This document shows, piece by piece, positions 1 to 56,132 of a stretch of DNA of 56,132 bases (position 1 is the stretch's first letter; the number at the start of each line of letters is the position of its first letter). The DNA lies in the NCBI GenBank assembly GCA_029553475.1, contig JAKPKV010000034.1, positions 1 through 56,132 of the forward strand, read 5' to 3'. The notes below the pieces were generated by a model. The model was given only the letters and a program-made list of their open reading frames with translations, had not been told where the DNA came from and made no database searches. The position numbers were made by a program, and so were the translations under genes. The stretch comes from Armatimonadota bacterium (GTDB lineage: Bacteria; Armatimonadota; Hebobacteria; CAIYQO01).

Positions 1-111
1 GGGGGGGGGGGGGGGGAAGTGATACGATGTCGTGTTCGATAGATCGGCGCTCGTGCGCACACGACAGGCCGGATTTCTCCCCCCCGGCGTCGGCTCGACG
101 CTCGCCCGCCC
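1..111. repeat. Truncated palindromic repeat, copy A, at contig edge
   Basis: The stretch ends with CCCCCCGGCGTCGG and GCTCGCCCGCCC. After its leading G-run it reads AAGTGATACGATGTCGTG, which follows the same order as the element at 49922-50058 (G-run, AAGT, a GTCGTGT hairpin, CACACGACA, C-run, GGCGTCG, GCCCGCCC). It is therefore the right-hand part of that element. The 16 Gs at bases 1-16 are longer than the 6-7 Gs of the other copies and may be a sequencing or assembly artefact. Confidence 0.7.
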
Positions 112-150
112 TACCCCGTACCTGTCACCGTCCCGCCCCACGATGAGCGG

Positions 151-1926
151 CTACACCGCCTCCCGCAGCTTCTCCAGCATCTCCTCCAGCGGCACGTGTT
201 GGATTTGCGCCGCCTGCGCCAGGGTGATGCGGCGGCCGATGGTGGCGCGCAGCAGGGGATTGGCAATGGGGGCAAACCCCATGGCGACCAGCACCTCCAC
301 CGTCTGCGGGTAGGCGTCCACCAGCCGCGCCACGGTGAGCGAGGGGGAGATCTCCGGCGCCCCCTCCTCCTCCGCCTCGTCCGGCGCGCGGCAGGGGGTC
401 GGCGGCGCGGGGCTGTAGATCGTGCGCAGCAGGTTGTACCCAAACAGCGCCAGCCCGACCAGCTCGAACCAGCCGGAGAGGCCCGCCACCGTGAAGGGCC
501 AGGCGCCGAAGGGCACGGTGAGCGCCTGAAAGACCACGCGCAGCGTGTTGCCGACCATCATCAGCGCGAAGGTGGCGTTGAGCAGCCGCGCGCTGTAGAC
601 CGGCCGCCCGAGGAAGACCGGCACCACGCGCATGGCGTAGCCGAGGATGATGAAGGTGATGAATCCCACGGTGAGCGCGTGGCGGTAGCTGCCCATCAGC
701 GCGTGCGGCGCCGGCGCGCCGCTGAGCGCGTGGTAGGCCGTGAGCGCGGCGATGCCGACGACCGAGACGAGCAGCCAGCCGTAGGCCGCGTACACGAACT
801 TCTCGTACGCCCGCGCCGCCGCATCCATGCCGTCGGCGGGGGTGACCGTGCGTTTGAAGAGGCCCAGATTCCAGATGAAGCCGAGCAGGCCGACGCATTC
901 CATCGCCGCCGGCAGCAGCAGCGCGGCCGGCGCCAGCCGCCCGGTGCCGACCAGCACGTCACCGGCCGCGCGCAGGAGGAAGCCGCCGACGATGAGCGGG
1001 AAGACCAGGCGGTCCAGCCGCGGGTTGATCTCCGGCTTGCCAAGGAAGACCGGCAGCGTGCGCAGGCTGACGCCGAAGATGAACATGCTCGCAAAACCGG
1101 TGAGCTGCAAATGCCGGTAGGCCCAGTTCCACGCCGGCGGCAGCACCGCCGTGCCCTGCGCCGCCATCACGCTCAGCAGGGCCGCGTTCATGACGCCCAT
1201 CGCCACGAATCCGAGCGTGCCGGTCACCAGGTACTTATCCGAGGGGTCGGCGGGCGTGGTGCCGTGGCGCAGCGTCTCGACGACCACCGCCGCGAACGCA
1301 AGGATGCCCGCCAGCTCCATGAGCCCCGCCAGCACCGGGATGGGGGCCAGCGCGGGGCTGGCCATGAACGGGCGATAGACGGCATGCAGCAGCACGCCGC
1401 CCGCCATCAGCCAGAAGGAGGCGTATCCCAGGCCCGCGTGGCGCAGCGGCGTGGCCTTCAGCCGCGGCAGCACGTGGTAGGCGACGCCCATGATGAAAAG
1501 CGCCACCCAGCCGAAGATCTGCACGTGACCGTGCGCCTGGTTGCCGACGGTGAGCCAGGCGAGAAACGCCCGGTGATAGCCGATGAGCGAGAGATTGATG
1601 GCGCCCCACAGCACGCCGCCGGTGAGCACGAAGGCCACCGCCGTCACCAGGAAGCGGCGGTACAGGTCATCGGCAGGGGCGGCGGGCGTCGGCGCGGCGG
1701 GCACCGGCGCGGTCGTGTCGGCGGCCGCGCTGTGGGCAATGGCCTCGCGCAGCTCGGCCAGCAGGCGCTCCGGCGCCACCCGGTGCACGCGGGCGAACCA
1801 GCCCAGCGGCTCGTCCGGCCCGGCGGCGCCGCCGCATTCGAGCAAGCCGTAGCGCGCCATCACCGGCCGTGTCTGCGGCCACGTTGATAGGATCTCGCGT
1901 AGCGACGTGCGTTCCGTGATGTCCAT
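151..1926 (-). CDS. NnrS-like polytopic membrane protein with a DUF1858-type domain at each end
   Basis: A 591-residue inner-membrane protein. Residues about 1-65 form a small helical domain of the DUF1858 kind (TSLREILSTWP). The middle, about 110-500, holds roughly twelve hydrophobic segments, and about 525-591 is a second DUF1858-like domain (LTVARLVDAYPQTVEVL). Core motifs AHGHVQIFGW, YHVLPRL and two LPVFLG/VPVFLG loops resemble NnrS proteins and the haem-copper oxidase subunit I fold. No HPEVY copper motif is visible, so a terminal oxidase is unlikely. NnrS proteins are linked to nitric-oxide stress; that role here is inference. The ATG at 1926 has GGAGGGGGG just upstream. An in-frame ATG at 1998 would lie upstream of the predicted transcription start near 1950, so it was not used. 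The FNR-like site upstream fits oxygen- or NO-responsive control. Confidence 0.75.
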   Translation of the reverse strand: MDITERTSLREILSTWPQTRPVMARYGLLECGGAAGPDEPLGWFARVHRVAPERLLAELREAIAHSAAADTTAPVPAAPTPAAPADDLYRRFLVTAVAFVLTGGVLWGAINLSLIGYHRAFLAWLTVGNQAHGHVQIFGWVALFIMGVAYHVLPRLKATPLRHAGLGYASFWLMAGGVLLHAVYRPFMASPALAPIPVLAGLMELAGILAFAAVVVETLRHGTTPADPSDKYLVTGTLGFVAMGVMNAALLSVMAAQGTAVLPPAWNWAYRHLQLTGFASMFIFGVSLRTLPVFLGKPEINPRLDRLVFPLIVGGFLLRAAGDVLVGTGRLAPAALLLPAAMECVGLLGFIWNLGLFKRTVTPADGMDAAARAYEKFVYAAYGWLLVSVVGIAALTAYHALSGAPAPHALMGSYRHALTVGFITFIILGYAMRVVPVFLGRPVYSARLLNATFALMMVGNTLRVVFQALTVPFGAWPFTVAGLSGWFELVGLALFGYNLLRTIYSPAPPTPCRAPDEAEEEGAPEISPSLTVARLVDAYPQTVEVLVAMGFAPIANPLLRATIGRRITLAQAAQIQHVPLEEMLEKLREAV

Positions 1927-1956
1927 GGTCCCCCCTCCGGCATCAGCTCCAGGGTC

Positions 1957-1999
1957 ATCATAGCGCACGTGCCGGCCAGCGAATATGACATAAATCATG
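1957..1999 (-). promoter_or_regulatory. Probable class II FNR/CRP-type promoter
   Basis: On the minus strand a TATGAT -10 element lies at 1962-1957, giving a start near 1950. A palindrome with ATGA and TCAT arms and a 6-nt spacer lies at 1985-1998 in an AT-rich patch. Its centre (about 1991.5) is 41.5 bases upstream of that start, the standard distance for class II activation by FNR/CRP-family proteins. No good -35 is present, as expected for an activator-dependent promoter. The motif is short, so this is suggestive only. Confidence 0.45.
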
Positions 2000-2182
2000 T
2001 TTTTTATATTTATCGTGGATGCCCGATGTTCGCATCGTCGCCCTGCCGATGGCGGCAGCGCATCGCCGTGTATCCGGCGAGGGTTAGCCCGAACCGGAAC
2101 GGGGAATATGCCTATGGATGCAGCCTGCCCCTGCTGCGTCAGCGATGCCGGCGTATCCCACGCGGCCGAGCCGGCCCTTTCC
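2000..2182. other. Intergenic stretch with no gene seen
   Basis: This is the promoter-distal part of the gap between the divergent NnrS-like gene and the sugar dehydratase gene. I see no open frame with a ribosome binding site and no convincing structure in it. Confidence 0.5.
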
Positions 2183-2212
2183 TTGACAGGGAAAACAGGC
2201 AGGGATTACAAT
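2183..2212 (+). promoter_or_regulatory. Sigma-70-type promoter for the nucleotide-sugar cluster
   Basis: TTGACA at 2183-2188 and TACAAT at 2207-2212 are separated by 18 nt. A start near 2219 gives a leader of about 180 nt before the ATG at 2402. The leader contains a strong hairpin at 2327-2343 (CCCCCGG, loop TTG, CCGGGGG), which could affect expression of the cluster. Confidence 0.65.
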
Positions 2213-2401
2213 ATTGCCGGCATCGTTACGTTCTTGCCATGCCGTCCTGTGCATGCATGGTCCGTATTCGCAGGCAGGGGTGCTTGTTCTTCATCACGAC
2301 GCCGAGTGTGTCGGGTATCGGCAATCCCCCCGGTTGCCGGGGGCATGAAGACCGTCTACTGGAGTCCGCGACCATGTCGTCTCCGGGGAGATGACGCCAT
2401 C

Positions 2402-4384
<1,983 letters not shown>

Positions 4385-4403
4385 TGCTCGCAGGAGGAGT
4401 CGC

Positions 4404-5504
4404 GTGCGCATACTCACCGTGATCGGCGCTCGCCCGCAATTCATCAAGGCCGCCGTCGTCTCGCGCGCGCTGCGCGACGAGGCCGACATGGCCGAAGTGC
4501 TGCTGCATACGGGCCAGCATTACGACCCGATGCTGTCCGCGGTCTTTTTCCGGGAGCTGGAGCTTCCCGAGCCGGCCTACTGCCTAAATATCGGCTCCGG
4601 CGCGCACGGCGCGCAGACCGGACGTATGCTGGAGGCGATTGAACCGGTGCTGTGCGCGGCGTCGCCCGACTGGGTGCTGGTGTACGGCGATACGAATTCC
4701 ACCCTCGCCGGCGCGCTGGCCGCCGCGAAGCTGCACATCCCGGTGGCGCATATGGAAGCCGGGTTGCGCTCCTTCAATCGCCGCATGCCGGAAGAGCTCA
4801 ATCGCATCCTGACCGACCACGCCGCGGACCTGCTGTTCGCGCCGACGGAGACGGCGGTGGCGCACCTGCGCCGCGAAGGCATCGCCGGCGCGCGCGTCGC
4901 GCTCATCGGCGACGTCATGTATGATGCCGCGCGCCATTTCGGCGCCATCGCCGCGCGCGACAGCCGCATCCTGGCTCAACTGGCCCTCGCGCCCGGCGCC
5001 TACGTGCTGGCGACGATGCACCGCGCCGAGAACACCGATGATCCGGAGCGGCTGCGCGCCATCTTCGCCGGCCTGACGGCGGTCGCCAGTGAGGCCACGG
5101 TGCTGCTGCCGCTGCACCCGCGCACGCGCAAGTGTCTGGAAGCGGCGAACCTGCTGGACGCCGCCGCCCGGCATCTGCGCCTCATCGAGCCGGTAGGCTA
5201 TCTGGACATGGTGATGCTGGAGCGCAGCGCCCGCCTCATCGTCACCGATTCCGGCGGCGTGCAGAAGGAAGCGTTCTTCCACGGCGTGCCCTGCGTCACG
5301 CTGCGCGACGAGACGGAGTGGACGGAGCTGGTGGCCTGCGGGTGGAACCGCCTGCTGCCCCCGGTCTCCGCGGAGGCCGTGTGCGATGGCCTGCTGGCCG
5401 CGCTGGTCGCCCCGCCGCCCCCGCCCCCGCCCGCCGGGCTGTACGGGGGCGGGCGGGCCGCGGCGCGCGTTGCGCCATGCCTGCGCGCCTTCACGCCGCG
5501 CTGA
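4404..5504 (+). CDS. wecB: Non-hydrolysing UDP-N-acetylglucosamine 2-epimerase
   Basis: A 366-residue cytoplasmic enzyme interconverting UDP-GlcNAc and UDP-ManNAc. Family motifs run in order: GARPQFIKAA (about residues 6-15), HTGQHYD, YGDTNSTLAGALAA, HMEAGLRSFNRRMPEE, MHRAENTDD, LHPRTRK and SGGVQKEAFFHGVPC. Length is close to the family norm. The start is GTG at 4404, just after AGGAGGAG at 4392-4399 and where the conserved VRILTVIGARP strand begins. The last 30 residues form a proline- and glycine-rich tail (PPPPPPP) not expected in this family; it may be a read-through extension or a linker. Follows the dehydratase by 19 nt, so the two are probably cotranscribed and translationally linked. 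Confidence 0.92.
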   Translation: MRILTVIGARPQFIKAAVVSRALRDEADMAEVLLHTGQHYDPMLSAVFFRELELPEPAYCLNIGSGAHGAQTGRMLEAIEPVLCAASPDWVLVYGDTNSTLAGALAAAKLHIPVAHMEAGLRSFNRRMPEELNRILTDHAADLLFAPTETAVAHLRREGIAGARVALIGDVMYDAARHFGAIAARDSRILAQLALAPGAYVLATMHRAENTDDPERLRAIFAGLTAVASEATVLLPLHPRTRKCLEAANLLDAAARHLRLIEPVGYLDMVMLERSARLIVTDSGGVQKEAFFHGVPCVTLRDETEWTELVACGWNRLLPPVSAEAVCDGLLAALVAPPPPPPPAGLYGGGRAAARVAPCLRAFTPR

Positions 5505-5534
5505 CGGCATTTTCCCGGCGCGGGGCGCCGTGTG

Positions 5535-5540
5535 TATAAT
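5535..5540 (+). promoter_or_regulatory. Possible -10 element for the epimerase gene
   Basis: A consensus TATAAT lies 39 nt before the ATG at 5579. The -35 region (TTCCCG at 5512-5517) is poor, so this is only a candidate for internal transcription in the sugar cluster. Confidence 0.35.
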
Positions 5541-5578
5541 ACGGATGCGCCCATCCGCGACCATGAAAGGAGAACAGC

Positions 5579-6535
5579 ATGAAGGTGTTGGTCACCGGCG
5601 GCGCCGGTTTTATCGGGTCCCATCTGGTGGATGCCCTGCTGGCGCGCGGCGCCCAGGTGCGCGTGCTGGACAACTTCGCCACCGGGAAGCGCAGCAACCT
5701 GCGGCAGGTGATGGGCGATATCGAGCTCATCGAAGGCGATATCCGCGACCTGGACACCTGCCGCGCGGCGTGCGACGGCATGGAGCGCGTCTGGCATCTC
5801 GCGGCGCTGGGCTCCGTGCCGCGCTCGGTGGCGGATCCGCTCACCTCGCATACCGTCAACATCACCGGCACGCTGCACATGCTGCTGGCGGCGCGCGATG
5901 CCGGCGTCCGGCGACTGGTCTTCGCCTCATCCAGCTCGGTCTACGGCGCCAATCCGCAGGTGCCGCGCGAAGAGACGCAGCACCCGATGCCCATCTCCCC
6001 GTATGCCAACACCAAGCTCTCCGCCGAGCTCTACACGTTGATCTTCTCGCAGCTCTACGGCATGGAGACGGTGGCGCTGCGCTATTTCAACGTCTTCGGC
6101 CCGCGCCAGGACCCCGGCAGCCAGTATGCCGCCGTGGTGCCGCTGTTCTTCTCCGCGCTGCTCTCGGGCAAGAGCCCGACGATCTACGGTGACGGCGAGC
6201 AGAGCCGCGAATTCACCTTCGTGGAGGACTGCGTGCAGGGCAACATCCTCGCCGGCACGGTGGAGGGGCCGGGCATCGTCGGCGAGGCGTTCAATATCGC
6301 CGCCGGCCGCCCGGCCACGGTGAACCGGCTGCTGGCGACGATTCAGCGGGCCGTCGGGGCCGAGATCCCCGCGCAGTACCGGCCCCCGCGCGCCGGCGAT
6401 GTCCGCTTCTCCGACGCAGTGACCGAGAAAGCCGCGGGCCGGCTGGGCTTCGCCCCACGCTACACGCTGGAGGCGGGCATCGCGAAATCCGCCGAGTGGT
6501 ACACCGCCTGGCACGCCGCCGGCTGTCCGGCCTGA
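5579..6535 (+). CDS. NAD-dependent 4-epimerase, WbpP-type (UDP-GlcNAc/UDP-GalNAc)
   Basis: A 318-residue extended SDR enzyme. It has the N-terminal cofactor loop GGAGFIGSHL, LAALGSVPRSV, SSSSVYG, the catalytic SPYANTK (YxxxK) and RYFNVFGPRQDPGSQYAAV. The ALGSVPRS and NVFGxRQDP patterns match WbpP, which interconverts UDP-GlcNAc and UDP-GalNAc. A plain UDP-glucose/galactose specificity cannot be excluded from sequence alone. The ATG is preceded by AAAGGAGAA. It is separated from wecB by 74 nt and followed by a strong hairpin, so it probably closes the nucleotide-sugar unit. With the dehydratase and 2-epimerase it would provide N-acetylated sugars for exopolysaccharide or O-antigen; no glycosyltransferase is present in the window. 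Confidence 0.85.
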   Translation: MKVLVTGGAGFIGSHLVDALLARGAQVRVLDNFATGKRSNLRQVMGDIELIEGDIRDLDTCRAACDGMERVWHLAALGSVPRSVADPLTSHTVNITGTLHMLLAARDAGVRRLVFASSSSVYGANPQVPREETQHPMPISPYANTKLSAELYTLIFSQLYGMETVALRYFNVFGPRQDPGSQYAAVVPLFFSALLSGKSPTIYGDGEQSREFTFVEDCVQGNILAGTVEGPGIVGEAFNIAAGRPATVNRLLATIQRAVGAEIPAQYRPPRAGDVRFSDAVTEKAAGRLGFAPRYTLEAGIAKSAEWYTAWHAAGCPA

Positions 6536-6568
6536 TCCGCGGCGGCAGGCCAGCGCCGACAATCTGCT

Positions 6569-6601
6569 CCGGCGTTTCCACCCTCCTGGTGGGAACGCCG
6601 G
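6569..6601 (+). terminator. Hairpin after the sugar cluster
   Basis: CCGGCGTTTCCACC and GGTGGGAACGCCGG form a 14-bp stem with one G-T pair and a CTCCT loop, 34 nt after the epimerase stop. No U-tract follows. Confidence 0.6.
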
Positions 6602-6754
6602 TGTCGCATCTCGCCTCCCCCTCTCGCATCAAGCCCTCCCGGACGCGGCGCTGCTTTTTTCATGCAACGGCACGGACTCCGGTGAAAAACACACCATGCG
6701 GCACCGAGCCGCGCCGCTACACTGCAACTATCCCTGATGGAGGAGGAGAGGATA

Positions 6755-7423
6755 ATGCGCGTACGAGGCATGGCATGGCTTGCCGGGATTGGTCTGCTGC
6801 TGGCGCTGGTGATGGGGGGCTGCAGCAGCGGCGGCAGCGCCCAGCCCTTTCAGGATGATTTGAACGGCTATACGCTGACCGTCTCACCGGCGGCGGTGAC
6901 GCTGCCGGCCGGCGCCACGCAGCCCTTCACCGCGGTGCTGGCGCAGGGGGGCGTGCCGGTTGCGCCGCAGCCGATCGTCACCTGGTCCGCCGCGCCGGAA
7001 AGTCTCGGGCAGTTCAGCGGCGATCTCTTCCTCGCCGGCGCGCCCGGGCAGAGCGGCAGCGTCGTCGCCACGGTCGCCATCAATGGCGCGGTGCTCACTG
7101 CCACCGCCGCGGTCACCATCAGCGAGGGCGGGGGCGGCATCCCCGCGACCCTGGTCGCGGTTGAAGTGGTCCCCGCCAACGACGAAGACCTGTCGGCCAT
7201 GCCCGCCGGCTGCAGCGTCCAGCTCATCGCGCTCGCCGTGCTGGCGTCAGGAGAAATGGTGCCCATCACTGACCCGGTGCACTGGAGCGTCTCCGGCGGC
7301 ATCGGCACGGTGACGGCGGGCGGCGTCTTCACGGCGACCGAGCCCGGCGCGGGCAAAGTGCATGCCACCTACGCCGATTTCAGCGGTTTCGCCCCCATCC
7401 GCGTGGTCTGCCCCGGGGAATGA
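6755..7423 (+). CDS. Lipoprotein with bacterial Ig-like domains
   Basis: A 222-residue exported lipoprotein. The signal peptide has a hydrophobic core (LAGIGLLLALVMGG) and a lipobox ending at the Cys of GGCSSGG. Two beta-rich repeats follow (about 35-125 and 135-220). Each has the Big_2/invasin-like pattern of an opening strand (LTVSPAAVTLPAG; LVAVEVVPAND), a central VTWSA or VHWSV, and a closing VTISE or IRVVC. Such domains usually act as spacers or adhesive modules at the surface. The ATG at 6755 was chosen because GGAGGAGAGG precedes it and it starts the signal peptide; an ATG 18 nt upstream overlaps that binding site. The ligand is unknown. Confidence 0.75.
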   Translation: MRVRGMAWLAGIGLLLALVMGGCSSGGSAQPFQDDLNGYTLTVSPAAVTLPAGATQPFTAVLAQGGVPVAPQPIVTWSAAPESLGQFSGDLFLAGAPGQSGSVVATVAINGAVLTATAAVTISEGGGGIPATLVAVEVVPANDEDLSAMPAGCSVQLIALAVLASGEMVPITDPVHWSVSGGIGTVTAGGVFTATEPGAGKVHATYADFSGFAPIRVVCPGE

Positions 7424-7449
7424 CGCCGGGCGCGCGGCAACATACCGCG

Positions 7450-7479
7450 GTGGGGCCGGCCAGTGCTGACCGGCCCCAC
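7450..7479. terminator. Bidirectional hairpin between convergent genes
   Basis: GTGGGGCCGGCCAG pairs with CTGACCGGCCCCAC with one mismatch and a TG loop. It sits between the stop codons of the lipoprotein gene and the leftward heparinase-like gene and could end both transcripts. No U-tract. Confidence 0.65.
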
Positions 7480-7487
7480 CCGCGCGC

Positions 7488-10400
7488 CTACTGCGGTTCC
7501 ACCGCGATATCGTCCACGTAGAACGTCCCCGGCTCGCCGTTGATGCGGATGACCATGTGGGTGAGCTCGATGCCCGGCGGCCAGATGTGCTGCGCGCCGG
7601 AGCCCTCTGGGCCGAGGGTGGTTTCCAGCCGTTTCCAGCCCTCGGTCGGCCCTTTCAGCCAGGCGCGCCACTCCCAGACGCGATCATCTTTCGTCCGCAC
7701 GTTCTGGGTGACGCTGTTGATGCCGTAGCCGCCGAACAGGCCGGTGATGGCCGCGTCGGCGTACACGTTCATGCTGATGCGATAGACGCGCCGCGGGTCA
7801 ACGGGGATCCGATAGTTGCCGTGGAAGGTGCCGCCGCCCTTCTCGTTGAGCGTATAGGCCACGCAGTATTGCCCCGTGTGCGTGGTGTCGCCGGCGACCG
7901 GGTTTCCCTTATAGAGCGCGGCGGTGACCGCGCCGTTCGTGCCGGCGGTGAGCGGCGCGAGGGCGCCGCCCTCGAAGTCGCCGTTGTTCGGGAACAAATT
8001 CGCGGTGACCGTCGGCAGCGGCGCGTCGGACGTGGCGGTCTTGCCGCGGGCGCTCACTGTGCCCCCGCTGCCCATCGCCACCAGCACCTCTTTGCCGCGC
8101 AGTTGGATCATCCCCGCCATGCCTTCGAAGTGCATGTCGCCTTCGTCATAGGTGAAGGGGGTGTCGCTGAGGAACACGTAATCCACGCCGGCGTCATGCG
8201 CCACCTTCACCCCTTTGCCCCCGGCCAGCGGGGTCACCGTGGGCGGTTTTGCGGTTTTCAGGCGCGGATAGAGCAGCACGGTAGAGCCGGCGGTGCGCGG
8301 CATGGCGGCGATGAGGCCGATCTGGGTGATCTCCATCGGCCCCCACTGCCACTTCGCCGTCATCCCCGACCCGCTGCGGCGCGTCTTCGTCTCCGTCGTC
8401 AACGGGGCGTCCGCCGGGGTGAGGAAGATGATATCCATGTCCACGTCCTCTTTGCCCACCAGCAGCGCGCGCTGCCCGGTCACTTTCACGTCTTCAGCGG
8501 TCATCCATAGCCGCCAGGTGGCGGCGCCGCTCACCTTGAAAGCATCGTTGATGACGAAGTAGCACGGATCGTCCGGCGTCGCGCCTTTCATCATGGCGAT
8601 CTGCCGCGTCCAGCCTTCCTTCACCCCGGCGGTGTAGTCATAGCGCGGAGAGGTCACGAAGTCGCGCAGCGTCATCACGCCGCGCCCGGCGACCGGGGAC
8701 TCCACCATATTGTGGTCTTCCTGCGGGGCATACCCATAGTAGCCGAAATCATCGGCGAGGATGCGGCCCTTGCCATAGAGCACGATGCTGCCCGAATCAT
8801 CATCGTAATGCGCGTGATGCGGGCCGTGGATCATGTGCAGGTACGTCTCTCGCTCGGAGGGGTAGCTGTCTCGCAGCACCAGCCCGGTTTTCGGGAAATT
8901 GGCGCTGCCGTATTGCGGCACGGCCGCCGGCAGCGTCCTGTCGGTGAGGATCTTCCGATAGCCGGCGAACGCGGGGAAGAAGCCGCCGATGCCGCTGGTG
9001 CCGTAGTAGTTGTTCTGCTGCCACTGCCACTGCATCTCGGCCGCGAAGCGCGGGTCTCGCTCCTTGAAGAGGTAGGCCAGCAGGCCGTAGATGCCGTTCG
9101 GCTCATTCAGGTAGGTATTCCCGATCGGCGGGCGGTGGCGGAATCCGCCCAGGCGCGAGTCCGGCGGCGTATCAATCTGCGCGAACCAGCGGGCGACGGC
9201 CTTCACCTTCGGGGCGCTGAAGAGCCAGTCGTTGAAGCCGGCGTTCTGCGCCATCACCAGCAGGGCGAGGATTTGATCATAGGAGACCATCGCGTAGTGC
9301 GGCGCCTCCAGCCACCCGCCGTTGTCATCCGACCAGGTATCGAGCTGTTCTTTCAATCCCGCCATGCCTTCCTGCACCCACTCCTTCGCGCAGGGATGAT
9401 CGGCGATGAAGGCCGCCAGCGATGCCTGGTAGCCGTAGACGGAGGTGGTCATGTTCGGATTGGCGGCATACCGGCGCGCGGTGGACCAGTAGTCCGGCCG
9501 CGAGGTGGTATAGCCCAGGAAGGCCGCCAGCGCGCACAGGCGCTCTCGCTGCGCCGGCGTGGTGTGCGGGCTGCTGTAGATGACATCCGCCAGGCCCACC
9601 GCCGTGGCGGTAGACTGCTGGTGGTGCGGGGCGGCGCCGAACGGCAGGCCGTCCTGGTCAATGAGGTAGTTGATCGCGTCCTCGTACATCGTGATGACGC
9701 GCCGTGCCATCATCGCCCCCATCTCCGGGTCCTGCGTCGCCAGGTAGGCGGGAATGGCGTCGTCCATATTGTGCTGGTTCAGGGCTTTCCCGCGATTGCC
9801 AGGGACGTAGGTCAGGAACTGCTGCACTTCCCGTTGGTATGGCGCCAAATCCTTCACCCCCGCCCGGAAGCGCTCCACATCCTTTTGCGTCATCAGCAGG
9901 CGCGGGTGCTCCAGCGCGTGCGGCCAGTGCAGCACGTAATCCTTGATCATATCCAGCGGGAAATGGCCGTATTTGATGAGGTAGCGGTAGGGAAGGGGGG
10001 AGGCCAACGCCGTGTTCGGATCATCCATGATCGCCAGCGTCGCGTCGCGTTCAAAGGCGCCCACCATCCATTTCCGCTGGCCGTGCATCAGCGGCAGGTC
10101 GGCATGCACGCCGGCGTCGTCCTTCACCACTTTCAGCGGAGGATGCGCCTGTTTGTCCCACGGCAGCTGCGGGTCCACCCACGCGCCGGCGAAGCCCGCG
10201 GCCACCGAGAGCAGGTCGTTCTCCGCCGCGTTGAAGACGCTGAACGTGGAGCCACGCCGCACCGAGGCATGCCAGCGCAGCCAGGGTTCCCAATCGAAGA
10301 CGGGCCCTGTCTCCATCTTCCACACCATATTTTTTCCATACGGACTATCGCCGCTGCGGAAGAAGAGGGATTCGGCGGTGAAGTTGTCGCTGAGCATGAG

Positions 10401-11045
10401 GGTGAGCCGCGCCTTGGCATCCACCGCCGCGTGCTCGTCAATCAGCACCACCGGCTCGCCGGCGTAGAGGCGATAGCGCGATTCCCACCTGCCCCCCTCG
10501 CCGAAGGCGACCGTGCAGACCGCCTCCGTGAAGACCGGCCCGCGGGCGGTGACCGTCACCGTCCAGGCGGTCAGCGGCGCGTCGGCGGTCAGGCGCGAGC
10601 CGCCGGCCCATTTGCCTGACCGCAGCCGGATGCCCGCGATGGGGCCGTGCCCCGCCGCCGGCGCTTTGGCCAGCGCGATGCCGGTCTGCCCGTTTGTCAG
10701 GCGAATGCCTTCCGCCGTCTCTTCGATGTGCAGATCGGTGGCGGCGTCCGCCCTGCCCTGCGCGGCGAAGCTGAATGTCCGCGTCGTCAGCGGCGCCAGG
10801 TCGGTCTGGAACGCGATGCGCGCCATGCCATCCGTCCCCGTGTACACCTGATAGACCACCGGCTTCCCGTCTTGGTCCAGCAATGGCCGCCCCGCCCGCG
10901 CCTGCTGCTGGTGCGCGGCGGTCAGCGGAAAGGTGACGCACTCCCGCGTCCACGTCCGGTTCAAGTCTTCGCGCAGCGTGAAGTCCGCCGCCAGCGCGAC
11001 GGTCGCGGCGCAGAGCATCAGCGCCGGCATCAGCCATCGAAACAT
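7488..11045 (-). CDS. Secreted heparinase II/III-like polysaccharide-active protein with CBM4_9-like C-terminus
   Basis: A 1185-residue exported protein. Signal peptide 1-19 (cleavage after VALA), then a beta-rich N-terminal region (about 20-380), a helical region with the character of an alpha/alpha toroid (about 390-690), and a heparinase II/III-like part holding the His/Asp cluster HHAHYDDDSGSIVLYG (from about residue 740), ADDFGYYGY and EDHNMVES. Residues about 1013-1185 look like a CBM4_9 jelly roll, opening with NLFPNNGDFEGG and closing with FYVDDIAVEP. Heparinase II/III families cleave uronic-acid polysaccharides; the substrate here is unknown. ATG at 11045 chosen because GAGGAGG lies 5 nt upstream; the in-frame GTG at 11051 overlaps that site. 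A paralogous protein with the same N-terminal region lies at 50065-54555. Confidence 0.78.
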   Translation of the reverse strand: MFRWLMPALMLCAATVALAADFTLREDLNRTWTRECVTFPLTAAHQQQARAGRPLLDQDGKPVVYQVYTGTDGMARIAFQTDLAPLTTRTFSFAAQGRADAATDLHIEETAEGIRLTNGQTGIALAKAPAAGHGPIAGIRLRSGKWAGGSRLTADAPLTAWTVTVTARGPVFTEAVCTVAFGEGGRWESRYRLYAGEPVVLIDEHAAVDAKARLTLMLSDNFTAESLFFRSGDSPYGKNMVWKMETGPVFDWEPWLRWHASVRRGSTFSVFNAAENDLLSVAAGFAGAWVDPQLPWDKQAHPPLKVVKDDAGVHADLPLMHGQRKWMVGAFERDATLAIMDDPNTALASPLPYRYLIKYGHFPLDMIKDYVLHWPHALEHPRLLMTQKDVERFRAGVKDLAPYQREVQQFLTYVPGNRGKALNQHNMDDAIPAYLATQDPEMGAMMARRVITMYEDAINYLIDQDGLPFGAAPHHQQSTATAVGLADVIYSSPHTTPAQRERLCALAAFLGYTTSRPDYWSTARRYAANPNMTTSVYGYQASLAAFIADHPCAKEWVQEGMAGLKEQLDTWSDDNGGWLEAPHYAMVSYDQILALLVMAQNAGFNDWLFSAPKVKAVARWFAQIDTPPDSRLGGFRHRPPIGNTYLNEPNGIYGLLAYLFKERDPRFAAEMQWQWQQNNYYGTSGIGGFFPAFAGYRKILTDRTLPAAVPQYGSANFPKTGLVLRDSYPSERETYLHMIHGPHHAHYDDDSGSIVLYGKGRILADDFGYYGYAPQEDHNMVESPVAGRGVMTLRDFVTSPRYDYTAGVKEGWTRQIAMMKGATPDDPCYFVINDAFKVSGAATWRLWMTAEDVKVTGQRALLVGKEDVDMDIIFLTPADAPLTTETKTRRSGSGMTAKWQWGPMEITQIGLIAAMPRTAGSTVLLYPRLKTAKPPTVTPLAGGKGVKVAHDAGVDYVFLSDTPFTYDEGDMHFEGMAGMIQLRGKEVLVAMGSGGTVSARGKTATSDAPLPTVTANLFPNNGDFEGGALAPLTAGTNGAVTAALYKGNPVAGDTTHTGQYCVAYTLNEKGGGTFHGNYRIPVDPRRVYRISMNVYADAAITGLFGGYGINSVTQNVRTKDDRVWEWRAWLKGPTEGWKRLETTLGPEGSGAQHIWPPGIELTHMVIRINGEPGTFYVDDIAVEPQ

Positions 11046-11223
11046 GAGCACCTCCTCAGGTATATCGCTTAAAATTCACCTTCGCCGGCGCGAGAGGAGT
11101 TCCTGCCGGACAGATGCGATGGGATGGACATTGGAAGGCGCTGACCCTTCGCGCCCCGCGTGTCCTGGACGCGGGCGTCGCGCGCGGTCGTCGCAAGAGC
11201 GCCGGCGCGGTGAACGGGGAGGG

Positions 11224-12018
11224 TTACTGGAAGAGCGCCAGGCTGAGGGCCATCACCAGCATGCCGCCGATGATGCCGAGGATCGCCTCGTGCGCCAATT
11301 TCGTCTCCTGCTGCCCCGGTTCGCGATGATAACTCAACGGCAAAATTTCATCGAAGCTGATGAAGGTCATCAACCCGCCCACGCCGGCGAGCATCCCGCC
11401 CATCACCGCCTCGCGCACGCCGGTCGGCAGCAGGATGATCCACCACCCCGCCAGCAGCGCCCCCAGCGGCTCCGCCAGGCCGGAGAGGAGCGAGACGCCG
11501 AAGGCCAGACGCCGGTTGCCGGTCGCCGCGTAAATGGGCAGCGAGACGGCGATGCCCTCCGGGATGTTATGGATGGCAATCGCCACCGCCAGCGCGATGC
11601 CGAGTTTGACATTCGCCGCGGAGGACGCGAAGACGGCCATCCCCTCGGGGAAGTTGTGAATCATCAGGCCGATGGCGGTGAGCATGCCGGCGCGCAGCAC
11701 GTGCTTGCCCGCCCCGCCTTCCTTCAGCGGGATTTTCTCCGCGAGGAACTCGTGCGGGATGAGGGTGTCGAGCAGCGCGATGAAGGCGATGCCGCCGAAA
11801 AAGGCGAGATTGCCGCCGACGAAGCCCAGCGTAGCAATGCCCGTGCCGAGGAGCTCGGTGAAGGAGACATACAGCATCACCCCGGCGGAGAAGCCGAGCA
11901 TGAGCCGGAGGAAGCCCGGCGAGACGCTTTTCACGAAGAGCCCGATGAGACTGCCCACGCCGGTGGCCAGCCCCGCCAGCAGCGTGAGGACAATCGGAAC
12001 CAGGAGATTGGAGAGCAT
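11224..12018 (-). CDS. zupT: ZIP-family divalent metal transporter
   Basis: A 264-residue inner-membrane transporter of zinc and other divalent cations. Eight hydrophobic segments are visible. The two metal-binding helices carry HNFPEG (about 121-126) and HNIPEG (about 150-155), the defining motifs of the ZupT branch, and the end GMLVMALSLALF is a typical last helix. Length equals the E. coli protein. A purine-rich AAAGGTGAAAG precedes the ATG at some distance. It follows the MFS gene on the same strand by 38 nt and may share its transcript. No metal regulator is seen nearby. Confidence 0.9.
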   Translation of the reverse strand: MLSNLLVPIVLTLLAGLATGVGSLIGLFVKSVSPGFLRLMLGFSAGVMLYVSFTELLGTGIATLGFVGGNLAFFGGIAFIALLDTLIPHEFLAEKIPLKEGGAGKHVLRAGMLTAIGLMIHNFPEGMAVFASSAANVKLGIALAVAIAIHNIPEGIAVSLPIYAATGNRRLAFGVSLLSGLAEPLGALLAGWWIILLPTGVREAVMGGMLAGVGGLMTFISFDEILPLSYHREPGQQETKLAHEAILGIIGGMLVMALSLALFQ

Positions 12019-12056
12019 ACGCCGTGTCTTTCACCTTTCGCGAGGCGTTGCACGCC

Positions 12057-13496
12057 TTATTCGCCTGCAACGCGTGATTTCCCTGCCGGGCGACGCCGGC
12101 GGCGGCCCAGCGATTCGGCCATGGCCGCGCCCAGCTCCCGGAGGACGCGCCCGCCCGGCACGTCGCCCGGCAGCGGCAGCCGCACCAGCAGGAAGGCGAA
12201 GACGAGCACGCGGAGCAGCAGCGCGGTGAGGAAGAGCGGATGGTAGTGCGACACCCACGCCGGCAGACCGGGGATGAGCGGGAGCTGCCCTTTCCAGAAG
12301 CTGGCGAGGATGCCCCCCAGCGCCGCCCCGGTCATGCCGGCGAGGCCGTTCAGCACGTTGAGCGAGGCGAGATAGGTGGTGTGGCGGTGGGTGGAGAACC
12401 CCCGCACGCGCATGTGAATCTCCACTTGCGCGATACCGGAGTTCGCCATACCGGCGAAGAGGGTCTGCACGGGGATGAGCCAGAGCAGCTCCTGACGCAT
12501 GAGCAGCCAGACGCTGGATACCAGCAGATTGCCCACCGTGGCGAGCACCAGCACCGATTTCGGGCCGACGCGGTCGAGCACCTGGCCCCAGTGCGGCGCC
12601 ATCCACGCCATGATCAGCGTGGGCGCCACCGCGAGGAAGAGGTTCGCCAGAAACACGCTCATGCCCAGGCCGGCGTTGGCCGCGCTTTCATAGCAGTACC
12701 GCCAGAGGAAGGGGTCCATCATCCCCACCGCGATGCCGGTGAGAAACATGAAGGGGGCATACCAGCGGAACGCCGGATGCTGCCAGGGGGCGCGCAGGAT
12801 GTCTTTCAGCGTGGGGGGCGCCCCCTCCACCGGGCGGGGGTGTTCCGGCACGGCGCGGATGAAGAGCAGGTCCGCCAGCCCGAAGGCGGTGGCGGCGAGG
12901 AAGATGATGACGTAGAGCCAGCCCTGCCACTCGAAACGGTCCAGCAGGACGGAGACGAGGGTGGCGACGACGAGCATGGCGATCATGGCGGAGCGCTGGC
13001 GGTAGCCGAAGAATTTTCCGGCCGCGGAGAGGGGCACCAGGCGCGAGAACCAGGCCAGCGTGCCGCCGGCGCCGAAGTGCTGGAAGAAGGCGGTGATGAA
13101 AAACAGCGCGGCGAGCAGCGCCATGCGCGCCGCCAGCGGCATCTGGAGGATCCAGACGAGGGTGAGGGCGATGACCGCCCAGAGCAGGCGCTGAGGGAGA
13201 CAATAGGTGAGGTATTTCGGCTTGATGCGGCCGGAGCGCTCCGCCGCCAGCGAGCCGAAGAACTGGGCGAAGACCGCCGCCGGGGCCATCGCCATGATGA
13301 TGCCGTACCAAAAATCGTCCACCCGCAGGCAGCGCGTGAGAAAGGAGGTGAACACCGCGCCCGTGGTGAGGGCGGTGAAGGCGGACGTCGCCGCCGCCGC
13401 CAGCAGGATGTTGCGCAGCCCCAGCCGGATGTCGGCGACGCGATAGCGTTCTTCCTCCGGTACGGGCGTGGGAGTCGTCTGCGCAGTATCGCTCAC
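12057..13496 (-). CDS. Major facilitator superfamily transporter
   Basis: A 479-residue inner-membrane protein with twelve hydrophobic segments in two halves, separated by a charged loop near residues 210-230 (EHPRPVEGAPPTLKDILRA). The N-terminus is a soluble tail of about 25 residues. The general MFS fold is clear (FFGSLAAERSGRIKPK in the loop between helices 2 and 3) but no substrate motif is recognisable. Starts at GTG 13496 with AGGA just upstream. Probably cotranscribed with the downstream ZIP transporter. The upstream intergenic patch is AT-rich and could serve divergent promoters. Confidence 0.8.
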   Translation of the reverse strand: MSDTAQTTPTPVPEEERYRVADIRLGLRNILLAAAATSAFTALTTGAVFTSFLTRCLRVDDFWYGIIMAMAPAAVFAQFFGSLAAERSGRIKPKYLTYCLPQRLLWAVIALTLVWILQMPLAARMALLAALFFITAFFQHFGAGGTLAWFSRLVPLSAAGKFFGYRQRSAMIAMLVVATLVSVLLDRFEWQGWLYVIIFLAATAFGLADLLFIRAVPEHPRPVEGAPPTLKDILRAPWQHPAFRWYAPFMFLTGIAVGMMDPFLWRYCYESAANAGLGMSVFLANLFLAVAPTLIMAWMAPHWGQVLDRVGPKSVLVLATVGNLLVSSVWLLMRQELLWLIPVQTLFAGMANSGIAQVEIHMRVRGFSTHRHTTYLASLNVLNGLAGMTGAALGGILASFWKGQLPLIPGLPAWVSHYHPLFLTALLLRVLVFAFLLVRLPLPGDVPGGRVLRELGAAMAESLGRRRRRPAGKSRVAGE

Positions 13497-13606
13497 ACCG
13501 ATATCCTACGGTACCGCGGGGCGAATTCCCTTTTTCCCTTGCGGAGCGAGTAATCAGACACCTTCCAGGCCCCGGCAGGTTTAGTCGTTACTTATATTGT
13601 TTATTA

Positions 13607-13612
13607 TATAAT
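13607..13612 (+). promoter_or_regulatory. AT-rich promoter patch with TATAAT
   Basis: Bases 13585-13625 are an unusually AT-rich island in a GC-rich contig and contain TATAAT at 13607-13612, about 60 nt before the small secreted protein gene. No strong -35 is seen. The patch also reads as possible -10 sequences on the other strand toward the MFS gene. Confidence 0.4.
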
Positions 13613-13671
13613 TGTATTTACATTTTAGCGGGGTTCGACAGACGGCTCCCCGCCGAAGGGAGGAGAGGGCC

Positions 13672-13956
13672 ATGACACAAATAGGTTTGCTGCTGGCATT
13701 GGCCATGTGTGGCACGATGGGGGTGGCCAATCCCGTGGCCGGGTGTGGGACATGCATGTCGTGTGAGCCCGCGCAGCCGCGACCGGCCATCTGCGCCGTG
13801 CAGCCATTTACCGCCGACACGCAGTATCTGTCGCTGCAAGGCTATTTGCGCTGGCAGCACTTCCAGGAAAACAACACCTGGTTGAATCACCGGCAGGCGG
13901 TCGCGAAAACGGAAGAAGAGACGCGCCTGTGCTACCTGCCTGACTGGCAGTTCTAA
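13672..13956 (+). CDS. Small secreted Cys-bearing protein of unknown function
   Basis: A 94-residue protein with a signal peptide (MTQIGLLLALAMCGTMGVA) and a mature part opening with CGTCMSCEP and AICAV. A Gln/Asn/Trp-rich C-terminal half follows (WQHFQENNTWLNHRQAVAK). The CxxCxxC spacing could bind a metal or form disulfides; no family is recognised. The ATG was chosen for GGGAGGAGAGGG just upstream and because the signal peptide starts there. It is flanked by an AT-rich promoter patch and a strong hairpin, so it looks like an independent transcription unit. Confidence 0.6.
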   Translation: MTQIGLLLALAMCGTMGVANPVAGCGTCMSCEPAQPRPAICAVQPFTADTQYLSLQGYLRWQHFQENNTWLNHRQAVAKTEEETRLCYLPDWQF

Positions 13957-13975
13957 ACAGCAGCGCGGCCCGTCA

Positions 13976-14010
13976 CCACGACCCCGTCTTCCAGGGAGGC
14001 GGGGTCGTGG
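13976..14010 (+). terminator. Terminator of the small secreted protein gene
   Basis: CCACGACCCCG at 13976-13986 pairs perfectly with CGGGGTCGTGG at 14000-14010, and the intervening bases can extend the stem. It lies 20 nt after the stop codon and is followed by TATTTGGT. Confidence 0.7.
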
Positions 14011-14068
14011 TATTTGGTCCCAGGTTCGGAGGGTATTTTGGTGGTGTCAGGGGGCGAAGAGGATTGCG

Positions 14069-14097
14069 TTGACACCGTTTCCGGGCATCCGTATAAT
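14069..14097 (+). promoter_or_regulatory. Consensus sigma-70 promoter for the polyprenyl synthase gene
   Basis: TTGACA at 14069-14074, a 17-nt spacer and TATAAT at 14092-14097: a perfect match to the housekeeping consensus. Start of transcription would be near 14104, leaving a leader of about 55 nt. Confidence 0.85.
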
Positions 14098-14157
14098 GCG
14101 GGACGGCGCTGTATCGCCCGTTTTGGGGCGGCATGGCGCGGGAATGCGAGATCATTC

Positions 14158-15144
14158 ATGGCGCTTCACACCCTGCATCCATCGCTGCCGGAGTGGACCA
14201 CGGCCCTCGACGCGCACCTGCAATCACTGTTCACCGATGAATACGCGCTGTTATATGAGGCGTCGGTGGCGGTGGTGGGGTCGCGCGGCAAGCGGTTGCG
14301 GCCGGTGATGCTGATGCTCGCGACCTCCTGCTACGGCGCGGTGGATACCCGCGTGTTGCATTACGCGGCGGCGGTCGAGCTGATACACGCCGCGTCGCTG
14401 GTGCATGACGACGTGGTGGACGAGGCGGATTCGCGCCGCGGCGTCCCCGCCGCCCACCGGCGCTGGGGCACCAAATTCTCCGTGCTGCTGGGCGATTACC
14501 TGCTGGCGCGGGTGTTCGAGCTGGCCGCGGAGGAGTCCGTGCCGGCCATCATGCGCCTGCTGTCGTCCACCGCCACCGACATGGGACGCGCCGTCACCAT
14601 GGAGCTCACCGCGCTGACCATTGACGCCGCCGAATCCACCTACTGGACCATCATTCGCGGGAAAACCGCCACCCTGTTCGGCGCGTCGGCGGCGATCGGC
14701 GCGATCCTCGGCAACGCGCCTGCCGCCGACGCGCGCGCATTGCTGGCGACCGGCGAGGCATTCGGCTATGCGTTTCAAGTGGCGGATGACCTGCTGGACC
14801 TCCAGGCGGGCGAGAGCGAGCGCGGCAAGCCGCAGGGGATTGACTGGCATCAGCGCCGCGCCACGCTGCCGCTGCTGTACGCCGTGCAGCACGCGCCGGG
14901 CGCCGTCGTGGCGGAGTTGCGCCGCCTCTGGGGCCTGGAGGCCCTGTCGCCGGAGGAGTTTGCGCTGCTGCGGCACCTGGTCGAGGCGGCCGGGGGGTTT
15001 GACTACGGCTGGCGCAAGGTAAAGGAATATCAGGATACGGCCTGCGCCAATCTGGAGATCATCCCCGCCGGTGAAGGCCGTGATGCCCTGCTCCGCGCGT
15101 GCCGGGAGAGTTTCCCCCTGCCGGTGCTGCCGGCGTCGTCATAA
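14158..15144 (+). CDS. Trans-polyprenyl diphosphate synthase (octaprenyl/heptaprenyl type)
   Basis: A 328-residue cytoplasmic prenyltransferase that would extend FPP/GPP with IPP to the side chain of a respiratory quinone. It shows RGKRLRPVMLMLA, the first aspartate-rich motif HDDVVDEADSRRG, GDYLLARVF and the second motif FQVADDLLD. The second motif ends there rather than with the usual continuing Asp block. The length suits the IspB/HepS class. ATG 14158 was chosen because the protein aligns from there and a longer reading frame would begin upstream of the promoter; the ribosome binding site is weak. Driven by a consensus promoter, so probably constitutive. Chain length cannot be read with certainty. 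Confidence 0.88.
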   Translation: MALHTLHPSLPEWTTALDAHLQSLFTDEYALLYEASVAVVGSRGKRLRPVMLMLATSCYGAVDTRVLHYAAAVELIHAASLVHDDVVDEADSRRGVPAAHRRWGTKFSVLLGDYLLARVFELAAEESVPAIMRLLSSTATDMGRAVTMELTALTIDAAESTYWTIIRGKTATLFGASAAIGAILGNAPAADARALLATGEAFGYAFQVADDLLDLQAGESERGKPQGIDWHQRRATLPLLYAVQHAPGAVVAELRRLWGLEALSPEEFALLRHLVEAAGGFDYGWRKVKEYQDTACANLEIIPAGEGRDALLRACRESFPLPVLPASS

Positions 15145-15252
15145 TGGCGGAGGCCGTGTTGGCGCCACGCCACTTCGGCGCATGGCGCACGACCCCAAAC
15201 AGCCTGGGGCAAGCCGATAGGGCAACGGTGATCCTGTCTATCGAGGTGAGGC

Positions 15253-16929
15253 GTGCGCGTTTGGCTCATATTGCTGTTCGGTCTCTGGGTGCTGTCGCCG
15301 CTGACGGCGGCCCAACAGCCGACGACGATTGCCGGGGCGGAAGAGGCGATCATGCGTGCCGACGCGCTGGGCGCCGGCCGCGATTTTTCCGGCGCCATTG
15401 CCATACTCAAGCGCTCGCTGGGCAAATATCCGACGTACGAGCGCCTGTACCTGTCGCTGGCCTACTGGCAGGAAGTGAAAGGCATCATAGACCAGGCGGT
15501 GCTGCCGACGTATGCGATGGACGCGCGCAAGTACCACTTCCGCACCCAGCTCCAGAAATTCCCGGCGCTGGCGCGCGACCTCTTTGAGACCTACGGCCAG
15601 GCGATGATGAACGTGCAGGACGCCCGCGTGGCGCCGCGCTTCGCCCGCAGCCTGATCTACCAGGAGTTCCCGCTGGAGCTGGGCCAATTCGGGCCGCTGG
15701 CGCTGCCCGCCGACCCGACGTTCTACACGTACACCCTCTCCGACATGGCGCTGCCCGCCGAACGGCGCGGTACGCGGCAGTGCCTCATCACCACGAAACC
15801 CTGGGAGCTGGTCGCCTATGCCGACAACAACGGCAACGCGCTGCCCGGCTACCAGGAAGACCCGAAATACGGGCCCACATCCACCGCGTATACCGATCAG
15901 CGCTATGGCGGCTGGACCTTCAACCGGATGATCGTCGCCTACGAGCTGGAGCCGGAGACCAAGCTCTGGAAGCTGCGCTTCCGCATCTTCTGGCAGGATG
16001 CCCCGAGCCGCAGCGCCGCCCGCCGGCAGCTCGCGCGCAGCACCGCCGAACTGCTGCTGCGCCTGTCCGGGCTGGCGCGCGCGTACGGCGGGTTCACGCC
16101 GCGCTTTGCCGCGGATGGCGTGATGAACATCTGGCTGGCGGAGAAAGGGCAGGCTGGCGGCGAGGCGGTGAACAACAACATCTACCTGTTCGAGGTCGGC
16201 ACGCCGCGCGCGGAGGCGGAGTGGGTCCGCGAGCTCGCGCACGAATACGGGCACAGCACGCTGCCGATGGTGGGCGGCTACGCGCAGCCGGAGTGGGGCG
16301 CCAACGGCCGCCTGGGCGAGCGCCTCTTCCTGCGCTGGCTGCTGCGCAACCCCTCGCCGGCGGAGGCGCACCCGTGGGTGAAAGCGCTGAACGCCGCCGA
16401 GCTGAAAAACACGCGCATTGACGCGCCGATTCGCCTCTTCGCGAGCCTCGGCCCGCACGCCCCCAAGCTGCGCGAGACGGACGCCACCGCGATGGACGGT
16501 TTCGTGGGCCTGGCGCTGTACCTGGAGCAGGCGCACGGCAGCGCCGCGCTGAGTTGGGCGCTCTCCAACATCAAGTCGCCGCTCTACGGCACGGGGGAGC
16601 AGGACGGCGGTTTCCGCGCCATGGTGGAGTCCTACTCGCGCATCCTGCTCGGCGGCGCGCAGCCCTTCGTGACGCTGAACGTCAGCGACTTGCCGAAAGA
16701 CCTGCCCTACTGGGTCTACCTGACCGAAGGGGTCTGGCGCATCGAGCTGGCGGCGCGTGATGACGCCCCCATGCAGGTGACGGTGGAGGTTGACGGCACG
16801 GCGTGCACGGCCCGCTCCGCCACCAGCTACACCACCCCCACCCTCCCGCCGGGCTGGCACCGCCTGCGCGTCTCGCCGGAAGGCATCATTCTGCCGGCGC
16901 TGAGCACGATCAAGCTGGTGAAGGAATAG
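15253..16929 (+). CDS. Secreted HEYGH zinc-metallopeptidase-like protein
   Basis: A 558-residue exported protein. Signal peptide about 1-20 (LILLFGLWVLSPLTAAQ), then a helical region with TPR-like character (about 25-110), a middle part of unknown fold, and HEYGH at 330-334. HEYGH is an intact HExxH zinc site, with Glu356 or Glu347 as a possible third ligand. The C-terminal 110 residues are beta-rich (YWVYLTEGVWRIEL, MQVTVEVDG). No named peptidase family is recognised. Start is GTG 15253 with GAGGTGAGG directly upstream. It stands alone between the polyprenyl synthase gene and a repeat-bearing spacer. A protease or a glycan-active metalloenzyme are both possible. Confidence 0.65.
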   Translation: MRVWLILLFGLWVLSPLTAAQQPTTIAGAEEAIMRADALGAGRDFSGAIAILKRSLGKYPTYERLYLSLAYWQEVKGIIDQAVLPTYAMDARKYHFRTQLQKFPALARDLFETYGQAMMNVQDARVAPRFARSLIYQEFPLELGQFGPLALPADPTFYTYTLSDMALPAERRGTRQCLITTKPWELVAYADNNGNALPGYQEDPKYGPTSTAYTDQRYGGWTFNRMIVAYELEPETKLWKLRFRIFWQDAPSRSAARRQLARSTAELLLRLSGLARAYGGFTPRFAADGVMNIWLAEKGQAGGEAVNNNIYLFEVGTPRAEAEWVRELAHEYGHSTLPMVGGYAQPEWGANGRLGERLFLRWLLRNPSPAEAHPWVKALNAAELKNTRIDAPIRLFASLGPHAPKLRETDATAMDGFVGLALYLEQAHGSAALSWALSNIKSPLYGTGEQDGGFRAMVESYSRILLGGAQPFVTLNVSDLPKDLPYWVYLTEGVWRIELAARDDAPMQVTVEVDGTACTARSATSYTTPTLPPGWHRLRVSPEGIILPALSTIKLVKE

Positions 16930-17062
16930 CGCGGGTGGCGGGCGAAAGCGTCCCCCGGATTCACATCCGGGGCTGGAGAAACGAAGTCCACCGGCGTGGA
17001 CTGGCCGGATCGGGCTGACAGACCGAGTACCGAGCAACGCGGGAGTCATGTGGCACAGCGCA

Positions 17063-17190
17063 TGCACTCCGCATGTACTGGGGCCGCGGAGTTGTACTCC
17101 GCACGAGTTGGCACGCTCTTTGTCCAACGATAAGGATGAGGTCACTCATGCGGAGTGCAACTCCGCGGCCCCAGTGGTGGGCGGAGTGCA
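17063..17190. repeat. Inverted repeat of two 40-42-bp units (MITE-like)
   Basis: The left unit 17063-17102 (TGCACTCCGC, ACTGGGGCCGCGGAGTTG, TACTCCGCA) is repeated in inverse at 17149-17190 with few changes, around a 46-bp AT-richer centre. A single unit recurs at 49841-49881. The units are themselves partly palindromic (TGCGGAGT/ACTCCGCA). No coding capacity. Confidence 0.75.
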
Positions 17191-17272
17191 ACGCCGCGGG
17201 CCCGGGTGCGGCGGCTCGACGGAGTCTCGCCCTCCAGGTGTGCGAAACGGAAAGTGCGCGAAGCAACATTGT

Positions 17273-17300
17273 ACGGGGCAGGCCATCTGGCCTGCCCCGT
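17273..17300 (-). terminator. Hairpin downstream of the acyl-CoA synthetase gene
   Basis: ACGGGGCAGGCCA and TGGCCTGCCCCGT form a perfect 13-bp stem with TC between, 29 nt past the leftward stop codon. On the minus strand no U-tract follows. Confidence 0.65.
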
Positions 17301-17328
17301 TGCGGTTTCCAGCTTTTCCCGCCCTGTC

Positions 17329-19470
17329 TTATGGCGTCAGCGCGATGCGCGAGTCAATGGCGATGGCGCCGGCGGTGCCGGGGAGGGCGATGAGCGGGTT
17401 GATGTCCATCTCGGCGATTTCCGGGAAGTCGGTGACGAGCTGGGAGAGGCGGAGGATGCTCTCGACGATGGCGTCAAGATCCACCGCCTGCTCGCCGCGG
17501 ACGCCGGTGAGGAGTTTCGCGGAGCGGATTTCGCTGATCATCTGGCGGGCGTCCCGCGCGGTGAGCGGGGCGATGCGGAAGGTGACGTCCTTGAGCACTT
17601 CGACGTAAATGCCGCCGAGGCCGAACATGAGCATGGGGCCGAACTGCGGGTCGCGGCTCATGCCGAGGATGGTCTGCTTGCCGGTGGTGACCATCTGCTG
17701 GATATTCACGCCCCAGATCGTCGCCGCGGGCATCTTGCCCGTGATATTGCACAGCATCGCGTCGTAGGCGTCGCGCACGGCCTCCGGCGACGCCAGCCCG
17801 ACCTTCACGCCGCCCACGTCGGACTTATGCAGGATGTCCGGCGAGGCGATCTTCATCACCACCGGGAAGCCGATGCGCGCGGCGAAGGCGACGGCGTCAT
17901 CGGCGGTGGCGCAGAGCTGGCTCTTCGGCAAGGCGAAGCCATAGGCCGCCAGAATGGCGGCGCACTCCACCTCGTTGAGGGCGGTGCGGCCTTCGGCGCG
18001 GCTCTTGGCAAAGGCGGCTGCCACCGCGGCCTTGTCCACCGCGAAGACAGTGGGCGCTTCCGTCGGCAGCGCGCGCCAGGCGGCGTAGTCGGCCATCGCC
18101 TTGAAGGCGGCGACGGCGCGCTCGGGGAACGGGTAGTTCGGCACGTCATGCGCCATGAGGATATCCACGCCGGCCTGCATGAGGGTGCCGCCCATGAAGA
18201 CGCCGAGGATGGGTTTTTCGGTGCCTTCTTCCAACTGCGCCACCACCATCGCGGTCTCCGGGATTTCGGTGGAGGTCTGCGGGGTGACGATATTGAAGAT
18301 GCCGTCAATCTGCGGGTCTTCGAGCAGCGCGCTCAGGGCGAACTCGTACAGGTTGGCTTTCGCATCGCCGAGCACGTCCACCGGGTTATGGAAGTTGCTG
18401 GAGGGCGACATGCGCGTCTTCAGCTTCTCGACAAGCCCCGCGCTGATGGGCGCCAGCTCCAGACCCATTTTCTCAATGGCGTCGGTGCAGAGGATGCCGG
18501 GACCGCCGGCATTCGTCACCACCACCACGCGCTTGCCGCGCGGCAGCGGTTGATTGGCGAACGCGATGGCGTAGTCGAAGAGCTCCTGCACGGTGCGGGC
18601 GCGCAGGACCCCGCATTGCTGGAAGGCGGCGTCGTACGCGCGGTCGGAGCCGGCGAGCGAGCCGGTGTGCGAGGCGGCGGCCTTGGCGCCGGCGGCGGTG
18701 GTGCCGGATTTCACGATGATGACCGGCTTCACGCGCGCCACCTCCTCGGCCACGCGCATGAAGGTCTGGCCGTCGCTGATGGCTTCGAGGTAGGCGACGA
18801 TGGCGCGGATATCCGGGTCGTCTTTCCAGGCGCGCAACAGGTCAATGGAGTTCACGTCGGCCTGGTTGCCGAAGGTGAAAAATTTGTTGAAGCCGATGCC
18901 GGCCTGGGTCGCCCAGTCGAGCACGGCGGTGGCCAGCGCGCCCGACTGCGACAGCAGCCCCAGATGGCCGTTTTTCGGCGTCACCGGGGCGAAGGAGGCG
19001 TTGAGGCCGACGTTGCTGGAGATGATGCCCAGACAGTTGGGGCCGATGACGCGGATGCCGTGCCGTCTGGCGATGGTCATCACCTGCTCTTCCAGGGCTT
19101 TCCCCTCGGCGCCGGTCTCCTTGAAGCCGGCGGAGATGATGACGACCGCGTCAATCCCTTTTTCGCCGCAGCGCTCCATCACCTCCGGGATGAACCTGGC
19201 GGGGATGACGATGACCGCCAGATCCACGTCCCCCGGTACGGCGGAGATGCTGGGGTAGGCTTGGATGCCGAGGATGGCGTCCGCCTTGGGATTCACCGGA
19301 TAGATGGTGCCCTGGAACTGTGCCTCGATCAAGTTCCGCAGGATGTCGTACCCGACCTTGCCGGGCTCGGTCGAGGCGCCGATGACGGCGACCGATTTGG
19401 GTGTGAAGAAGTGTTCAAGCATAGTTCCCGTCGCTTGCTGGGCAGACGCCCCGGAATCCGCCGTGACCAT
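17329..19470 (-). CDS. ADP-forming acetate/acyl-CoA synthetase, fused alpha-beta subunits
   Basis: A 713-residue cytoplasmic enzyme that makes ATP from an acyl-CoA, ADP and phosphate, or runs in reverse. Residues about 20-150 are a CoA-binding Rossmann domain (FFTPKSVAVIGAS). About 160-300 is the succinyl-CoA-ligase-like domain with the phosphohistidine loop SHTGSLAG near 265. About 480-713 is the ATP-grasp half (GFPVVMKIASPDILHKSDVGGVKVG, FGLGGIYVEVLKDVTFRIAPL, EMDINPL). This order is typical of single-chain Acd proteins used for substrate-level phosphorylation in fermenters, or for acyl-CoA/protein acylation roles. ATG 19470 was chosen for GGGGAGGGA at good spacing; the in-frame TTG at 19476 is too close to it. 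A TetR-type palindrome lies 115 nt upstream. Confidence 0.9.
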   Translation of the reverse strand: MVTADSGASAQQATGTMLEHFFTPKSVAVIGASTEPGKVGYDILRNLIEAQFQGTIYPVNPKADAILGIQAYPSISAVPGDVDLAVIVIPARFIPEVMERCGEKGIDAVVIISAGFKETGAEGKALEEQVMTIARRHGIRVIGPNCLGIISSNVGLNASFAPVTPKNGHLGLLSQSGALATAVLDWATQAGIGFNKFFTFGNQADVNSIDLLRAWKDDPDIRAIVAYLEAISDGQTFMRVAEEVARVKPVIIVKSGTTAAGAKAAASHTGSLAGSDRAYDAAFQQCGVLRARTVQELFDYAIAFANQPLPRGKRVVVVTNAGGPGILCTDAIEKMGLELAPISAGLVEKLKTRMSPSSNFHNPVDVLGDAKANLYEFALSALLEDPQIDGIFNIVTPQTSTEIPETAMVVAQLEEGTEKPILGVFMGGTLMQAGVDILMAHDVPNYPFPERAVAAFKAMADYAAWRALPTEAPTVFAVDKAAVAAAFAKSRAEGRTALNEVECAAILAAYGFALPKSQLCATADDAVAFAARIGFPVVMKIASPDILHKSDVGGVKVGLASPEAVRDAYDAMLCNITGKMPAATIWGVNIQQMVTTGKQTILGMSRDPQFGPMLMFGLGGIYVEVLKDVTFRIAPLTARDARQMISEIRSAKLLTGVRGEQAVDLDAIVESILRLSQLVTDFPEIAEMDINPLIALPGTAGAIAIDSRIALTP

Positions 19471-19584
19471 AGTCAAGTCCCTCCCCGAGGCGCGCCCCGG
19501 GCCGGAGTTGGGCTCGGTTCGCTCCTCGCTGAGAATTAGTTATCCGTGAGGTTTCTCCTGCCGCCGGCAGAAAAGATTTCAGTT

Positions 19585-19598
19585 ACTGACCGTTCAGT
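19585..19598. promoter_or_regulatory. TetR-family operator-like palindrome
   Basis: ACTGACCGTTCAGT has arms ACTGA/TCAGT around CCGT, the look of operators bound by TetR-family acyl-CoA regulators. It lies upstream of the acyl-CoA synthetase gene and downstream of the methyltransferase gene. No matching regulator gene is adjacent. Confidence 0.35.
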
Positions 19599-19621
19599 GT
19601 TTCCCCCACACGCCAACGTGC

Positions 19622-19643
19622 CACAGATCAGCGGGGATCTGTG
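19622..19643 (-). terminator. Hairpin downstream of the methyltransferase gene
   Basis: CACAGATC pairs with GATCTGTG (8 bp, 6-nt loop), 34 nt past the leftward stop codon. Confidence 0.45.
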
Positions 19644-19676
19644 ACACGCAAGCGGGCGGGAGCAATGCCACACGGT

Positions 19677-20480
19677 TTATGCGATCAGCCCCTCACGGGC
19701 GGCCGTCAGATATTCCATGCAGTATTCGTCTTGGCCGACCACGGCCAGGGTGGCAGACATCTGGGCCATCACGCCCCGGTCAGTGGGATCAATGATGGCG
19801 CCATCCAGCCCCTCCCAGATGGCCAGGCTCAGGAACGCGCGGTTGAGCAGCGTGCGCTGCGGAAGGCCAAAACTCACGTTGGAGATGCCCGCGCAGAAAT
19901 GGACCTCGGGATACGCGGCGTGGATGAGGCGGATCGCCTTCAGGAATTCCGCCCCCTGCTCCGGCTCGGCGGAGACGCAGCGCACCAGCGGGTCAATATG
20001 CACGCGGCTGTCGGCGATACCGGCGGCGCGCGTGGCGGCAATCAACTGGCCGGCGAACTCACAGCGCTCTTCGGCGGCATTCGGCATGCGCCCGCCGGAG
20101 CCCATGCACAGGCCGATGACCTCGGTGTTGTACTCCACCACCAGCGGGAGCAGCGCCTCGGCGCGGCCTTCTTCCAGCGAGATGGAGTTAATCATCGCCT
20201 TGCGGCCGTCGAGCGCTTCGAGGCCGGCTTTCAGCACGGCGGGGCTGGGGGAGTCCAGCGTGATCGGCAGTTTCGTGGCCGCCTGCACGACGCCGAGGAG
20301 CCAGGTCATATTGTCCAGCTCGGCGTCCGGCGACGAGCCGGCATTGACGTCAATGTAGGTGGCGCCCGCCTCCACCTGCTTCATCACCTCTTCGGTGATG
20401 AAGGCGGCATCACGCGCCTCGGTGGCGGCTTTGACGAATTTGCGCGTGCAGTTGATGCGTTCCGCGACGACGGTGAACAT
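19677..20480 (-). CDS. Methyltetrahydrofolate:corrinoid methyltransferase (AcsE-like)
   Basis: A 267-residue protein with the pterin-binding TIM-barrel fold. Motifs match AcsE/MeTr: AERINCTRKFV at the N-terminus, IDVNAGSSPDAELDNMTWLL, LPITLDSP, KAMINSISLE, VHIDPLVRCVS, CAGISNVSFGLPQR and LLNRAFLSLA. Such enzymes pass the methyl group of CH3-THF to a corrinoid protein in the Wood-Ljungdahl pathway, but close relatives serve demethylation or unknown corrinoid reactions. No corrinoid iron-sulfur protein or CO dehydrogenase gene is in the window, so the pathway stays open. The ATG is preceded by AAAGGAG. Hairpins on both sides make it a separate unit. Confidence 0.82.
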   Translation of the reverse strand: MFTVVAERINCTRKFVKAATEARDAAFITEEVMKQVEAGATYIDVNAGSSPDAELDNMTWLLGVVQAATKLPITLDSPSPAVLKAGLEALDGRKAMINSISLEEGRAEALLPLVVEYNTEVIGLCMGSGGRMPNAAEERCEFAGQLIAATRAAGIADSRVHIDPLVRCVSAEPEQGAEFLKAIRLIHAAYPEVHFCAGISNVSFGLPQRTLLNRAFLSLAIWEGLDGAIIDPTDRGVMAQMSATLAVVGQDEYCMEYLTAAREGLIA

Positions 20481-20604
20481 ACGTGGACTCCTTTACGGAG
20501 GGGTGGGCCGCAGAGGCCGTGAAGAAGATAGCACAAAGTCTCCACGACGTCCAGCCTTCCCGGCCCGCATCGGCGGTCTTTTCGCGAAATTCGTCGCGAA
20601 TGGC

Positions 20605-20639
20605 CCCCGTCCCCCGGCATGCTATGCCGGGGGACGGGG
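20605..20639 (-). terminator. Perfect 16-bp hairpin after the ammonium transporter gene
   Basis: CCCCGTCCCCCGGCAT and ATGCCGGGGGACGGGG pair without mismatch around a 3-nt loop, directly past the leftward stop codon. A second small palindrome (TTCGCGA/TCGCGAA) lies at 20581-20600. No U-tract. Confidence 0.7.
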
Positions 20640-20644
20640 CGCGC

Positions 20645-22057
20645 TCAGGCTTCCGGGCGCGGCTCGGCGACGAAGAGCGCCTGCGCTACCGGGCTGACGT
20701 GCGGGGCGATGGCGCCGGGGACGCCGTGGCCCAGCGCGATATCGCCCAGGTTGTAGCCGGATTCGCCGTGTTCGGCCAGGTCCACGCCGTCGGCTTCGGC
20801 AGCGTCCTTCACGCGCAGGCCCACCAGCTTGTCCACGACCTTGAGGATGACGAAGGTGGCGACGCCGCAGAAGACCACGGCGACCAGGATCGAGAGCGCC
20901 TGGATGCCCACCTGCCCGGCGTTGCCGGCGAGGAGGCCGAACTTCCCGTTCACCGCCGGCACCGCGAAGACACCGGTGAGGAGCGCGCCAATGATGCCGC
21001 CAATGCCGTGCACCCCGAAGGCGTCCAGCGAGTCATCGTAGCCGATCTTGAAGCGAAGGTTCACCGCGCCATAGCAGATCACGCCGGCGAGGAGGCCGAT
21101 GACGATGGAGGCCCACGGCGGCACGAACCCCGCCGCCGGCGTGATGGCGACCAGACCGGCCACCGCGCCGGACGCGGCGCCGAGGACCGTCGGCTTGCCG
21201 TGATGCCGCCATTCCGCGATCACCCACGCCAGCACGGCGGCGGCGGTGGCGGTATTCGTGTTCACCAGGGCGAAGGCCGCCAAGCCGTTCGCCGCCAGGC
21301 CGCTGCCGGCGTTGAAGCCGAACCAGCCAAACCAGAGCAGGCCCGCGCCGAGCACGGTGAGGGGCAGGTTGTGCGGCGGCATCGGATGCTCCGGATAGCC
21401 GCGGCGCTTGCCGAGCATGAGCGCCGCCACCAGCGCGGAGACGCCCGCCGAGATATGCACCACCAGGCCGCCGGCAAAATCCAGCGCGCCGAGCTTGCCC
21501 AGCCAGCCGCCCGCGCCCCACACCCAGTGCGCCAGCGGGTCATACACCAGCGTGGCCCAGAGGATGAGGAACAGCAGGAACGCTTTGAACTTCATGCGCT
21601 CCGCCACCGCGCCGAAGATGAGCGCGGGGGTGATGATGGCGAACATCATCTGGAAGGCCATGAAGAGCAGATGCGGGATGGTGGCCGCATACGGCCCCGG
21701 CTCGCCGCCCACGCCGTTCAGCCCGAGGAAATCCAGCCCGCCGATGACGCCGCCGATGGTGGGACCGAACGCGAGCGTGTAGCCGAACAGCACCCACTGA
21801 AGGCTGATGACCCCCATCGCCATCACGCTCTGCATCATGGTGCCCAGCACGTTCTTGCGGCGGACCATGCCGCCGTAAAACAGCGCCAACCCCGGCGTCA
21901 TCAGCAGCACCAGGGCGGTGGCGATGAGCATCCACGCCGTATCGCCGGCGTCAAGGGTGGGCGCCTGCTCCTGGGCCATCGCCGAGAGAGTCAGTGCGAG
22001 CGCGCCCAGACAGACGACGGCTCGCCGCATATGCGCGTGACGGAACAGTGTACACAT
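20645..22057 (-). CDS. amt: Ammonium transporter (Amt/MEP/Rh family)
   Basis: A 470-residue inner-membrane ammonium channel. A signal peptide (MRRAVVCLGALALTLSAMAQ, after a 9-residue leader) is followed by about eleven membrane helices. Diagnostic motifs: DTAWMLIATALVLLMTPGLALFYGG in two parts, the first pore histidine in GGLVVHISAG, WFGWFGFNAGS, and the second in DSLDAFGVHGIGG. The cytoplasmic tail ends in a charged region (GVDLAEHGESGYNLGD) as in AmtB. Start ATG 22057 follows GGGAGG at 10 nt; ATG 22030 lacks a binding site. No glnK/PII gene is adjacent, unlike the usual amtB-glnK pair. Confidence 0.93.
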   Translation of the reverse strand: MCTLFRHAHMRRAVVCLGALALTLSAMAQEQAPTLDAGDTAWMLIATALVLLMTPGLALFYGGMVRRKNVLGTMMQSVMAMGVISLQWVLFGYTLAFGPTIGGVIGGLDFLGLNGVGGEPGPYAATIPHLLFMAFQMMFAIITPALIFGAVAERMKFKAFLLFLILWATLVYDPLAHWVWGAGGWLGKLGALDFAGGLVVHISAGVSALVAALMLGKRRGYPEHPMPPHNLPLTVLGAGLLWFGWFGFNAGSGLAANGLAAFALVNTNTATAAAVLAWVIAEWRHHGKPTVLGAASGAVAGLVAITPAAGFVPPWASIVIGLLAGVICYGAVNLRFKIGYDDSLDAFGVHGIGGIIGALLTGVFAVPAVNGKFGLLAGNAGQVGIQALSILVAVVFCGVATFVILKVVDKLVGLRVKDAAEADGVDLAEHGESGYNLGDIALGHGVPGAIAPHVSPVAQALFVAEPRPEA

Positions 22058-22261
22058 GGTATCGCAACCTCCCCTGCAGTTCCGCCCCCCATGATCGGTG
22101 AGCGAATATAGGTGCAGCATATCCGCGCCAGATTACGCGTCCGTCACCGCAGATTGCGGCAACGTATCGAAATGTTAATGTTGTGTTTCGGTGAAGAGCC
22201 GGCGAGCGGGATGGGGAGACGCATCTCTGAACTCCTACGCGTGCGCCGCCGTCGCGCCCGC

Positions 22262-22301
22262 CGGCATCACGCGGTGAACGTCGCGGGCACAGGTGATGCC
22301 G
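22262..22301 (-). terminator. Possible terminator of the nucleotidyltransferase gene
   Basis: CGGCATCAC pairs with GTGATGCCG over a 22-nt loop that can fold further, 15 nt past the leftward stop codon. Confidence 0.35.
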
Positions 22302-22315
22302 CTTCGGCGCTGGAC

Positions 22316-23026
22316 TTACGCGGCGTTGCGCCTGTCCAGGCGGTAGGGATTGAGCGGGGAGCGGGCGGCGCGGCCCCAGATCTGGCGCAGGAGGGTGAGG
22401 ACGGCCCATTCGGGGATGGGGCCATCGGCGTCACCGGGGAAGAGCTGGTTTTCCACCTGCGAAGATGGGCTGCCGGCGGGGGCGTGCATCTCGGTCTGCG
22501 CGAAGAGGAAGAAGGCCAGCACCCGCCGAGGGTGCTGCTGCGCCAGGTAGAGGAGATACATCCAGTCGAAATCCCTGCCCTGGCGGGCGATGATGGAGAT
22601 GGCGTCATGCCAGTCCGGCCGGCCCTCGGTGAGGCAGGTGATTTTCCGATAGACGACATCCTCCGGGCCCATCGCCCGGAACGTGACGCCGAACTGCTCG
22701 ACGACGCGCGACCGCAGCATGGTGTCGTCAGTAATGCGCACGCCGCCGCGCACCTCCACGATCAGGTCCACCAGCAGGTCGCCCCACCAGGCCTTGTAGA
22801 GCCAGTTTTTTTCGGTATCGGTGGTGGTGAAGCCCGCCAGCGACAGCGCGTTCATCGCCGCGCGCAGCACTTCGCGATTGAGGAAGAGGTCAAAATCCTT
22901 CGTCCGCCGGTTGCGCCCCCACAGCACCACCGCGGTGCCGCCGCCCACCAGATACGGCACCCCGATGGCGTCCAGCGCGTCACAGGCCTTGTGCAAGATG
23001 ACGAAATCCGCGGCGGTGACTTCCAT
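22316..23026 (-). CDS. Nucleotidyltransferase-fold protein
   Basis: A 236-residue protein of the minimal nucleotidyltransferase class. It opens with a helix, then LVGGGTAVVLWGRNRRTKDFDLFLNR in pieces: the GGG/T loop and the TKDFDLF acid pair are the metal- and NTP-binding signature. Later parts (LLVDLIVEV, KITCLTEGRPDWHDA) resemble DUF6036/AbiEii-like proteins, where some members are toxins of abortive-infection pairs and others are housekeeping. No cognate antitoxin-like gene is adjacent, so toxin function is not supported. ATG 23026 was chosen for the GAGG upstream and because the family begins there; the longer Arg-rich in-frame extension is not convincing. Confidence 0.65.
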   Translation of the reverse strand: MEVTAADFVILHKACDALDAIGVPYLVGGGTAVVLWGRNRRTKDFDLFLNREVLRAAMNALSLAGFTTTDTEKNWLYKAWWGDLLVDLIVEVRGGVRITDDTMLRSRVVEQFGVTFRAMGPEDVVYRKITCLTEGRPDWHDAISIIARQGRDFDWMYLLYLAQQHPRRVLAFFLFAQTEMHAPAGSPSSQVENQLFPGDADGPIPEWAVLTLLRQIWGRAARSPLNPYRLDRRNAA

Positions 23027-23247
23027 GCGACGACCTCGTGCGGAAGGTCTACCCGCGCGGCGCGGCATCCGAACGGGCAGGCGGGGAGGATTGCGCGACA
23101 TGGCGGAGCGGCGCACGGGGGACGCGGCGGTGTTACGAGTGTTGCGCGGGCGCGCGGGTGACCGGCGTGGTGATCCGTCGCTGGATATGCGTGCCCACCG
23201 CGAAGAAATCGCCACCCGCCGCCGCTCCCGCTGGCGTGCTGGCGCGG

Positions 23248-23868
23248 TCACTTCACCCGCGGCAGGTTCAGATTCCAGCGGATGGCGGCGAGGCGAATGA
23301 GGAAGATGCCCAGCGCGCCGATGAGGGCGGCGATGAGCGGGGGCAGGCCGAGACGGACGAGCGCCCACTGGATGGTGATGCCGATGAGGGCGGCGAGGGC
23401 GTAGACTTCCTGGCGCAGCACCAGGGGCACTTCGTTGGCGAGGAGGTCGCGCACCACGCCGCCGCCGATGCCGGTGAGCAGGCCGAAGAGGAGGATGGAG
23501 AGGACGTTGAGGTGAAGGTTGAGCGCGACATTCGCGCCCAAGACGGCGAAAATGGCGAGACCGAGCGCGTCAAAGATTTTCAGCCAGTCCTGATAGCGCG
23601 TGAAAAAGCCCGCGCCCACCGCCGCCAGCAGGCCGCCGATAATCGCCACCGCGAAGTACACCGGCTGATCGAGGCTGGCCGGAAAACGGTCGGCCAGCAA
23701 ATCGCGAATGATGCCGCCGCCCAGCGCGGTGATGGCCGCCAGCACGAGGATGCCGAAGATGTCCATCTCCCGCTGGATAGCCTTCAGCGCGCCGGCGATG
23801 GCGAACGCCGCCACCCCGATGAGCTCCAGCACGAAGAGCGCCGTAACCAGATTCGCCTCGCCGTTCAT
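23248..23868 (-). CDS. TRIC-type cation channel / UPF0126 membrane protein
   Basis: A 206-residue inner-membrane protein made of two tandem repeats of three helices. Each carries the signature GGGIIRDLLA or GGGVVRDLLANEVPLVLR, the pattern of the YicG/TRIC family of trimeric monovalent cation channels. It ends in a short basic tail (RWNLNLPRVK). The ATG 23868 has only a weak binding site; the hydrophobic family N-terminus begins right after it. It lies divergent to dxr with 117 nt between. Confidence 0.85.
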   Translation of the reverse strand: MNGEANLVTALFVLELIGVAAFAIAGALKAIQREMDIFGILVLAAITALGGGIIRDLLADRFPASLDQPVYFAVAIIGGLLAAVGAGFFTRYQDWLKIFDALGLAIFAVLGANVALNLHLNVLSILLFGLLTGIGGGVVRDLLANEVPLVLRQEVYALAALIGITIQWALVRLGLPPLIAALIGALGIFLIRLAAIRWNLNLPRVK

Positions 23869-23985
23869 AGCGTCACTATTCGCGGCAGCGCGGAAATGGC
23901 CTGCCGGGCGCGGCGACAAAAGGGAGTCAGGGTCACAAGCGCGAATATATAGGCAACCGCCGACTCTATTTTCAGGATACCGTGT

Positions 23986-25131
23986 ATGCGCGCACTGACC
24001 GTTCTCGGCTCCACCGGCTCCATCGGCCGGCAGACACTGGACATTGTCGCCGCGTTCCCCGGGCGCTTTCACGTGCGGGCGCTGGCGGCGGGGCGGGATG
24101 TCGCGCGGCTGGCGCAGCAGGTCCGCCAGGTGGGCGCGGAGACGGCGGTGATCGGCGATGCCGCGCGGCTGCCCGAGTTGCGAGCGGCGCTGCGCGGCAC
24201 GGGTACCCGCGCACTGGCGGGGATGGACGGACTGCTGGAAGTCGCGCGCGATCCCGGCGACCTGCTGGTCGCCGCGATGGTGGGCGCGGTGGGGCTGCGC
24301 CCGCTGCTGGCGGCGGTGGAAGCGGGGCGCACGGTGGCGCTGGCGAACAAGGAGCCGTTGGCGGCCGCCGGGGCGCTGGTGATGGCGGCCGCCGCGCGCG
24401 GCGGGGCGACGCTGCTGCCGGTGGACAGCGAGCCGAGCGCCATCTTTCAGTGCCTGCGGGGCCAGCACCGCGCGGGGCTGGCGCGGCTGTGGCTCACCGC
24501 CTCCGGCGGGGCGTTTCGCGACTGCACCGCCGCAGCGCTCGCCCGCGTCACCCCGGCGCAGGCGCTGGCCCACCCCACCTGGACGATGGGGCCGAAGATC
24601 ACCGTGGATTCCGCCACGCTGATGAACAAGGGGCTGGAGGTGATCGAGGCGCACTGGCTTTTTGGGGTGCCGCTGGCGGATATCCACATCGTCATCCACC
24701 CCCAGAGCCTCATCCATTCCCTGGTGGAATTCCGCGACGGCTCGCTGCTGGCGCAGCTCGGCGCGCCCAGCATGCACACGCCCATCCAATATGCCCTCGG
24801 CTATCCGGAGCGCCTGCCGCACGCCTGGGCGCCGCTGAACCTGCTGGAGATGGGCTCCCTCACCTTCGCCGCGCCGGATTTCCGCCGTTTCCCCTGCCCC
24901 GCCCTCGCCCGCGAAGCCGCCCTCGTCGGCGGCACCGCGCCGACCTGCCTGAACGCCGCCAATGAAGCCGCCGTCGCGGCGTTCCTCGACGGCCGCATCG
25001 GGTTCATGGATATCCCGCGCTTGGTGGAGCGCGCGCTGGCCGCCCACGCGCCCAGCGCGACCCCGACGCTGGAGGAGGTGCTGGCGGTGGATGCAGAGAC
25101 GCGGGCGCTGGTGCGGCAGTGGCTGCCGTGA
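23986..25131 (+). CDS. dxr: 1-deoxy-D-xylulose 5-phosphate reductoisomerase
   Basis: A 381-residue NADPH-dependent enzyme of the MEP isoprenoid pathway. Visible motifs: the cofactor loop LGSTGSIGRQTL (7-18), ALANKEPL, the metal and substrate loop LLPVDSEPSAIFQ, LTASGGAFRD, AHPTWTMGPKITVDSATLMNKGLE and QSLIHSLVEFRDGS. The loop normally reads DSEH; here the His is Pro, and the ASGGPF loop has Ala for Pro. The metal ligands Asp and Glu of that loop and the substrate-binding His of the HPTW segment are kept, so activity is likely. Starts with ATG and a weak binding site. Pairs functionally with the polyprenyl synthase at 14158. Confidence 0.94.
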   Translation: MRALTVLGSTGSIGRQTLDIVAAFPGRFHVRALAAGRDVARLAQQVRQVGAETAVIGDAARLPELRAALRGTGTRALAGMDGLLEVARDPGDLLVAAMVGAVGLRPLLAAVEAGRTVALANKEPLAAAGALVMAAAARGGATLLPVDSEPSAIFQCLRGQHRAGLARLWLTASGGAFRDCTAAALARVTPAQALAHPTWTMGPKITVDSATLMNKGLEVIEAHWLFGVPLADIHIVIHPQSLIHSLVEFRDGSLLAQLGAPSMHTPIQYALGYPERLPHAWAPLNLLEMGSLTFAAPDFRRFPCPALAREAALVGGTAPTCLNAANEAAVAAFLDGRIGFMDIPRLVERALAAHAPSATPTLEEVLAVDAETRALVRQWLP

Positions 25132-25269
25132 GCCGGCATTTTTCGCCGCGCCGTGTGATAATCCGCCCCTATCCTGGGTAAGATGAGAGGGGTGTCCCGC
25201 CGGGCGAGGTTCGGCGCGGCACTTCACCGACATCGCACGGCCGCCTGACGCGGCAGGGGGACGATCTGC

Positions 25270-26787
25270 ATGGCATACTCGGCGGCGCGCGCACTGGCCG
25301 CGCTTCTCACGGTCATTCTGGCGATCAGTCTTTTCGGCTGCGGCGGGGGCGCTGACAACAAAGCGCCCGGCGGCCCGGCCACCCCGGATCCCATCCTGCG
25401 GGAGGCGGTGGAAGACCCGGAGGCCACCAGCACGGTGGGCGGCACGCTCTTCTCGCTGCTGAACGGCATCATTGATTACCCGTACAACGCCGAGGTGACG
25501 CTGGCCGGCACGCCGGACGCCGGCGGGGCCTATACCGATGCGACGGTCACCTCGATGCGCGGCAGCTATCGCTTCACCGACGTTCCGCCCGGCCTGTACG
25601 CCGTCACCGCCACCGCGCGCTCCTCGACGATTGACGACCTGACGCTGACCGCGACGGTGACCAATGTGCGCGTGCGCGGCAATATCCCGGCCATGATGAT
25701 CAACCTGCTGCTCGGGCAGGCGAGCGAGATGGTCGCTTTCACCGGGCTGATCACGCGCAGCTCCGACGGCCAGCCGGTCGCCGGCGCGACGGTGACGGTG
25801 GACGTGAACGGCTTCACCACCGACCACCTGCAGGGCGGCTCCGACGCCAAGGTCTCGGTGCTCATCTGCACCACCACGGGCGCGGACGGGCGCTACCGGC
25901 TGGAGATCCCCATCAGCGGGTCAACGTATTACGTGGCCGCGCACGGCGATTTCTCGATGGTGAGCGAGAGCCCGGTGCTGGAGAGTCCGCCCGCCGGCGA
26001 GAAGGAAGTGAACCTGCTGCTGGATGATGCGATCACCCCGGTGTTCGCGCCGCTGCAGCTCGACATGCTCTCCGCCACGCTGCCCGCGCCCACCGCCGCC
26101 GCCGGCGAGCAGGCGCTGATGACGCGGCTGGCGGTGGCGCGCGCGCTGCGCGCCCCGGCGGATCGCCTGGCCCGCCTGGAAACCCGGGCGCGCGCGCGCG
26201 CCGCCGGCGCCACCCGCGCGGCGGGGTGGGTGGAAAACGACCTCTACTGGGCGGTGCTGGACGGCGACGTCGGCGTGCGCGGCTTCCACATTTACCGCGG
26301 CACCGACAAGGCCGGGCCGTATACCTACGCCGGCAGCGTCAACGACCCCTACCTGCTCTTCTTCTTCGATAGCGACCCGGCGCTGCAGAGCCTGCCGCGC
26401 ACCTATTACGTGGTGACGAGCTTCGCCGCCAACGGGAAAAGCTCGTCGCCCTCGCGGCCGTTCCTGGCGGAGCCGCTGCCGCAGATCGAGGCCACCGGGC
26501 CGGCGGATGGCGCGGCGATCCCCCGGGCGGGGGCACAGGTGACGTGGAACGCGGTGGAGGGCGCCAAAAGCTACCTGGTGACGGTGTTTTTCAACGCGCC
26601 GCCCAGCTTCAACATGTCGCCCATTCGCACGCCGGTCGTCTATACGAACGGCCAGACCGCCGAGTCCTTTGCCGACCTGCCGCCGGGCCAATACTGGTGG
26701 TCCGTCTCCGCCTACAACACGACGGACCCGAACTGGGCCACCGCGGCGACCTATTCGGCGTATCGGCAAGTGACCATTCAGGAGTAA
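25270..26787 (+). CDS. Lipoprotein with carboxypeptidase-regulatory-like and Fn3-like domains
   Basis: A 505-residue exported lipoprotein. The signal peptide ends in the lipobox SLFGC. Two transthyretin-like beta domains follow (about 55-150 and 155-260): each has a GTLFSLLNG or GLITRSSDGQPVAGATVTV opening and a YRFTDVPPGLYAVTA or YRLEIPISGSTYYVAA closing. After a helical, Ala/Arg-rich linker (about 275-320) come Fn3-like parts (GVRGFHIYRGTDKAGPYTYAG; ATGPADGAAIPRAGAQVTW). Such proteins are surface scaffold or binding proteins. ATG follows AGGGGGA. It is directly upstream of the 966-residue secreted protein and likely cotranscribed with it. Confidence 0.75.
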   Translation: MAYSAARALAALLTVILAISLFGCGGGADNKAPGGPATPDPILREAVEDPEATSTVGGTLFSLLNGIIDYPYNAEVTLAGTPDAGGAYTDATVTSMRGSYRFTDVPPGLYAVTATARSSTIDDLTLTATVTNVRVRGNIPAMMINLLLGQASEMVAFTGLITRSSDGQPVAGATVTVDVNGFTTDHLQGGSDAKVSVLICTTTGADGRYRLEIPISGSTYYVAAHGDFSMVSESPVLESPPAGEKEVNLLLDDAITPVFAPLQLDMLSATLPAPTAAAGEQALMTRLAVARALRAPADRLARLETRARARAAGATRAAGWVENDLYWAVLDGDVGVRGFHIYRGTDKAGPYTYAGSVNDPYLLFFFDSDPALQSLPRTYYVVTSFAANGKSSSPSRPFLAEPLPQIEATGPADGAAIPRAGAQVTWNAVEGAKSYLVTVFFNAPPSFNMSPIRTPVVYTNGQTAESFADLPPGQYWWSVSAYNTTDPNWATAATYSAYRQVTIQE

Positions 26788-26789
26788 CG

Positions 26790-26813
26790 ATGACAGAAAA
26801 GGATCTGGGCTGA
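26790..26813 (+). CDS. Seven-codon leader minigene (MTEKDLG), overlapping the next start
   Basis: ATG at 26790 has AGGAG five nt upstream, reads seven codons and stops at TGA 26811-26813. That stop overlaps the ATG of the next gene in TGATG. The arrangement would couple translation of the large secreted protein to ribosomes leaving the lipoprotein gene. It may be chance; no conservation can be tested here. Confidence 0.3.
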   Translation: MTEKDLG

Positions 26814-29713
26814 TGCTGCTGCGCGCGCTGCTTATGGCGCTGCTGCTCGTCGCGCTGGGCGCGATGGCGGGGGCGTTGCCGGGGAACACCATCTACCTGC
26901 CGGTGGACGGGCGCGGGCCCGCGCCGGCGCTGGAGGCGCACCGCGCGCGCCAGGCGGCGCAGCGGGCGGCATTGGAGCGCTACCGGCAACGGCTCATTCA
27001 GGCGCGCGCCATTTCGCCGCGGGCGGTGCTGCCGCGCTTTGACACCTTCCTCGCCGTTCCCGGCGGGCGGGCGACGGCGCCGGCGCCGACGCGGCAGCTT
27101 ACCGGCATGAGCTACACCTTCGCCGAGGGGTGGACGCACGCCGAGCAGCTGGCGCTCACCGCGTTCCTCGACGCGGCGATGAGCAAAATGGTCAGCGTGT
27201 ATGGCCCGCCGGCCACCGCCGGTCCCATCACGCTGGTGAAAGGATTGGGCACGGAAGTCGGCGGCGGCGAATTCAACCTGACGACGATGACGCTGACGGT
27301 GGAAGCCCCGCCGGACGATCTGGCCACCGACGACAGCACGCACTACGGGCTGAATCTGATCCACCTGATGCTGCACGCCTTCCGCGCGCCAGCGCTCCTC
27401 GCCTTCGACGCCTGGGAGGAGGGCATGGCGCGCGCCGCCGCCGCCGTGGTGATGCTGCAGTTGCGGCCCGATTTCCCGCTGATCTATTCCCTCAGTTACC
27501 TGCTGCCGCTCTATGACAGCCTCAACCAGCCGGCGCTGGCGAACAGCACGTTCTTCCCCGCGCAGGGTATCCCCCAACTGCAGATGTGGCGCATCGGCAT
27601 GGCGGAGGCGGCGTGGCTGAAGGTCTACGCCGAGCATCCCACCTTCTTCCGCGACTTCAACCAGGCGTATTACGCGGCGCCGGGCGCGGCGGGGAATTTG
27701 GCGACGTTAAAAAGCCTGGCCGCCGGCGCGGCGGCGACGGTGGAGGGCTTCTCCTTCGCCGACTGGTACGCGCGACAACACGTGCTGCAGCCGGTCGCGA
27801 CGGTGGGGCCGCGCCTGTATGTCTACCCGGTGCCGCTGCTGGATAACATCTCGCTGCAGATTTACTCCTATCTCACCGGCGCGGACGGCGCGGAGACGGC
27901 GGTGGCGGGCACCGCGTCCTTGGAGTACTGGAGTTTCGACAACCTGCCGCTCTATCCGGAAGAGGGGAACACGGCGGCGATCTCCGCCGGCGGCGATTTC
28001 CCCGGCGTGGGCTTCATCAACCCCAGCTTTTACAACATCGGCGACATCCCCACCCAGCGCATCAAGATCGTCGTCTCCCTCGGCAATCTGCGCGCCGTGG
28101 TCTATTATCCCTACTACGCGCGCGGGACGGACGACGACGAGAATGAGGTCTTTGGCACGGTGGTCGGCGCGGACGGCGGCGCGCTGCGCATGTACCTGCC
28201 GGGCATCCCGCTCAACGCCACGCCGGTGGTACAGGGGGCGTTCAGCCAGCAGCTTCCCAACGGCGACATCACCTTCTTCGCGCCGGTGAAATTCGTCTAT
28301 ACCGGCACGGATAACACCGAGGTCATCCTCTGGCGCAACGTGGGGCCGGGCTTTTACGCGCCGGTGCTGGTGGTGGGCTCGGAGACGGCCGCCACCCTGC
28401 GGCGCACCTTCGCGCCGGGGCTGGCGCTGGTGAGCTTCCCCATCACCCCCAATCAGGCGGACCCTGGCGTGCTGTTCGGCTACAGCGCCGGCTCGCCGGA
28501 TTTCCGCCTGGCATGGTGGGACCCCTCGCTCTCCGATGCTGCGAAATATCGCCTCTATCCCAGCGTGCCGCCGATCGCCCCCGGCCGGGCGTACTGGATT
28601 GATCTGCTCACCGCGAACACGGTGGACCTGGTCGGCAACCTGCCGGCCAGCGACGATCCGCGCACGCTGACGCTGCTGCCCGGCTGGAACATGATCGGCA
28701 ACACCTACACGGCGCCGCTGAATCCGTGGGCGATGCAGATCGAGTCCGGCTCGGCCGCCTACTCCGTGCGCGACGCCATGCTGAAAAATATCGTCGGGCC
28801 GGTGTGGACCTATGCCGGCGGCCATTACGTCGTGCGCAATACGCTGGGCGCCTGGGAAGGCGGGTGGCTGTACAACAACACCGGCGGGCAACTGATCCTG
28901 CGCCAGAGCACCGGCCGCGCCGCGACGCGCGCCGCCGATGTGGAGATGACGCGCCTGCTCACCGACGGCGGATGGGGCATCGCGCTGCAGGCGCGCACCG
29001 CCACCGCCCGCGATGCCGCCGCCATCCTCGGCGTCGCGCCGGGCGCGCGGGCCGGGGTGGACGGGCTGGACTGGCAGAAGCCGCCGGCGATGGGCCGCGC
29101 GGTGCGCCTCGCCTTCGTGCATCCCGCGCGGGCGACCGCCGGCGCGCAATACGCCAGCGATATCCGCGAGACGGTGAGCGCGCTGGGCGAAACGTGGGAC
29201 GTGGAGGTCACCGCGCGAGAGACGGGCCAGGTCACGCTGCTCTGGCCGAACTTGAAAGCGGTGCCGCCGCAATACCAGTTGATCCTGGAAGACGCGGTGA
29301 GCGGCGCGCGGCAGTATATGCGCACGTCGCCCGCCTACAGCTACCTGTCGCGCGGCAGCGCCGAGGCGCCGGAAACCCGCCGCTTCCGAATCATCGTGGA
29401 ACCCCGCCGCGACGCGCCGCTGCAGATCACCCGCTTCCAGGTGACGCCCACCCGCAGCCGGGGCGCCAGCATCCAGGTCGCCGCCTCCGGCGCCGCCGAC
29501 CTCACCCTGCAGATTCGCTCGCCCCTGGGAAAACTCATTCGCACCATCACCGTGCCCGCCTCCCGCGCCAATGATCCCGTCGTCGTCGGCTGGGACGGCC
29601 GCGGCGCCGGCGGCAAACTCGTCCCCACCGGCACCTACCTCATCATGCTCACCGCGCGCACGGCGGAGGGATTCGTCACGCGGCGGAGTTTACCGCTGGT
29701 AGTGCGGGAATAG
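26813..29713 (+). CDS. Large secreted protein with degenerate peptidase-like domain and FlgD-like C-terminus
   Basis: A 966-residue exported protein. Signal peptide about 1-20 (ALLMALLLVALGAMAGA). Residues about 100-330 look like a gluzincin-type metallopeptidase domain, but the helix reads HLMLH (184-188), lacking the catalytic Glu of HExxH, followed by WEEGMA (201-206). Beta-rich regions fill about 340-860. The C-terminal 100 residues form a FlgD-like Ig fold (PLGKLIRTITVPASRAND, VVVGWDGRGAGGKLVPTGTY), a module often found at the ends of exported proteins. ATG 26813 with AAAGGAT upstream and an overlapping minigene stop. Expressed with the preceding lipoprotein, suggesting a shared surface complex; its function is unknown. 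A palindromic repeat follows the gene. Confidence 0.7.
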   Translation: MLLRALLMALLLVALGAMAGALPGNTIYLPVDGRGPAPALEAHRARQAAQRAALERYRQRLIQARAISPRAVLPRFDTFLAVPGGRATAPAPTRQLTGMSYTFAEGWTHAEQLALTAFLDAAMSKMVSVYGPPATAGPITLVKGLGTEVGGGEFNLTTMTLTVEAPPDDLATDDSTHYGLNLIHLMLHAFRAPALLAFDAWEEGMARAAAAVVMLQLRPDFPLIYSLSYLLPLYDSLNQPALANSTFFPAQGIPQLQMWRIGMAEAAWLKVYAEHPTFFRDFNQAYYAAPGAAGNLATLKSLAAGAAATVEGFSFADWYARQHVLQPVATVGPRLYVYPVPLLDNISLQIYSYLTGADGAETAVAGTASLEYWSFDNLPLYPEEGNTAAISAGGDFPGVGFINPSFYNIGDIPTQRIKIVVSLGNLRAVVYYPYYARGTDDDENEVFGTVVGADGGALRMYLPGIPLNATPVVQGAFSQQLPNGDITFFAPVKFVYTGTDNTEVILWRNVGPGFYAPVLVVGSETAATLRRTFAPGLALVSFPITPNQADPGVLFGYSAGSPDFRLAWWDPSLSDAAKYRLYPSVPPIAPGRAYWIDLLTANTVDLVGNLPASDDPRTLTLLPGWNMIGNTYTAPLNPWAMQIESGSAAYSVRDAMLKNIVGPVWTYAGGHYVVRNTLGAWEGGWLYNNTGGQLILRQSTGRAATRAADVEMTRLLTDGGWGIALQARTATARDAAAILGVAPGARAGVDGLDWQKPPAMGRAVRLAFVHPARATAGAQYASDIRETVSALGETWDVEVTARETGQVTLLWPNLKAVPPQYQLILEDAVSGARQYMRTSPAYSYLSRGSAEAPETRRFRIIVEPRRDAPLQITRFQVTPTRSRGASIQVAASGAADLTLQIRSPLGKLIRTITVPASRANDPVVVGWDGRGAGGKLVPTGTYLIMLTARTAEGFVTRRSLPLVVRE

Positions 29714-29748
29714 GCAACGGTACTGAGGCACAGCTGCGGCGATGCTTC

Positions 29749-29800
29749 GGGCGGGCGAGCGTCCCCGCGAGCCGACTCCGGGGGGGACGCTCGCCCGCCC
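29749..29800. repeat. Palindromic repeat, copy B (arms only), possible terminator
   Basis: GGGCGGGCGAGCGTCCCC at 29749-29766 pairs perfectly with its inverse at 29783-29800 (18 bp) around GCGAGCCGACTCCGGG. The preceding GATGCTTC and the left arm also occur at 49914 onward. It lies 35 nt past the stop of the 966-residue protein and may end its transcript. Confidence 0.75.
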
Positions 29801-29854
29801 AGAGGAACGTTGCCGTTCGCGTCGCCACGCATGTCGCGCCCTCGCACTAGCGAT

Positions 29855-30307
29855 TTACTCAACCGGCGCTGTTACCGCGGTTAGCGCGAGAACCTGATAG
29901 CGACTGCCGGCGAGATAAGTGACCAGACGGTCGTCGGCGGTCAGCAACGGCGCGCCTGCCTGTTCAGCCAGCGCGAGGTAGCTCGCATCGTAAGCCGAGA
30001 GACGGTAGTCGCATGCCAGGCAGAGTGCACGGGCGCTCAATGCCGATAGTGCCGTGACATCACACGCGAGGGCCGTCAGGTCGCGGAGGCTGGCCGCGGC
30101 AGTGTCTCTATCCACCTCGCCGCGCCGCACTTTTTTCCACAGGACATTCGCGCACTCGCTATACAGCAAATCAGGAACGTGGATGGTTGCGTTAGGATCA
30201 AGAAGCAATTGATCAATGACGCATATCGCGGCCGGTGAGTCCGGCTCCGGCACCACATATTTGATGAGCACACTGGCATCAACGACAAGCTGACGCGGCA
30301 CGATCAT
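29855..30307 (-). CDS. vapC: PIN-domain ribonuclease toxin (VapC type)
   Basis: A 150-residue PIN-domain protein. The four acidic active-site residues expected for VapC are visible: Asp10 (LVVDASVLIKYV), Glu51 (LLYSECANVLW), Asp107 (LSAYDASYLALA) and Asp125 (LLTADDRL). These bind magnesium or manganese for cleavage of RNA, commonly tRNA or rRNA, when the antitoxin is lost. Its ATG overlaps the stop of the antitoxin gene by four bases (ATGA), the usual coupling of such pairs. The target RNA is not predictable. Confidence 0.88.
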   Translation of the reverse strand: MIVPRQLVVDASVLIKYVVPEPDSPAAICVIDQLLLDPNATIHVPDLLYSECANVLWKKVRRGEVDRDTAAASLRDLTALACDVTALSALSARALCLACDYRLSAYDASYLALAEQAGAPLLTADDRLVTYLAGSRYQVLALTAVTAPVE

Positions 30308-30552
30308 CGTTCACGATCCTCTCGCAGCATGGCCAGCGTGTCTTTGCCGTCGGTAGGGGCGTGAAAGCGATCATACCGGCTCTTGATGCGCGCCATCGCT
30401 TCTCGCCGACGACGCAGTTGCTGCTGGCGCGCGACGGCATCGGTGACGAGTTCAATCACTTCCGCGCGAAGAGAAATATCAGCATCTTTCGCTAATTCCT
30501 GCACGGACGCGTACAACTGATCGGGAAAGTTACGCACATACAATGTCGCCAT
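30304..30552 (-). CDS. Ribbon-helix-helix antitoxin of the VapC-type toxin (FitA-like)
   Basis: An 82-residue protein starting with a beta strand and two helices of the RHH fold (MATLYVRNFPDQLYASVQEL, SLRAEVIELVTDAVARQQ), followed by a basic, then acidic tail that would wrap the PIN toxin. FitA-like antitoxins have the same opening. ATG 30552 follows a GGGAGGGC site; an upstream in-frame Met lacks support and lies before the predicted start of transcription. Probably binds the perfect palindrome at 30583-30604 to repress its own operon. Confidence 0.82.
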   Translation of the reverse strand: MATLYVRNFPDQLYASVQELAKDADISLRAEVIELVTDAVARQQQLRRRREAMARIKSRYDRFHAPTDGKDTLAMLREDRER

Positions 30553-30571
30553 GATGGTGCCCTCCCTCATG

Positions 30572-30604
30572 AGTATACCCGGATGCTTGCAATACTGCAA
30601 GCAT
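30572..30604 (-). promoter_or_regulatory. Promoter and palindromic operator of the toxin-antitoxin operon
   Basis: On the minus strand TTGCAG (30600-30595) and TATACT (30577-30572) stand 17 nt apart. A perfect inverted repeat ATGCTTGCA-ATAC-TGCAAGCAT at 30583-30604 covers the -35 and most of the spacer, the right place for autorepression by the antitoxin or the antitoxin-toxin complex. Confidence 0.7.
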
Positions 30605-30640
30605 TATGCGCGGGTGGGCGCATCATATTCCACAGCATAC

Positions 30641-30675
30641 ATCGTGGGGCGGGCCGCACCGGCCCGCCCCACGAT
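30641..30675 (-). terminator. Perfect 16-bp hairpin after nfnB
   Basis: ATCGTGGGGCGGGCCG and CGGCCCGCCCCACGAT pair fully around CAC, 27 nt past the leftward stop of the NfnB gene. No U-tract. Confidence 0.65.
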
Positions 30676-30701
30676 TGCGAGTCATGGATACTGCCTGCTG
30701 G

Positions 30702-32111
30702 TTACGACCCTCGCAAATACGCGTCTATCGCCCGCGCCGCCGTCTTGCCGTCGCCCATGGCGAGGATGACGGTGGCGGCGCCGCGGACGATATCGCCGCC
30801 GGCGTAGACGCCGGGGATGCTGGTGGCGCCGCGCTCATCGGCCTCGATGTTGCCCCACTTGTTGAGCTTCAGCTCCGGGGTGGAGCCGGTGAGGAGCGGG
30901 TTGGCGCGGGTGCCGATGGCGACGATGACGATGTCGCAGGCGATGACGAACTCCGAGCCGGGCACCGGCACCGGGCGGCGGCGGCCGGAGTCGTCGGGTT
31001 CGCCCAGTGCCATGCGGAGGCACGTGAGGCCGGTCACCCAGCCCTCCGCGTTGCCCACCACCTCCACCGGCGCGACGAGGAACTCAAAGCGGATGCCCTC
31101 TTCCTCGGCGTGGTGGATCTCTTCAATACGGGCCGGCAGTTCTTTCTTGCCGCGGCGGTAGACGATGGTGGCCTCGTCGGCGCCCAGGCGTTTCGCGGTG
31201 CGCACGGCGTCCATCGCCACGTTGCCGCCGCCCACCACCGCCACCCGCTTGCCCGTGAGGATGGGGGTATCCACTTCTGGGAAGGCGTAGGCGGCCATCA
31301 GGTTGGTGCGGGTGAGGTATTCGTTCGCCGAGTAGACGCCCTTCAGGTTCTCGCCCGGCACGTTCATGAAGACCGGCAGGCCGGCGCCCACCGCGATGAA
31401 GACGGCGTCAAAGCGCTCCCGCAGCTCGCGCAGGGTGTACGTCTTACCGATGATGACGTTACACTCGATCTTCACCCCCCGCGCCTTCAGCCGCTCCACC
31501 TCGTCCTCGACGATCTGCTTGGGCAGGCGGAACTCCGGGATGCCGTAGACGAGCACGCCGCCGGGGGTGTGGAACGCCTCGTACACGGTGACATCGTGGC
31601 CGTACTTCACCAGCTCGCCCGCCGCGGTGAGGCCGGCGGGGCCGGAGCCGATCACCGCGGCCCGCTTGCCGCTGGGCGGCGCGCTCGGCTGCTCCGCGCC
31701 CACGCCGTGGGCGCGCGCCCAGTCCGCCACGTAGCGTTCCAGGTAGCCCACCGCCACCGGCGCGCCCTTCACCCCGCGCACGCATACTTCCTCGCACTGC
31801 GTCTCCTGCGGGCAGACGCGCCCGGTGACCGCCGGCAGCGCGTTGTCGCTCAGCAGGCTCTCCGCTGCCGCCGGCAGGTTCCCTGCGGCGAGGAAATTGA
31901 TGAAGCGCGGGATATCCACCAGCACCGGGCAGCCGCTGATGCATTTCGGCGACTTGCAGAGCAGGCACCGCCGCGCTTCCAGCAGCGCCAACTGCTCGGT
32001 GAAGCCCAGATTCACCTCGGTGAAGGTCCGCCGGCGCGCGCCGGCGTCCTGCTCCGGCATATGCTGCCGGTCAATGGCCATGCGTTCTTTGGGTGTGAGG
32101 TCGTTCGACAT
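30702..32111 (-). CDS. nfnB: NADPH-dependent ferredoxin oxidoreductase large subunit (NfnB/SudA; GltD-like)
   Basis: A 469-residue flavoprotein. The N-terminal helical domain (about 30-130) carries two iron-sulfur ligand groups: Cys49, 52, 57 and 61 (CLLCKSPKCISGCP) and Cys100, 106 and 110 (VCPQETQCEEVC). The FAD-binding loop IGSGPAGLTAAGEL (about 154) and the NAD(P)-binding loop VVGGGNVAMDAVRTAKRLGA follow. GVYAGGDIVRGAATVILAMGDGKTAARAI is the usual FAD-binding end. With the upstream partner it forms the NfnAB/SudAB pair, which couples NADH, NADPH and ferredoxin by flavin-based bifurcation or acts as sulfide dehydrogenase. Alternative: a stand-alone GltB-type partner, but the neighbour argues for NfnAB. 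Follows nfnA by 50 nt. Confidence 0.9.
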   Translation of the reverse strand: MSNDLTPKERMAIDRQHMPEQDAGARRRTFTEVNLGFTEQLALLEARRCLLCKSPKCISGCPVLVDIPRFINFLAAGNLPAAAESLLSDNALPAVTGRVCPQETQCEEVCVRGVKGAPVAVGYLERYVADWARAHGVGAEQPSAPPSGKRAAVIGSGPAGLTAAGELVKYGHDVTVYEAFHTPGGVLVYGIPEFRLPKQIVEDEVERLKARGVKIECNVIIGKTYTLRELRERFDAVFIAVGAGLPVFMNVPGENLKGVYSANEYLTRTNLMAAYAFPEVDTPILTGKRVAVVGGGNVAMDAVRTAKRLGADEATIVYRRGKKELPARIEEIHHAEEEGIRFEFLVAPVEVVGNAEGWVTGLTCLRMALGEPDDSGRRRPVPVPGSEFVIACDIVIVAIGTRANPLLTGSTPELKLNKWGNIEADERGATSIPGVYAGGDIVRGAATVILAMGDGKTAARAIDAYLRGS

Positions 32112-32161
32112 GCGTGATCCCTACTGTGCAAGCGAATGGAGGGGAAGATGGCAGGATATCT

Positions 32162-33001
32162 TCATTGCTCCAGCCCAATTTTACACGGCCCCTCGTGCCG
32201 CTCCAGCGCTTCGCGCTCGAAAAGGCGGTAAGTGCCGAGGCGGTCGGCGAGTTCGGCAAAATCCACCTGGTGGCCGTCGAATTCCGGGCCGTCCACGCAG
32301 GCGAATTTCGTCTCGCCGCCCACGGTGACGCGGCAGCCGCCGCACATGCCGGTGCCGTCCACCATCACCGGGTTGAGGGAGACGATGGTGGGCACGCCGC
32401 TCGGCCGGGTCAGCTCCGCCACCGCGCGCATCATCGGCACCGGGCCCACGGCGTAGACGGCGTCCACCGCGCCGTCGGCCAGCACGTCGGCCAGCGCCTG
32501 GGTGACGAAACCCGGGCGGCCGTAGCTGCCGTCATCGGTGCAGACGATCACCGCGCCCAGCGCGCGCAGCTCCGCTTCGAAAATGACCCACTCCTTCGCG
32601 CGGCCGCCGATGATGCTGGTGACGCGCACGCCGCGGGCGCGCAGGCTCTGCGCGATGGGGTGCACCACCGCGGTGCCCACGCCACCGCCCACGCACACCG
32701 CGTGGCCGCGCTCCAACAGCTCGGTGGGCTGGCCCAGCGGGCCGGCGATGTCCTGAATCGCCTCGCCCGGCCGCAGCGCCGCCAGCTCGCGGGTGCTCTT
32801 GCCCACCGCCTGGATCACCAGCGTGATGCCGCCGCGGGCGGGGTCGGCGTCGGCGATGGTGAGCGGGATGCGCTCGGCGCCGCGCCCCTTGCGCACGATG
32901 ACGAACTGCCCCGCCCGGCGAATCTCGGCGATGCGCGGCGCGACCACGTCCAGGCGGACGACGTTCGGCGCGAGCTGGGTGTTGGCGAGAATGGTATGCA
33001 T
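32162..33001 (-). CDS. nfnA: NfnA/SudB: FAD- and 2Fe-2S-containing small subunit (PyrK-like)
   Basis: A 279-residue ferredoxin-NADP+ reductase-like protein. The FAD-binding beta barrel comes first (RRAGQFVIVR, RIPLTIADAD), then the nucleotide-binding domain (CVGGGVGTAVVHPIAQ, SIIGGRAKEWVIFEAELRA). The C-terminal cluster site has DGTGMCGGCRV and FACVDGPEFDGH, with Cys near 218, 221 and 233, as in NfnA and SudB. ATG 33001 was chosen because the family N-terminus (MHTILANTQLAPN) begins there; a GTG nine nt upstream is possible. A promoter lies at 33050-33078. The pair acts in the cytoplasm as a soluble complex. Confidence 0.88.
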   Translation of the reverse strand: MHTILANTQLAPNVVRLDVVAPRIAEIRRAGQFVIVRKGRGAERIPLTIADADPARGGITLVIQAVGKSTRELAALRPGEAIQDIAGPLGQPTELLERGHAVCVGGGVGTAVVHPIAQSLRARGVRVTSIIGGRAKEWVIFEAELRALGAVIVCTDDGSYGRPGFVTQALADVLADGAVDAVYAVGPVPMMRAVAELTRPSGVPTIVSLNPVMVDGTGMCGGCRVTVGGETKFACVDGPEFDGHQVDFAELADRLGTYRLFEREALERHEGPCKIGLEQ

Positions 33002-33049
33002 CGGCGTCACTCGTTACAAGGATGTGTCGCGCCCCGGCGCGGCCCGCTT

Positions 33050-33078
33050 ATTATACGGGATCGGCCCCAGAATGGGAA
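33050..33078 (-). promoter_or_regulatory. Promoter of the nfnAB operon
   Basis: Minus strand: TTCCCA (33078-33073), 17-nt spacer, TATAAT (33055-33050). The -10 is perfect, the -35 matches four of six. It lies about 50 nt before the ATG. Confidence 0.55.
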
Positions 33079-33164
33079 CAACGGCATGGCGCGGCCGCCG
33101 CCCGACGTGCTATACTTGGGCGCAGGCGCGCCGCCCGCCGGCGCGCACGAAGGAGCATCGCGCC

Positions 33165-33344
33165 ATGGCTTTCGTCTGGGAACGCATCGAAACGGCATTG
33201 CCCGCCCCCAAGGGCGACGCGCGCACCTACACCACCGCCGTCTACCGGGCCAAAGTGCCCGGCGGCTGGCTCGTGATGCTGGAAGGCGCGCAGCCGTTCT
33301 TCTACCCCGACCCCGACCACCAGTGGGACGGCGGCACGCTGTAG
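33165..33344 (+). CDS. Small conserved-looking protein of unknown function
   Basis: A 59-residue protein (MAFVWERIETALPAPKGD at the start) containing VPGGWLVMLEG and ending FFYPDPDHQWDGGTL. The GGWLV and PDPxHxWDG pattern resembles small standalone beta-rich proteins known from several phyla, but I cannot name a family. GAAGGAG precedes the ATG at a normal distance, and TATACT at 33111-33116 may be its -10. Divergent to nfnAB. Confidence 0.55.
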   Translation: MAFVWERIETALPAPKGDARTYTTAVYRAKVPGGWLVMLEGAQPFFYPDPDHQWDGGTL

Positions 33345-33398
33345 GGGCGGTTCCGTCATCCCGGCGCCCTGGTGGATGATTTTCCCCTCGCCACCGCG

Positions 33399-33427
33399 TT
33401 GACACCCGCCCGCGCATTTGCTATACT
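33399..33427 (+). promoter_or_regulatory. Promoter of tRNA-Ala
   Basis: TTGACA (33399-33404), 17-nt spacer, TATACT (33422-33427). The predicted start near 33434 is five bases before the mature tRNA. Confidence 0.8.
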
Positions 33428-33438
33428 TCGGTGCCTGT

Positions 33439-33512
33439 GGGGCCATAGTTAAGTGGGATAACAGTTCCCTCGCACGGAACAGTCGGCGGTTCGAGTCCGC
33501 CTGGCTCCACCA
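33439..33512 (+). tRNA. tRNA-Ala, anticodon CGC
   Basis: All four arms fold: acceptor GGGGCCA/TGGCTCC, D-arm GTTA/TAAC, anticodon stem GTTCC/GGAAC with loop CTCGCAC, and T-arm GGCGG/CCGCC with loop TTCGAGT. The CCA end is encoded. The acceptor stem has the G3-U70 wobble that marks alanine tRNAs. It reads GCG codons. Length 74 with CCA. It has its own promoter and a terminator-like hairpin and borders the low-GC segment. Confidence 0.95.
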
Positions 33513-33921
33513 CCATACCAAAAGGGAGTCGAACTGATTCGGCTCTCTGGTCATGCGCGGAATGCCGTCGCTCGGCGCATTTTCCACGTTCAAATTGGTC
33601 TGTTTGAACACCTTCTCACCTCGAAACCTGCGGACGACCACGACAACGCCTCCGGTGCGATATAGCCCGAAAGCGGCCAATTCTTTCTCCAATTCTCTAA
33701 GAGACTGTTCGGACCGTTTCTAAAACCTTCGGACTGCTCTCTGACCTCGTCCGGAGGTTGGCTCCAGAGACCTGTGGACGATACGTCTCTCCCAGGTGAT
33801 GTCAACTAGACCTTGTAGGTATCATGTGACAATGATTTTTCTCGCGGGTTAAAGCATCCGTCCAAAAGTCGGCACCTTAAGATGAGCATGCATTTCAGTA
33901 CTGGGGAGGAGCATTGTTCGA
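33513..33921. other. Lower-GC gene-free spacer between tRNA and sigma-factor fusion gene
   Basis: Base composition falls from here on compared with the contig. The spacer holds the tRNA terminator. I see no integrase gene and no clear direct repeat of the tRNA 3' end: only an 8-base match, TGGCTCCA, at 33759-33766. Confidence 0.6.
33523..33548 (+). terminator. Hairpin after tRNA-Ala
   Basis: AGGGAGTCGAA and TTCGGCTCTCT form an 11-bp stem with two G-T pairs and a CTGA loop, 10 nt after the tRNA CCA end. Confidence 0.5.
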
Positions 33922-35586
33922 ATGGAAGATGTCCGGGAGTTCGCAAGGCGGGCCATGGCAGGAGATATGGATGCCTTTGCCAATCTGGTGACCCGATTTG
34001 AAGATATGGCTGTCGGTTATGCCTATGCCAAACTCGGTGATTACCATCTGGCTGAAGATGTGTCGCAAGAAGCGTTTATCGAAGCGTTCCGCAGCATGCA
34101 TACGTTACGTGACCCCGCGGCTTTTCCGGCATGGTTGAAGACGATCATCGGTTTCCGCTGCAACAGGATCTTGCGGAAACCGTCCCTACGAACCGATCCG
34201 CTGGATGACTCGGTGGCATTGGCCGATACAGCATCGAATCCTGAACTGCTCGTGGTACGCCGGGACGAGACGTCCCTGGTTTGGCAGGCTGTGCGGCAGT
34301 TGCCGGAGCAAGACCGGGTGATCGTCACGCTGTATTATCTGCAAGAATACACCCACCAGCAAATTGCCTCCTTTCTCGGCATTCCAGCTTCCAGGGTCAA
34401 TAACCGATTGCATGCATCACGAAAGAAACTGCAAAAGGAGCTCCTTGCGATGTTTGGTGATGAGATGGCACAGATGAAACCGTCCAGGGACGACCAATTC
34501 AGGCGTACAGTCATCGAAGGGGTCATGCCGATTAGTCATGCCCAGACCAACTATTCGATGCTGTGTCATTTCGGTGTGAGTCTACTTGCCGCAGTGAGTG
34601 TCTTGGGATGCGAGACGGATTACCCCACGATTATGGGCGCATCCGGCATGGCTTTCCGGATGGTATGGATCGCCGGGTGGCACATGGAAATCGACGATGT
34701 CTTACAGATGGCGGACGATCCATATGAACCGATACGACGAGCTTTCGGTGCGCTCGGGTATCGGTATCGTATACGTCATTGTACCGATCCAGTGGATTAC
34801 CCTCGATATTATCCGGCTACGCACCCGCTCTGGGTGACCAGGCGGGAGGCGGCACAAGAAATACGACACAGTATTGATCATGGTATCCCAGTCATCGCAT
34901 TCGGGGTCACCGGATCGTTGTTAGCCAGCCTTGTCACCGGATACGAGGACAACGGTGAAGTGCTCCTGGGTCTTAATGCGGATGACGGTGGGGAAAACAG
35001 CGACGAGGTGATGCCGTCTGGGTTCTTCAAGAAGGAGGACTGGTATCCGCATACGGCGGCCTATATCCTCATCGGTGAACAGACCGACCTCGTGCCGAGA
35101 CGCCGGCGCTATCTTGATGCTGTACGTTATGCCGTACAGCTAGCGCGCACCCCACAGATGTCGGGTATCTATCGCGGGTTAGCTGCCTATACTGCCTGGG
35201 CACGGCAGTTAACGACAGAGGATTTCGCCTCGCTACCATTACACGGTCAACCCGGCGAGGATTATTTAATGGAGCGCTTTATTGTGCATTGTAATGGCCT
35301 TTGTATGCTGAACGAACGCAGCCATGCTGCCACCTTCCTGGAGCGGATCGCGGCAGAGGAACCGGACATCGCCGAGGAATTGCACGCCGCTGCCACCTAT
35401 TATCGGAAGGCGTCCGAGTATGCTGGCGCATTATGGGCGCATGTCAGCATGGATGATGCCGGTGTTCAACGATTCGCGGCTCCCGAGATACGATCTATCT
35501 TGGCTGACCATGTCTTACACGCTCGCGACTTGGAAGAGATGGCGGTCTCTTCCATTGAATCCTTGTTGGGTCGCATTATGATATAA
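33922..35586 (+). CDS. ECF-type sigma factor fused to a large BtrH/C39-like domain
   Basis: A 554-residue protein in two parts. Residues about 10-85 are sigma region 2 (LVTRFEDMAVGYAYAKLGD, LAEDVSQEAFIEAFRSM) and about 118-180 region 4 (LPEQDRVIVTLYYLQEYTHQQIA, then SRVNNRLHASRKKLQ). After a linker, about 205-400 resembles the BtrH N-terminal/peptidase C39-like fold: Cys215 in SMLCHFGVSLLAAVSVLG, ASGMAFRMVW, SIDHGIPVIAFGVTG and LVTGYEDNGEVLLGLN with Asp343. Residues about 400-554 are helical (RYLDAVRYAVQLARTP, AATYYRKASEYAGALWAHV), as in BtrH-like/DUF4872 tails. The extension could sense or process a ligand that sets sigma activity; this is inference. ATG follows GGGGAGGAG at 10 nt. GC and codon use are clearly lower than in the neighbours, and the gene follows a tRNA, which suggests transfer. 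No anti-sigma gene is adjacent. Confidence 0.8.
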   Translation: MEDVREFARRAMAGDMDAFANLVTRFEDMAVGYAYAKLGDYHLAEDVSQEAFIEAFRSMHTLRDPAAFPAWLKTIIGFRCNRILRKPSLRTDPLDDSVALADTASNPELLVVRRDETSLVWQAVRQLPEQDRVIVTLYYLQEYTHQQIASFLGIPASRVNNRLHASRKKLQKELLAMFGDEMAQMKPSRDDQFRRTVIEGVMPISHAQTNYSMLCHFGVSLLAAVSVLGCETDYPTIMGASGMAFRMVWIAGWHMEIDDVLQMADDPYEPIRRAFGALGYRYRIRHCTDPVDYPRYYPATHPLWVTRREAAQEIRHSIDHGIPVIAFGVTGSLLASLVTGYEDNGEVLLGLNADDGGENSDEVMPSGFFKKEDWYPHTAAYILIGEQTDLVPRRRRYLDAVRYAVQLARTPQMSGIYRGLAAYTAWARQLTTEDFASLPLHGQPGEDYLMERFIVHCNGLCMLNERSHAATFLERIAAEEPDIAEELHAAATYYRKASEYAGALWAHVSMDDAGVQRFAAPEIRSILADHVLHARDLEEMAVSSIESLLGRIMI

Positions 35587-36063
35587 TGGCTGCTCAATCC
35601 AACATAACGATGACCTTGGCGTGGTCAGCTAATCTGCTGAACAGAGTGATGATACGAACGTGGGCTGTCTTGCCAAAGCATTGGCAATTATTGAATCAAT
35701 TCGACTCTCATCCGGTAGAGCACACGTCCCAATTCTCAAGGTGAGTATTCGATCCCAGGAATCCTCCTACGCTCCCCTCTCTTGGATTGTGGATCAAGAA
35801 GCGATGCGCAGTCTTTTTGGTCGGCGCTCCTCCCCGCGGTCGCGGAGCATTTTCGATTTCAGGCATGTTCCCTCCGCCGATGCCGTGACGTGCCGGGCGC
35901 GCGGCGATGCGCGCCCCGGTTTTTCTCTCCCGCCTGCCTTGCCCGCCGATTCGGCGCAGGTTTGTCCGCCGGCCGGGACGGGTAGGACACCCGTATCAGC
36001 TTTCCGCGTCCCCCCGGCAGCACCCCAACACCTTTTCGCGGCGGGCTGGTGAGGGGGTCATTG
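35587..36063. other. Gene-free spacer at the right edge of the low-GC segment
   Basis: Composition returns to high GC after about 35880. It includes the hairpin at 35670-35687 and a stretch near 35701-35765 that recalls D-arm and T-loop sequences of a tRNA but does not fold. No supported gene. Confidence 0.5.
35670..35687 (+). terminator. Possible terminator of the sigma-factor fusion gene
   Basis: TTGCCAA-AGCA-TTGGCAA, 7 bp, followed by TTATTGAATC, 84 nt past the stop codon. Confidence 0.4.
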
Positions 36064-38055
36064 ATGTTTCGCCCATACCGCCGGTGTCTCCTGGGTCTCC
36101 TCCTGCTGGCCGCGTGCGGCGCGCTGGCGGCGGGCGAGGTGGAGATCACCCCCATCCCCCCCTCGCCGGAAGTGATCGTGGATATCGGCGGGAAGCCGAA
36201 GGCGCCGCCCGACACCGGTCCGGTGTCCGTGGTGCTCACCGCCGCGCAGCCCGGCCACCTCTTCACCATCGGCCAGCCGATGGAGCTGACCGTTCGCCTG
36301 ACCAATCCCGGCCCCGCTGAGAAGGTCGCGATGACCACCCGCATCTCCAGCAGCCAGGGCTGCCCGGTCTACCTGGACATGGTGGGCGTGGCGCTGCCGG
36401 AGAAGGGCGCGCACGCGGAGACCATCCGCTTCGTCGAAGCGCGCCGGCTGCCGCGCGGCCCGTACCGGGTGGATGTGGTCATTGAAGGGGAGACGGCCAT
36501 CGGGTATGGCTATACGCTGGTGAATGTCTGGGATGGACCGGCCGAAGGCCCCCACGGCGCTTTCGGCGTCAGCTATGCCGGGCCGCTGGATGCGGCGCGC
36601 ACCCTCGCCGACCTCGATCTGTTCACGCGGGCCGGCATCGGCTGGCTGCGTTTTCCGCTGCGCGGTTGGCTGCCGCAGGGGGGCAACACCACCCCGCGCG
36701 AGGCGGATATCTACAAGACGTTCATCGGGCAGGCGCGCGAGCGCGGCTTCGCGCTGATGGCCGCCTTCACCCCCACCACCACGGTAGACCCCGCGGTGGA
36801 TATGGACCGCGCGAACAAGGATTACCAGGAATCCTTGCTGGCCGCCGCCACCTATTTCGGGCCGCAGCTGCCCTACTGGGAGCTGCTGCCGGTGAAGCCG
36901 AACCCGCTTTTTCCCGAGCTGCGCGGTTTTCGCGCGCCAGAGCTGCTGAAAGGGCGCGAGGCGCTGCGGACGTTCAACAAGCACCTCATCTGCCTCACCT
37001 CGCTGGAGACGCCCTTCCAGGCGACGGTGATGGACTACGCCGCGGTCGGGCTGCCGCCCAAAGGCGACCTGCTGGGCATCACCTACAACTTCATCGGCCT
37101 GCCGGAGACGCGCGAGGCCAACCCCAAGCCCCCGCTGATCGAGCTGCCCACCATCACCCAGACCTGCCAGACGCTGCTGAAGCGTACCCCGCCCATCTGG
37201 GTGACCGAATACGGCTTCGAGCCGGCAAAGGCGGACCGCCTGCCGGGCGCCACCCACCAGGGGGCGCTGATGGCGCGCGCCTTCATCCTGAACCGGGTGC
37301 ATAACGTCGAGCGTACCTTCTGGCGTCACGATCCGGACAGCCCGTTCGACCTGCCGCTCACCAACGCGGACGGCGCGGTCAATCCCGGCTTCCTGGCGAT
37401 GCGCACCACGCTGGAGATGCTGGAGGGCGCCACGCTGGTGCGGGAAGTGCCGGGACCCGACGGCATGCACGCGTATCTGTTCGGCAAGGGCGACCTGAGC
37501 AGCAGAGGTCGCAAGAAGGGCAACGCGCGCTACCTGCTGGTGGTCTGGACCAGCCGCACGCCCACCGCCGCCACCATCATCAGCGAGGCGACGCACGTGA
37601 GCATGACTGACCTGTGGGGCAACGCCGTGGAGTTCGATCCGGTGGACGGGGTCATCCTGTCTACCGTGGACGAATTCCCGCGCTTCTTCGACCTGGGCAA
37701 ATCCGACAAGGCCGAGCTCATCAACCCCTTCGCGCACATGACGCCGTCGCGCGTGGTGCTGCAGCCGAACGGCGACAACCGGTTCGTCTTCAACATGGTG
37801 AACGATCCGCGGGTCTTCAAAAACAACCACGTCTTTGAAATCCACTTCCGCCGCTGGCCCAATACCGAAGAGGTGAAAACCTACAAAGCACCGTTCAACT
37901 ACCAGTACGACCGGTATGACCGCATCTTCCCGCTGACCATTCCGGCCGGCGCGCGCAAAGGCCAGATCTACGAGGTGACGGCGGATATCAAAGTCGCCGC
38001 CCGCCGGGTGGGGCTGCTGACGCTGCCGGTGTGGTACACGCCGGAAGCGAAATAA
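36064..38055 (+). CDS. Secreted clan-A glycoside-hydrolase-like protein
   Basis: A 663-residue exported protein. The N-terminal peptide (RCLLGLLLLAACGALAAGE) fits either a lipobox Cys or a signal peptidase I site. Residues about 25-160 are beta-sandwich (FTIGQPMELTVRLTNPGP). About 165-450 resembles a TIM barrel: FGVSYAGPLDAARTLADLDLF, GIGWLRFPLRGW, and WVTEYGF with Glu382 in the place of the clan-A nucleophile. YWELLPV with Glu273 may give the acid/base, replacing the usual NEP motif. About 470-663 is beta-rich. GH39/GH5-like folding is likely; the substrate is unknown. ATG 36064 follows GAGGGGG and begins the signal peptide. Confidence 0.65.
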   Translation: MFRPYRRCLLGLLLLAACGALAAGEVEITPIPPSPEVIVDIGGKPKAPPDTGPVSVVLTAAQPGHLFTIGQPMELTVRLTNPGPAEKVAMTTRISSSQGCPVYLDMVGVALPEKGAHAETIRFVEARRLPRGPYRVDVVIEGETAIGYGYTLVNVWDGPAEGPHGAFGVSYAGPLDAARTLADLDLFTRAGIGWLRFPLRGWLPQGGNTTPREADIYKTFIGQARERGFALMAAFTPTTTVDPAVDMDRANKDYQESLLAAATYFGPQLPYWELLPVKPNPLFPELRGFRAPELLKGREALRTFNKHLICLTSLETPFQATVMDYAAVGLPPKGDLLGITYNFIGLPETREANPKPPLIELPTITQTCQTLLKRTPPIWVTEYGFEPAKADRLPGATHQGALMARAFILNRVHNVERTFWRHDPDSPFDLPLTNADGAVNPGFLAMRTTLEMLEGATLVREVPGPDGMHAYLFGKGDLSSRGRKKGNARYLLVVWTSRTPTAATIISEATHVSMTDLWGNAVEFDPVDGVILSTVDEFPRFFDLGKSDKAELINPFAHMTPSRVVLQPNGDNRFVFNMVNDPRVFKNNHVFEIHFRRWPNTEEVKTYKAPFNYQYDRYDRIFPLTIPAGARKGQIYEVTADIKVAARRVGLLTLPVWYTPEAK

Positions 38056-38139
38056 CCGCCGCCCCGATGCCATACGTGCGGCCGCCAGGGTACGGCGCGC
38101 CGGCATGCCGTCTCGCGTCCCGGCCGGGCCTGACGACGA

Positions 38140-41019
38140 TCAGAAGTTCCAGGACAACTGCGCGTTGAGACGCCGCGCGTTATAGTCGAGGTTCGCATTC
38201 ACGTCGTCCGCGTAGTGCAGCTGCTGGGCGTTGAGGGTGAGGGTGAGCTGGTCGGTGAGGTGATAATTCCACCCCAGCCCGATCGTCTGCTTCCGGGAGC
38301 CGCTGGGGAAGCCGGAGTTGCGCAGCGTTTCGCCGGCGACGAAGATATCGTGCTTGTCCGCCACCGGGTAGGTGACTTTCGCCGCCAGCGTGGTCAGTTT
38401 GTTGCCGGTGGTGGTGACGGCGGCGTCATCAGCGACTTGCGCCATCACCACCTGCCGCTGCGCGAGGGCTTCCGTTTGATACATCTGCGCCACGCCGAAG
38501 GAGTTTTCGCCCCAGATGCGCTGGGCATCGAGATTCACGATGGCTTTGCCCAGCTCCACCTGCGTGCTGGCGCCGAGCATGTTATTCACCGACGAGCCCA
38601 GCAAATCCGTGTAGTTCAGGTTCTGGCGGTTCCAGTACCCGTTCAGCGACACGCGCGAGGTGGGCTGCCACCAGGCGTTGGCGGCCAGCATCGTTGAGTC
38701 GCTGTTGCTGTATTCGCCCCCGCGCGCGCTGTTCGTCGTGTAGCTCAGGCCGACGGAGAGATTCGCGCGCGCCTGCCAATCCGCGCCCAGCGAGAGGTCG
38801 GTGCTGGTCTGCGCCGGCACGTCGCTGCCGGAGGCCGTGCGGGTGGCGTCGGTTTTCGTCGTCGTCAGGTTGCTGTTCAGCGTCAACCGGTCGCTGACGC
38901 GGTAATGCGCCGACACCTGGGCGTTGCGGCCGGCGCTGGTGGTCGCCACGCCGTCGGTATCCGAGTTGATCGTATTCGTCGCCAGGTTCGCGCTGACGTT
39001 CAGCCGGTCATTCGGCGCGTAATTCAGGTTCAGCGACGCGTCATGCGTGGTGGCGCGATAGTGATAAATCGGGTCCGTCGCCTGCGGCGTATCGGGCAGC
39101 GGTTGATACGGGTCCGCGGAGTAGCGGAACTGCCGGGTATCAATATTGCGCCGATTGAGATGCAGCGACGCGGTGAGCGGGCTTTTATCCCAGGTGATGG
39201 ACAGCGAGTCCGTCACCGAGGCATCGCCCAGCCCCTCGCTGCCGAGTTGGCTCGAATCGCGGGTAGTGCGGCGCAGGCTGAGCGCCGGCCAGTCCTCGCG
39301 CCGGTATTCCACGCCGTACGTCCGGTTCTTCTCCTCCATCAGAATATTATCCACCGACGAATACGGATTATACGGCAGCGTGGTGTTATCGCCGCTGGTG
39401 GAAAAGGTCAGCTCCGCGGTGGGCATGTAGCTGGCGCCCCACTCCAGCGCATCGCGCACATTGCGATACCCGGCGCGCTCGATGGGCGAGAAACCGGAAT
39501 CCACCCGGCGATAGGCGGCGTTGGCGGCGACGTGTTCGTTGCCGAAATTCGCGGTGAGCGCCAGCGCGCCGTCACCCTGCAGCGCGACGGTGCGCCCTTC
39601 GGTGGAATAGGACACAAAGAGCGTGGGGCCGAGATTGGAGATCGGGATATCCGCCCGCAGGATGCGCAGCTCGCCCGTCTGGTAATTGAGGATATATTCC
39701 GTGCCGCGCACGAGGGGCAGCGCCAGCGCGCGCACCGTATCGGTATTCGGCATCACCGGCGTTTTCCGCAGGTGGAAGACCTGCTGGGTGACGGGGATGC
39801 CCGCCTGCACGGTGAACTGCTCGTCCTTGATCTGTTCGGCCGCGATATGCTGCACGCCGCCGCCGGTGCTTTTCGCCGCCTGCAGGCCGAGCTGCAGGCC
39901 ATGCTGCGCCCAGTTCACGTCCACGCCGGTGACCGCGCGGTCGCCGCTGCTCGCCGCCGTCACCTGCGTCACCGCGTAGCGCACGATGACGGTGGAGCCC
40001 GGCGGGGGTTCGTTGCCGCCGGCAAAGAGCAGGCGGCCGGTGGTGTGGTCCAGGGTATAGGCCGCCCCGCGCGCCTGCAGCACGCCGTTGATGGTCACCG
40101 TCTCCGATTCCGGCACGATGGGACGGAAGGTGAGATAAAACGGACCCGGCGTGCCGGTGCCGAGGAACTGGTCGCGCTCATCGCGCTGCGTGCTGCCGCC
40201 GCCACTGCGTCCGTTCAACTGGATATGCGTGGCGCCCACCGACAGCGCGTCGGTGAGGGGATAAAAGCCGCGCACCGCCGTCAACCGCCCGCCGCCGCCC
40301 CCGCTGATGGACACCTCGTAGCTCACCGTCACCCGGTCCGCCGGGCTGATGATGGAAGTCGAGGTGAAATTGAGGATGCCATTCTGATAATCGAGGGTAT
40401 ATTCCCGACCGCGCTCCTTCGGCAGGTCATTCACCGTCACCACCTCGCTGTATTCCACCACGGGCGTGGCGGTGAGGTAATACGGTCCGCTCACGTTGCG
40501 GCCATAGAAGATGTCGGTCTTCACCGGCGACTTCAGATCGCTGCCGATGACGGATAATCCGCCTTTCGGCAGCACGGCGTCCACCTGCACCCCCTGCAGG
40601 TTGCGGTTGAGGGTGACGAACTCGTTGCCGCCCATCGTCGCGGTGAACTCGCCGAGCAGCGTTTTCGCGTCGGAGCCATCGTGGCGCAGGCTCCAGCGGA
40701 AGCGGTCCGGCGCGTATTCATCCGCGGTGACCGTGGCGTCCAGATAGAAATCCTTGTAAAGCTGCCCGTTCAGATACAGATTGGAGTTGTGCGTGAAGGT
40801 GCGGCTGGCGCCGTAGTTGTCATCCTGGAAGTAGCTTTGCGAGCCGGAGACGCTGCTGACGTTCAGCGAGAGGGAGTTGTTCCCGCTGACCTCCAGCTTC
40901 GGGTACCCTTTAATGGGGGTAATTGGGATCATATACGCGTAGACCGGCTCGGCGAAGGTACACCAGGGCATGAGCAGCATCACGAGCCAGGCCAGCGCGC
41001 GCTTTTGACGAAGATTCAT
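38140..41019 (-). CDS. Outer-membrane beta-barrel surface protein with SprA-like repeats
   Basis: A 959-residue exported protein. The signal peptide (LAWLVMLLMPWCTFAEPVYA) is followed by an N-terminal beta region and three related units at about 178-240, 290-352 and 412-475. Each has a V-x-V-x-x-x-x-x-x-RG-x-x-Y-x-L-x-Y-x-x-G-x-L pattern (RGREYTLDYQNGILNF, RGAAYTLDHTTGRLLF, RGTEYILNYQTGELRI). Similar units occur in SprA-like cell-surface proteins. From about 500 on, alternating amphipathic strands rich in Asn/Thr/Ser/Tyr continue to a last strand, LNAQLSWNF, whose terminal Phe is the BAM-targeting signature. The protein probably forms a large barrel in the outer membrane. ATG 41019 begins the signal peptide; AAGGA lies 14 nt upstream. 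A MITE ends 20 nt before the start codon. Confidence 0.72.
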   Translation of the reverse strand: MNLRQKRALAWLVMLLMPWCTFAEPVYAYMIPITPIKGYPKLEVSGNNSLSLNVSSVSGSQSYFQDDNYGASRTFTHNSNLYLNGQLYKDFYLDATVTADEYAPDRFRWSLRHDGSDAKTLLGEFTATMGGNEFVTLNRNLQGVQVDAVLPKGGLSVIGSDLKSPVKTDIFYGRNVSGPYYLTATPVVEYSEVVTVNDLPKERGREYTLDYQNGILNFTSTSIISPADRVTVSYEVSISGGGGGRLTAVRGFYPLTDALSVGATHIQLNGRSGGGSTQRDERDQFLGTGTPGPFYLTFRPIVPESETVTINGVLQARGAAYTLDHTTGRLLFAGGNEPPPGSTVIVRYAVTQVTAASSGDRAVTGVDVNWAQHGLQLGLQAAKSTGGGVQHIAAEQIKDEQFTVQAGIPVTQQVFHLRKTPVMPNTDTVRALALPLVRGTEYILNYQTGELRILRADIPISNLGPTLFVSYSTEGRTVALQGDGALALTANFGNEHVAANAAYRRVDSGFSPIERAGYRNVRDALEWGASYMPTAELTFSTSGDNTTLPYNPYSSVDNILMEEKNRTYGVEYRREDWPALSLRRTTRDSSQLGSEGLGDASVTDSLSITWDKSPLTASLHLNRRNIDTRQFRYSADPYQPLPDTPQATDPIYHYRATTHDASLNLNYAPNDRLNVSANLATNTINSDTDGVATTSAGRNAQVSAHYRVSDRLTLNSNLTTTKTDATRTASGSDVPAQTSTDLSLGADWQARANLSVGLSYTTNSARGGEYSNSDSTMLAANAWWQPTSRVSLNGYWNRQNLNYTDLLGSSVNNMLGASTQVELGKAIVNLDAQRIWGENSFGVAQMYQTEALAQRQVVMAQVADDAAVTTTGNKLTTLAAKVTYPVADKHDIFVAGETLRNSGFPSGSRKQTIGLGWNYHLTDQLTLTLNAQQLHYADDVNANLDYNARRLNAQLSWNF

Positions 41020-41039
41020 CGGTATGAGCAGCGTCCTTA

Positions 41040-41228
41040 GAAACTGTCTTGCAAGTGCTCGCCGCCGTCTCGCGGGTCTGTGACGTGGCTGGCGGCGTTG
41101 GAGTTCCTGGCATGGAGGTCTCCGCCCCATCATCCTGATGGCTCCCCCCGATACCCTCTCGGAACTCCGCCTTACCAGCCACGCCCCATCCTCCGCGATA
41201 CGACAACGATCACTTCCAAGACAGTTTC
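41040..41228. mobile_element. 189-bp MITE with IS5-like terminal inverted repeats
   Basis: The left end GAAACTGTCTTGCAAGTGC and the inverse of the right end, GAAACTGTCTTGGAAGTGA, agree at 20 of the first 22 bases. TTA flanks both sides (41037-41039 and 41229-41231) as a probable 3-bp target duplication, fitting the TNA type seen in parts of the IS5 family. No transposase is encoded, so it would have been moved in trans. It lies just upstream of the beta-barrel gene. Confidence 0.85.
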
Positions 41229-41434
41229 TTAGCGTGAATTCAGGGGTCTCGGCCGCGGTCCGGGCATGCCGCGGCTCCTGCCCCGACTCCGGCGGGGCTG
41301 TTTCTACCTATACCCGGTCAACACCAACATGAAAACCAGGTGACGGAACCCTTACTCGGACATGAAAGACAAGGCCGGCGGCATGTTGTGCGGTGAAATG
41401 GGGGTGAGTGCGTCGCCGCGCGGATGATACCTTC
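41229..41434. other. Gene-free remainder of the spacer beside the MITE
   Basis: No supported gene. It contains the hairpin at 41280-41298 and a lower-GC stretch (about 41310-41375) without recognisable signals. Confidence 0.5.
41280..41298 (-). terminator. Possible terminator of the efflux operon
   Basis: GCCCCG and CGGGGC form a 6-bp stem with a 7-nt loop, about 140 nt past the last leftward stop. TGTTTCT follows on the plus strand. Confidence 0.35.
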
Positions 41435-42553
41435 TCATCCCAACCGTTTGCTGAATCGCGCCGCCGCCAGCGAGAGTATCGCGATGCCGAAGACCGCCAG
41501 CGCGATCACCTGCGGCCAGAGGACGTCCATCCCCACGCCGCGCAGGAAGATGCCGCGGACGATTTCCAGGAAGTAGCGCAGCGGGATGAGATAGGTGACC
41601 CCCTGGATGGCCGCCGGCATATTCTCCACCGGGAAGATGAAGCCGGAGAGCAGGATGAACGGCATGAAGCAGAGGAAGCTGGAGAGGGTGGCCTCGTGCT
41701 GCGTCTTCGAGATGGTGGAGATGAAGATGCCCAGCCCCAGCGAGGTCATGAGAAAGAGGGCGCTGAGCGCAAAAAGCAGCGGGATGCTGCCGGCCACCTC
41801 GACGCGGAAGATGAGGATGGCGGTGAGCAGGGTGAGCACGATCTCAATAAGGCCGATGAGCAGGAACGGCAGCGTTTTCCCCAGCATCAGCTCGCCGGCG
41901 GACAGGGGCGTCACCACCAGTTGCTCCAGCGTGCCGATCTCCCGCTCGCGCACGATGGCCAGCGCGGTCATCAGCATGGTGATGAGGAAGAGGACCATGC
42001 AGAGCACCCCCGGCACCATGAAATACACGCTCTTCAGCTCCGGGTTGTACCAAACGCGGACGCGCCCATCCACCGCCGGCAGCCGCGCGCGCGGCGCGCG
42101 CGTCTGCACAATCTCGCCCCCGTAGACCCGCAGCACCCCGTTCGTGTATCCCGCAATCACCCGCGCCATGCGCGAGTCGGCGCCGTCGAGGATGGTCTGA
42201 ATCTCCGCGCCGCGCCCGCGCGCCAGGGCATGCCCGAAGCCGCGCGGCACGCGCAACACCAGCGCCGCCCGTCCGGCGTCGAGCAGCGCGTCAATCTCCC
42301 GCTGCCCGGACAGGTAGGCCACCTGGTCAAAGTAGCCCGACGCGGTGAAGCGCCGGATGAGCGCGCGGCTCTCCGCCGTGCGGTCTTCATCCAGCACCGC
42401 CATAGCGACGTGATTGACATCCGTGCTCACCGCGTAGCCGAAGAGAAACAACTGCACCACCGGCACGACGAAGAGGAACGCGAGAATCCGCCGGTCACGC
42501 CGTATCTGGATGAGCTCTTTTTTCATGAGACGCAGGATGCGATGGAGGTTCAT
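41435..42553 (-). CDS. ABC-2 type permease, second subunit (YbhR-like)
   Basis: A 372-residue inner-membrane protein with the ABC-2 exporter layout: one N-terminal helix (ILAFLFVVPVVQLFLFGYAV), a large periplasmic domain (about 45-175; VAMAVLDEDRTAESRALIRRF), then five helices. Motifs VREREIGTLEQLVVTPLS in the coupling loop and SGFIFPVENMP near the end are typical. It matches E. coli YbhR and pairs with the upstream permease, whose stop overlaps its start (ATGA). Last gene of the seven-gene operon. The substrate is probably a drug or toxic small molecule by analogy, but is not determined by sequence. Confidence 0.9.
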   Translation of the reverse strand: MNLHRILRLMKKELIQIRRDRRILAFLFVVPVVQLFLFGYAVSTDVNHVAMAVLDEDRTAESRALIRRFTASGYFDQVAYLSGQREIDALLDAGRAALVLRVPRGFGHALARGRGAEIQTILDGADSRMARVIAGYTNGVLRVYGGEIVQTRAPRARLPAVDGRVRVWYNPELKSVYFMVPGVLCMVLFLITMLMTALAIVREREIGTLEQLVVTPLSAGELMLGKTLPFLLIGLIEIVLTLLTAILIFRVEVAGSIPLLFALSALFLMTSLGLGIFISTISKTQHEATLSSFLCFMPFILLSGFIFPVENMPAAIQGVTYLIPLRYFLEIVRGIFLRGVGMDVLWPQVIALAVFGIAILSLAAARFSKRLG

Positions 42554-43686
42554 AACGTCCTCCGGAACCGGTTCGCGCTCAGCAGCACCATCGCCACCGC
42601 GATGACGGCGAGCACGAGGGCGGGCTGCCAGAGGATGGCCAGCGTGTTGCCTTTCAAAAAGATGCCGCGCAGGATGCGGATGAAGTGGGTGGCGGGGATG
42701 AGAGCGGTCAACAGTTGCACGGCCTGCGGCATGCTGCTGATGGGGAAGATGAAACCGGAGAGGAGCACGGTGGGCAACTGGGTGGCCATCACCGCCGCCA
42801 CCATCGCCACCTGCTGGGTCGGCGCCACCGTGGAGATGAGCAGCCCGATGCCCAGCGCCGCGATGACGAAAATGCCGGCGAGCGCCAGCACCAACGCCGG
42901 ACTGCCCACCAGCGGCACGTGAAAGACGACGGCGCTCACCGCCATCACCAGCAGCACGTCGCCGAAGGCGATGAGGACGTAGGGCGCCAGCTTGCCGAGC
43001 ATGAGCTCCAGCGGGCGCACCGGCGACGCCAGCAGACCCTCGATAGTGCCGCGCTCGCGCTCGCGCACCACCGTCACCGAGGTGAGCAGCGCCGCCAGCA
43101 TCATGAGGATGACGGCGATGAGACCGGGAATGGTGAAATGATTGCTGCGCAGCTCCGGGTTGTACCAGTAGCGCGCCCGATTCTCCACCGGTTGCCCCGT
43201 CGCCGGCGCGGTGAGGCCGGCGCGGCGTGCCGCCTCCAGCGCCACGTGTGACGAGTATTGCTGCAGGATGTCCGCCGCGTAGCCCAGCGCCGTACTGGCG
43301 GTGGTGGAATCGGCGCCGTCCATCAGGACCTGGACCGGCGCCGTCTCGCCGTCAGCCAGCCGGCGGGCGAAGCGGGCGGGGATGATCAGCACCATGCGCG
43401 CCCGCCCGCCGTCGAGCAGCGCCGTCACCTCGCGGTCATTGCCGGGATAGGCGATGACGCGGAAGTAGCCGCTGCGCGCGAAGGCGTTCACCAGCTCGCG
43501 CGACTGCGGGCTGCGGCTTTGATCGTAGACCGCCATGCGCACGGCGCGCACGTCTAGGTTGATGGCGTAGCCATACAGGAGGATCATGAACGTCGGCAAC
43601 GCCACCACCACGGCGAGCATACGCGGGTCGCGGGCGATTTGCCGGAACTCCTTCCACATGATCATCCAGGTGCGCAGCAGCATCAT
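42550..43686 (-). CDS. ABC-2 type permease, first subunit (YbhS-like)
   Basis: A 378-residue inner-membrane protein with the same plan as its partner: an N-terminal helix (MLAVVVALPTFMILLYGYAI), a periplasmic domain (about 45-175; VRMAVYDQSRSPQSRELVNAF) and five C-terminal helices. VVRERERGTIEGLLASPVRP is the ABC-2 coupling helix and LSGFIFPISSMP the conserved late loop. The start overlaps the end of the ATPase gene by four bases. With YbhR-like it should form the heterodimeric channel energised by the two ATPases encoded upstream. Confidence 0.9.
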   Translation of the reverse strand: MMLLRTWMIMWKEFRQIARDPRMLAVVVALPTFMILLYGYAINLDVRAVRMAVYDQSRSPQSRELVNAFARSGYFRVIAYPGNDREVTALLDGGRARMVLIIPARFARRLADGETAPVQVLMDGADSTTASTALGYAADILQQYSSHVALEAARRAGLTAPATGQPVENRARYWYNPELRSNHFTIPGLIAVILMMLAALLTSVTVVRERERGTIEGLLASPVRPLELMLGKLAPYVLIAFGDVLLVMAVSAVVFHVPLVGSPALVLALAGIFVIAALGIGLLISTVAPTQQVAMVAAVMATQLPTVLLSGFIFPISSMPQAVQLLTALIPATHFIRILRGIFLKGNTLAILWQPALVLAVIAVAMVLLSANRFRRTL

Positions 43687-44630
43687 GCCCCCCTCTCCGC
43701 CTGCTCGATGAGGGCCACGAAGACATCGTCAAGCGACGGTCGCGCCGGCGCGAGGCGCTCGACGCGGATGCCGGCGGCGTCCAGCGCGGCCCGGACATCA
43801 TCCGCTTCGTCCGGGCCGCCGACCACCGCGTGCAGCGCCGAACCGAACAGCGCCACCTCGCGCACGGCCGGCAGGCTGGAGAGCCGTTCCAGCGCCGCCA
43901 TCACCGGCTCCGCCCGCACCTCCAGCAGCGTGCCGGCCATATAGCCGTCCTTCAACTCGGCCGGCGTGCCCAGCGCGATGATGCGGCCGCGATGCATGAG
44001 GGCGAGGCGGTCGCAGTGCTCCGCCTCATCCATGTAGTGCGTGGTGACGAAGATCGTGACCCCCTGCTCGGCGGCGGCGTAGATGAGCTCCCAGAAACGC
44101 CGGCGCGAGGCCGGGTCCACGCCGGCCGTCGGTTCATCGAGGAACAGCATTTCCGGTTCGTGCACCATGGCGCAGCCCAGCGCCAGCCGCTGCTTCCACC
44201 CCATCGCCAACTCGCCGGTGAGGCTGTCCTGGCGCTCGCGCAGGTTCGCCATCGCGAGGATCCACGCCGTGCGCCGGGCGAGGCGCGCGCCATATACGCC
44301 GTAAATCTCGCCGAAAAATTCGATATTCTCCGTGACGGTGAGGTCGTCGTAGAGCGAGAAGCGCTGGCTCATGTAGCCGATGCGCGTTTTGATCTGCTCC
44401 GTCTCGCGCACGATGTCCAGCCCCGCCACCGTGCCGCTACCCGCGGTGGGGGCGAGGATGCCGCAGAGCATGCGGATGGTGGTGGATTTCCCCGCGCCGT
44501 TCGCCCCCAGGAAGCCGAAAATCTCCCCCCGTCCCACCGTCAGCGAGATCTGATCCACCGCGGTGAAGCGCCCAAACGTCTTCACCAGCCCGCTGATGGT
44601 CACGGCAGCCTCGCCGCGCGTGCGCGTCAT
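43683..44630 (-). CDS. ABC transporter ATPase, second unit (C-terminal half of YbhF)
   Basis: A 315-residue ATPase. Walker A is GANGAGKST (about 43-51) and Walker B MLFLDEPTAGVDP, with the switch His in FVTTHYMDEAEHCDR. The signature, which normally reads LSGGxKQR, is degenerate here (LAMGWKQRLALG), as in the second half of E. coli YbhF. The C-terminal 90 residues form the accessory domain common in ABC-2 ATPases. ATG 44630 follows AGGGGGAGGC; the Gly-rich in-frame extension upstream is the other frame of the preceding gene. In E. coli the two units are one protein; here they are split with a 4-base overlap. They would form an asymmetric dimer. Confidence 0.9.
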   Translation of the reverse strand: MTRTRGEAAVTISGLVKTFGRFTAVDQISLTVGRGEIFGFLGANGAGKSTTIRMLCGILAPTAGSGTVAGLDIVRETEQIKTRIGYMSQRFSLYDDLTVTENIEFFGEIYGVYGARLARRTAWILAMANLRERQDSLTGELAMGWKQRLALGCAMVHEPEMLFLDEPTAGVDPASRRRFWELIYAAAEQGVTIFVTTHYMDEAEHCDRLALMHRGRIIALGTPAELKDGYMAGTLLEVRAEPVMAALERLSSLPAVREVALFGSALHAVVGGPDEADDVRAALDAAGIRVERLAPARPSLDDVFVALIEQAERGA

Positions 44631-45550
44631 GCCTCCCCCTCCCCCGCCGCCAGCGCGTTGAAGACATCCTCCAACCCCGGCGCGATGCGGCGCAGGGCGA
44701 TGAGCGTCAGCCCGTCCAGCGCCGCCGCCACCGTCGCCTCCGCGTCCGGCGTCTCCAGCCAGACGTGCAGGCGTTCGCCGAAGATGTGCACGTCCCGCAC
44801 GCCGGGCAGCGCCGCCAGCCGCGCCTTCGCCTCGCGCGGCGGCTCGGCGATCACCTCCAGTATGGCGCCGCGCAGGCCCGCCTTCAGCTCCCCCGGCGTG
44901 CCGCACAGCGCCAGCCCGCCGCGGTCCAGCATCGCCACCCGCGCGCAGCGCTCCGCCTCGTCCATATACGGCGTACTGAGAAAGAGCGTCACCCCCTGGC
45001 CCGCCAGCCGATAGAGGATGCGCCAGAATTCCCGCCGGGAGACGGGGTCCACGCCGGCCGTCGGCTCATCGAGGAAGAGCACCTCCGGGCTATGCATCAG
45101 CGTGCAGGCCAGCGCCAGCTTTTGCTTCATGCCGCCGGAGAGATACATTGCCAGCCGGTCGCGGAACGGCCCCAGCCGGCTGAATTCCAGCAGCTCCGCC
45201 TCGCGCGCCAGCCGCTCGGCCCGCGGCACGCCGTAGATACTGGCAAAAAAGCGCAGGTTTTCCGCCACGGTGAGGTCGCCGTACAGGGCGAAGCGCTGCG
45301 GCATGTAGCCGATGCGCCGCTTCAAGCCCTCCGCCTGCCGGAAGACATCCAGCCCCAGCACCCGCGCCGACCCGCCCGACGGCGCGAGGATGCCCGCCAG
45401 CAGCCGCATAGTGGTGGTCTTCCCCGCCCCATCCGGCCCCAGCAGCGCGAACACCTCGCCCCGCGCCACGGCAAGGGATAACCCCGCCAGCGCGACGAGT
45501 TCGCCGTAGGTCTTGCGCAAGCCCTGGATTTCGATGGCTATGTCGGTCAT
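44627..45550 (-). CDS. ABC transporter ATPase, first unit (N-terminal half of YbhF)
   Basis: A 307-residue ATPase with intact motifs: Walker A GPDGAGKTT (about 38-46), signature YLSGGMKQKLALA, Walker B VLFLDEPTAGVDPVS. In the switch region, TPYMDEAERC replaces the usual THYMDEAE, so the catalytic switch His is Pro. The pair therefore has one unit with a good signature but no switch His, and one with the His but a poor signature, consistent with a single working ATP site formed between them. ATG 45550; the binding site is weak. It is separated from hlyD by 197 nt that hold an inverted repeat, so its expression may differ from that of the upstream genes. Confidence 0.9.
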   Translation of the reverse strand: MTDIAIEIQGLRKTYGELVALAGLSLAVARGEVFALLGPDGAGKTTTMRLLAGILAPSGGSARVLGLDVFRQAEGLKRRIGYMPQRFALYGDLTVAENLRFFASIYGVPRAERLAREAELLEFSRLGPFRDRLAMYLSGGMKQKLALACTLMHSPEVLFLDEPTAGVDPVSRREFWRILYRLAGQGVTLFLSTPYMDEAERCARVAMLDRGGLALCGTPGELKAGLRGAILEVIAEPPREAKARLAALPGVRDVHIFGERLHVWLETPDAEATVAAALDGLTLIALRRIAPGLEDVFNALAAGEGEA

Positions 45551-45632
45551 GGTCGCTGAGAAGGAAAGTAAGTCGTAAGTAGTTCTAGTGAGTCATCACG
45601 TTGTACCGTGTTCTTCGTATCAACTCAAGCGT

Positions 45633-45743
45633 CTTGTAGGGAATGTCCCGCCGTGGCATTTCCGAAGCGGTGCGCGGTTGCGTCCGCGACCAAACGATAT
45701 CGTCCAGACGGTCGGGAATGCCACGGCGGGCATTCCCTACAAG
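45633..45743. repeat. 111-bp inverted-repeat element inside the efflux operon
   Basis: The left arm CTTGTAGGGAATG-T-CCCGCCGTGG from 45633 is repeated in inverse to 45743 over about 29-31 bases with two single-base insertions. The centre is about 51 bp and contains CGATATCG. It begins 5 bp beyond the hlyD stop. MITE-like; no coding capacity. Confidence 0.8.
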
Positions 45744-45747
45744 CTGA

Positions 45748-47400
45748 TTACTTCACCGCGATCACCGCGTCCGCCGGCATGCCCGGCTTCAGGATGCGAT
45801 CCGGATTCTCGATTTCGATCTTCACGCCAAAGACGAGCTTGACGCGCTCTTCCTTCGTCTGGACGTTCTTCGGCGTGAATTCCGGCTCCTCGGCGATTGC
45901 CGTCACCGTGCCGCTGAAGGCGGTGCCGGCGTCAGTGGTCACCCGCGCGGCCTGGCCGATCGTCACTTTTTCGATCAGCGGCTCCGGCACGTAGACGCGC
46001 AGCCAGACGCGGTCAAGCCGGGCGATTTTCACGATGGGCATGCCGGGCGTGACCAGCTCGCCGGCTTCGGCGGCGCGCAGCGTCACCCGGCCGTCGGCGG
46101 GGGTGAGGATCGCCGTTTGCCCCGCGGTGGCGAGGGCGGTTTTCAGCGCCCCTTTCGCGCTCGCGACCCGCGCGCGGGCGGCGGCGATGGTCTGTGGGCG
46201 GGCGCCGGCCTGCGCGAGGTCGAGCGCCGCCCCCGCCGCGCGCGCCTGCGCCCGCGCCTGCTCCACCGCCCGGTCCGCCTCGCGCCGCTCCTGCGGGCGC
46301 GCCCCGTTCAGCGCCGCCCGCAGCCGTTCGCGGGCGATGGCGACGGCGGCCTGCGCTTCCGCCACTTCCTGGGGGCGCGCGCCGCTCTTCGCCGCTTCAT
46401 AGCGCTTGCGGGCGATCTCCACCTGCGCCGCCGCTTCCGCGCGTTCCTGGGGGCGGGCGCCGTTTTTCGCTTCCGCCAGCCGCTCCTGCGCCGCCTCGGC
46501 CGCCTGCCGCGCGGCCTGGATTTCCTGGGGGCGCGCGCCGGCTTTCGCCTCCGCCAGCCGCTCCTGCGCCGCCCGCAGTTGCGCCGCCGCCACCGCGCGC
46601 CGGGTGCGCGCCTGATCCACCGCCTGCCCGGCGAGGGCGCCCTGCGCTTCCAGCCGTTCCGCGCGCGCCAGCTCGGTCTCCGCGTCCGCCAGCGTCGCCG
46701 CCGCCGCGTTCGCCGCCGCGGCAAGCTGCTCGATGGTCTCCTTGCGCGGGCCGTCCTTCACCAGCGCGTACCGCGCCTCCGCCGCGCGCAGGTTTGCTTC
46801 CAGCACGGCGATCGTCTCGCGGCGCGGCCCTTCATTTATGAGCGCCTGCCGGGCTTCCGCGGCGTCCAGCGCCGCCTTCAACTGCGCCACCTCCTCCGCG
46901 CGCGGACCGTCCTTCACCAGCGCGAGCCGCGCCTCCGCCTGCGCCAGCGCGCCGCGCAACTGCGCCACCTCTTCGGGCCGGGCGCCGGCGTAGACCAGCT
47001 CCCGCCGGGCACGCGCCGCCGCCAGCACTTCCTCCGCTGCGTCGCGCTGCGCCCGCGCCCGGGCGATCTCCTCGACGCGCGTGCCGGCGGTGAGCTCGTT
47101 CAACGCCGCCTCCGCCGCCCGCAGATTGCCTTCCGCCGCCTCCACCTGCCCGGCGAGCTCCCCGCTGTCCAGCGTCGCGAGCAGCTCGCCGCCCTGCACG
47201 TCGTCGCCCACGTCGGCGGAGAGGGTGAGGATGCGCCCGGCGACTTTGCTGCTCACCTCGATCTCGGTGGCCTCGATGATGCCGTTGCCGGGGATACCCG
47301 TCACCGCGGCGCCCCGGCGCGCAGCCGCGTAGCGCCAGATGCCGCCCGCGACCAGCGCCAGCATCAGCACCATCAGGATGATACGGGCACGAGGTGTCAT
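45748..47400 (-). CDS. HlyD/YbhG-type periplasmic adaptor with an exceptionally long, mirror-symmetric alpha-hairpin
   Basis: A 550-residue membrane-fusion protein. An N-terminal anchor (IILMVLMLALVAGGIW) is followed by the first half of the lipoyl domain (IEVSSKVAGRILTLSADVGDDV, split around 48-70), a very long helical part (about 85-425), the second lipoyl half (ILTPADGRVTLRAAEAGELV) and the beta-barrel end (about 460-550). The helical part contains ten G-A/P/T-R motifs, most of them GARP/GPR followed by E, at Gly 106, 139, 165, 191, 217, 288, 314, 340, 366 and 399. E. coli YbhG has about 330 residues, so the hairpin is greatly expanded. The hairpin tip near 252 reads RLEAQGALAGQAVDQA, like the tips that meet TolC. 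It bridges the ABC-2 exporter to the TolC-like channel. ATG follows GGAGGATTGAG; one base separates it from the tolC-like stop. Confidence 0.9.
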   Translation of the reverse strand: MTPRARIILMVLMLALVAGGIWRYAAARRGAAVTGIPGNGIIEATEIEVSSKVAGRILTLSADVGDDVQGGELLATLDSGELAGQVEAAEGNLRAAEAALNELTAGTRVEEIARARAQRDAAEEVLAAARARRELVYAGARPEEVAQLRGALAQAEARLALVKDGPRAEEVAQLKAALDAAEARQALINEGPRRETIAVLEANLRAAEARYALVKDGPRKETIEQLAAAANAAAATLADAETELARAERLEAQGALAGQAVDQARTRRAVAAAQLRAAQERLAEAKAGARPQEIQAARQAAEAAQERLAEAKNGARPQERAEAAAQVEIARKRYEAAKSGARPQEVAEAQAAVAIARERLRAALNGARPQERREADRAVEQARAQARAAGAALDLAQAGARPQTIAAARARVASAKGALKTALATAGQTAILTPADGRVTLRAAEAGELVTPGMPIVKIARLDRVWLRVYVPEPLIEKVTIGQAARVTTDAGTAFSGTVTAIAEEPEFTPKNVQTKEERVKLVFGVKIEIENPDRILKPGMPADAVIAVK

Positions 47401-47401
47401 C

Positions 47402-48694
47402 TCAATCCTCCGTTCCCATCACGTACCGCAGCTCCGCCCGGGCGATCTGCCAGTCGGTCATCGCGCGCGTCATCCCCTGGCGGGCGCGGGCGAGCACCGA
47501 TTGGGCGTCCGCCACTTCGACCGGCGTCCCGACGCCCTCGCGATAGCGCACGTCCGCGATGCGCCGCGTCTCCTCCGCCAGTGCCAGCCGTTTTTGCGCG
47601 ACGGCATATTGCTCATGCGCCGATTCCACCCGCGCCAGCGCCGCGCGCACCTCGGCGGCGATGGCCACGCGCAGGCTCTCCCGCGCGGCGGCGGACTGGT
47701 CGCGCAGCGCTTCCGCCTCGCGCAGCTTCGCCCGCGCGGCGCCGCCGTCGAGGATCGGCAGTCCGGCAAAGAGCGCCGCCGTCCAGCTGGTGAGGTGCAG
47801 CGGCGTCTGCGGCGAAGCGATCTGATACTCACCTGCCAAGCTGAGCGTCGGCCGGCGCTCGCCCTTCGCGGCCTGCACCGCGCCTTCGGCGGCGCGAAGC
47901 TGCCACTCCGCCGCCTGCAATTCAGGACGCCGCCCATACGCCTCGGCGAGCGCCTGCGCTACCGATGGCGGCGCCATCGGCGCGGGCGTCGCGCCGTCCA
48001 CCGCCTGATACCGGCCCTGCGTTTCGCCCAGCGCGCGCAGCACCGCCGCGTGCGCGACAGCCAGGCCGGACTCCGCGCGCACCAGCTCCTGCCGCGCTTC
48101 CTCGACCTGCACTTCGGCGCGCAGCACGTCGTACCGGGGCGCCGCGCGCGCCTCCAGCCGCGCCTGCGCCGCCCGCAAGTGCTTCTGTGCCGCGGTCAGC
48201 GTCTGGAGGGCTGCCGCGCGCTCCTGCTGCGCCGCGAGCAGGGTATAAAAGGCGCGCGTCGTCTCGAAGCGTACCTGCTGATTGACGCGCGCCCGCGTCA
48301 TCTCCGCCGCCCGCGCCAGGCTGTCCGCCTGCCGCGCCGCTCCCTCCAGCCGGCCGCCGGAATAGAGCACCTGCGATGCCCCCAGCGTGGTGACCCAGTT
48401 CGTCTTCTCGCCCAGCGCCACCGCCGTGTTGAACAACGGCACCGCCACTTCCGGCACCTCGCTGGTCACGGCATAGCGTGAATCGAGGCGTAGCTGCGGC
48501 CGCTGGCTGGCGCGGCTGCGCGCCGCGACGGCGTCCGCACCCGCCGCCCGCGCCGCCGCCTCGCTCATCGCCGGCTGATGCGCCCACGCCCGCGCCAGCG
48601 CGTCCTCCAGCGTGAGCGGCACTGCTGCCTCCTGCTGGCCCCAGGCGGGCACGAGCAGTAGCAGCGCCAGCAGGGAGAGCGGGATGCGGTTCAT
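47402..48694 (-). CDS. TolC-like outer-membrane efflux protein
   Basis: A 430-residue exported channel subunit. Signal peptide about 1-19 (LSLLALLLLVPAWGQ), then two outer-membrane efflux protein repeats: TLEDALARAWAHQPAM, YAVTSEVPEVAVPLFNTA, GGRLEGAARQADSLARAAEM in the first half and GRRPELQAAEWQLRAAEGAV, GEYQIASP, GVGTPVEVADAQSVLARAR in the second. Length and the repeat of long helices with short strands suit the OEP family that trimerises into a trans-periplasmic tunnel. ATG has GGAGGCGACGCC upstream and overlaps the regulator's stop. Partner of the HlyD-type protein. Confidence 0.9.
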   Translation of the reverse strand: MNRIPLSLLALLLLVPAWGQQEAAVPLTLEDALARAWAHQPAMSEAAARAAGADAVAARSRASQRPQLRLDSRYAVTSEVPEVAVPLFNTAVALGEKTNWVTTLGASQVLYSGGRLEGAARQADSLARAAEMTRARVNQQVRFETTRAFYTLLAAQQERAAALQTLTAAQKHLRAAQARLEARAAPRYDVLRAEVQVEEARQELVRAESGLAVAHAAVLRALGETQGRYQAVDGATPAPMAPPSVAQALAEAYGRRPELQAAEWQLRAAEGAVQAAKGERRPTLSLAGEYQIASPQTPLHLTSWTAALFAGLPILDGGAARAKLREAEALRDQSAAARESLRVAIAAEVRAALARVESAHEQYAVAQKRLALAEETRRIADVRYREGVGTPVEVADAQSVLARARQGMTRAMTDWQIARAELRYVMGTED

Positions 48695-49329
48695 GGCGTC
48701 GCCTCCGGGAGTTCGGGATGCCGCCGCAGGGCGTGGTACAACAACAGCGCGAGCTCATCAACCAGCTCATCGCGGGCAATGCCGGCGTGCTGGCCGCCGA
48801 GCACGCCGTCCCAGAGGAGAAAATGCGCGATCAGCATGCCGAGCAGCGAGCGGGAGACGACCGCCGCGCGCACGGGACGAAAGCGCCCCTCGGCGATGCC
48901 GCGGGTGATGAACGCCTCCAACAGGCTGAGGCCGGCGCGCGCGACATGCTGGTAAAACGCTGCCGCCAGCTCCGCGTTGAAGAACGCCTCGCTCATCACC
49001 GCGCGCAGCACGTCGCGCCACGCGTCCCACAGCGCGAAGCGATTGTGGATGATCGCGCGCAGCACCGTCAAGTCATCCTGTTCGGCCATGCGCTCCAGCA
49101 GCTCGTGCAGCGGGGTGATGATGGCCGGCACGGAGAAGGCGAAGAGGATCTCCTGCTTGCTGGCGAAATGCTTGTAGATCGTCCCTTCGGAAATGCCCGC
49201 TTCCCGCGCGATTGCCTTCGTCGTCGTGCGGGCATATCCCTGGCGCGCGAACAGCCGCATCGCCGCCGCGAGAATCTCCTCCCGCCGCGCCTCCGCCGTC
49301 TTCCGCGTCCGTCTTCCCGCCCTCCCCAT
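48691..49329 (-). CDS. TetR/AcrR-family repressor of the efflux operon (YbiH/CecR-like)
   Basis: A 212-residue regulator. The N-terminal helix-turn-helix is typical (REEILAAAMRLFARQGYART, then TKAIAREAGISEGTIYKHF), and the remaining helices form the ligand-binding and dimer domain. E. coli ybhGFSR is likewise led by the TetR-type gene ybiH (cecR). The ATG at 49329 was chosen because the operator and the predicted transcription start (about 49355) lie over the in-frame GTG at 49359. GAAGG precedes the ATG. The gene leads the operon and its stop overlaps the tolC-like start, so it should repress its own transcription until an inducer binds. Confidence 0.9.
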   Translation of the reverse strand: MGRAGRRTRKTAEARREEILAAAMRLFARQGYARTTTKAIAREAGISEGTIYKHFASKQEILFAFSVPAIITPLHELLERMAEQDDLTVLRAIIHNRFALWDAWRDVLRAVMSEAFFNAELAAAFYQHVARAGLSLLEAFITRGIAEGRFRPVRAAVVSRSLLGMLIAHFLLWDGVLGGQHAGIARDELVDELALLLYHALRRHPELPEATP

Positions 49330-49346
49330 GCCGGCCGCCTTCTGTA

Positions 49347-49389
49347 AGTGAGTACTCACTCAGTATATACTACTCTCTGCGGTTGTCAA
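49347..49389 (-). promoter_or_regulatory. Promoter and TetR operator of the efflux operon
   Basis: Minus strand: TTGACA (49389-49384), 16-nt spacer, TATACT (49367-49362). The perfect palindrome AGTGAGTACTCACT at 49347-49360 begins just after the -10 and covers the start site near 49355, a classic TetR-family repressing position. Confidence 0.8.
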
Positions 49390-49440
49390 GAGGTTGACAG
49401 GATGGGGGGCATATGCGTCATCAGAGCGCCAGCGCTCGTT

Positions 49441-49522
49441 TCATACTCGTGCTCGTACTCGTACTCATACTCGAAATCAGCTGCGGGCGGACAGGATGTC
49501 CGCGCTCCGATGAGCACGAGTA
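49441..49522. repeat. Palindromic element with hexanucleotide repeats
   Basis: Five imperfect copies of a CTCGTA-type hexamer (49441-49474) form one arm: TACTCGTGCTC at 49444-49454 is matched in inverse at 49512-49522. Inside lies a perfect hairpin GCGGACA-GGA-TGTCCGC (49487-49503). Confidence 0.6.
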
Positions 49523-49684
49523 CGAAGGATATGCGAACCCTAGCGTGACGCCTAGGCGGGATGGGGGTCTCCGCGGAAGCTGTCGGCGAGGGAGGGGGCG
49601 CGGGATACAAGGGGCGCGCTGCAAACCAGGAACCAGGTGTAGTGGGCCATCACGATGTACTCTGTGTAGCAAACCAGTCCGGGG

Positions 49685-49797
49685 TAGTCCGCGCCCTCCG
49701 CGGCGCGTGTTGACGCATTGCTACCCCGTGCCCGATGGAGGTGGTATCGGACACAGGTGCGCATGTTGGTCACACGCGCCACGGAGGGCGCGGACTA
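49685..49797. repeat. Inverted repeat with TAGTCCGCGCCCTCCG arms
   Basis: TAGTCCGCGCCCTCCG-C-GGCGCGTGT at 49685-49711 is repeated in inverse at 49772-49797 with one difference (T for C), around a 60-bp centre. Confidence 0.7.
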
Positions 49798-49840
49798 CAG
49801 CGCACGGTGCAACGGCGACGACCCGCTATACCTGGTTTCT

Positions 49841-49881
49841 TGCACTCCGCCCACACTGGGGCCGCGGAGTTGTACTCCGCA
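49841..49881. repeat. Single 41-bp repeat unit, same family as 17063-17190
   Basis: It has TGCACTCCGC, ACTGGGGCCGCGGAGTTG and TACTCCGCA in the same order as the unit at 17063-17102; only the four to five bases after the first block differ. Confidence 0.75.
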
Positions 49882-49921
49882 GCGATCGGGCCTGCCCGCA
49901 GCACAGACGCGACGATGCTTC

Positions 49922-50058
49922 GGGCGGGCGAGCGTCTCCGCGGGCCGACTCCGGGGGGAAGTCTCATCCGTCGTGTGCGTGAGAACGACTGTCTTTCACA
50001 CACGACATGCGATCACTTCCCCCCGGCGTCGTCTCGATGTTATCAGGATCGCCCGCCC
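49922..50058. repeat. Full-length palindromic element, copy C
   Basis: Outer arms GGGCGGGCGA and TCGCCCGCCC and inner arms CCGGGGGGAAG and CTTCCCCCCGG enclose a hairpin built from GTCGTGTG and CACACGAC. Bases 49914-49921 (GATGCTTC) and the left arm also match copy B at 29741 onward. Copies A (1-111) and B (29749-29800) are partial versions. Confidence 0.75.
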
Positions 50059-50064
50059 ATCATC

Positions 50065-53000
50065 TTACCGCCGCTCCAGCACCACCGTCATCGCCGCCCC
50101 GCCGGGGTAGTCGAGCACCCAGGCGCCGTCCACCTGTTTGAGCGGCGCCTGCGGATCTTTGCGCGTCCACGCGCCGGGCAGTGAGAAGCTCCGTGTTCCG
50201 GGGGTCCCGGCACAGGTGAGCGTGGCGGTATTCCCTTCGATCACCATCTCGCCGGCGCCACCGATGCGGACGGGACCGAAGTCCATGAACGCTTCCGGCG
50301 CGGCCGGATCGCCGAAGAAGGTATAGACCTGCTTCAGCGGCGATGCGTAGCGATACCACCGCTCATTGACGGTGATCTGCTCATCGCCGGCCGTCATCGT
50401 GACACGGTCGGCCTGGCGCTCCACCGTCGTTTCGCGCGGTTGTCCCTTGCGCCACGGCAGGATGAGCGTGGTGAAGGCCCCCGTGCCTTTGATGCGCAGG
50501 ATGTGCTGGCGCTCTTCGTACGGCTTGCCGTTGGCGCGCTGGAAATCGCCCGCCGCGCCGCCGACCCAGTTATCCGCCCAGTTGCCGATATGCGCCTGCC
50601 GCGCCTCATCGCCGATGGTATACAGGTCAAAATCAATGGCGATGGCCGGTTTCGCCGCCGTGCCGAACTGCACGCCGGTGAACCCCAGGCGGTTGATGCC
50701 CGGCTGCAGGGTGAACACTTGACCGGCGGAGGGATATTCGTGCGTGATTTTGGTATCATAACCGTCGCCCCAGGTGCGCAGCGGCGGCGTCATCGGCCCG
50801 GCGGGGGTCTGCACCGCGCCCTCCGCCATCAGGTTGAGGGTGAAGACCTTCGGCGCCGCCGCGCCCTCCCCGGCGAAGGTATCGCGGATGAGCAGCAGGG
50901 GATACGCTGCGTTCGGGTGCAGCGAATAGGTTTCTCGCGTCCAGCTCGTGCCGCCGCTGGTCATCTTCCCGCGCGAGAAGGCGGAGGCGCGGAAGGCGGC
51001 GAACGCCTCGTTCATCGAACTCCCCCAGGACCCGCCGCCATTCAGGTCCTTCACGTCCTGATCCCACGGCTGACCGAGCCGGTCTTCGGGCAACACCACG
51101 CTGTGCATGATGCCGCCCGCGGTGTGCGGCGCGTACTGCGGCCCCCAGTCCAGCGACAGCGGCACGCCCAGCGCATACATGATGACCGCGCCGCGGTCGT
51201 GATGGCGGTGATCGCGGTAGAAATCGCCGTTGAGGAACCACAGCGCCGTCTCGTTCGGCGTGCCCCAGCCATGCCGGAGCACGGAGTAGTAGCCGGGGAA
51301 GTTGGCGCTGCCGAGCCGCGGGTCTTGCGTCGGCGCGCCCTCGTCTATCATCAGCAGCGAGCTGCCGAAGAAACCGGAGTGCACCTTCCCGCCGGCGTGC
51401 CACGACCACATCAGCTTCGCCGCCAGGTCGGGGTCGGCATCGCGGAAGCCGGTGCCGAGCATGCCGAGCATCTCGGAGGATTCCGTGGGGCCGTCGCCGG
51501 TGGAGATATTCTTCCGCTGCGGCCCGAAGCGGATCTCCGGCGGCGTCTGAAAATGCATGAAGAAATCGGCGAATTTCGCCAGCCGCGGCTCCTCCTTGAA
51601 CGGATCCATCTCGCCGAGCTGCTTGATCTGCAGCAGCGTGATGAGGGTGGGCGCGAAAGAGGCGCCGATATAGTGGACGCAGCCGATCTCCGCGCCGTGC
51701 TCGTTGACGATCTGGCGCACCGTCCGCAGCGCCCCCTCGCGCACGGCGGTCGTGCGCGCCCGCATCGCCGGGTGCTCGCTCAGCAGCATGGCGTAGAAGC
51801 GCCGGTAGCCGATCTGCTGCACCGGCATGTTCTCCGTGCCCAGGTTCACGCCGGCGCTGACGGAGAGCGGCACGAAATCGTCGTCCCAGAGGATGTCGCC
51901 GAAGAGCGCCAGCGCCGCCTTCACCTTCGCGCGGTCCTCCGGCGCGGTGAACGGGCTGGCGAGCGCCTGGTCGCCCCAGATGCCGATGCGGTTCATCGCC
52001 AGCCCACCGTGCCAGTAGTGGGTGGCCATCTCGTAGATGCCGTCGCGGTTCACGAACGCGTTGAGCAGCGCGGTCGCCGTTTCCAGCACGCCTGTCACCG
52101 CTTTGCTGTTTTGCTGTCCGGTGGGGTCCGCCCACATCGTCACCAGCTCGCGGGACCCCGGCTCGGTATTGAACAGATACTGGTGAAAACCGCCGCCGTG
52201 GGGACCGCGCCGGTCCGCCTGCAGCGTCTCGATCATCGCCGCCACCGCCGTCCGCGGCATGAATGGCGACCCGTACCCGGCTTTCGTGTCCGGGTAGTCA
52301 AGCTGGATGCGGCTGATCTTCGTCAGGTTGATGCCCGCGTGCACGTTCATCTGCCGGGCGATGGGCTGGATCTGATAGGGATCGGCGAGATCGGCCTTCG
52401 TGCCGGTGAACAGCCCCCAGGCGAAGCGGACGCGGTCCGTCCACAGGTTCCGCCCGGCGGGATGGTCATGGCCGCGCTCCAGCGTGATCGTGAGGCCCAT
52501 CGCGCGCCGGTCGGTCTCCGGCAGTTGCCGCGCCAGTTGCGGCGCCGCCTCGCCGGGCTTCCAGGTATAGGCCGTCAGCATGCCGTCTTTGCGCCCGATC
52601 AGCGTGAACTGGTTCGCCGCTTTGCTGTAATGCACGCGCGCGCCCACCAGCTTCAGCGCGTTGCCCGGCGCGAAGGCGCTCCAGGCGCCGTTCGCCAGCA
52701 GGAAGACGGTGTCGTTGTGCACCGCCAGCACGGTGCCGTCCGCCGCCATCGCCGCCGTGCGGCGATTCGGCCCCTGCCCGTGGTGATTGGCGGAGGTGAG
52801 CGGCGGCGAGGTGATGATCGTGCCATCCGTCCCCAGGTAGGTGAGCGTGCCGCGGTTATCCCCCACCACCGCCGCGCCCGTCAGCGCATCCAGCGCCGCG
52901 CCGAAATTGAGCAGGCGCGTCTTCTCGTTATTGAAGAGCCGCTGCTGCGTCGCCGTGCCGGCGAAATGCTCCCCGCCGGGGGCGATCCAGGCGGTCTCGA

Positions 53001-54555
53001 CGTACTGATCGCGGGTGAAGAGCAGCCCCACCCCGCCGTCCGGCAGCCGGGTGAAGATGGGCCGCGCCACCTGGCGATGGCCGGCGGCCTGCCGCACCGT
53101 CTCCCGCAGGGTGAAGGCCGCCGCGCCGCGCCGGCGGGAGAAGAGCAATCCGCCGGCGGTCTCCTGCATGCCGCCGAAGAGGAAGAGGTAGTCCGTGCCG
53201 CCGCTGCTCGCCTGATACACGTACGGCTGCGACACTTTCAACGTCTCGCCGTCCACGAAGGCCGCCGGTTTGACGGTGAACGCGCCGTTCGCCCCGCGCT
53301 CGGCGAGCATGACGGCGTTACTCCCCGCCGCGCACGCCGCCACCAACACGCCGCCGTCCTCGCGCACCAGCAGGTCCGGGTTCACCAGCCCCGCGGCCAC
53401 TTTCACCGGCGCGCCGGGCACGAGGGCCGGGTCAAAGCGCACGTACCAGAGCTCGTCGCCGCTGTGATACACGGCGTGCAGATTGCCGGCGGCATCGGTC
53501 TGGGTGGTGAGGTCGGTCACCCCCTGCGGCGCGGTGAACAGGTTCACCCCACTCCACGTGGTACGGTAGGCGCGCGAGGCCCGGCCGGCGAAGATGCCGC
53601 ACAGGTTGGCGGCCTCCGGCGCCTTGTCGTGATAAAACTGCCAGTACCAGCCGCTGTCGGTGATCCACGGGTCCCAGATGGCCAGCTTCGGATAGCGGCG
53701 CGGCACGTCATAGGCGAAATCCACGAAGGCGTCCAGGCCCGGGCGCTCGTGCCACTGACGATACTGCCGGCCATCCGCCTCGTAGCCCGCCGCCTTCGAG
53801 TTCGCGTGGTGTCCGCGATAGCGCGCCTGGGTGGGCTGCAAACCCTCGGTGAGGTTGAGGGAGTAGGACAGGTCGCAATCGGATTCTTCCTCGAACATCA
53901 CCGATGGCTGTCCGAGCTCCACGGTGATGGTCGAGGTGTAGACTCCCTCGCCGGCGGGAATGAGCGGGCGGCCGTCGTAGGCGCGCTTTTCCGGCCGGTC
54001 GAAGGTGTAGCGCACTGCGGCGACCACCTTCAGCGGGCCGCGTTCCGTGAAGGTCACGGTCATCGCCTTGGCGGGCAGCGAGAGCGCCGCGCCGGCCCCC
54101 GTCCACGCCCCGTCGCGCAGGCGGATGCCCGCCACCGGCGCGGGGGTGGGCGCCAGCGTCGCCGGCGGCACGGGGATGCGCACCCCGGCCAGATCGCCGA
54201 CGATCTCATAATAGTCCGGCGTCTTCACCACCGTCAGGCCGGCCGCCGCTTTCGGCGCGCGCCCGCCATACAGCGACCACGTCCTCGTCGTCCCGGCGGG
54301 CAGGTCGGTTTGCACCGCGAGCCGCTTCCCCCCTTCGAGCAGTTGATACGGCACTTCGACGTTCTCGGCATCCAGCAGGTAACTGCTGCGCGCGTCCACC
54401 GGCGCGGGCAGGTCGAAATCTACGATCTGGCGCGGGTGCGTCACGCCGAAAATCTCACGCAGGGTGAAGGTGTGCAGCGGTTTGCCCTGCTGGGCGACCG
54501 CCGTCAGGCCACAGAGCAGCAGGAGCAGGCTGAGACCGGCAGACCAAAAACGCAT
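50065..54555 (-). CDS. Giant secreted heparinase II/III-like protein with inserted propeller-like region
   Basis: A 1496-residue exported protein. Signal peptide about 1-21 (LSLLLLLCGLTAVAQ). About 22-330 repeats the N-terminal region of the 1185-residue paralogue (TFTLREIF versus DFTLRED; PVAGIRLRDGAWTG versus PIAGIRLRSGKWAG). About 335-680 is rich in short beta blades (DAAGNLHAVYHSGDELWYVRF, LPDGGVGLLFTRDQYVETAW) like a sialidase/BNR-type propeller, absent from the paralogue. A long helical region follows (about 700-1080), then a heparinase-like part with SANFPGYYSVLRHGW and the HRHHDRGAVIMYALG cluster near 1113, and a beta-rich end (to 1496). It has no CBM4_9-like tail. The catalytic chemistry and substrate are unknown. 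ATG follows AAAGGGGA. Probably a single gene unit. Confidence 0.75.
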   Translation of the reverse strand: MRFWSAGLSLLLLLCGLTAVAQQGKPLHTFTLREIFGVTHPRQIVDFDLPAPVDARSSYLLDAENVEVPYQLLEGGKRLAVQTDLPAGTTRTWSLYGGRAPKAAAGLTVVKTPDYYEIVGDLAGVRIPVPPATLAPTPAPVAGIRLRDGAWTGAGAALSLPAKAMTVTFTERGPLKVVAAVRYTFDRPEKRAYDGRPLIPAGEGVYTSTITVELGQPSVMFEEESDCDLSYSLNLTEGLQPTQARYRGHHANSKAAGYEADGRQYRQWHERPGLDAFVDFAYDVPRRYPKLAIWDPWITDSGWYWQFYHDKAPEAANLCGIFAGRASRAYRTTWSGVNLFTAPQGVTDLTTQTDAAGNLHAVYHSGDELWYVRFDPALVPGAPVKVAAGLVNPDLLVREDGGVLVAACAAGSNAVMLAERGANGAFTVKPAAFVDGETLKVSQPYVYQASSGGTDYLFLFGGMQETAGGLLFSRRRGAAAFTLRETVRQAAGHRQVARPIFTRLPDGGVGLLFTRDQYVETAWIAPGGEHFAGTATQQRLFNNEKTRLLNFGAALDALTGAAVVGDNRGTLTYLGTDGTIITSPPLTSANHHGQGPNRRTAAMAADGTVLAVHNDTVFLLANGAWSAFAPGNALKLVGARVHYSKAANQFTLIGRKDGMLTAYTWKPGEAAPQLARQLPETDRRAMGLTITLERGHDHPAGRNLWTDRVRFAWGLFTGTKADLADPYQIQPIARQMNVHAGINLTKISRIQLDYPDTKAGYGSPFMPRTAVAAMIETLQADRRGPHGGGFHQYLFNTEPGSRELVTMWADPTGQQNSKAVTGVLETATALLNAFVNRDGIYEMATHYWHGGLAMNRIGIWGDQALASPFTAPEDRAKVKAALALFGDILWDDDFVPLSVSAGVNLGTENMPVQQIGYRRFYAMLLSEHPAMRARTTAVREGALRTVRQIVNEHGAEIGCVHYIGASFAPTLITLLQIKQLGEMDPFKEEPRLAKFADFFMHFQTPPEIRFGPQRKNISTGDGPTESSEMLGMLGTGFRDADPDLAAKLMWSWHAGGKVHSGFFGSSLLMIDEGAPTQDPRLGSANFPGYYSVLRHGWGTPNETALWFLNGDFYRDHRHHDRGAVIMYALGVPLSLDWGPQYAPHTAGGIMHSVVLPEDRLGQPWDQDVKDLNGGGSWGSSMNEAFAAFRASAFSRGKMTSGGTSWTRETYSLHPNAAYPLLLIRDTFAGEGAAAPKVFTLNLMAEGAVQTPAGPMTPPLRTWGDGYDTKITHEYPSAGQVFTLQPGINRLGFTGVQFGTAAKPAIAIDFDLYTIGDEARQAHIGNWADNWVGGAAGDFQRANGKPYEERQHILRIKGTGAFTTLILPWRKGQPRETTVERQADRVTMTAGDEQITVNERWYRYASPLKQVYTFFGDPAAPEAFMDFGPVRIGGAGEMVIEGNTATLTCAGTPGTRSFSLPGAWTRKDPQAPLKQVDGAWVLDYPGGAAMTVVLERR

Positions 54556-54633
54556 GCGTATCCCCTTTCACCGGACGAAACACGTTGTTTTCGACACGGG
54601 ACGCCGGGCCTCGTTGCGGGAAGGCCGAACGCG

Positions 54634-54939
54634 TTAATCATTCATGCGGAGGGGGACGGGCAAGGTATTGGTGAAGCGAATCACCACGCCGTCCTGCCCG
54701 ATGCGGTGGACCGTGCCGCTGGCGAGAATCGCCTCACCGTTCGGAAAGGTGATGTTGGCGGCTAACCGCTGACCGAGGAGAAAACCGGGGAGGCCGCGCG
54801 GGAGGAAGCGCACGCCGCCGCGGCTTAAATCGGCAACGGCATACTCGCCGGACGCCAGGCACACCAGCGGGCGCACGGCATTGTCGTCGAAGTAGACCCG
54901 TTCATCGCAACGCCGATCATGCGGTTGGGGGTAGCTCAT
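54634..54939 (-). CDS. PilZ-domain protein
   Basis: A 101-residue single-domain protein. RRCDERVYF near the N-terminus and DLSRGGVRF in the following strand match the two halves of the c-di-GMP binding motif (RxxxR and D/NxSxxG), although the first Arg pair is spaced slightly differently. A beta barrel follows (LAANITFPNG, ASGTVHRIG, VVIRFT). It may be a cytoplasmic c-di-GMP receptor acting on a partner protein. AGGAG precedes the ATG and TATAAT lies just upstream. No cyclase or phosphodiesterase is in the window. Confidence 0.8.
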   Translation of the reverse strand: MSYPQPHDRRCDERVYFDDNAVRPLVCLASGEYAVADLSRGGVRFLPRGLPGFLLGQRLAANITFPNGEAILASGTVHRIGQDGVVIRFTNTLPVPLRMND

Positions 54940-54959
54940 CGGCAGACTCCTGTAATAGA

Positions 54960-54965
54960 ATTATA
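54960..54965 (-). promoter_or_regulatory. -10 element of the PilZ gene
   Basis: Minus-strand TATAAT 20 nt before the ATG, giving a leader of about 14 nt that still includes AGGAG. The -35 is weak. Confidence 0.4.
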
Positions 54966-55049
54966 CACCGAAACCGCGAGCCGTGTGGGTCACCTACACG
55001 ACGAGAAAATACTCCGCTGCCCTCTCCGCGTCCTCTGCGGTGAACATCT

Positions 55050-55937
55050 TCACAGCCCCAGGTCCCACTCCGGGTGCTCGCTGAGCGGGTGGGTCGCCGT
55101 CGCCACGGTGGCAGTGATGAGGGCGTCCGGGTGTTCCTGCAGCAGGGTGATGGGGTATTCGACGGTGAGCGGGCCGAAGAGGGCGACGCGCAGCGCGGTG
55201 GCCTTCCAGGCGCCGGTGTCGCTGAAGACCCGCACCTTCTTCGCCGAGAGGCACTCGCGGATGCCCAGCGTCACCGACATCGGCGGCACGAACTGGTACG
55301 CGGCGCCGAAGGTGCGTTGGGCGAGGGCGATGATGGTATCCGGGTTGTTGTCCTGCACGCGGATGCTCGCCGCGCGCAGGTCATCGAGGGTGAGCGCGCT
55401 GTAGGGGTGGCGGCGCGTCTGGTTGTAGGCGATATGCCCGTCCTGCCCCCAGCCGCCGTACGTGATGTCAATGGGCGCCGCGTCAATCGCCGCGCGCACC
55501 TCCGGGATGTTGTGCGCGGTCAGCCAGTGGCGCTGCGCCTCCGGCACGGCGAGGTCGGGGGCCACCGGCGCGTAAAAATGTGCCTCCATGAAGCCGCGGA
55601 AGCAGTAGGGATGCGCGCGCGGCAGCTCGCGCCCCTGCCAGTCCAGGCACTCGTCCATGTGGAAGACTTCCAGGCGGCGCAGGCTCACCCGCTCGGCATT
55701 CACCAGCTCGGCGAAGGGCTTATACCAGCACGCCGGCCCGCAGGGGATGATGGCGCGCGTGGCCTCACCCCGCGCGGTACGCGCCGCAATCTCATCCACC
55801 AGCTCCCGCGCCATCACCGCCCCCATCGCCGCCGAATCCGCCACCAGGCGGAAGGGCACCTTGCGGTCGGGGTGCGTGGCAAGCCGGTCATACGGAAGCG
55901 CGCACCAGGGATAGAGTTCTTTCGGGGTGATGGGCAT
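55050..55937 (-). CDS. nagB: Glucosamine-6-phosphate deaminase/isomerase-like protein (NagB family)
   Basis: A 295-residue protein of the NagB fold (E. coli NagB has 266). VFHMDECLDW corresponds to the loop with the catalytic base Asp72, and GGWGQDGHIAYNQ to the loop with Asp141, His143 and Glu148. The aligned residues here are Asp166, His168 and Gln173: the last catalytic acid, Glu, is Gln. The lid region and C-terminus are otherwise recognisable (SVTLGIRECL, SDTGAWKATALR, PITLLQEHPDA). It may be a slow deaminase, use another substrate, or act as a sugar-phosphate-binding protein. ATG 55937 was preferred over the GTG at 55949, whose own sequence (GTGAG) serves as the binding site. Confidence 0.78.
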   Translation of the reverse strand: MPITPKELYPWCALPYDRLATHPDRKVPFRLVADSAAMGAVMARELVDEIAARTARGEATRAIIPCGPACWYKPFAELVNAERVSLRRLEVFHMDECLDWQGRELPRAHPYCFRGFMEAHFYAPVAPDLAVPEAQRHWLTAHNIPEVRAAIDAAPIDITYGGWGQDGHIAYNQTRRHPYSALTLDDLRAASIRVQDNNPDTIIALAQRTFGAAYQFVPPMSVTLGIRECLSAKKVRVFSDTGAWKATALRVALFGPLTVEYPITLLQEHPDALITATVATATHPLSEHPEWDLGL

Positions 55938-55949
55938 GTATGGTCTCAC

Positions 55950-56032
55950 TTTCGGCGCTCATCTCTCCACTCACTCCCCCTCCCCTAAGCGGCTTAGCTG
56001 CACGGCTAAGTACCGGTTCGGAGGGCGAACGG
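55950..56032. other. Spacer with probable insertion-sequence end
   Basis: CTTAGC-TGCACG-GCTAAG is a 6-bp hairpin at about 55993-56010, just past the transposase stop, and may be part of the IS terminus. Its partner end lies outside the window. Confidence 0.35.
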
Positions 56033-56132
56033 TTACACTGCTGTAAGACGTTCTGCATATTGCACCATCGCCTGGAGTTTACGCCAGCCGCGCCAGAGCA
56101 CGTGCACTCCGGGTGGGCCGGCCGACGGCCAG
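56033..56132 (-). pseudogene. C-terminal fragment of a DDE transposase (IS4-like), cut by the contig end
   Basis: Reading from the window edge to TAA at 56035-56033 gives 32 residues, including PPGVHVLWRGWRKLQAM and ending VQYAERLTAV. The LWRGWxxLQ pattern close to the C-terminus is common in IS4-type transposases. Partial because the contig ends; whether the full gene is intact cannot be known. Confidence 0.6.

Follow-up and report, generated by a model that had tools for sequence, protein, structure and literature searches.

What is a 362-residue domain doing at the C-terminus of an otherwise complete ECF sigma factor? A sigma factor tells RNA polymerase which genes to read, and built-in regulators of sigma factors are understood for only a few types of extension. 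The gene examined here lies in the window, by which we mean the whole analysed stretch of 56,132 nucleotides from a genome of the poorly known phylum Armatimonadota. A sequence-only reading had described it as a pair of sigma-70 regions 2 and 4 followed by a BtrH/C39-like fold with a helical tail, and had suggested that this domain acts as a sensor or as a self-processing switch. The open reading frame proved to be real at the coordinates given by that reading: it opens with an ATG that has GGGGAGGAG a short way upstream, and its stop codon ends at 35586. Residues 1-182 form a complete ECF sigma factor (sigma2 and sigma4), followed on the same polypeptide by the 362-residue module. Both sigma regions score above the Pfam cut-offs, in agreement with the initial description, and TIGR02937 matches the sigma half with an E-value of 8.7e-25. 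The protein has no large sigma1.1 or sigma3 region, as expected of an ECF factor, and its structured domain follows sigma4 in a single chain, an architecture kept in ten other genes.

Coordinates in the window of the fusion gene, its parts and the adjoining segment.
Feature	Position	Strand	Basis
tRNA-Ala (CGC), left of low-GC segment	33439..33512	+	ARAGORN
Low-GC segment holding the gene, GC about 0.46-0.61 in 150-base steps	33513..35900		composition
ECF sigma factor with BtrH-type pseudo-acyltransferase module (best description), 554 aa	33922..35586	+	ORF, Pfam, AlphaFold, fold search
Sigma-70 region 2, aa 22-86	33985..34179	+	Sigma70_r2 PF04542, E 2.7e-12
Sigma-70 region 4, aa 120-170	34279..34431	+	Sigma70_r4_2 PF08281, E 1e-14
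Linker, aa 171-198, with PSRDDQF motif shared by related ECFs bearing other C-terminal domains	34432..34515	+	sequence comparison
C39/papain-like half of module, aa 199-389	34516..35088	+	VIA against C39 and papain-like folds, Z 9-12
Cys215 codon; Cys in 30/85 relatives and 7/10 sigma-fused copies	34564..34566	+	alignment of 85 domain copies
Leu334 codon, at C39 catalytic His position (lost)	34921..34923	+	hhalign to C39 peptidases and column count
Asn352 codon, at C39 catalytic Asp position	34975..34977	+	hhalign to C39 peptidases and column count
All-helical half of module, aa 390-554	35089..35583	+	AlphaFold pLDDT mostly >90; inside full-length AziU3/CcbD/CtaG matches

The sequence-only reading had proposed a search of the C-terminal part against profiles. 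No Pfam or NCBIfam model matched the module, a profile search of PDB sequences returned only chance coiled-coil and designed-helix matches, and neither the plasmid collection nor a single-sequence scan of the genome contigs gave any match. When the contigs were scanned with a close alignment of five module sequences, 18 loci in several phyla were recovered; relatives were gathered from whole genomes and from named genome contigs. By hhalign, the resulting family profile aligned with genuine BtrH_N proteins, a target set most members of which score well above the PF14399 cut-off, with a probability of 97% and an E-value of 9.5e-11 over 256 columns. The PF14399 cut-off itself (29.7 bits) was not reached: the window protein was unmatched and two relatives scored 13.7-13.9 bits.

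The module was then modelled with AlphaFold2 as residues 193-554 alone, from an alignment of 28 sequences (pLDDT 90.4, pTM 0.91). In a full-length model the sigma half, with pLDDT below 50 at residues 54-116, was too ill resolved to reveal contacts between the two halves. Foldseek matched the module model to AziU3 (E 3.5e-7), and structural comparison by VIA gave Z 19.6 for AziU3 (298 residues aligned, rmsd 5.2), 17.9 for CcbD and 17.2 for CtaG. In the PDB comparison only these three proteins cover the module end to end; the next matches (Z 11.8 and lower) comprise essentially the C39/papain half alone or the helical half alone. By way of background, and from the titles of their PDB entries, we take AziU3 to belong to the azinomycin pathway, CcbD to be the celesticetin condensing enzyme and CtaG to belong to the closthioamide pathway. 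Because of the full-length structure matches and the BtrH_N profile alignment, the modelled module is assigned the whole BtrH-type acyltransferase fold, a C39-like half plus a helical half, as had been anticipated. It shares whole fold and profile homology with the BtrH_N acyltransferases (PF14399) and with CcbD, CtaG and AziU3, but it lacks their catalytic histidine, falls below the Pfam cut-off and sits on a sigma factor instead of in a biosynthetic cluster.

The catalytic residues were compared over 85 copies of the module. To place the His and Asp positions, the profile was aligned with intact C39-type peptidases from the same phylum; this match is weak (probability 40%, E 0.00029), with the GY motif as its anchor. 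At the His column, histidine occurs in 2 copies, Glu in 42, Asp in 20 (62 acidic residues together) and Asn in 11; within the C39-like half, histidine is not conserved above 20% at any column. Ser and Asn are the commonest residues at the Asp column, and Cys215 sits one residue ahead of the C39 nucleophile in the profile alignment. Thus the window protein has neither the Peptidase C39/C39_2 triad (Cys, His, Asp/Asn), whose His is lost, nor the BtrH-type Cys-His-Asp/Glu set, with Leu334 at the His column. Cys215, singled out by the sequence-only reading, does exist, but Asp343, its candidate third residue, lies in the GYED turn and not at the triad Asp position, which is Asn352. The best-conserved residues of the module are the structural G242, A244, F245, G279, P323, G340 and G419, together with R466 (80/85 copies) and R524 (69/85). 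For comparison, CcbD uses a Cys-His-Glu triad in catalysis (PMC12945683), and the titles of CtaG PDB entries report mutations at C11, H128 and D144. With the catalytic His lost, the module probably no longer catalyses and, judging from these alignments, is best described as a pseudo-enzyme. In principle, the acidic residue conserved at the His position might serve a different chemistry.

Sigma-BtrH fusions were found in at least eleven genes, the window gene and ten others, in nine of 291 genomes and five Armatimonadota families, a lower bound given that five candidates were scored per genome. One of the eleven (G003) is interrupted by a contig end, and named bearers include Candidatus Hebobacterum abditum (L083) and another Hebobacteria genome (L084). 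The sequence-only reading had asked which other proteins carry the fusion and had named its absence from all relatives as a ground for refutation; the ten further genes, in eight other genomes, dispose of that ground. A single clade of sigma-fused modules was rejected in the module tree (p 7.8e-56), a single origin of the fusion was also rejected in the sigma tree (p 2.2e-12), and parsimony required four to five changes. These trees force at least two independent sigma fusions and make three or four likely. The window module has no close sister, its closest copy being only 37% identical, and its grouping with the Hebobacteria fusions was neither shown nor rejected (p 0.46 and 0.25). Immediately before the start of three related fusions (G010, G007, G003), a block of about 45 bases is nearly identical; it was not seen in the window. 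A block of this length (GCAAACCTCTCGGCGCGAAGGTGGGGCAGTGTAG...), nearly identical in three species, precedes the sigma-fusion gene at about 5315-5360 of L083 and at the corresponding position in L084 and L085; it is possibly a self-recognised promoter or a leader element.

The sigma halves belong to a sublineage with other extensions as well. Their relatives bear ankyrin, HEAT, TPR, Pol-beta-type nucleotidyltransferase or phenylalanyl-tRNA-synthetase core domains. In a sigma tree of 32 rows, 26 extended ECFs stood apart from plain ones (support 80/83), with the BtrH-fused ECFs interleaved among the other extended ones. The C-terminal extensions of this sublineage look exchangeable. Individual members include an ECF with a HEAT extension in the window's own genome (L002/L039 10924-12969), ankyrin-type repeats in L064, L067 and L075 (the latter two judged by eye), a nucleotidyltransferase in L068 and TPR in L078. 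The phenylalanyl-tRNA synthetase core is carried by ECFs at L059 850-2097 (-), where PF01409 matches with E 5.8e-24, and at L060 509-1768 (+); these are unusual candidates for amino-acid- or tRNA-sensing sigma factors.

The module also keeps other company. In the window's own genome it is joined to an AraC-type helix-turn-helix domain (L039 6557-7990), and separate AraC-type fusions occur in Clostridia (L097 and L099, the helix-turn-helix of L099 being assigned by similarity to L097); a single origin of the AraC fusions was rejected (p 2e-58). In L021 a GyrI/Cass2 small-molecule-binding domain comes after the module. Standalone, double and triple copies abound in Armatimonadota, and records from Chloroflexi, Planctomycetes and Lentisphaerae contain them too. 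Of the nine fusion loci inspected, four have a further module copy adjoining the sigma gene. At G010:C87 and G012 this copy starts with a Tat-type signal (RRSFLQ) and shares 8 bases with the sigma gene; at G045:C19 two copies follow the sigma gene, the first with a Sec-type signal; and at G045:C13 a copy lies within 4 kb. Signal peptides were called by eye, and export of these copies is a prediction. Such copies, with a Tat-type signal and an 8-base overlap with the upstream sigma-fusion gene, lie at L109 6868-8019 and L107 4601-5713. Six loci (L118, L120, L121, L123, L124 and L125) encode TPR-like proteins, apparently exported or lipoproteins, that end in a degenerate module copy. An N-terminal segment of about 80 residues (LKRQAKSLLKSH ... 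ALDYGFSSWNAMKHH) recurs in L105 9635-10966, L105 8271-9530 and L098 554-1915, and precedes the module in L098 and in L105 9635-10966. Downstream of the window gene there is no sister module. The suggestion of a one-gene system fits the window locus, but four of the nine fusion loci have the adjoining copies just described, some with export signals.

The base composition of the window gene is foreign to its contig, as had been proposed. Its GC content is 0.545 and its GC3 0.593, against GC3 values of 0.85-0.92 in the neighbouring genes, and the low-GC segment that holds it is the contig's most extreme outlier in tetranucleotide usage. GC3 is nearly equal in the two gene halves (0.599 and 0.590); therefore the halves have probably travelled together. 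The tRNA-Ala named in the sequence-only reading does adjoin the segment. A tRNA-linked island was nevertheless discarded: the 3' end of the tRNA has no second copy, hence no att duplication, within the window, and no convincing repeats flank the low-GC segment, so tRNA-linked acquisition is not demonstrated. In the search for an orthologous empty site in the same genus, the flanking gene turned up at no more than 37% identity. To the left of the fusion gene lies an NfnAB-like pair (PF14691/PF07992 and PF10418) and to the right a 668-residue protein without Pfam matches; no anti-sigma gene was recognisable among these neighbours, as previously noted. Elsewhere in the window (38140-41133, minus strand), a 997-residue protein weakly matches an outer-membrane beta-barrel and contains repeated strand motifs.

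Two unrelated classes of DNA-binding regulator have been attached to the module recurrently, its catalysis has probably been lost and it is associated with GyrI/Cass2. For these reasons the sensor role, already put forward from the sequence, appears the likeliest reading of the module: the pseudo-acyltransferase extension would be a built-in small-molecule sensor that switches the sigma factor in place of an anti-sigma factor, a proposal whose chances we put at about even. The module would keep the substrate cleft as a putative small-molecule binding site; when unbound, it would lock sigma2 and sigma4 in an arrangement unable to engage RNA polymerase, and ligand binding would release them (or the reverse), standing in for an anti-sigma factor. 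We propose this cleft-and-release switch on the model of ECF41 and ECF56. Their SnoaL extensions, kin to antibiotic-biosynthesis enzymes, are believed to work through a conformational change acting on the sigma2-sigma4 arrangement (PMC8999054, PMC7730460). Ligand binding, the identity of any ligand, whether it activates or represses, and contacts within the protein are our inference. Against this proposal, the window copy is a divergent one, sharing at most 37% identity with any other, lacks a sister module downstream and might be drifting.

The main rival is a protein-interaction switch, in which the module would answer a partner such as an acyl or aminoacyl carrier protein, or a nearby sister module; we consider it possible, if rather doubtful. 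CcbD, which has the same fold, docks a carrier protein via arginines (PMC12945683), and Arg466 and Arg524 are among the most conserved residues of the module. Sister modules beside the sigma gene, with two 8-base overlaps, point in the same direction, as do the ECF42 and ECF57 extensions, which are thought to act via partners. However, some sister modules carry Sec or Tat signals and would not meet a cytoplasmic sigma factor, no partner gene exists at the window locus, and the AraC and GyrI/Cass2 companions indicate small molecules.

It is unlikely that the sigma factor is controlled at its own transcription alone, with the extension as a structural or degenerate passenger. Some ECFs are indeed under transcriptional control only (PMC8999054), and the divergence and foreign composition of the window copy would suit a passenger, but the module is full-length, retains its conserved glycines and core motifs, and the recurrence of independent fusions would be left unexplained. 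About as unlikely is an active cysteine enzyme, a self-processing peptidase or an acyltransferase, whose chemistry would switch the sigma factor. The BtrH-type fold, Cys215 and the cysteine at the same column in most sigma-fused copies speak for such an enzyme; yet the catalytic His is absent from the window gene and from 83 of the 85 copies, the Asp position is mostly Ser or Asn, Cys215 is displaced by one residue from the C39 nucleophile, and CcbD uses a Cys-His-Glu triad. The self-processing peptidase was rejected on the missing His, and an active acyltransferase is not supported, for the same reason. Finally, the chance of an assembly chimera is practically negligible: the draft genome has 194 contigs and an estimated contamination of 4%, but the same architecture recurs in genes of eight other genomes, one base composition runs across both halves, and the independence of the fusions refutes a chimera as the source of the architecture.

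Comparison with known systems places the sensor reading of the window protein among sigma factors with regulatory extensions; according to an ECF review, at least 26 groups have extensions. Like ECF41 and ECF56 (SigJ, Ecf41Bli, SigG1; SnoaL_2), the window protein continues from its ECF core into a domain akin to an enzyme of antibiotic biosynthesis, but its extension has an unrelated BtrH-type fold, is about three times larger and has no SnoaL match in Pfam; SigG1, moreover, has a separate anti-sigma factor, RsfG, whereas none was seen at the window locus. ECF42 (TPR) and ECF57 (WD40) likewise have long regulatory C-terminal extensions, but these are protein-interaction repeats instead of an enzyme fold, and Pfam gave no significant TPR match in the window extension. 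Nor was there a Pfam match to a zinc-finger anti-sigma domain (ZAS), as in fusions of the ECF48/52/53 type; the AlphaFold model of the extension is a BtrH fold of soluble type. AraC one-component regulators with a GyrI-like effector similarly join a DNA-binding module directly to an effector domain, whose place the BtrH-like module takes on the AraC proteins of L039, L097 and L099; the window protein differs from AraC/GyrI regulators in its output, a sigma factor, and in its BtrH-like effector domain. The literature searched contained neither a link between BtrH and sigma factors nor a BtrH-type ECF extension; a group of the latest full ECF classification may include an unannotated member. Sigma factors with a regulatory extension are already known, and the BtrH-type extension appears undescribed in the literature searched.

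If the sensor reading is true, a pseudo-enzyme from antibiotic biosynthesis would have been co-opted as a sensor for sigma factors on several independent occasions. The window gene would then encode a self-contained inducible sigma factor, whose ligand could be sought among natural-product intermediates. A wider picture can be offered tentatively, although we would sooner expect it to fail than to hold. The dead acyltransferase fold may be a general ligand-sensing module on ECF and AraC regulators, at times with an exported copy encoded beside the cytoplasmic sensor; a single fold would then read one and the same compound, or carrier-bound intermediate, on either side of the cell boundary; in Armatimonadota it would be seated on an ECF sublineage with a swappable C-terminal domain. 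The Armatimonadota ECFs with exchangeable C-terminal domains form a natural series for learning how attached domains switch sigma factors.

Follow-up and report, generated by a model that had tools for sequence, protein, structure and literature searches.

The window analysed here, a 56,132-nucleotide stretch of contig JAKPKV010000034.1 (assembly GCA_029553475.1), comes from an uncultured Armatimonadota bacterium. Its minus strand carries, in order, genes for a TetR-family regulator, a TolC-like outer membrane factor, a periplasmic adaptor, two ABC ATPases and two ABC-2 permeases:

48691..49359, minus: TetR-family regulator in the CecR position (TetR_N, E 2e-20; E. coli order cecR-ybhGFSR)
47402..48694, minus: TolC-like outer membrane factor, 430 aa, directly upstream of the adaptor (Pfam OEP, E 9e-53)
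45748..47400, minus: YbhG-type (HlyD-family) periplasmic adaptor, 550 aa (NF002939, HlyD_D23, HlyD_3, identity to YbhG, Foldseek)
44627..45550, minus: ABC ATPase 1, first half of YbhF (43% identity to E. coli YbhF)
43683..44906, minus: ABC ATPase 2 (Pfam ABC_tran at 118-261; RbbA and DrrA-type matches)
42550..43686, minus: ABC-2 permease, YbhS-like (36% identity to E. coli YbhS)
41435..42553, minus: ABC-2 permease, YbhR-like (33% identity to E. coli YbhR)

This is the gene order of E. coli cecR-ybhG-ybhF-ybhS-ybhR, and the adaptor keeps the company of a YbhG-type protein: a YbhF-type ATPase, YbhS and YbhR permeases and an adjacent TetR gene, with 29-43% identity to the E. coli proteins. Unlike the E. 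coli ybh operon, which has no TolC of its own, the window operon includes a cognate outer membrane factor, encoded immediately upstream of the adaptor and of ordinary length. The ABC domain of the second ATPase begins at about residue 100 of the listed ORF, so that the true start is probably near 44630. By analogy with E. coli YbhFSR, the exporter may handle drug-like compounds. Beside the operon, at 38140-41133 on the minus strand, a 997-aa protein has repeated beta-rich segments and a weak C-terminal match to OMP_b-brl, below the cut-off; it is probably an outer-membrane beta-barrel.

The adaptor matches the NF002939 (PRK03598) model with an E value of 8.6e-67. The score of 225.6 bits is below the equivalog cut-off of 393 and the match is split into three stretches, probably because the model contains only one pair of the GxR motifs described below. 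Pfam matches to HlyD_D23 (61.5 bits) and HlyD_3 (62 bits) are both above their cut-offs. E. coli YbhG is 29% identical to the C-terminal part of the protein and shares its EFTPK signature; EmrA and MacA are the top Foldseek matches, and the closest relatives are in Armatimonadota metagenome-assembled genomes. The protein probably serves as the adaptor in an ABC-2 exporter of the YbhGFSR type.

Motif geometry and predicted anatomy of the hairpin

The glycines of ten GxR motifs fall at residues 106, 139, 165, 191, 217, 288, 314, 340, 366 and 399 of the translation, and there is no GxR elsewhere in the protein. They form five pairs that each sum to 505, with spacings of 33-26-26-26-71-26-26-26-33. 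The initial annotation had reported these positions, spacings and a common midpoint of 252.5, all of which are correct to the residue, as is its arithmetic that 33 equals 26 plus one heptad. When the hairpin was shuffled 20,000 times with its composition preserved, no shuffle had more than two GxR pairs sharing a centre, against the five observed.

With 22 long relatives as input, AlphaFold2 (AF2) gave a model of the adaptor at a mean pLDDT of 86.7 and a pTM of 0.45. The model and the Pfam matches show the two lipoyl/barrel-sandwich halves split around a helical hairpin, with strands at residues 35-77 and 430-548 flanking the helices:

47167..47298, minus: first lipoyl half and beta strands, residues 35-78 (AF2 strands 35-50, 55-60, 73-77; N landmark HMM)
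46645..47163, minus: rising arm, residues 80-252 (AF2 helices 80-105, 108-138, 142-164, 168-190, 194-216, 220-252)
46630..46665, minus: TolC-docking tip, R246-x3-L250-x6-A257, loop 253-257 (RLS definition, conservation, AF2)
46120..46629, minus: falling arm, residues 258-427 (AF2 helices 258-287, 291-313, 317-339, 343-364, 369-398, 402-427)
46021..46113, minus: second lipoyl half, residues 430-460 (HlyD_D23 and HlyD_3 matches)
GxR joints (translation, AF2):
47077..47085, minus: N1 (106-108)
46978..46986, minus: N2 (139-141)
46900..46908, minus: N3 (165-167)
46822..46830, minus: N4 (191-193)
46744..46752, minus: N5 (217-219)
46531..46539, minus: C1 (288-290)
46453..46461, minus: C2 (314-316)
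46375..46383, minus: C3 (340-342)
46297..46305, minus: C4 (366-368)
46198..46206, minus: C5 (399-401)

In the model a helix break occurs at all ten GxR motifs, such that each arm consists of six helices, mostly 23 residues long in the hairpin chain. This is at odds with the straight, unbroken two-helix hairpin that had been expected. The breaks of the rising and falling arms sit at matching levels. The mirror centre of the glycines, 252.5, is about 2.5 residues ahead of the centre of the predicted tip loop, and the breaks of partner joints sum to about 507 where twice the tip-loop centre is 510, indicating that partner joints are at most about one helical turn apart in level and not exactly opposite. 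The suggestion that each motif faces its counterpart on the other arm thus agrees with the model as far as level is concerned; physical facing would follow from the register. The predicted arms of about 173 and 170 residues make a hairpin of about 343 residues in total, about 260 Å long at 1.5 Å per residue. An earlier estimate of about 146 residues and 220 Å per arm was too short, but its accompanying statement that the arms are far longer than those of AcrA or MacA holds.

The hairpin tip lies near the mirror centre. The original reading of the protein as a TolC-docking adaptor is supported. R246 is invariant among 22 homologues, and L250 and G254 are nearly so. The motif RxxxLxxxxxxS (RLS) is the adaptor tip sequence for TolC binding (PMC3391258); at the window tip R246 and L250 are correctly spaced, and the third position is Ala257 in place of Ser. 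A MacA S143A mutant retains some activity (PMC3391258).

The closest structural match is EmrA (Aquifex aeolicus 4TKO, E. coli 8ZAR), which also has a long hairpin. When solved, the EmrA hairpin was called “exceptionally long”, with 168 residues in two helices over 127 Å, and both helices have phase shifts at matching levels (PMC4158417). However, EmrA has about 80-84 residues per arm as compared with about 170 in the window adaptor, whose hairpin is about twice as long; no GxR modules have been reported for EmrA, and its partner is an MFS pump. MacA, AcrA and MexA likewise combine a lipoyl domain with a hairpin, an RLS-type tip and nearly equal arms, but their arms are about a quarter as long, they have a membrane-proximal domain, and their tips have the RLS Ser where the window adaptor has Ala.

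Paired arms and modes of lengthening

To measure arm length in homologues, the end of the first lipoyl half, the tip and the start of the second lipoyl half were each located with a profile of their own; these landmarks do not presuppose that the arms are symmetric. Measured in this way, the rising and falling arms are 177 and 174 residues in the window adaptor, 66 and 63 in E. coli YbhG, 40 and 37 in E. coli AcrA, and 47 and 44 in E. coli MacA, a difference of 3 in every case. The window arms are therefore about 2.7 times as long as those of YbhG, whose tip is flanked by a single GxR pair (GYR...GNR) where the window adaptor has five. The N-arm exceeds the C-arm by 3 or 4 residues in 158 of 215 adaptors. 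Among 212 distinct adaptors, the difference is 0-9 residues in all but seven, most of which are RND adaptors with another landmark offset; the rising arm of the others ranges from 54 to 236 residues. The 105 ABC-2-type adaptors hold 145 exactly mirrored GxR pairs where 4.4 are expected, and the window adaptor has the most (five of five). Simple relatives have a single pair, 71 residues apart, a 26-71-26 spacing is found in Planctomycetes and others, and the spacing of 57 in Ignavibacteria corresponds to one heptad fewer per arm. The proposal that module number changes pairwise is thus borne out in nearly all homologues. In the sister species G190 and G189, considered for module number within the genus and family, a contig break cuts the hairpin and no N-terminal half turned up.

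That the two helices of an adaptor lengthen together is already known in general: heptads are gained or lost on both sides of the coiled coil (Symmons 2015, PMC4446572). The present adaptors differ from that scheme in having units of 26, 33 or 71 residues jointed at GxR, and in that total length covaries between unrelated adaptors of a genome. In the window adaptor, modules N2-N4 share 15-16 of 26 residues with one another and modules C2-C4 share 15-17 of 26, as compared with mostly 4-12 of 26 between arms. At 46822..46971 on the minus strand, modules N2-N3 coincide with an imperfect tandem repeat of 78 bp, in which Tandem Repeats Finder counts 1.9 copies matching at 77%. The within-arm similarity and this repeat suggest that the two arms probably grew separately, each through tandem duplication. 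Recent duplication was considered and rejected, since third-position identity between copies is no higher than between other modules; the copies are old.

There is a second mode of lengthening, triplication of the 71-aa tip unit, which extends both arms together. In relatives with arms of 137 residues the hairpin consists of three 71-residue GxR-to-GxR units with the tip in the middle one; on average 23-27 of 71 residues are alike in register, as compared with nine off register. In 14 of 21 proteins the second-best match to the tip profile is exactly 71 residues past the tip, and several (L077, L086, L093, L109 and others) have degenerate tips at both plus and minus 71 residues. AF2 predicts the first unit of the 137-residue-arm relatives as a single straight 68-residue helix and the third unit with a short break. 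A search of the open-access literature found no description of 26/33-aa GxR modules, of 71-aa tip-unit triplication or of arms of such length.

One homologue is unpaired, an outcome that the initial annotation had named as refuting its reading. L111 (genome G212, ORF 544-2649, plus strand) has six tandem 71-aa tip-like units and arms of 279 and 205 residues, unequal by one 71-aa unit that retains a tip-like motif. Its first and second units have 77% DNA identity, which gives this the appearance of a real unpaired duplication, and L111 may be a snapshot of unpaired growth. Eight Chloroflexi loci (L022, L024, L036, L041, L042, L045, L050, L053) have long adaptor genes in adjacent pairs, with no recognisable tip and apparently unequal arms; such adjacent adaptors are possibly hetero-oligomeric. 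For want of a reliable tip, Chloroflexi loci with two adjacent adaptors were excluded from the conclusions. YbhG-type adaptors with equal arms (73/70) and a TolC-type tip sequence, GAISKQ, also occur in Desulfosporosinus (L055-L065) and Heliobacterium (L052), lineages usually regarded as monoderm.

Arm length and envelope depth

The proposed explanation, which we regard as likely as a whole, is that the window adaptor connects inner-membrane permeases to TolC by means of a hairpin that would be a stack of paired short helices, with GxR as the joint. At each joint the Gly would close one helix and the next would begin two to three residues later. With joints at matching levels on both arms, a two-helix rod would keep its register. 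Growth may have started from a 71-residue core with one GxR pair, as in the E. coli-sized relatives, and proceeded by three 26-residue pairs and one 33-residue pair. Selection would fit the added length to the distance between inner membrane and TolC in lineages with a deep periplasm, and all trans-envelope adaptors of a genome would be lengthened about equally. The adaptor presumably assembles as a hexameric tube.

Evidence that length is shared within a genome came from 35 Armatimonadota genomes, picked mainly for their spread of ABC-2 arm length; the other adaptors were gathered from each, with the nearest same-strand transporter gene taken as an adaptor's partner. ABC-2 arms rise with the median RND arm (26 genomes; r 0.94, slope 0.98, median offset 34 residues), also when family medians are used (r 0.92, 20 families), and with MacB arms (r 0.96, 17 genomes). 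Phylogenetic contrasts on a tree built from the globular parts of the adaptors themselves gave r 0.94 and slope 1.01 for RND arms, and r 0.95 and slope 1.04 for MacB arms. TamB is a lipid bridge that likewise spans the two membranes but has no homology to the adaptors; its length, taken as stop-to-stop ORFs, grows with arm length as well (Spearman 0.72 in 27 genomes and 0.80 in 19 families; contrasts r 0.50, p 0.013). Genome G253, whose 4300-aa frame is not credible as TamB alone, was excluded; with it, Spearman is 0.73. TamB among the relatives reaches a 2807-aa frame (G214). Most relatives have TamB; the window genome, which is 99.5% complete, has no Pfam TamB match. Control lengths changed little with the arm, with slopes of 0.32 aa per aa for the TolC ORF and 0.15 for the RND transporter ORF, neither significant at 0.05.

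Extrapolated to E. coli, the lines come close: from its ABC-2 arm of 66 they predict 33 for RND and 44 for MacB, and 40 and 47 are observed. The fit of the window genome is approximate, since its RND adaptor arms span 130-157 residues. Other phyla gave a mixed picture, with a looser relation. In most of their genomes, ABC-2 and RND arms fit (59/33-40, 66/33-40, 73/47, 87/54 and 92/61). The misfits are G291 and G295 (ABC-2 arm 92) and G302 (98), with RND arms of 33-40, although the TIGR01730 model favours short adaptors.

The joint rise of unrelated adaptor arms and TamB in the same genomes supports an unusually deep periplasm, as had been suggested from the window adaptor. The accompanying suggestion of a surface-layer role is not supported, and that reading was rejected: the adaptor ends at TolC, which is of ordinary length in the operon and hardly varies in length elsewhere.

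The length could instead reflect the transporter only, with ABC-2 permeases that lack a periplasmic domain requiring a long hairpin, as proposed for EmrA/EmrB. A literature statement for EmrA agrees with this (PMC13328181), as do ABC-2 arms about 34 residues longer than RND arms in the same genome (66 versus 40 in E. coli), and G291, G295 and G302 hint at long ABC-2 adaptors alongside short RND adaptors. However, such compensation gives a constant offset, not a range of 59-236 residues for one transporter type, and it leaves unexplained why RND arms rise with ABC-2 arms at a slope of about 1; the covariation of RND and MacB arms already disfavours it, and we consider it unlikely as the full account. 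The offset itself has the sign that the 70 Å periplasmic extension of RND transporters (PMC4158417) would give, and in the deep-periplasm explanation this extension would account for RND adaptors being about 34 residues per arm shorter.

Another possibility is that the extra length does not add reach: it could fold back, perhaps into a four-helix bundle like that known from CusB (PMC4446572), or make side hairpins, with a role in binding substrate or touching peptidoglycan. Helices broken every 26 residues would permit this, the pTM of the model is 0.45, and the unpaired 71-aa unit of L111 has kept a tip-like motif. Yet mirrored joint levels and equal arms are needed by an extended rod and not by folding back, and TamB length rises too, making fold-back improbable. 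Neutral expansion, in which Ala/Glu-rich tandem modules slip in number and selection acts on the equality of the arms and not on their length, draws on the tandem duplication evident from within-arm similarity (15-17 of 26) and the 78-bp repeat, but is very improbable given the age of the copies and the way in which arms of different transporter classes track at a slope of about 1 after phylogenetic correction.

Equal lengthening of unrelated pump adaptors within a genome suggests that rod length probably records the depth of the intermembrane gap, and the most likely reading is that the window hairpin matches a deep periplasm. If the rod is straight, the 111 residues by which each arm exceeds that of E. 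coli YbhG would correspond to a periplasm about 17 nm deeper than that of E. coli. We lean, with somewhat less assurance than for the explanation of the window adaptor, towards hairpin length being a ruler of envelope depth that can be read from genomes. All tripartite pumps and TamB would have been lengthened together across the phylum by paired modules, and Armatimonadota would include bacteria whose periplasm exceeds that of E. coli by about 5 to 23 nm in depth. No paper on such a ruler was found in the open-access literature (most subscription journals were outside the search), and a literature search found no published periplasm widths or electron microscopy for Armatimonadota.

The question of what determines periplasm depth, and of how machines that cross the envelope adjust to it, has been probed in E. 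coli by altering one tether, Lpp+21 (PMC8824477). If the arms are a ruler, nature has repeated this type of experiment many times in one phylum, with ABC-2 arms that range between about 100 and more than 220 residues and several unrelated machines shifting equally. About 1.5 Å of depth per arm residue is then predicted, so that the intermembrane distance of uncultured bacteria could be read from sequence. The register-safe growth of a two-helix rod would also be explained, through jointed modules at matching levels or triplication of a whole tip unit.

Geobacter is reported to have an unusually long Lpp (PMC8824477). In the Geobacteraceae genome G297 (L026, L301), the ABC-2 arm is 66 residues and the RND arm 40, the E. 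coli values; read with the adaptor ruler, this genome shows no lengthening of its pumps. Deinococcus SlpA/OmpM-type connectors have a coiled-coil length that suits a large periplasm (PMC9388160), as the adaptor arms may, but they are an unrelated tether between outer membrane and peptidoglycan and not part of a pump. The coiled-coil length of SLH/OmpM connectors was considered as a further ruler and set aside, since collagen-like and coiled-coil stretches are intermixed in the linkers, which give no clean measure. Seven Armatimonadota outer-membrane proteins (L334, L338, L340, L345, L348, L353, L354) are OmpM/SlpA-like, with one SLH domain and a coiled coil, and in these a collagen-like GPPG linker often precedes the beta-barrel.
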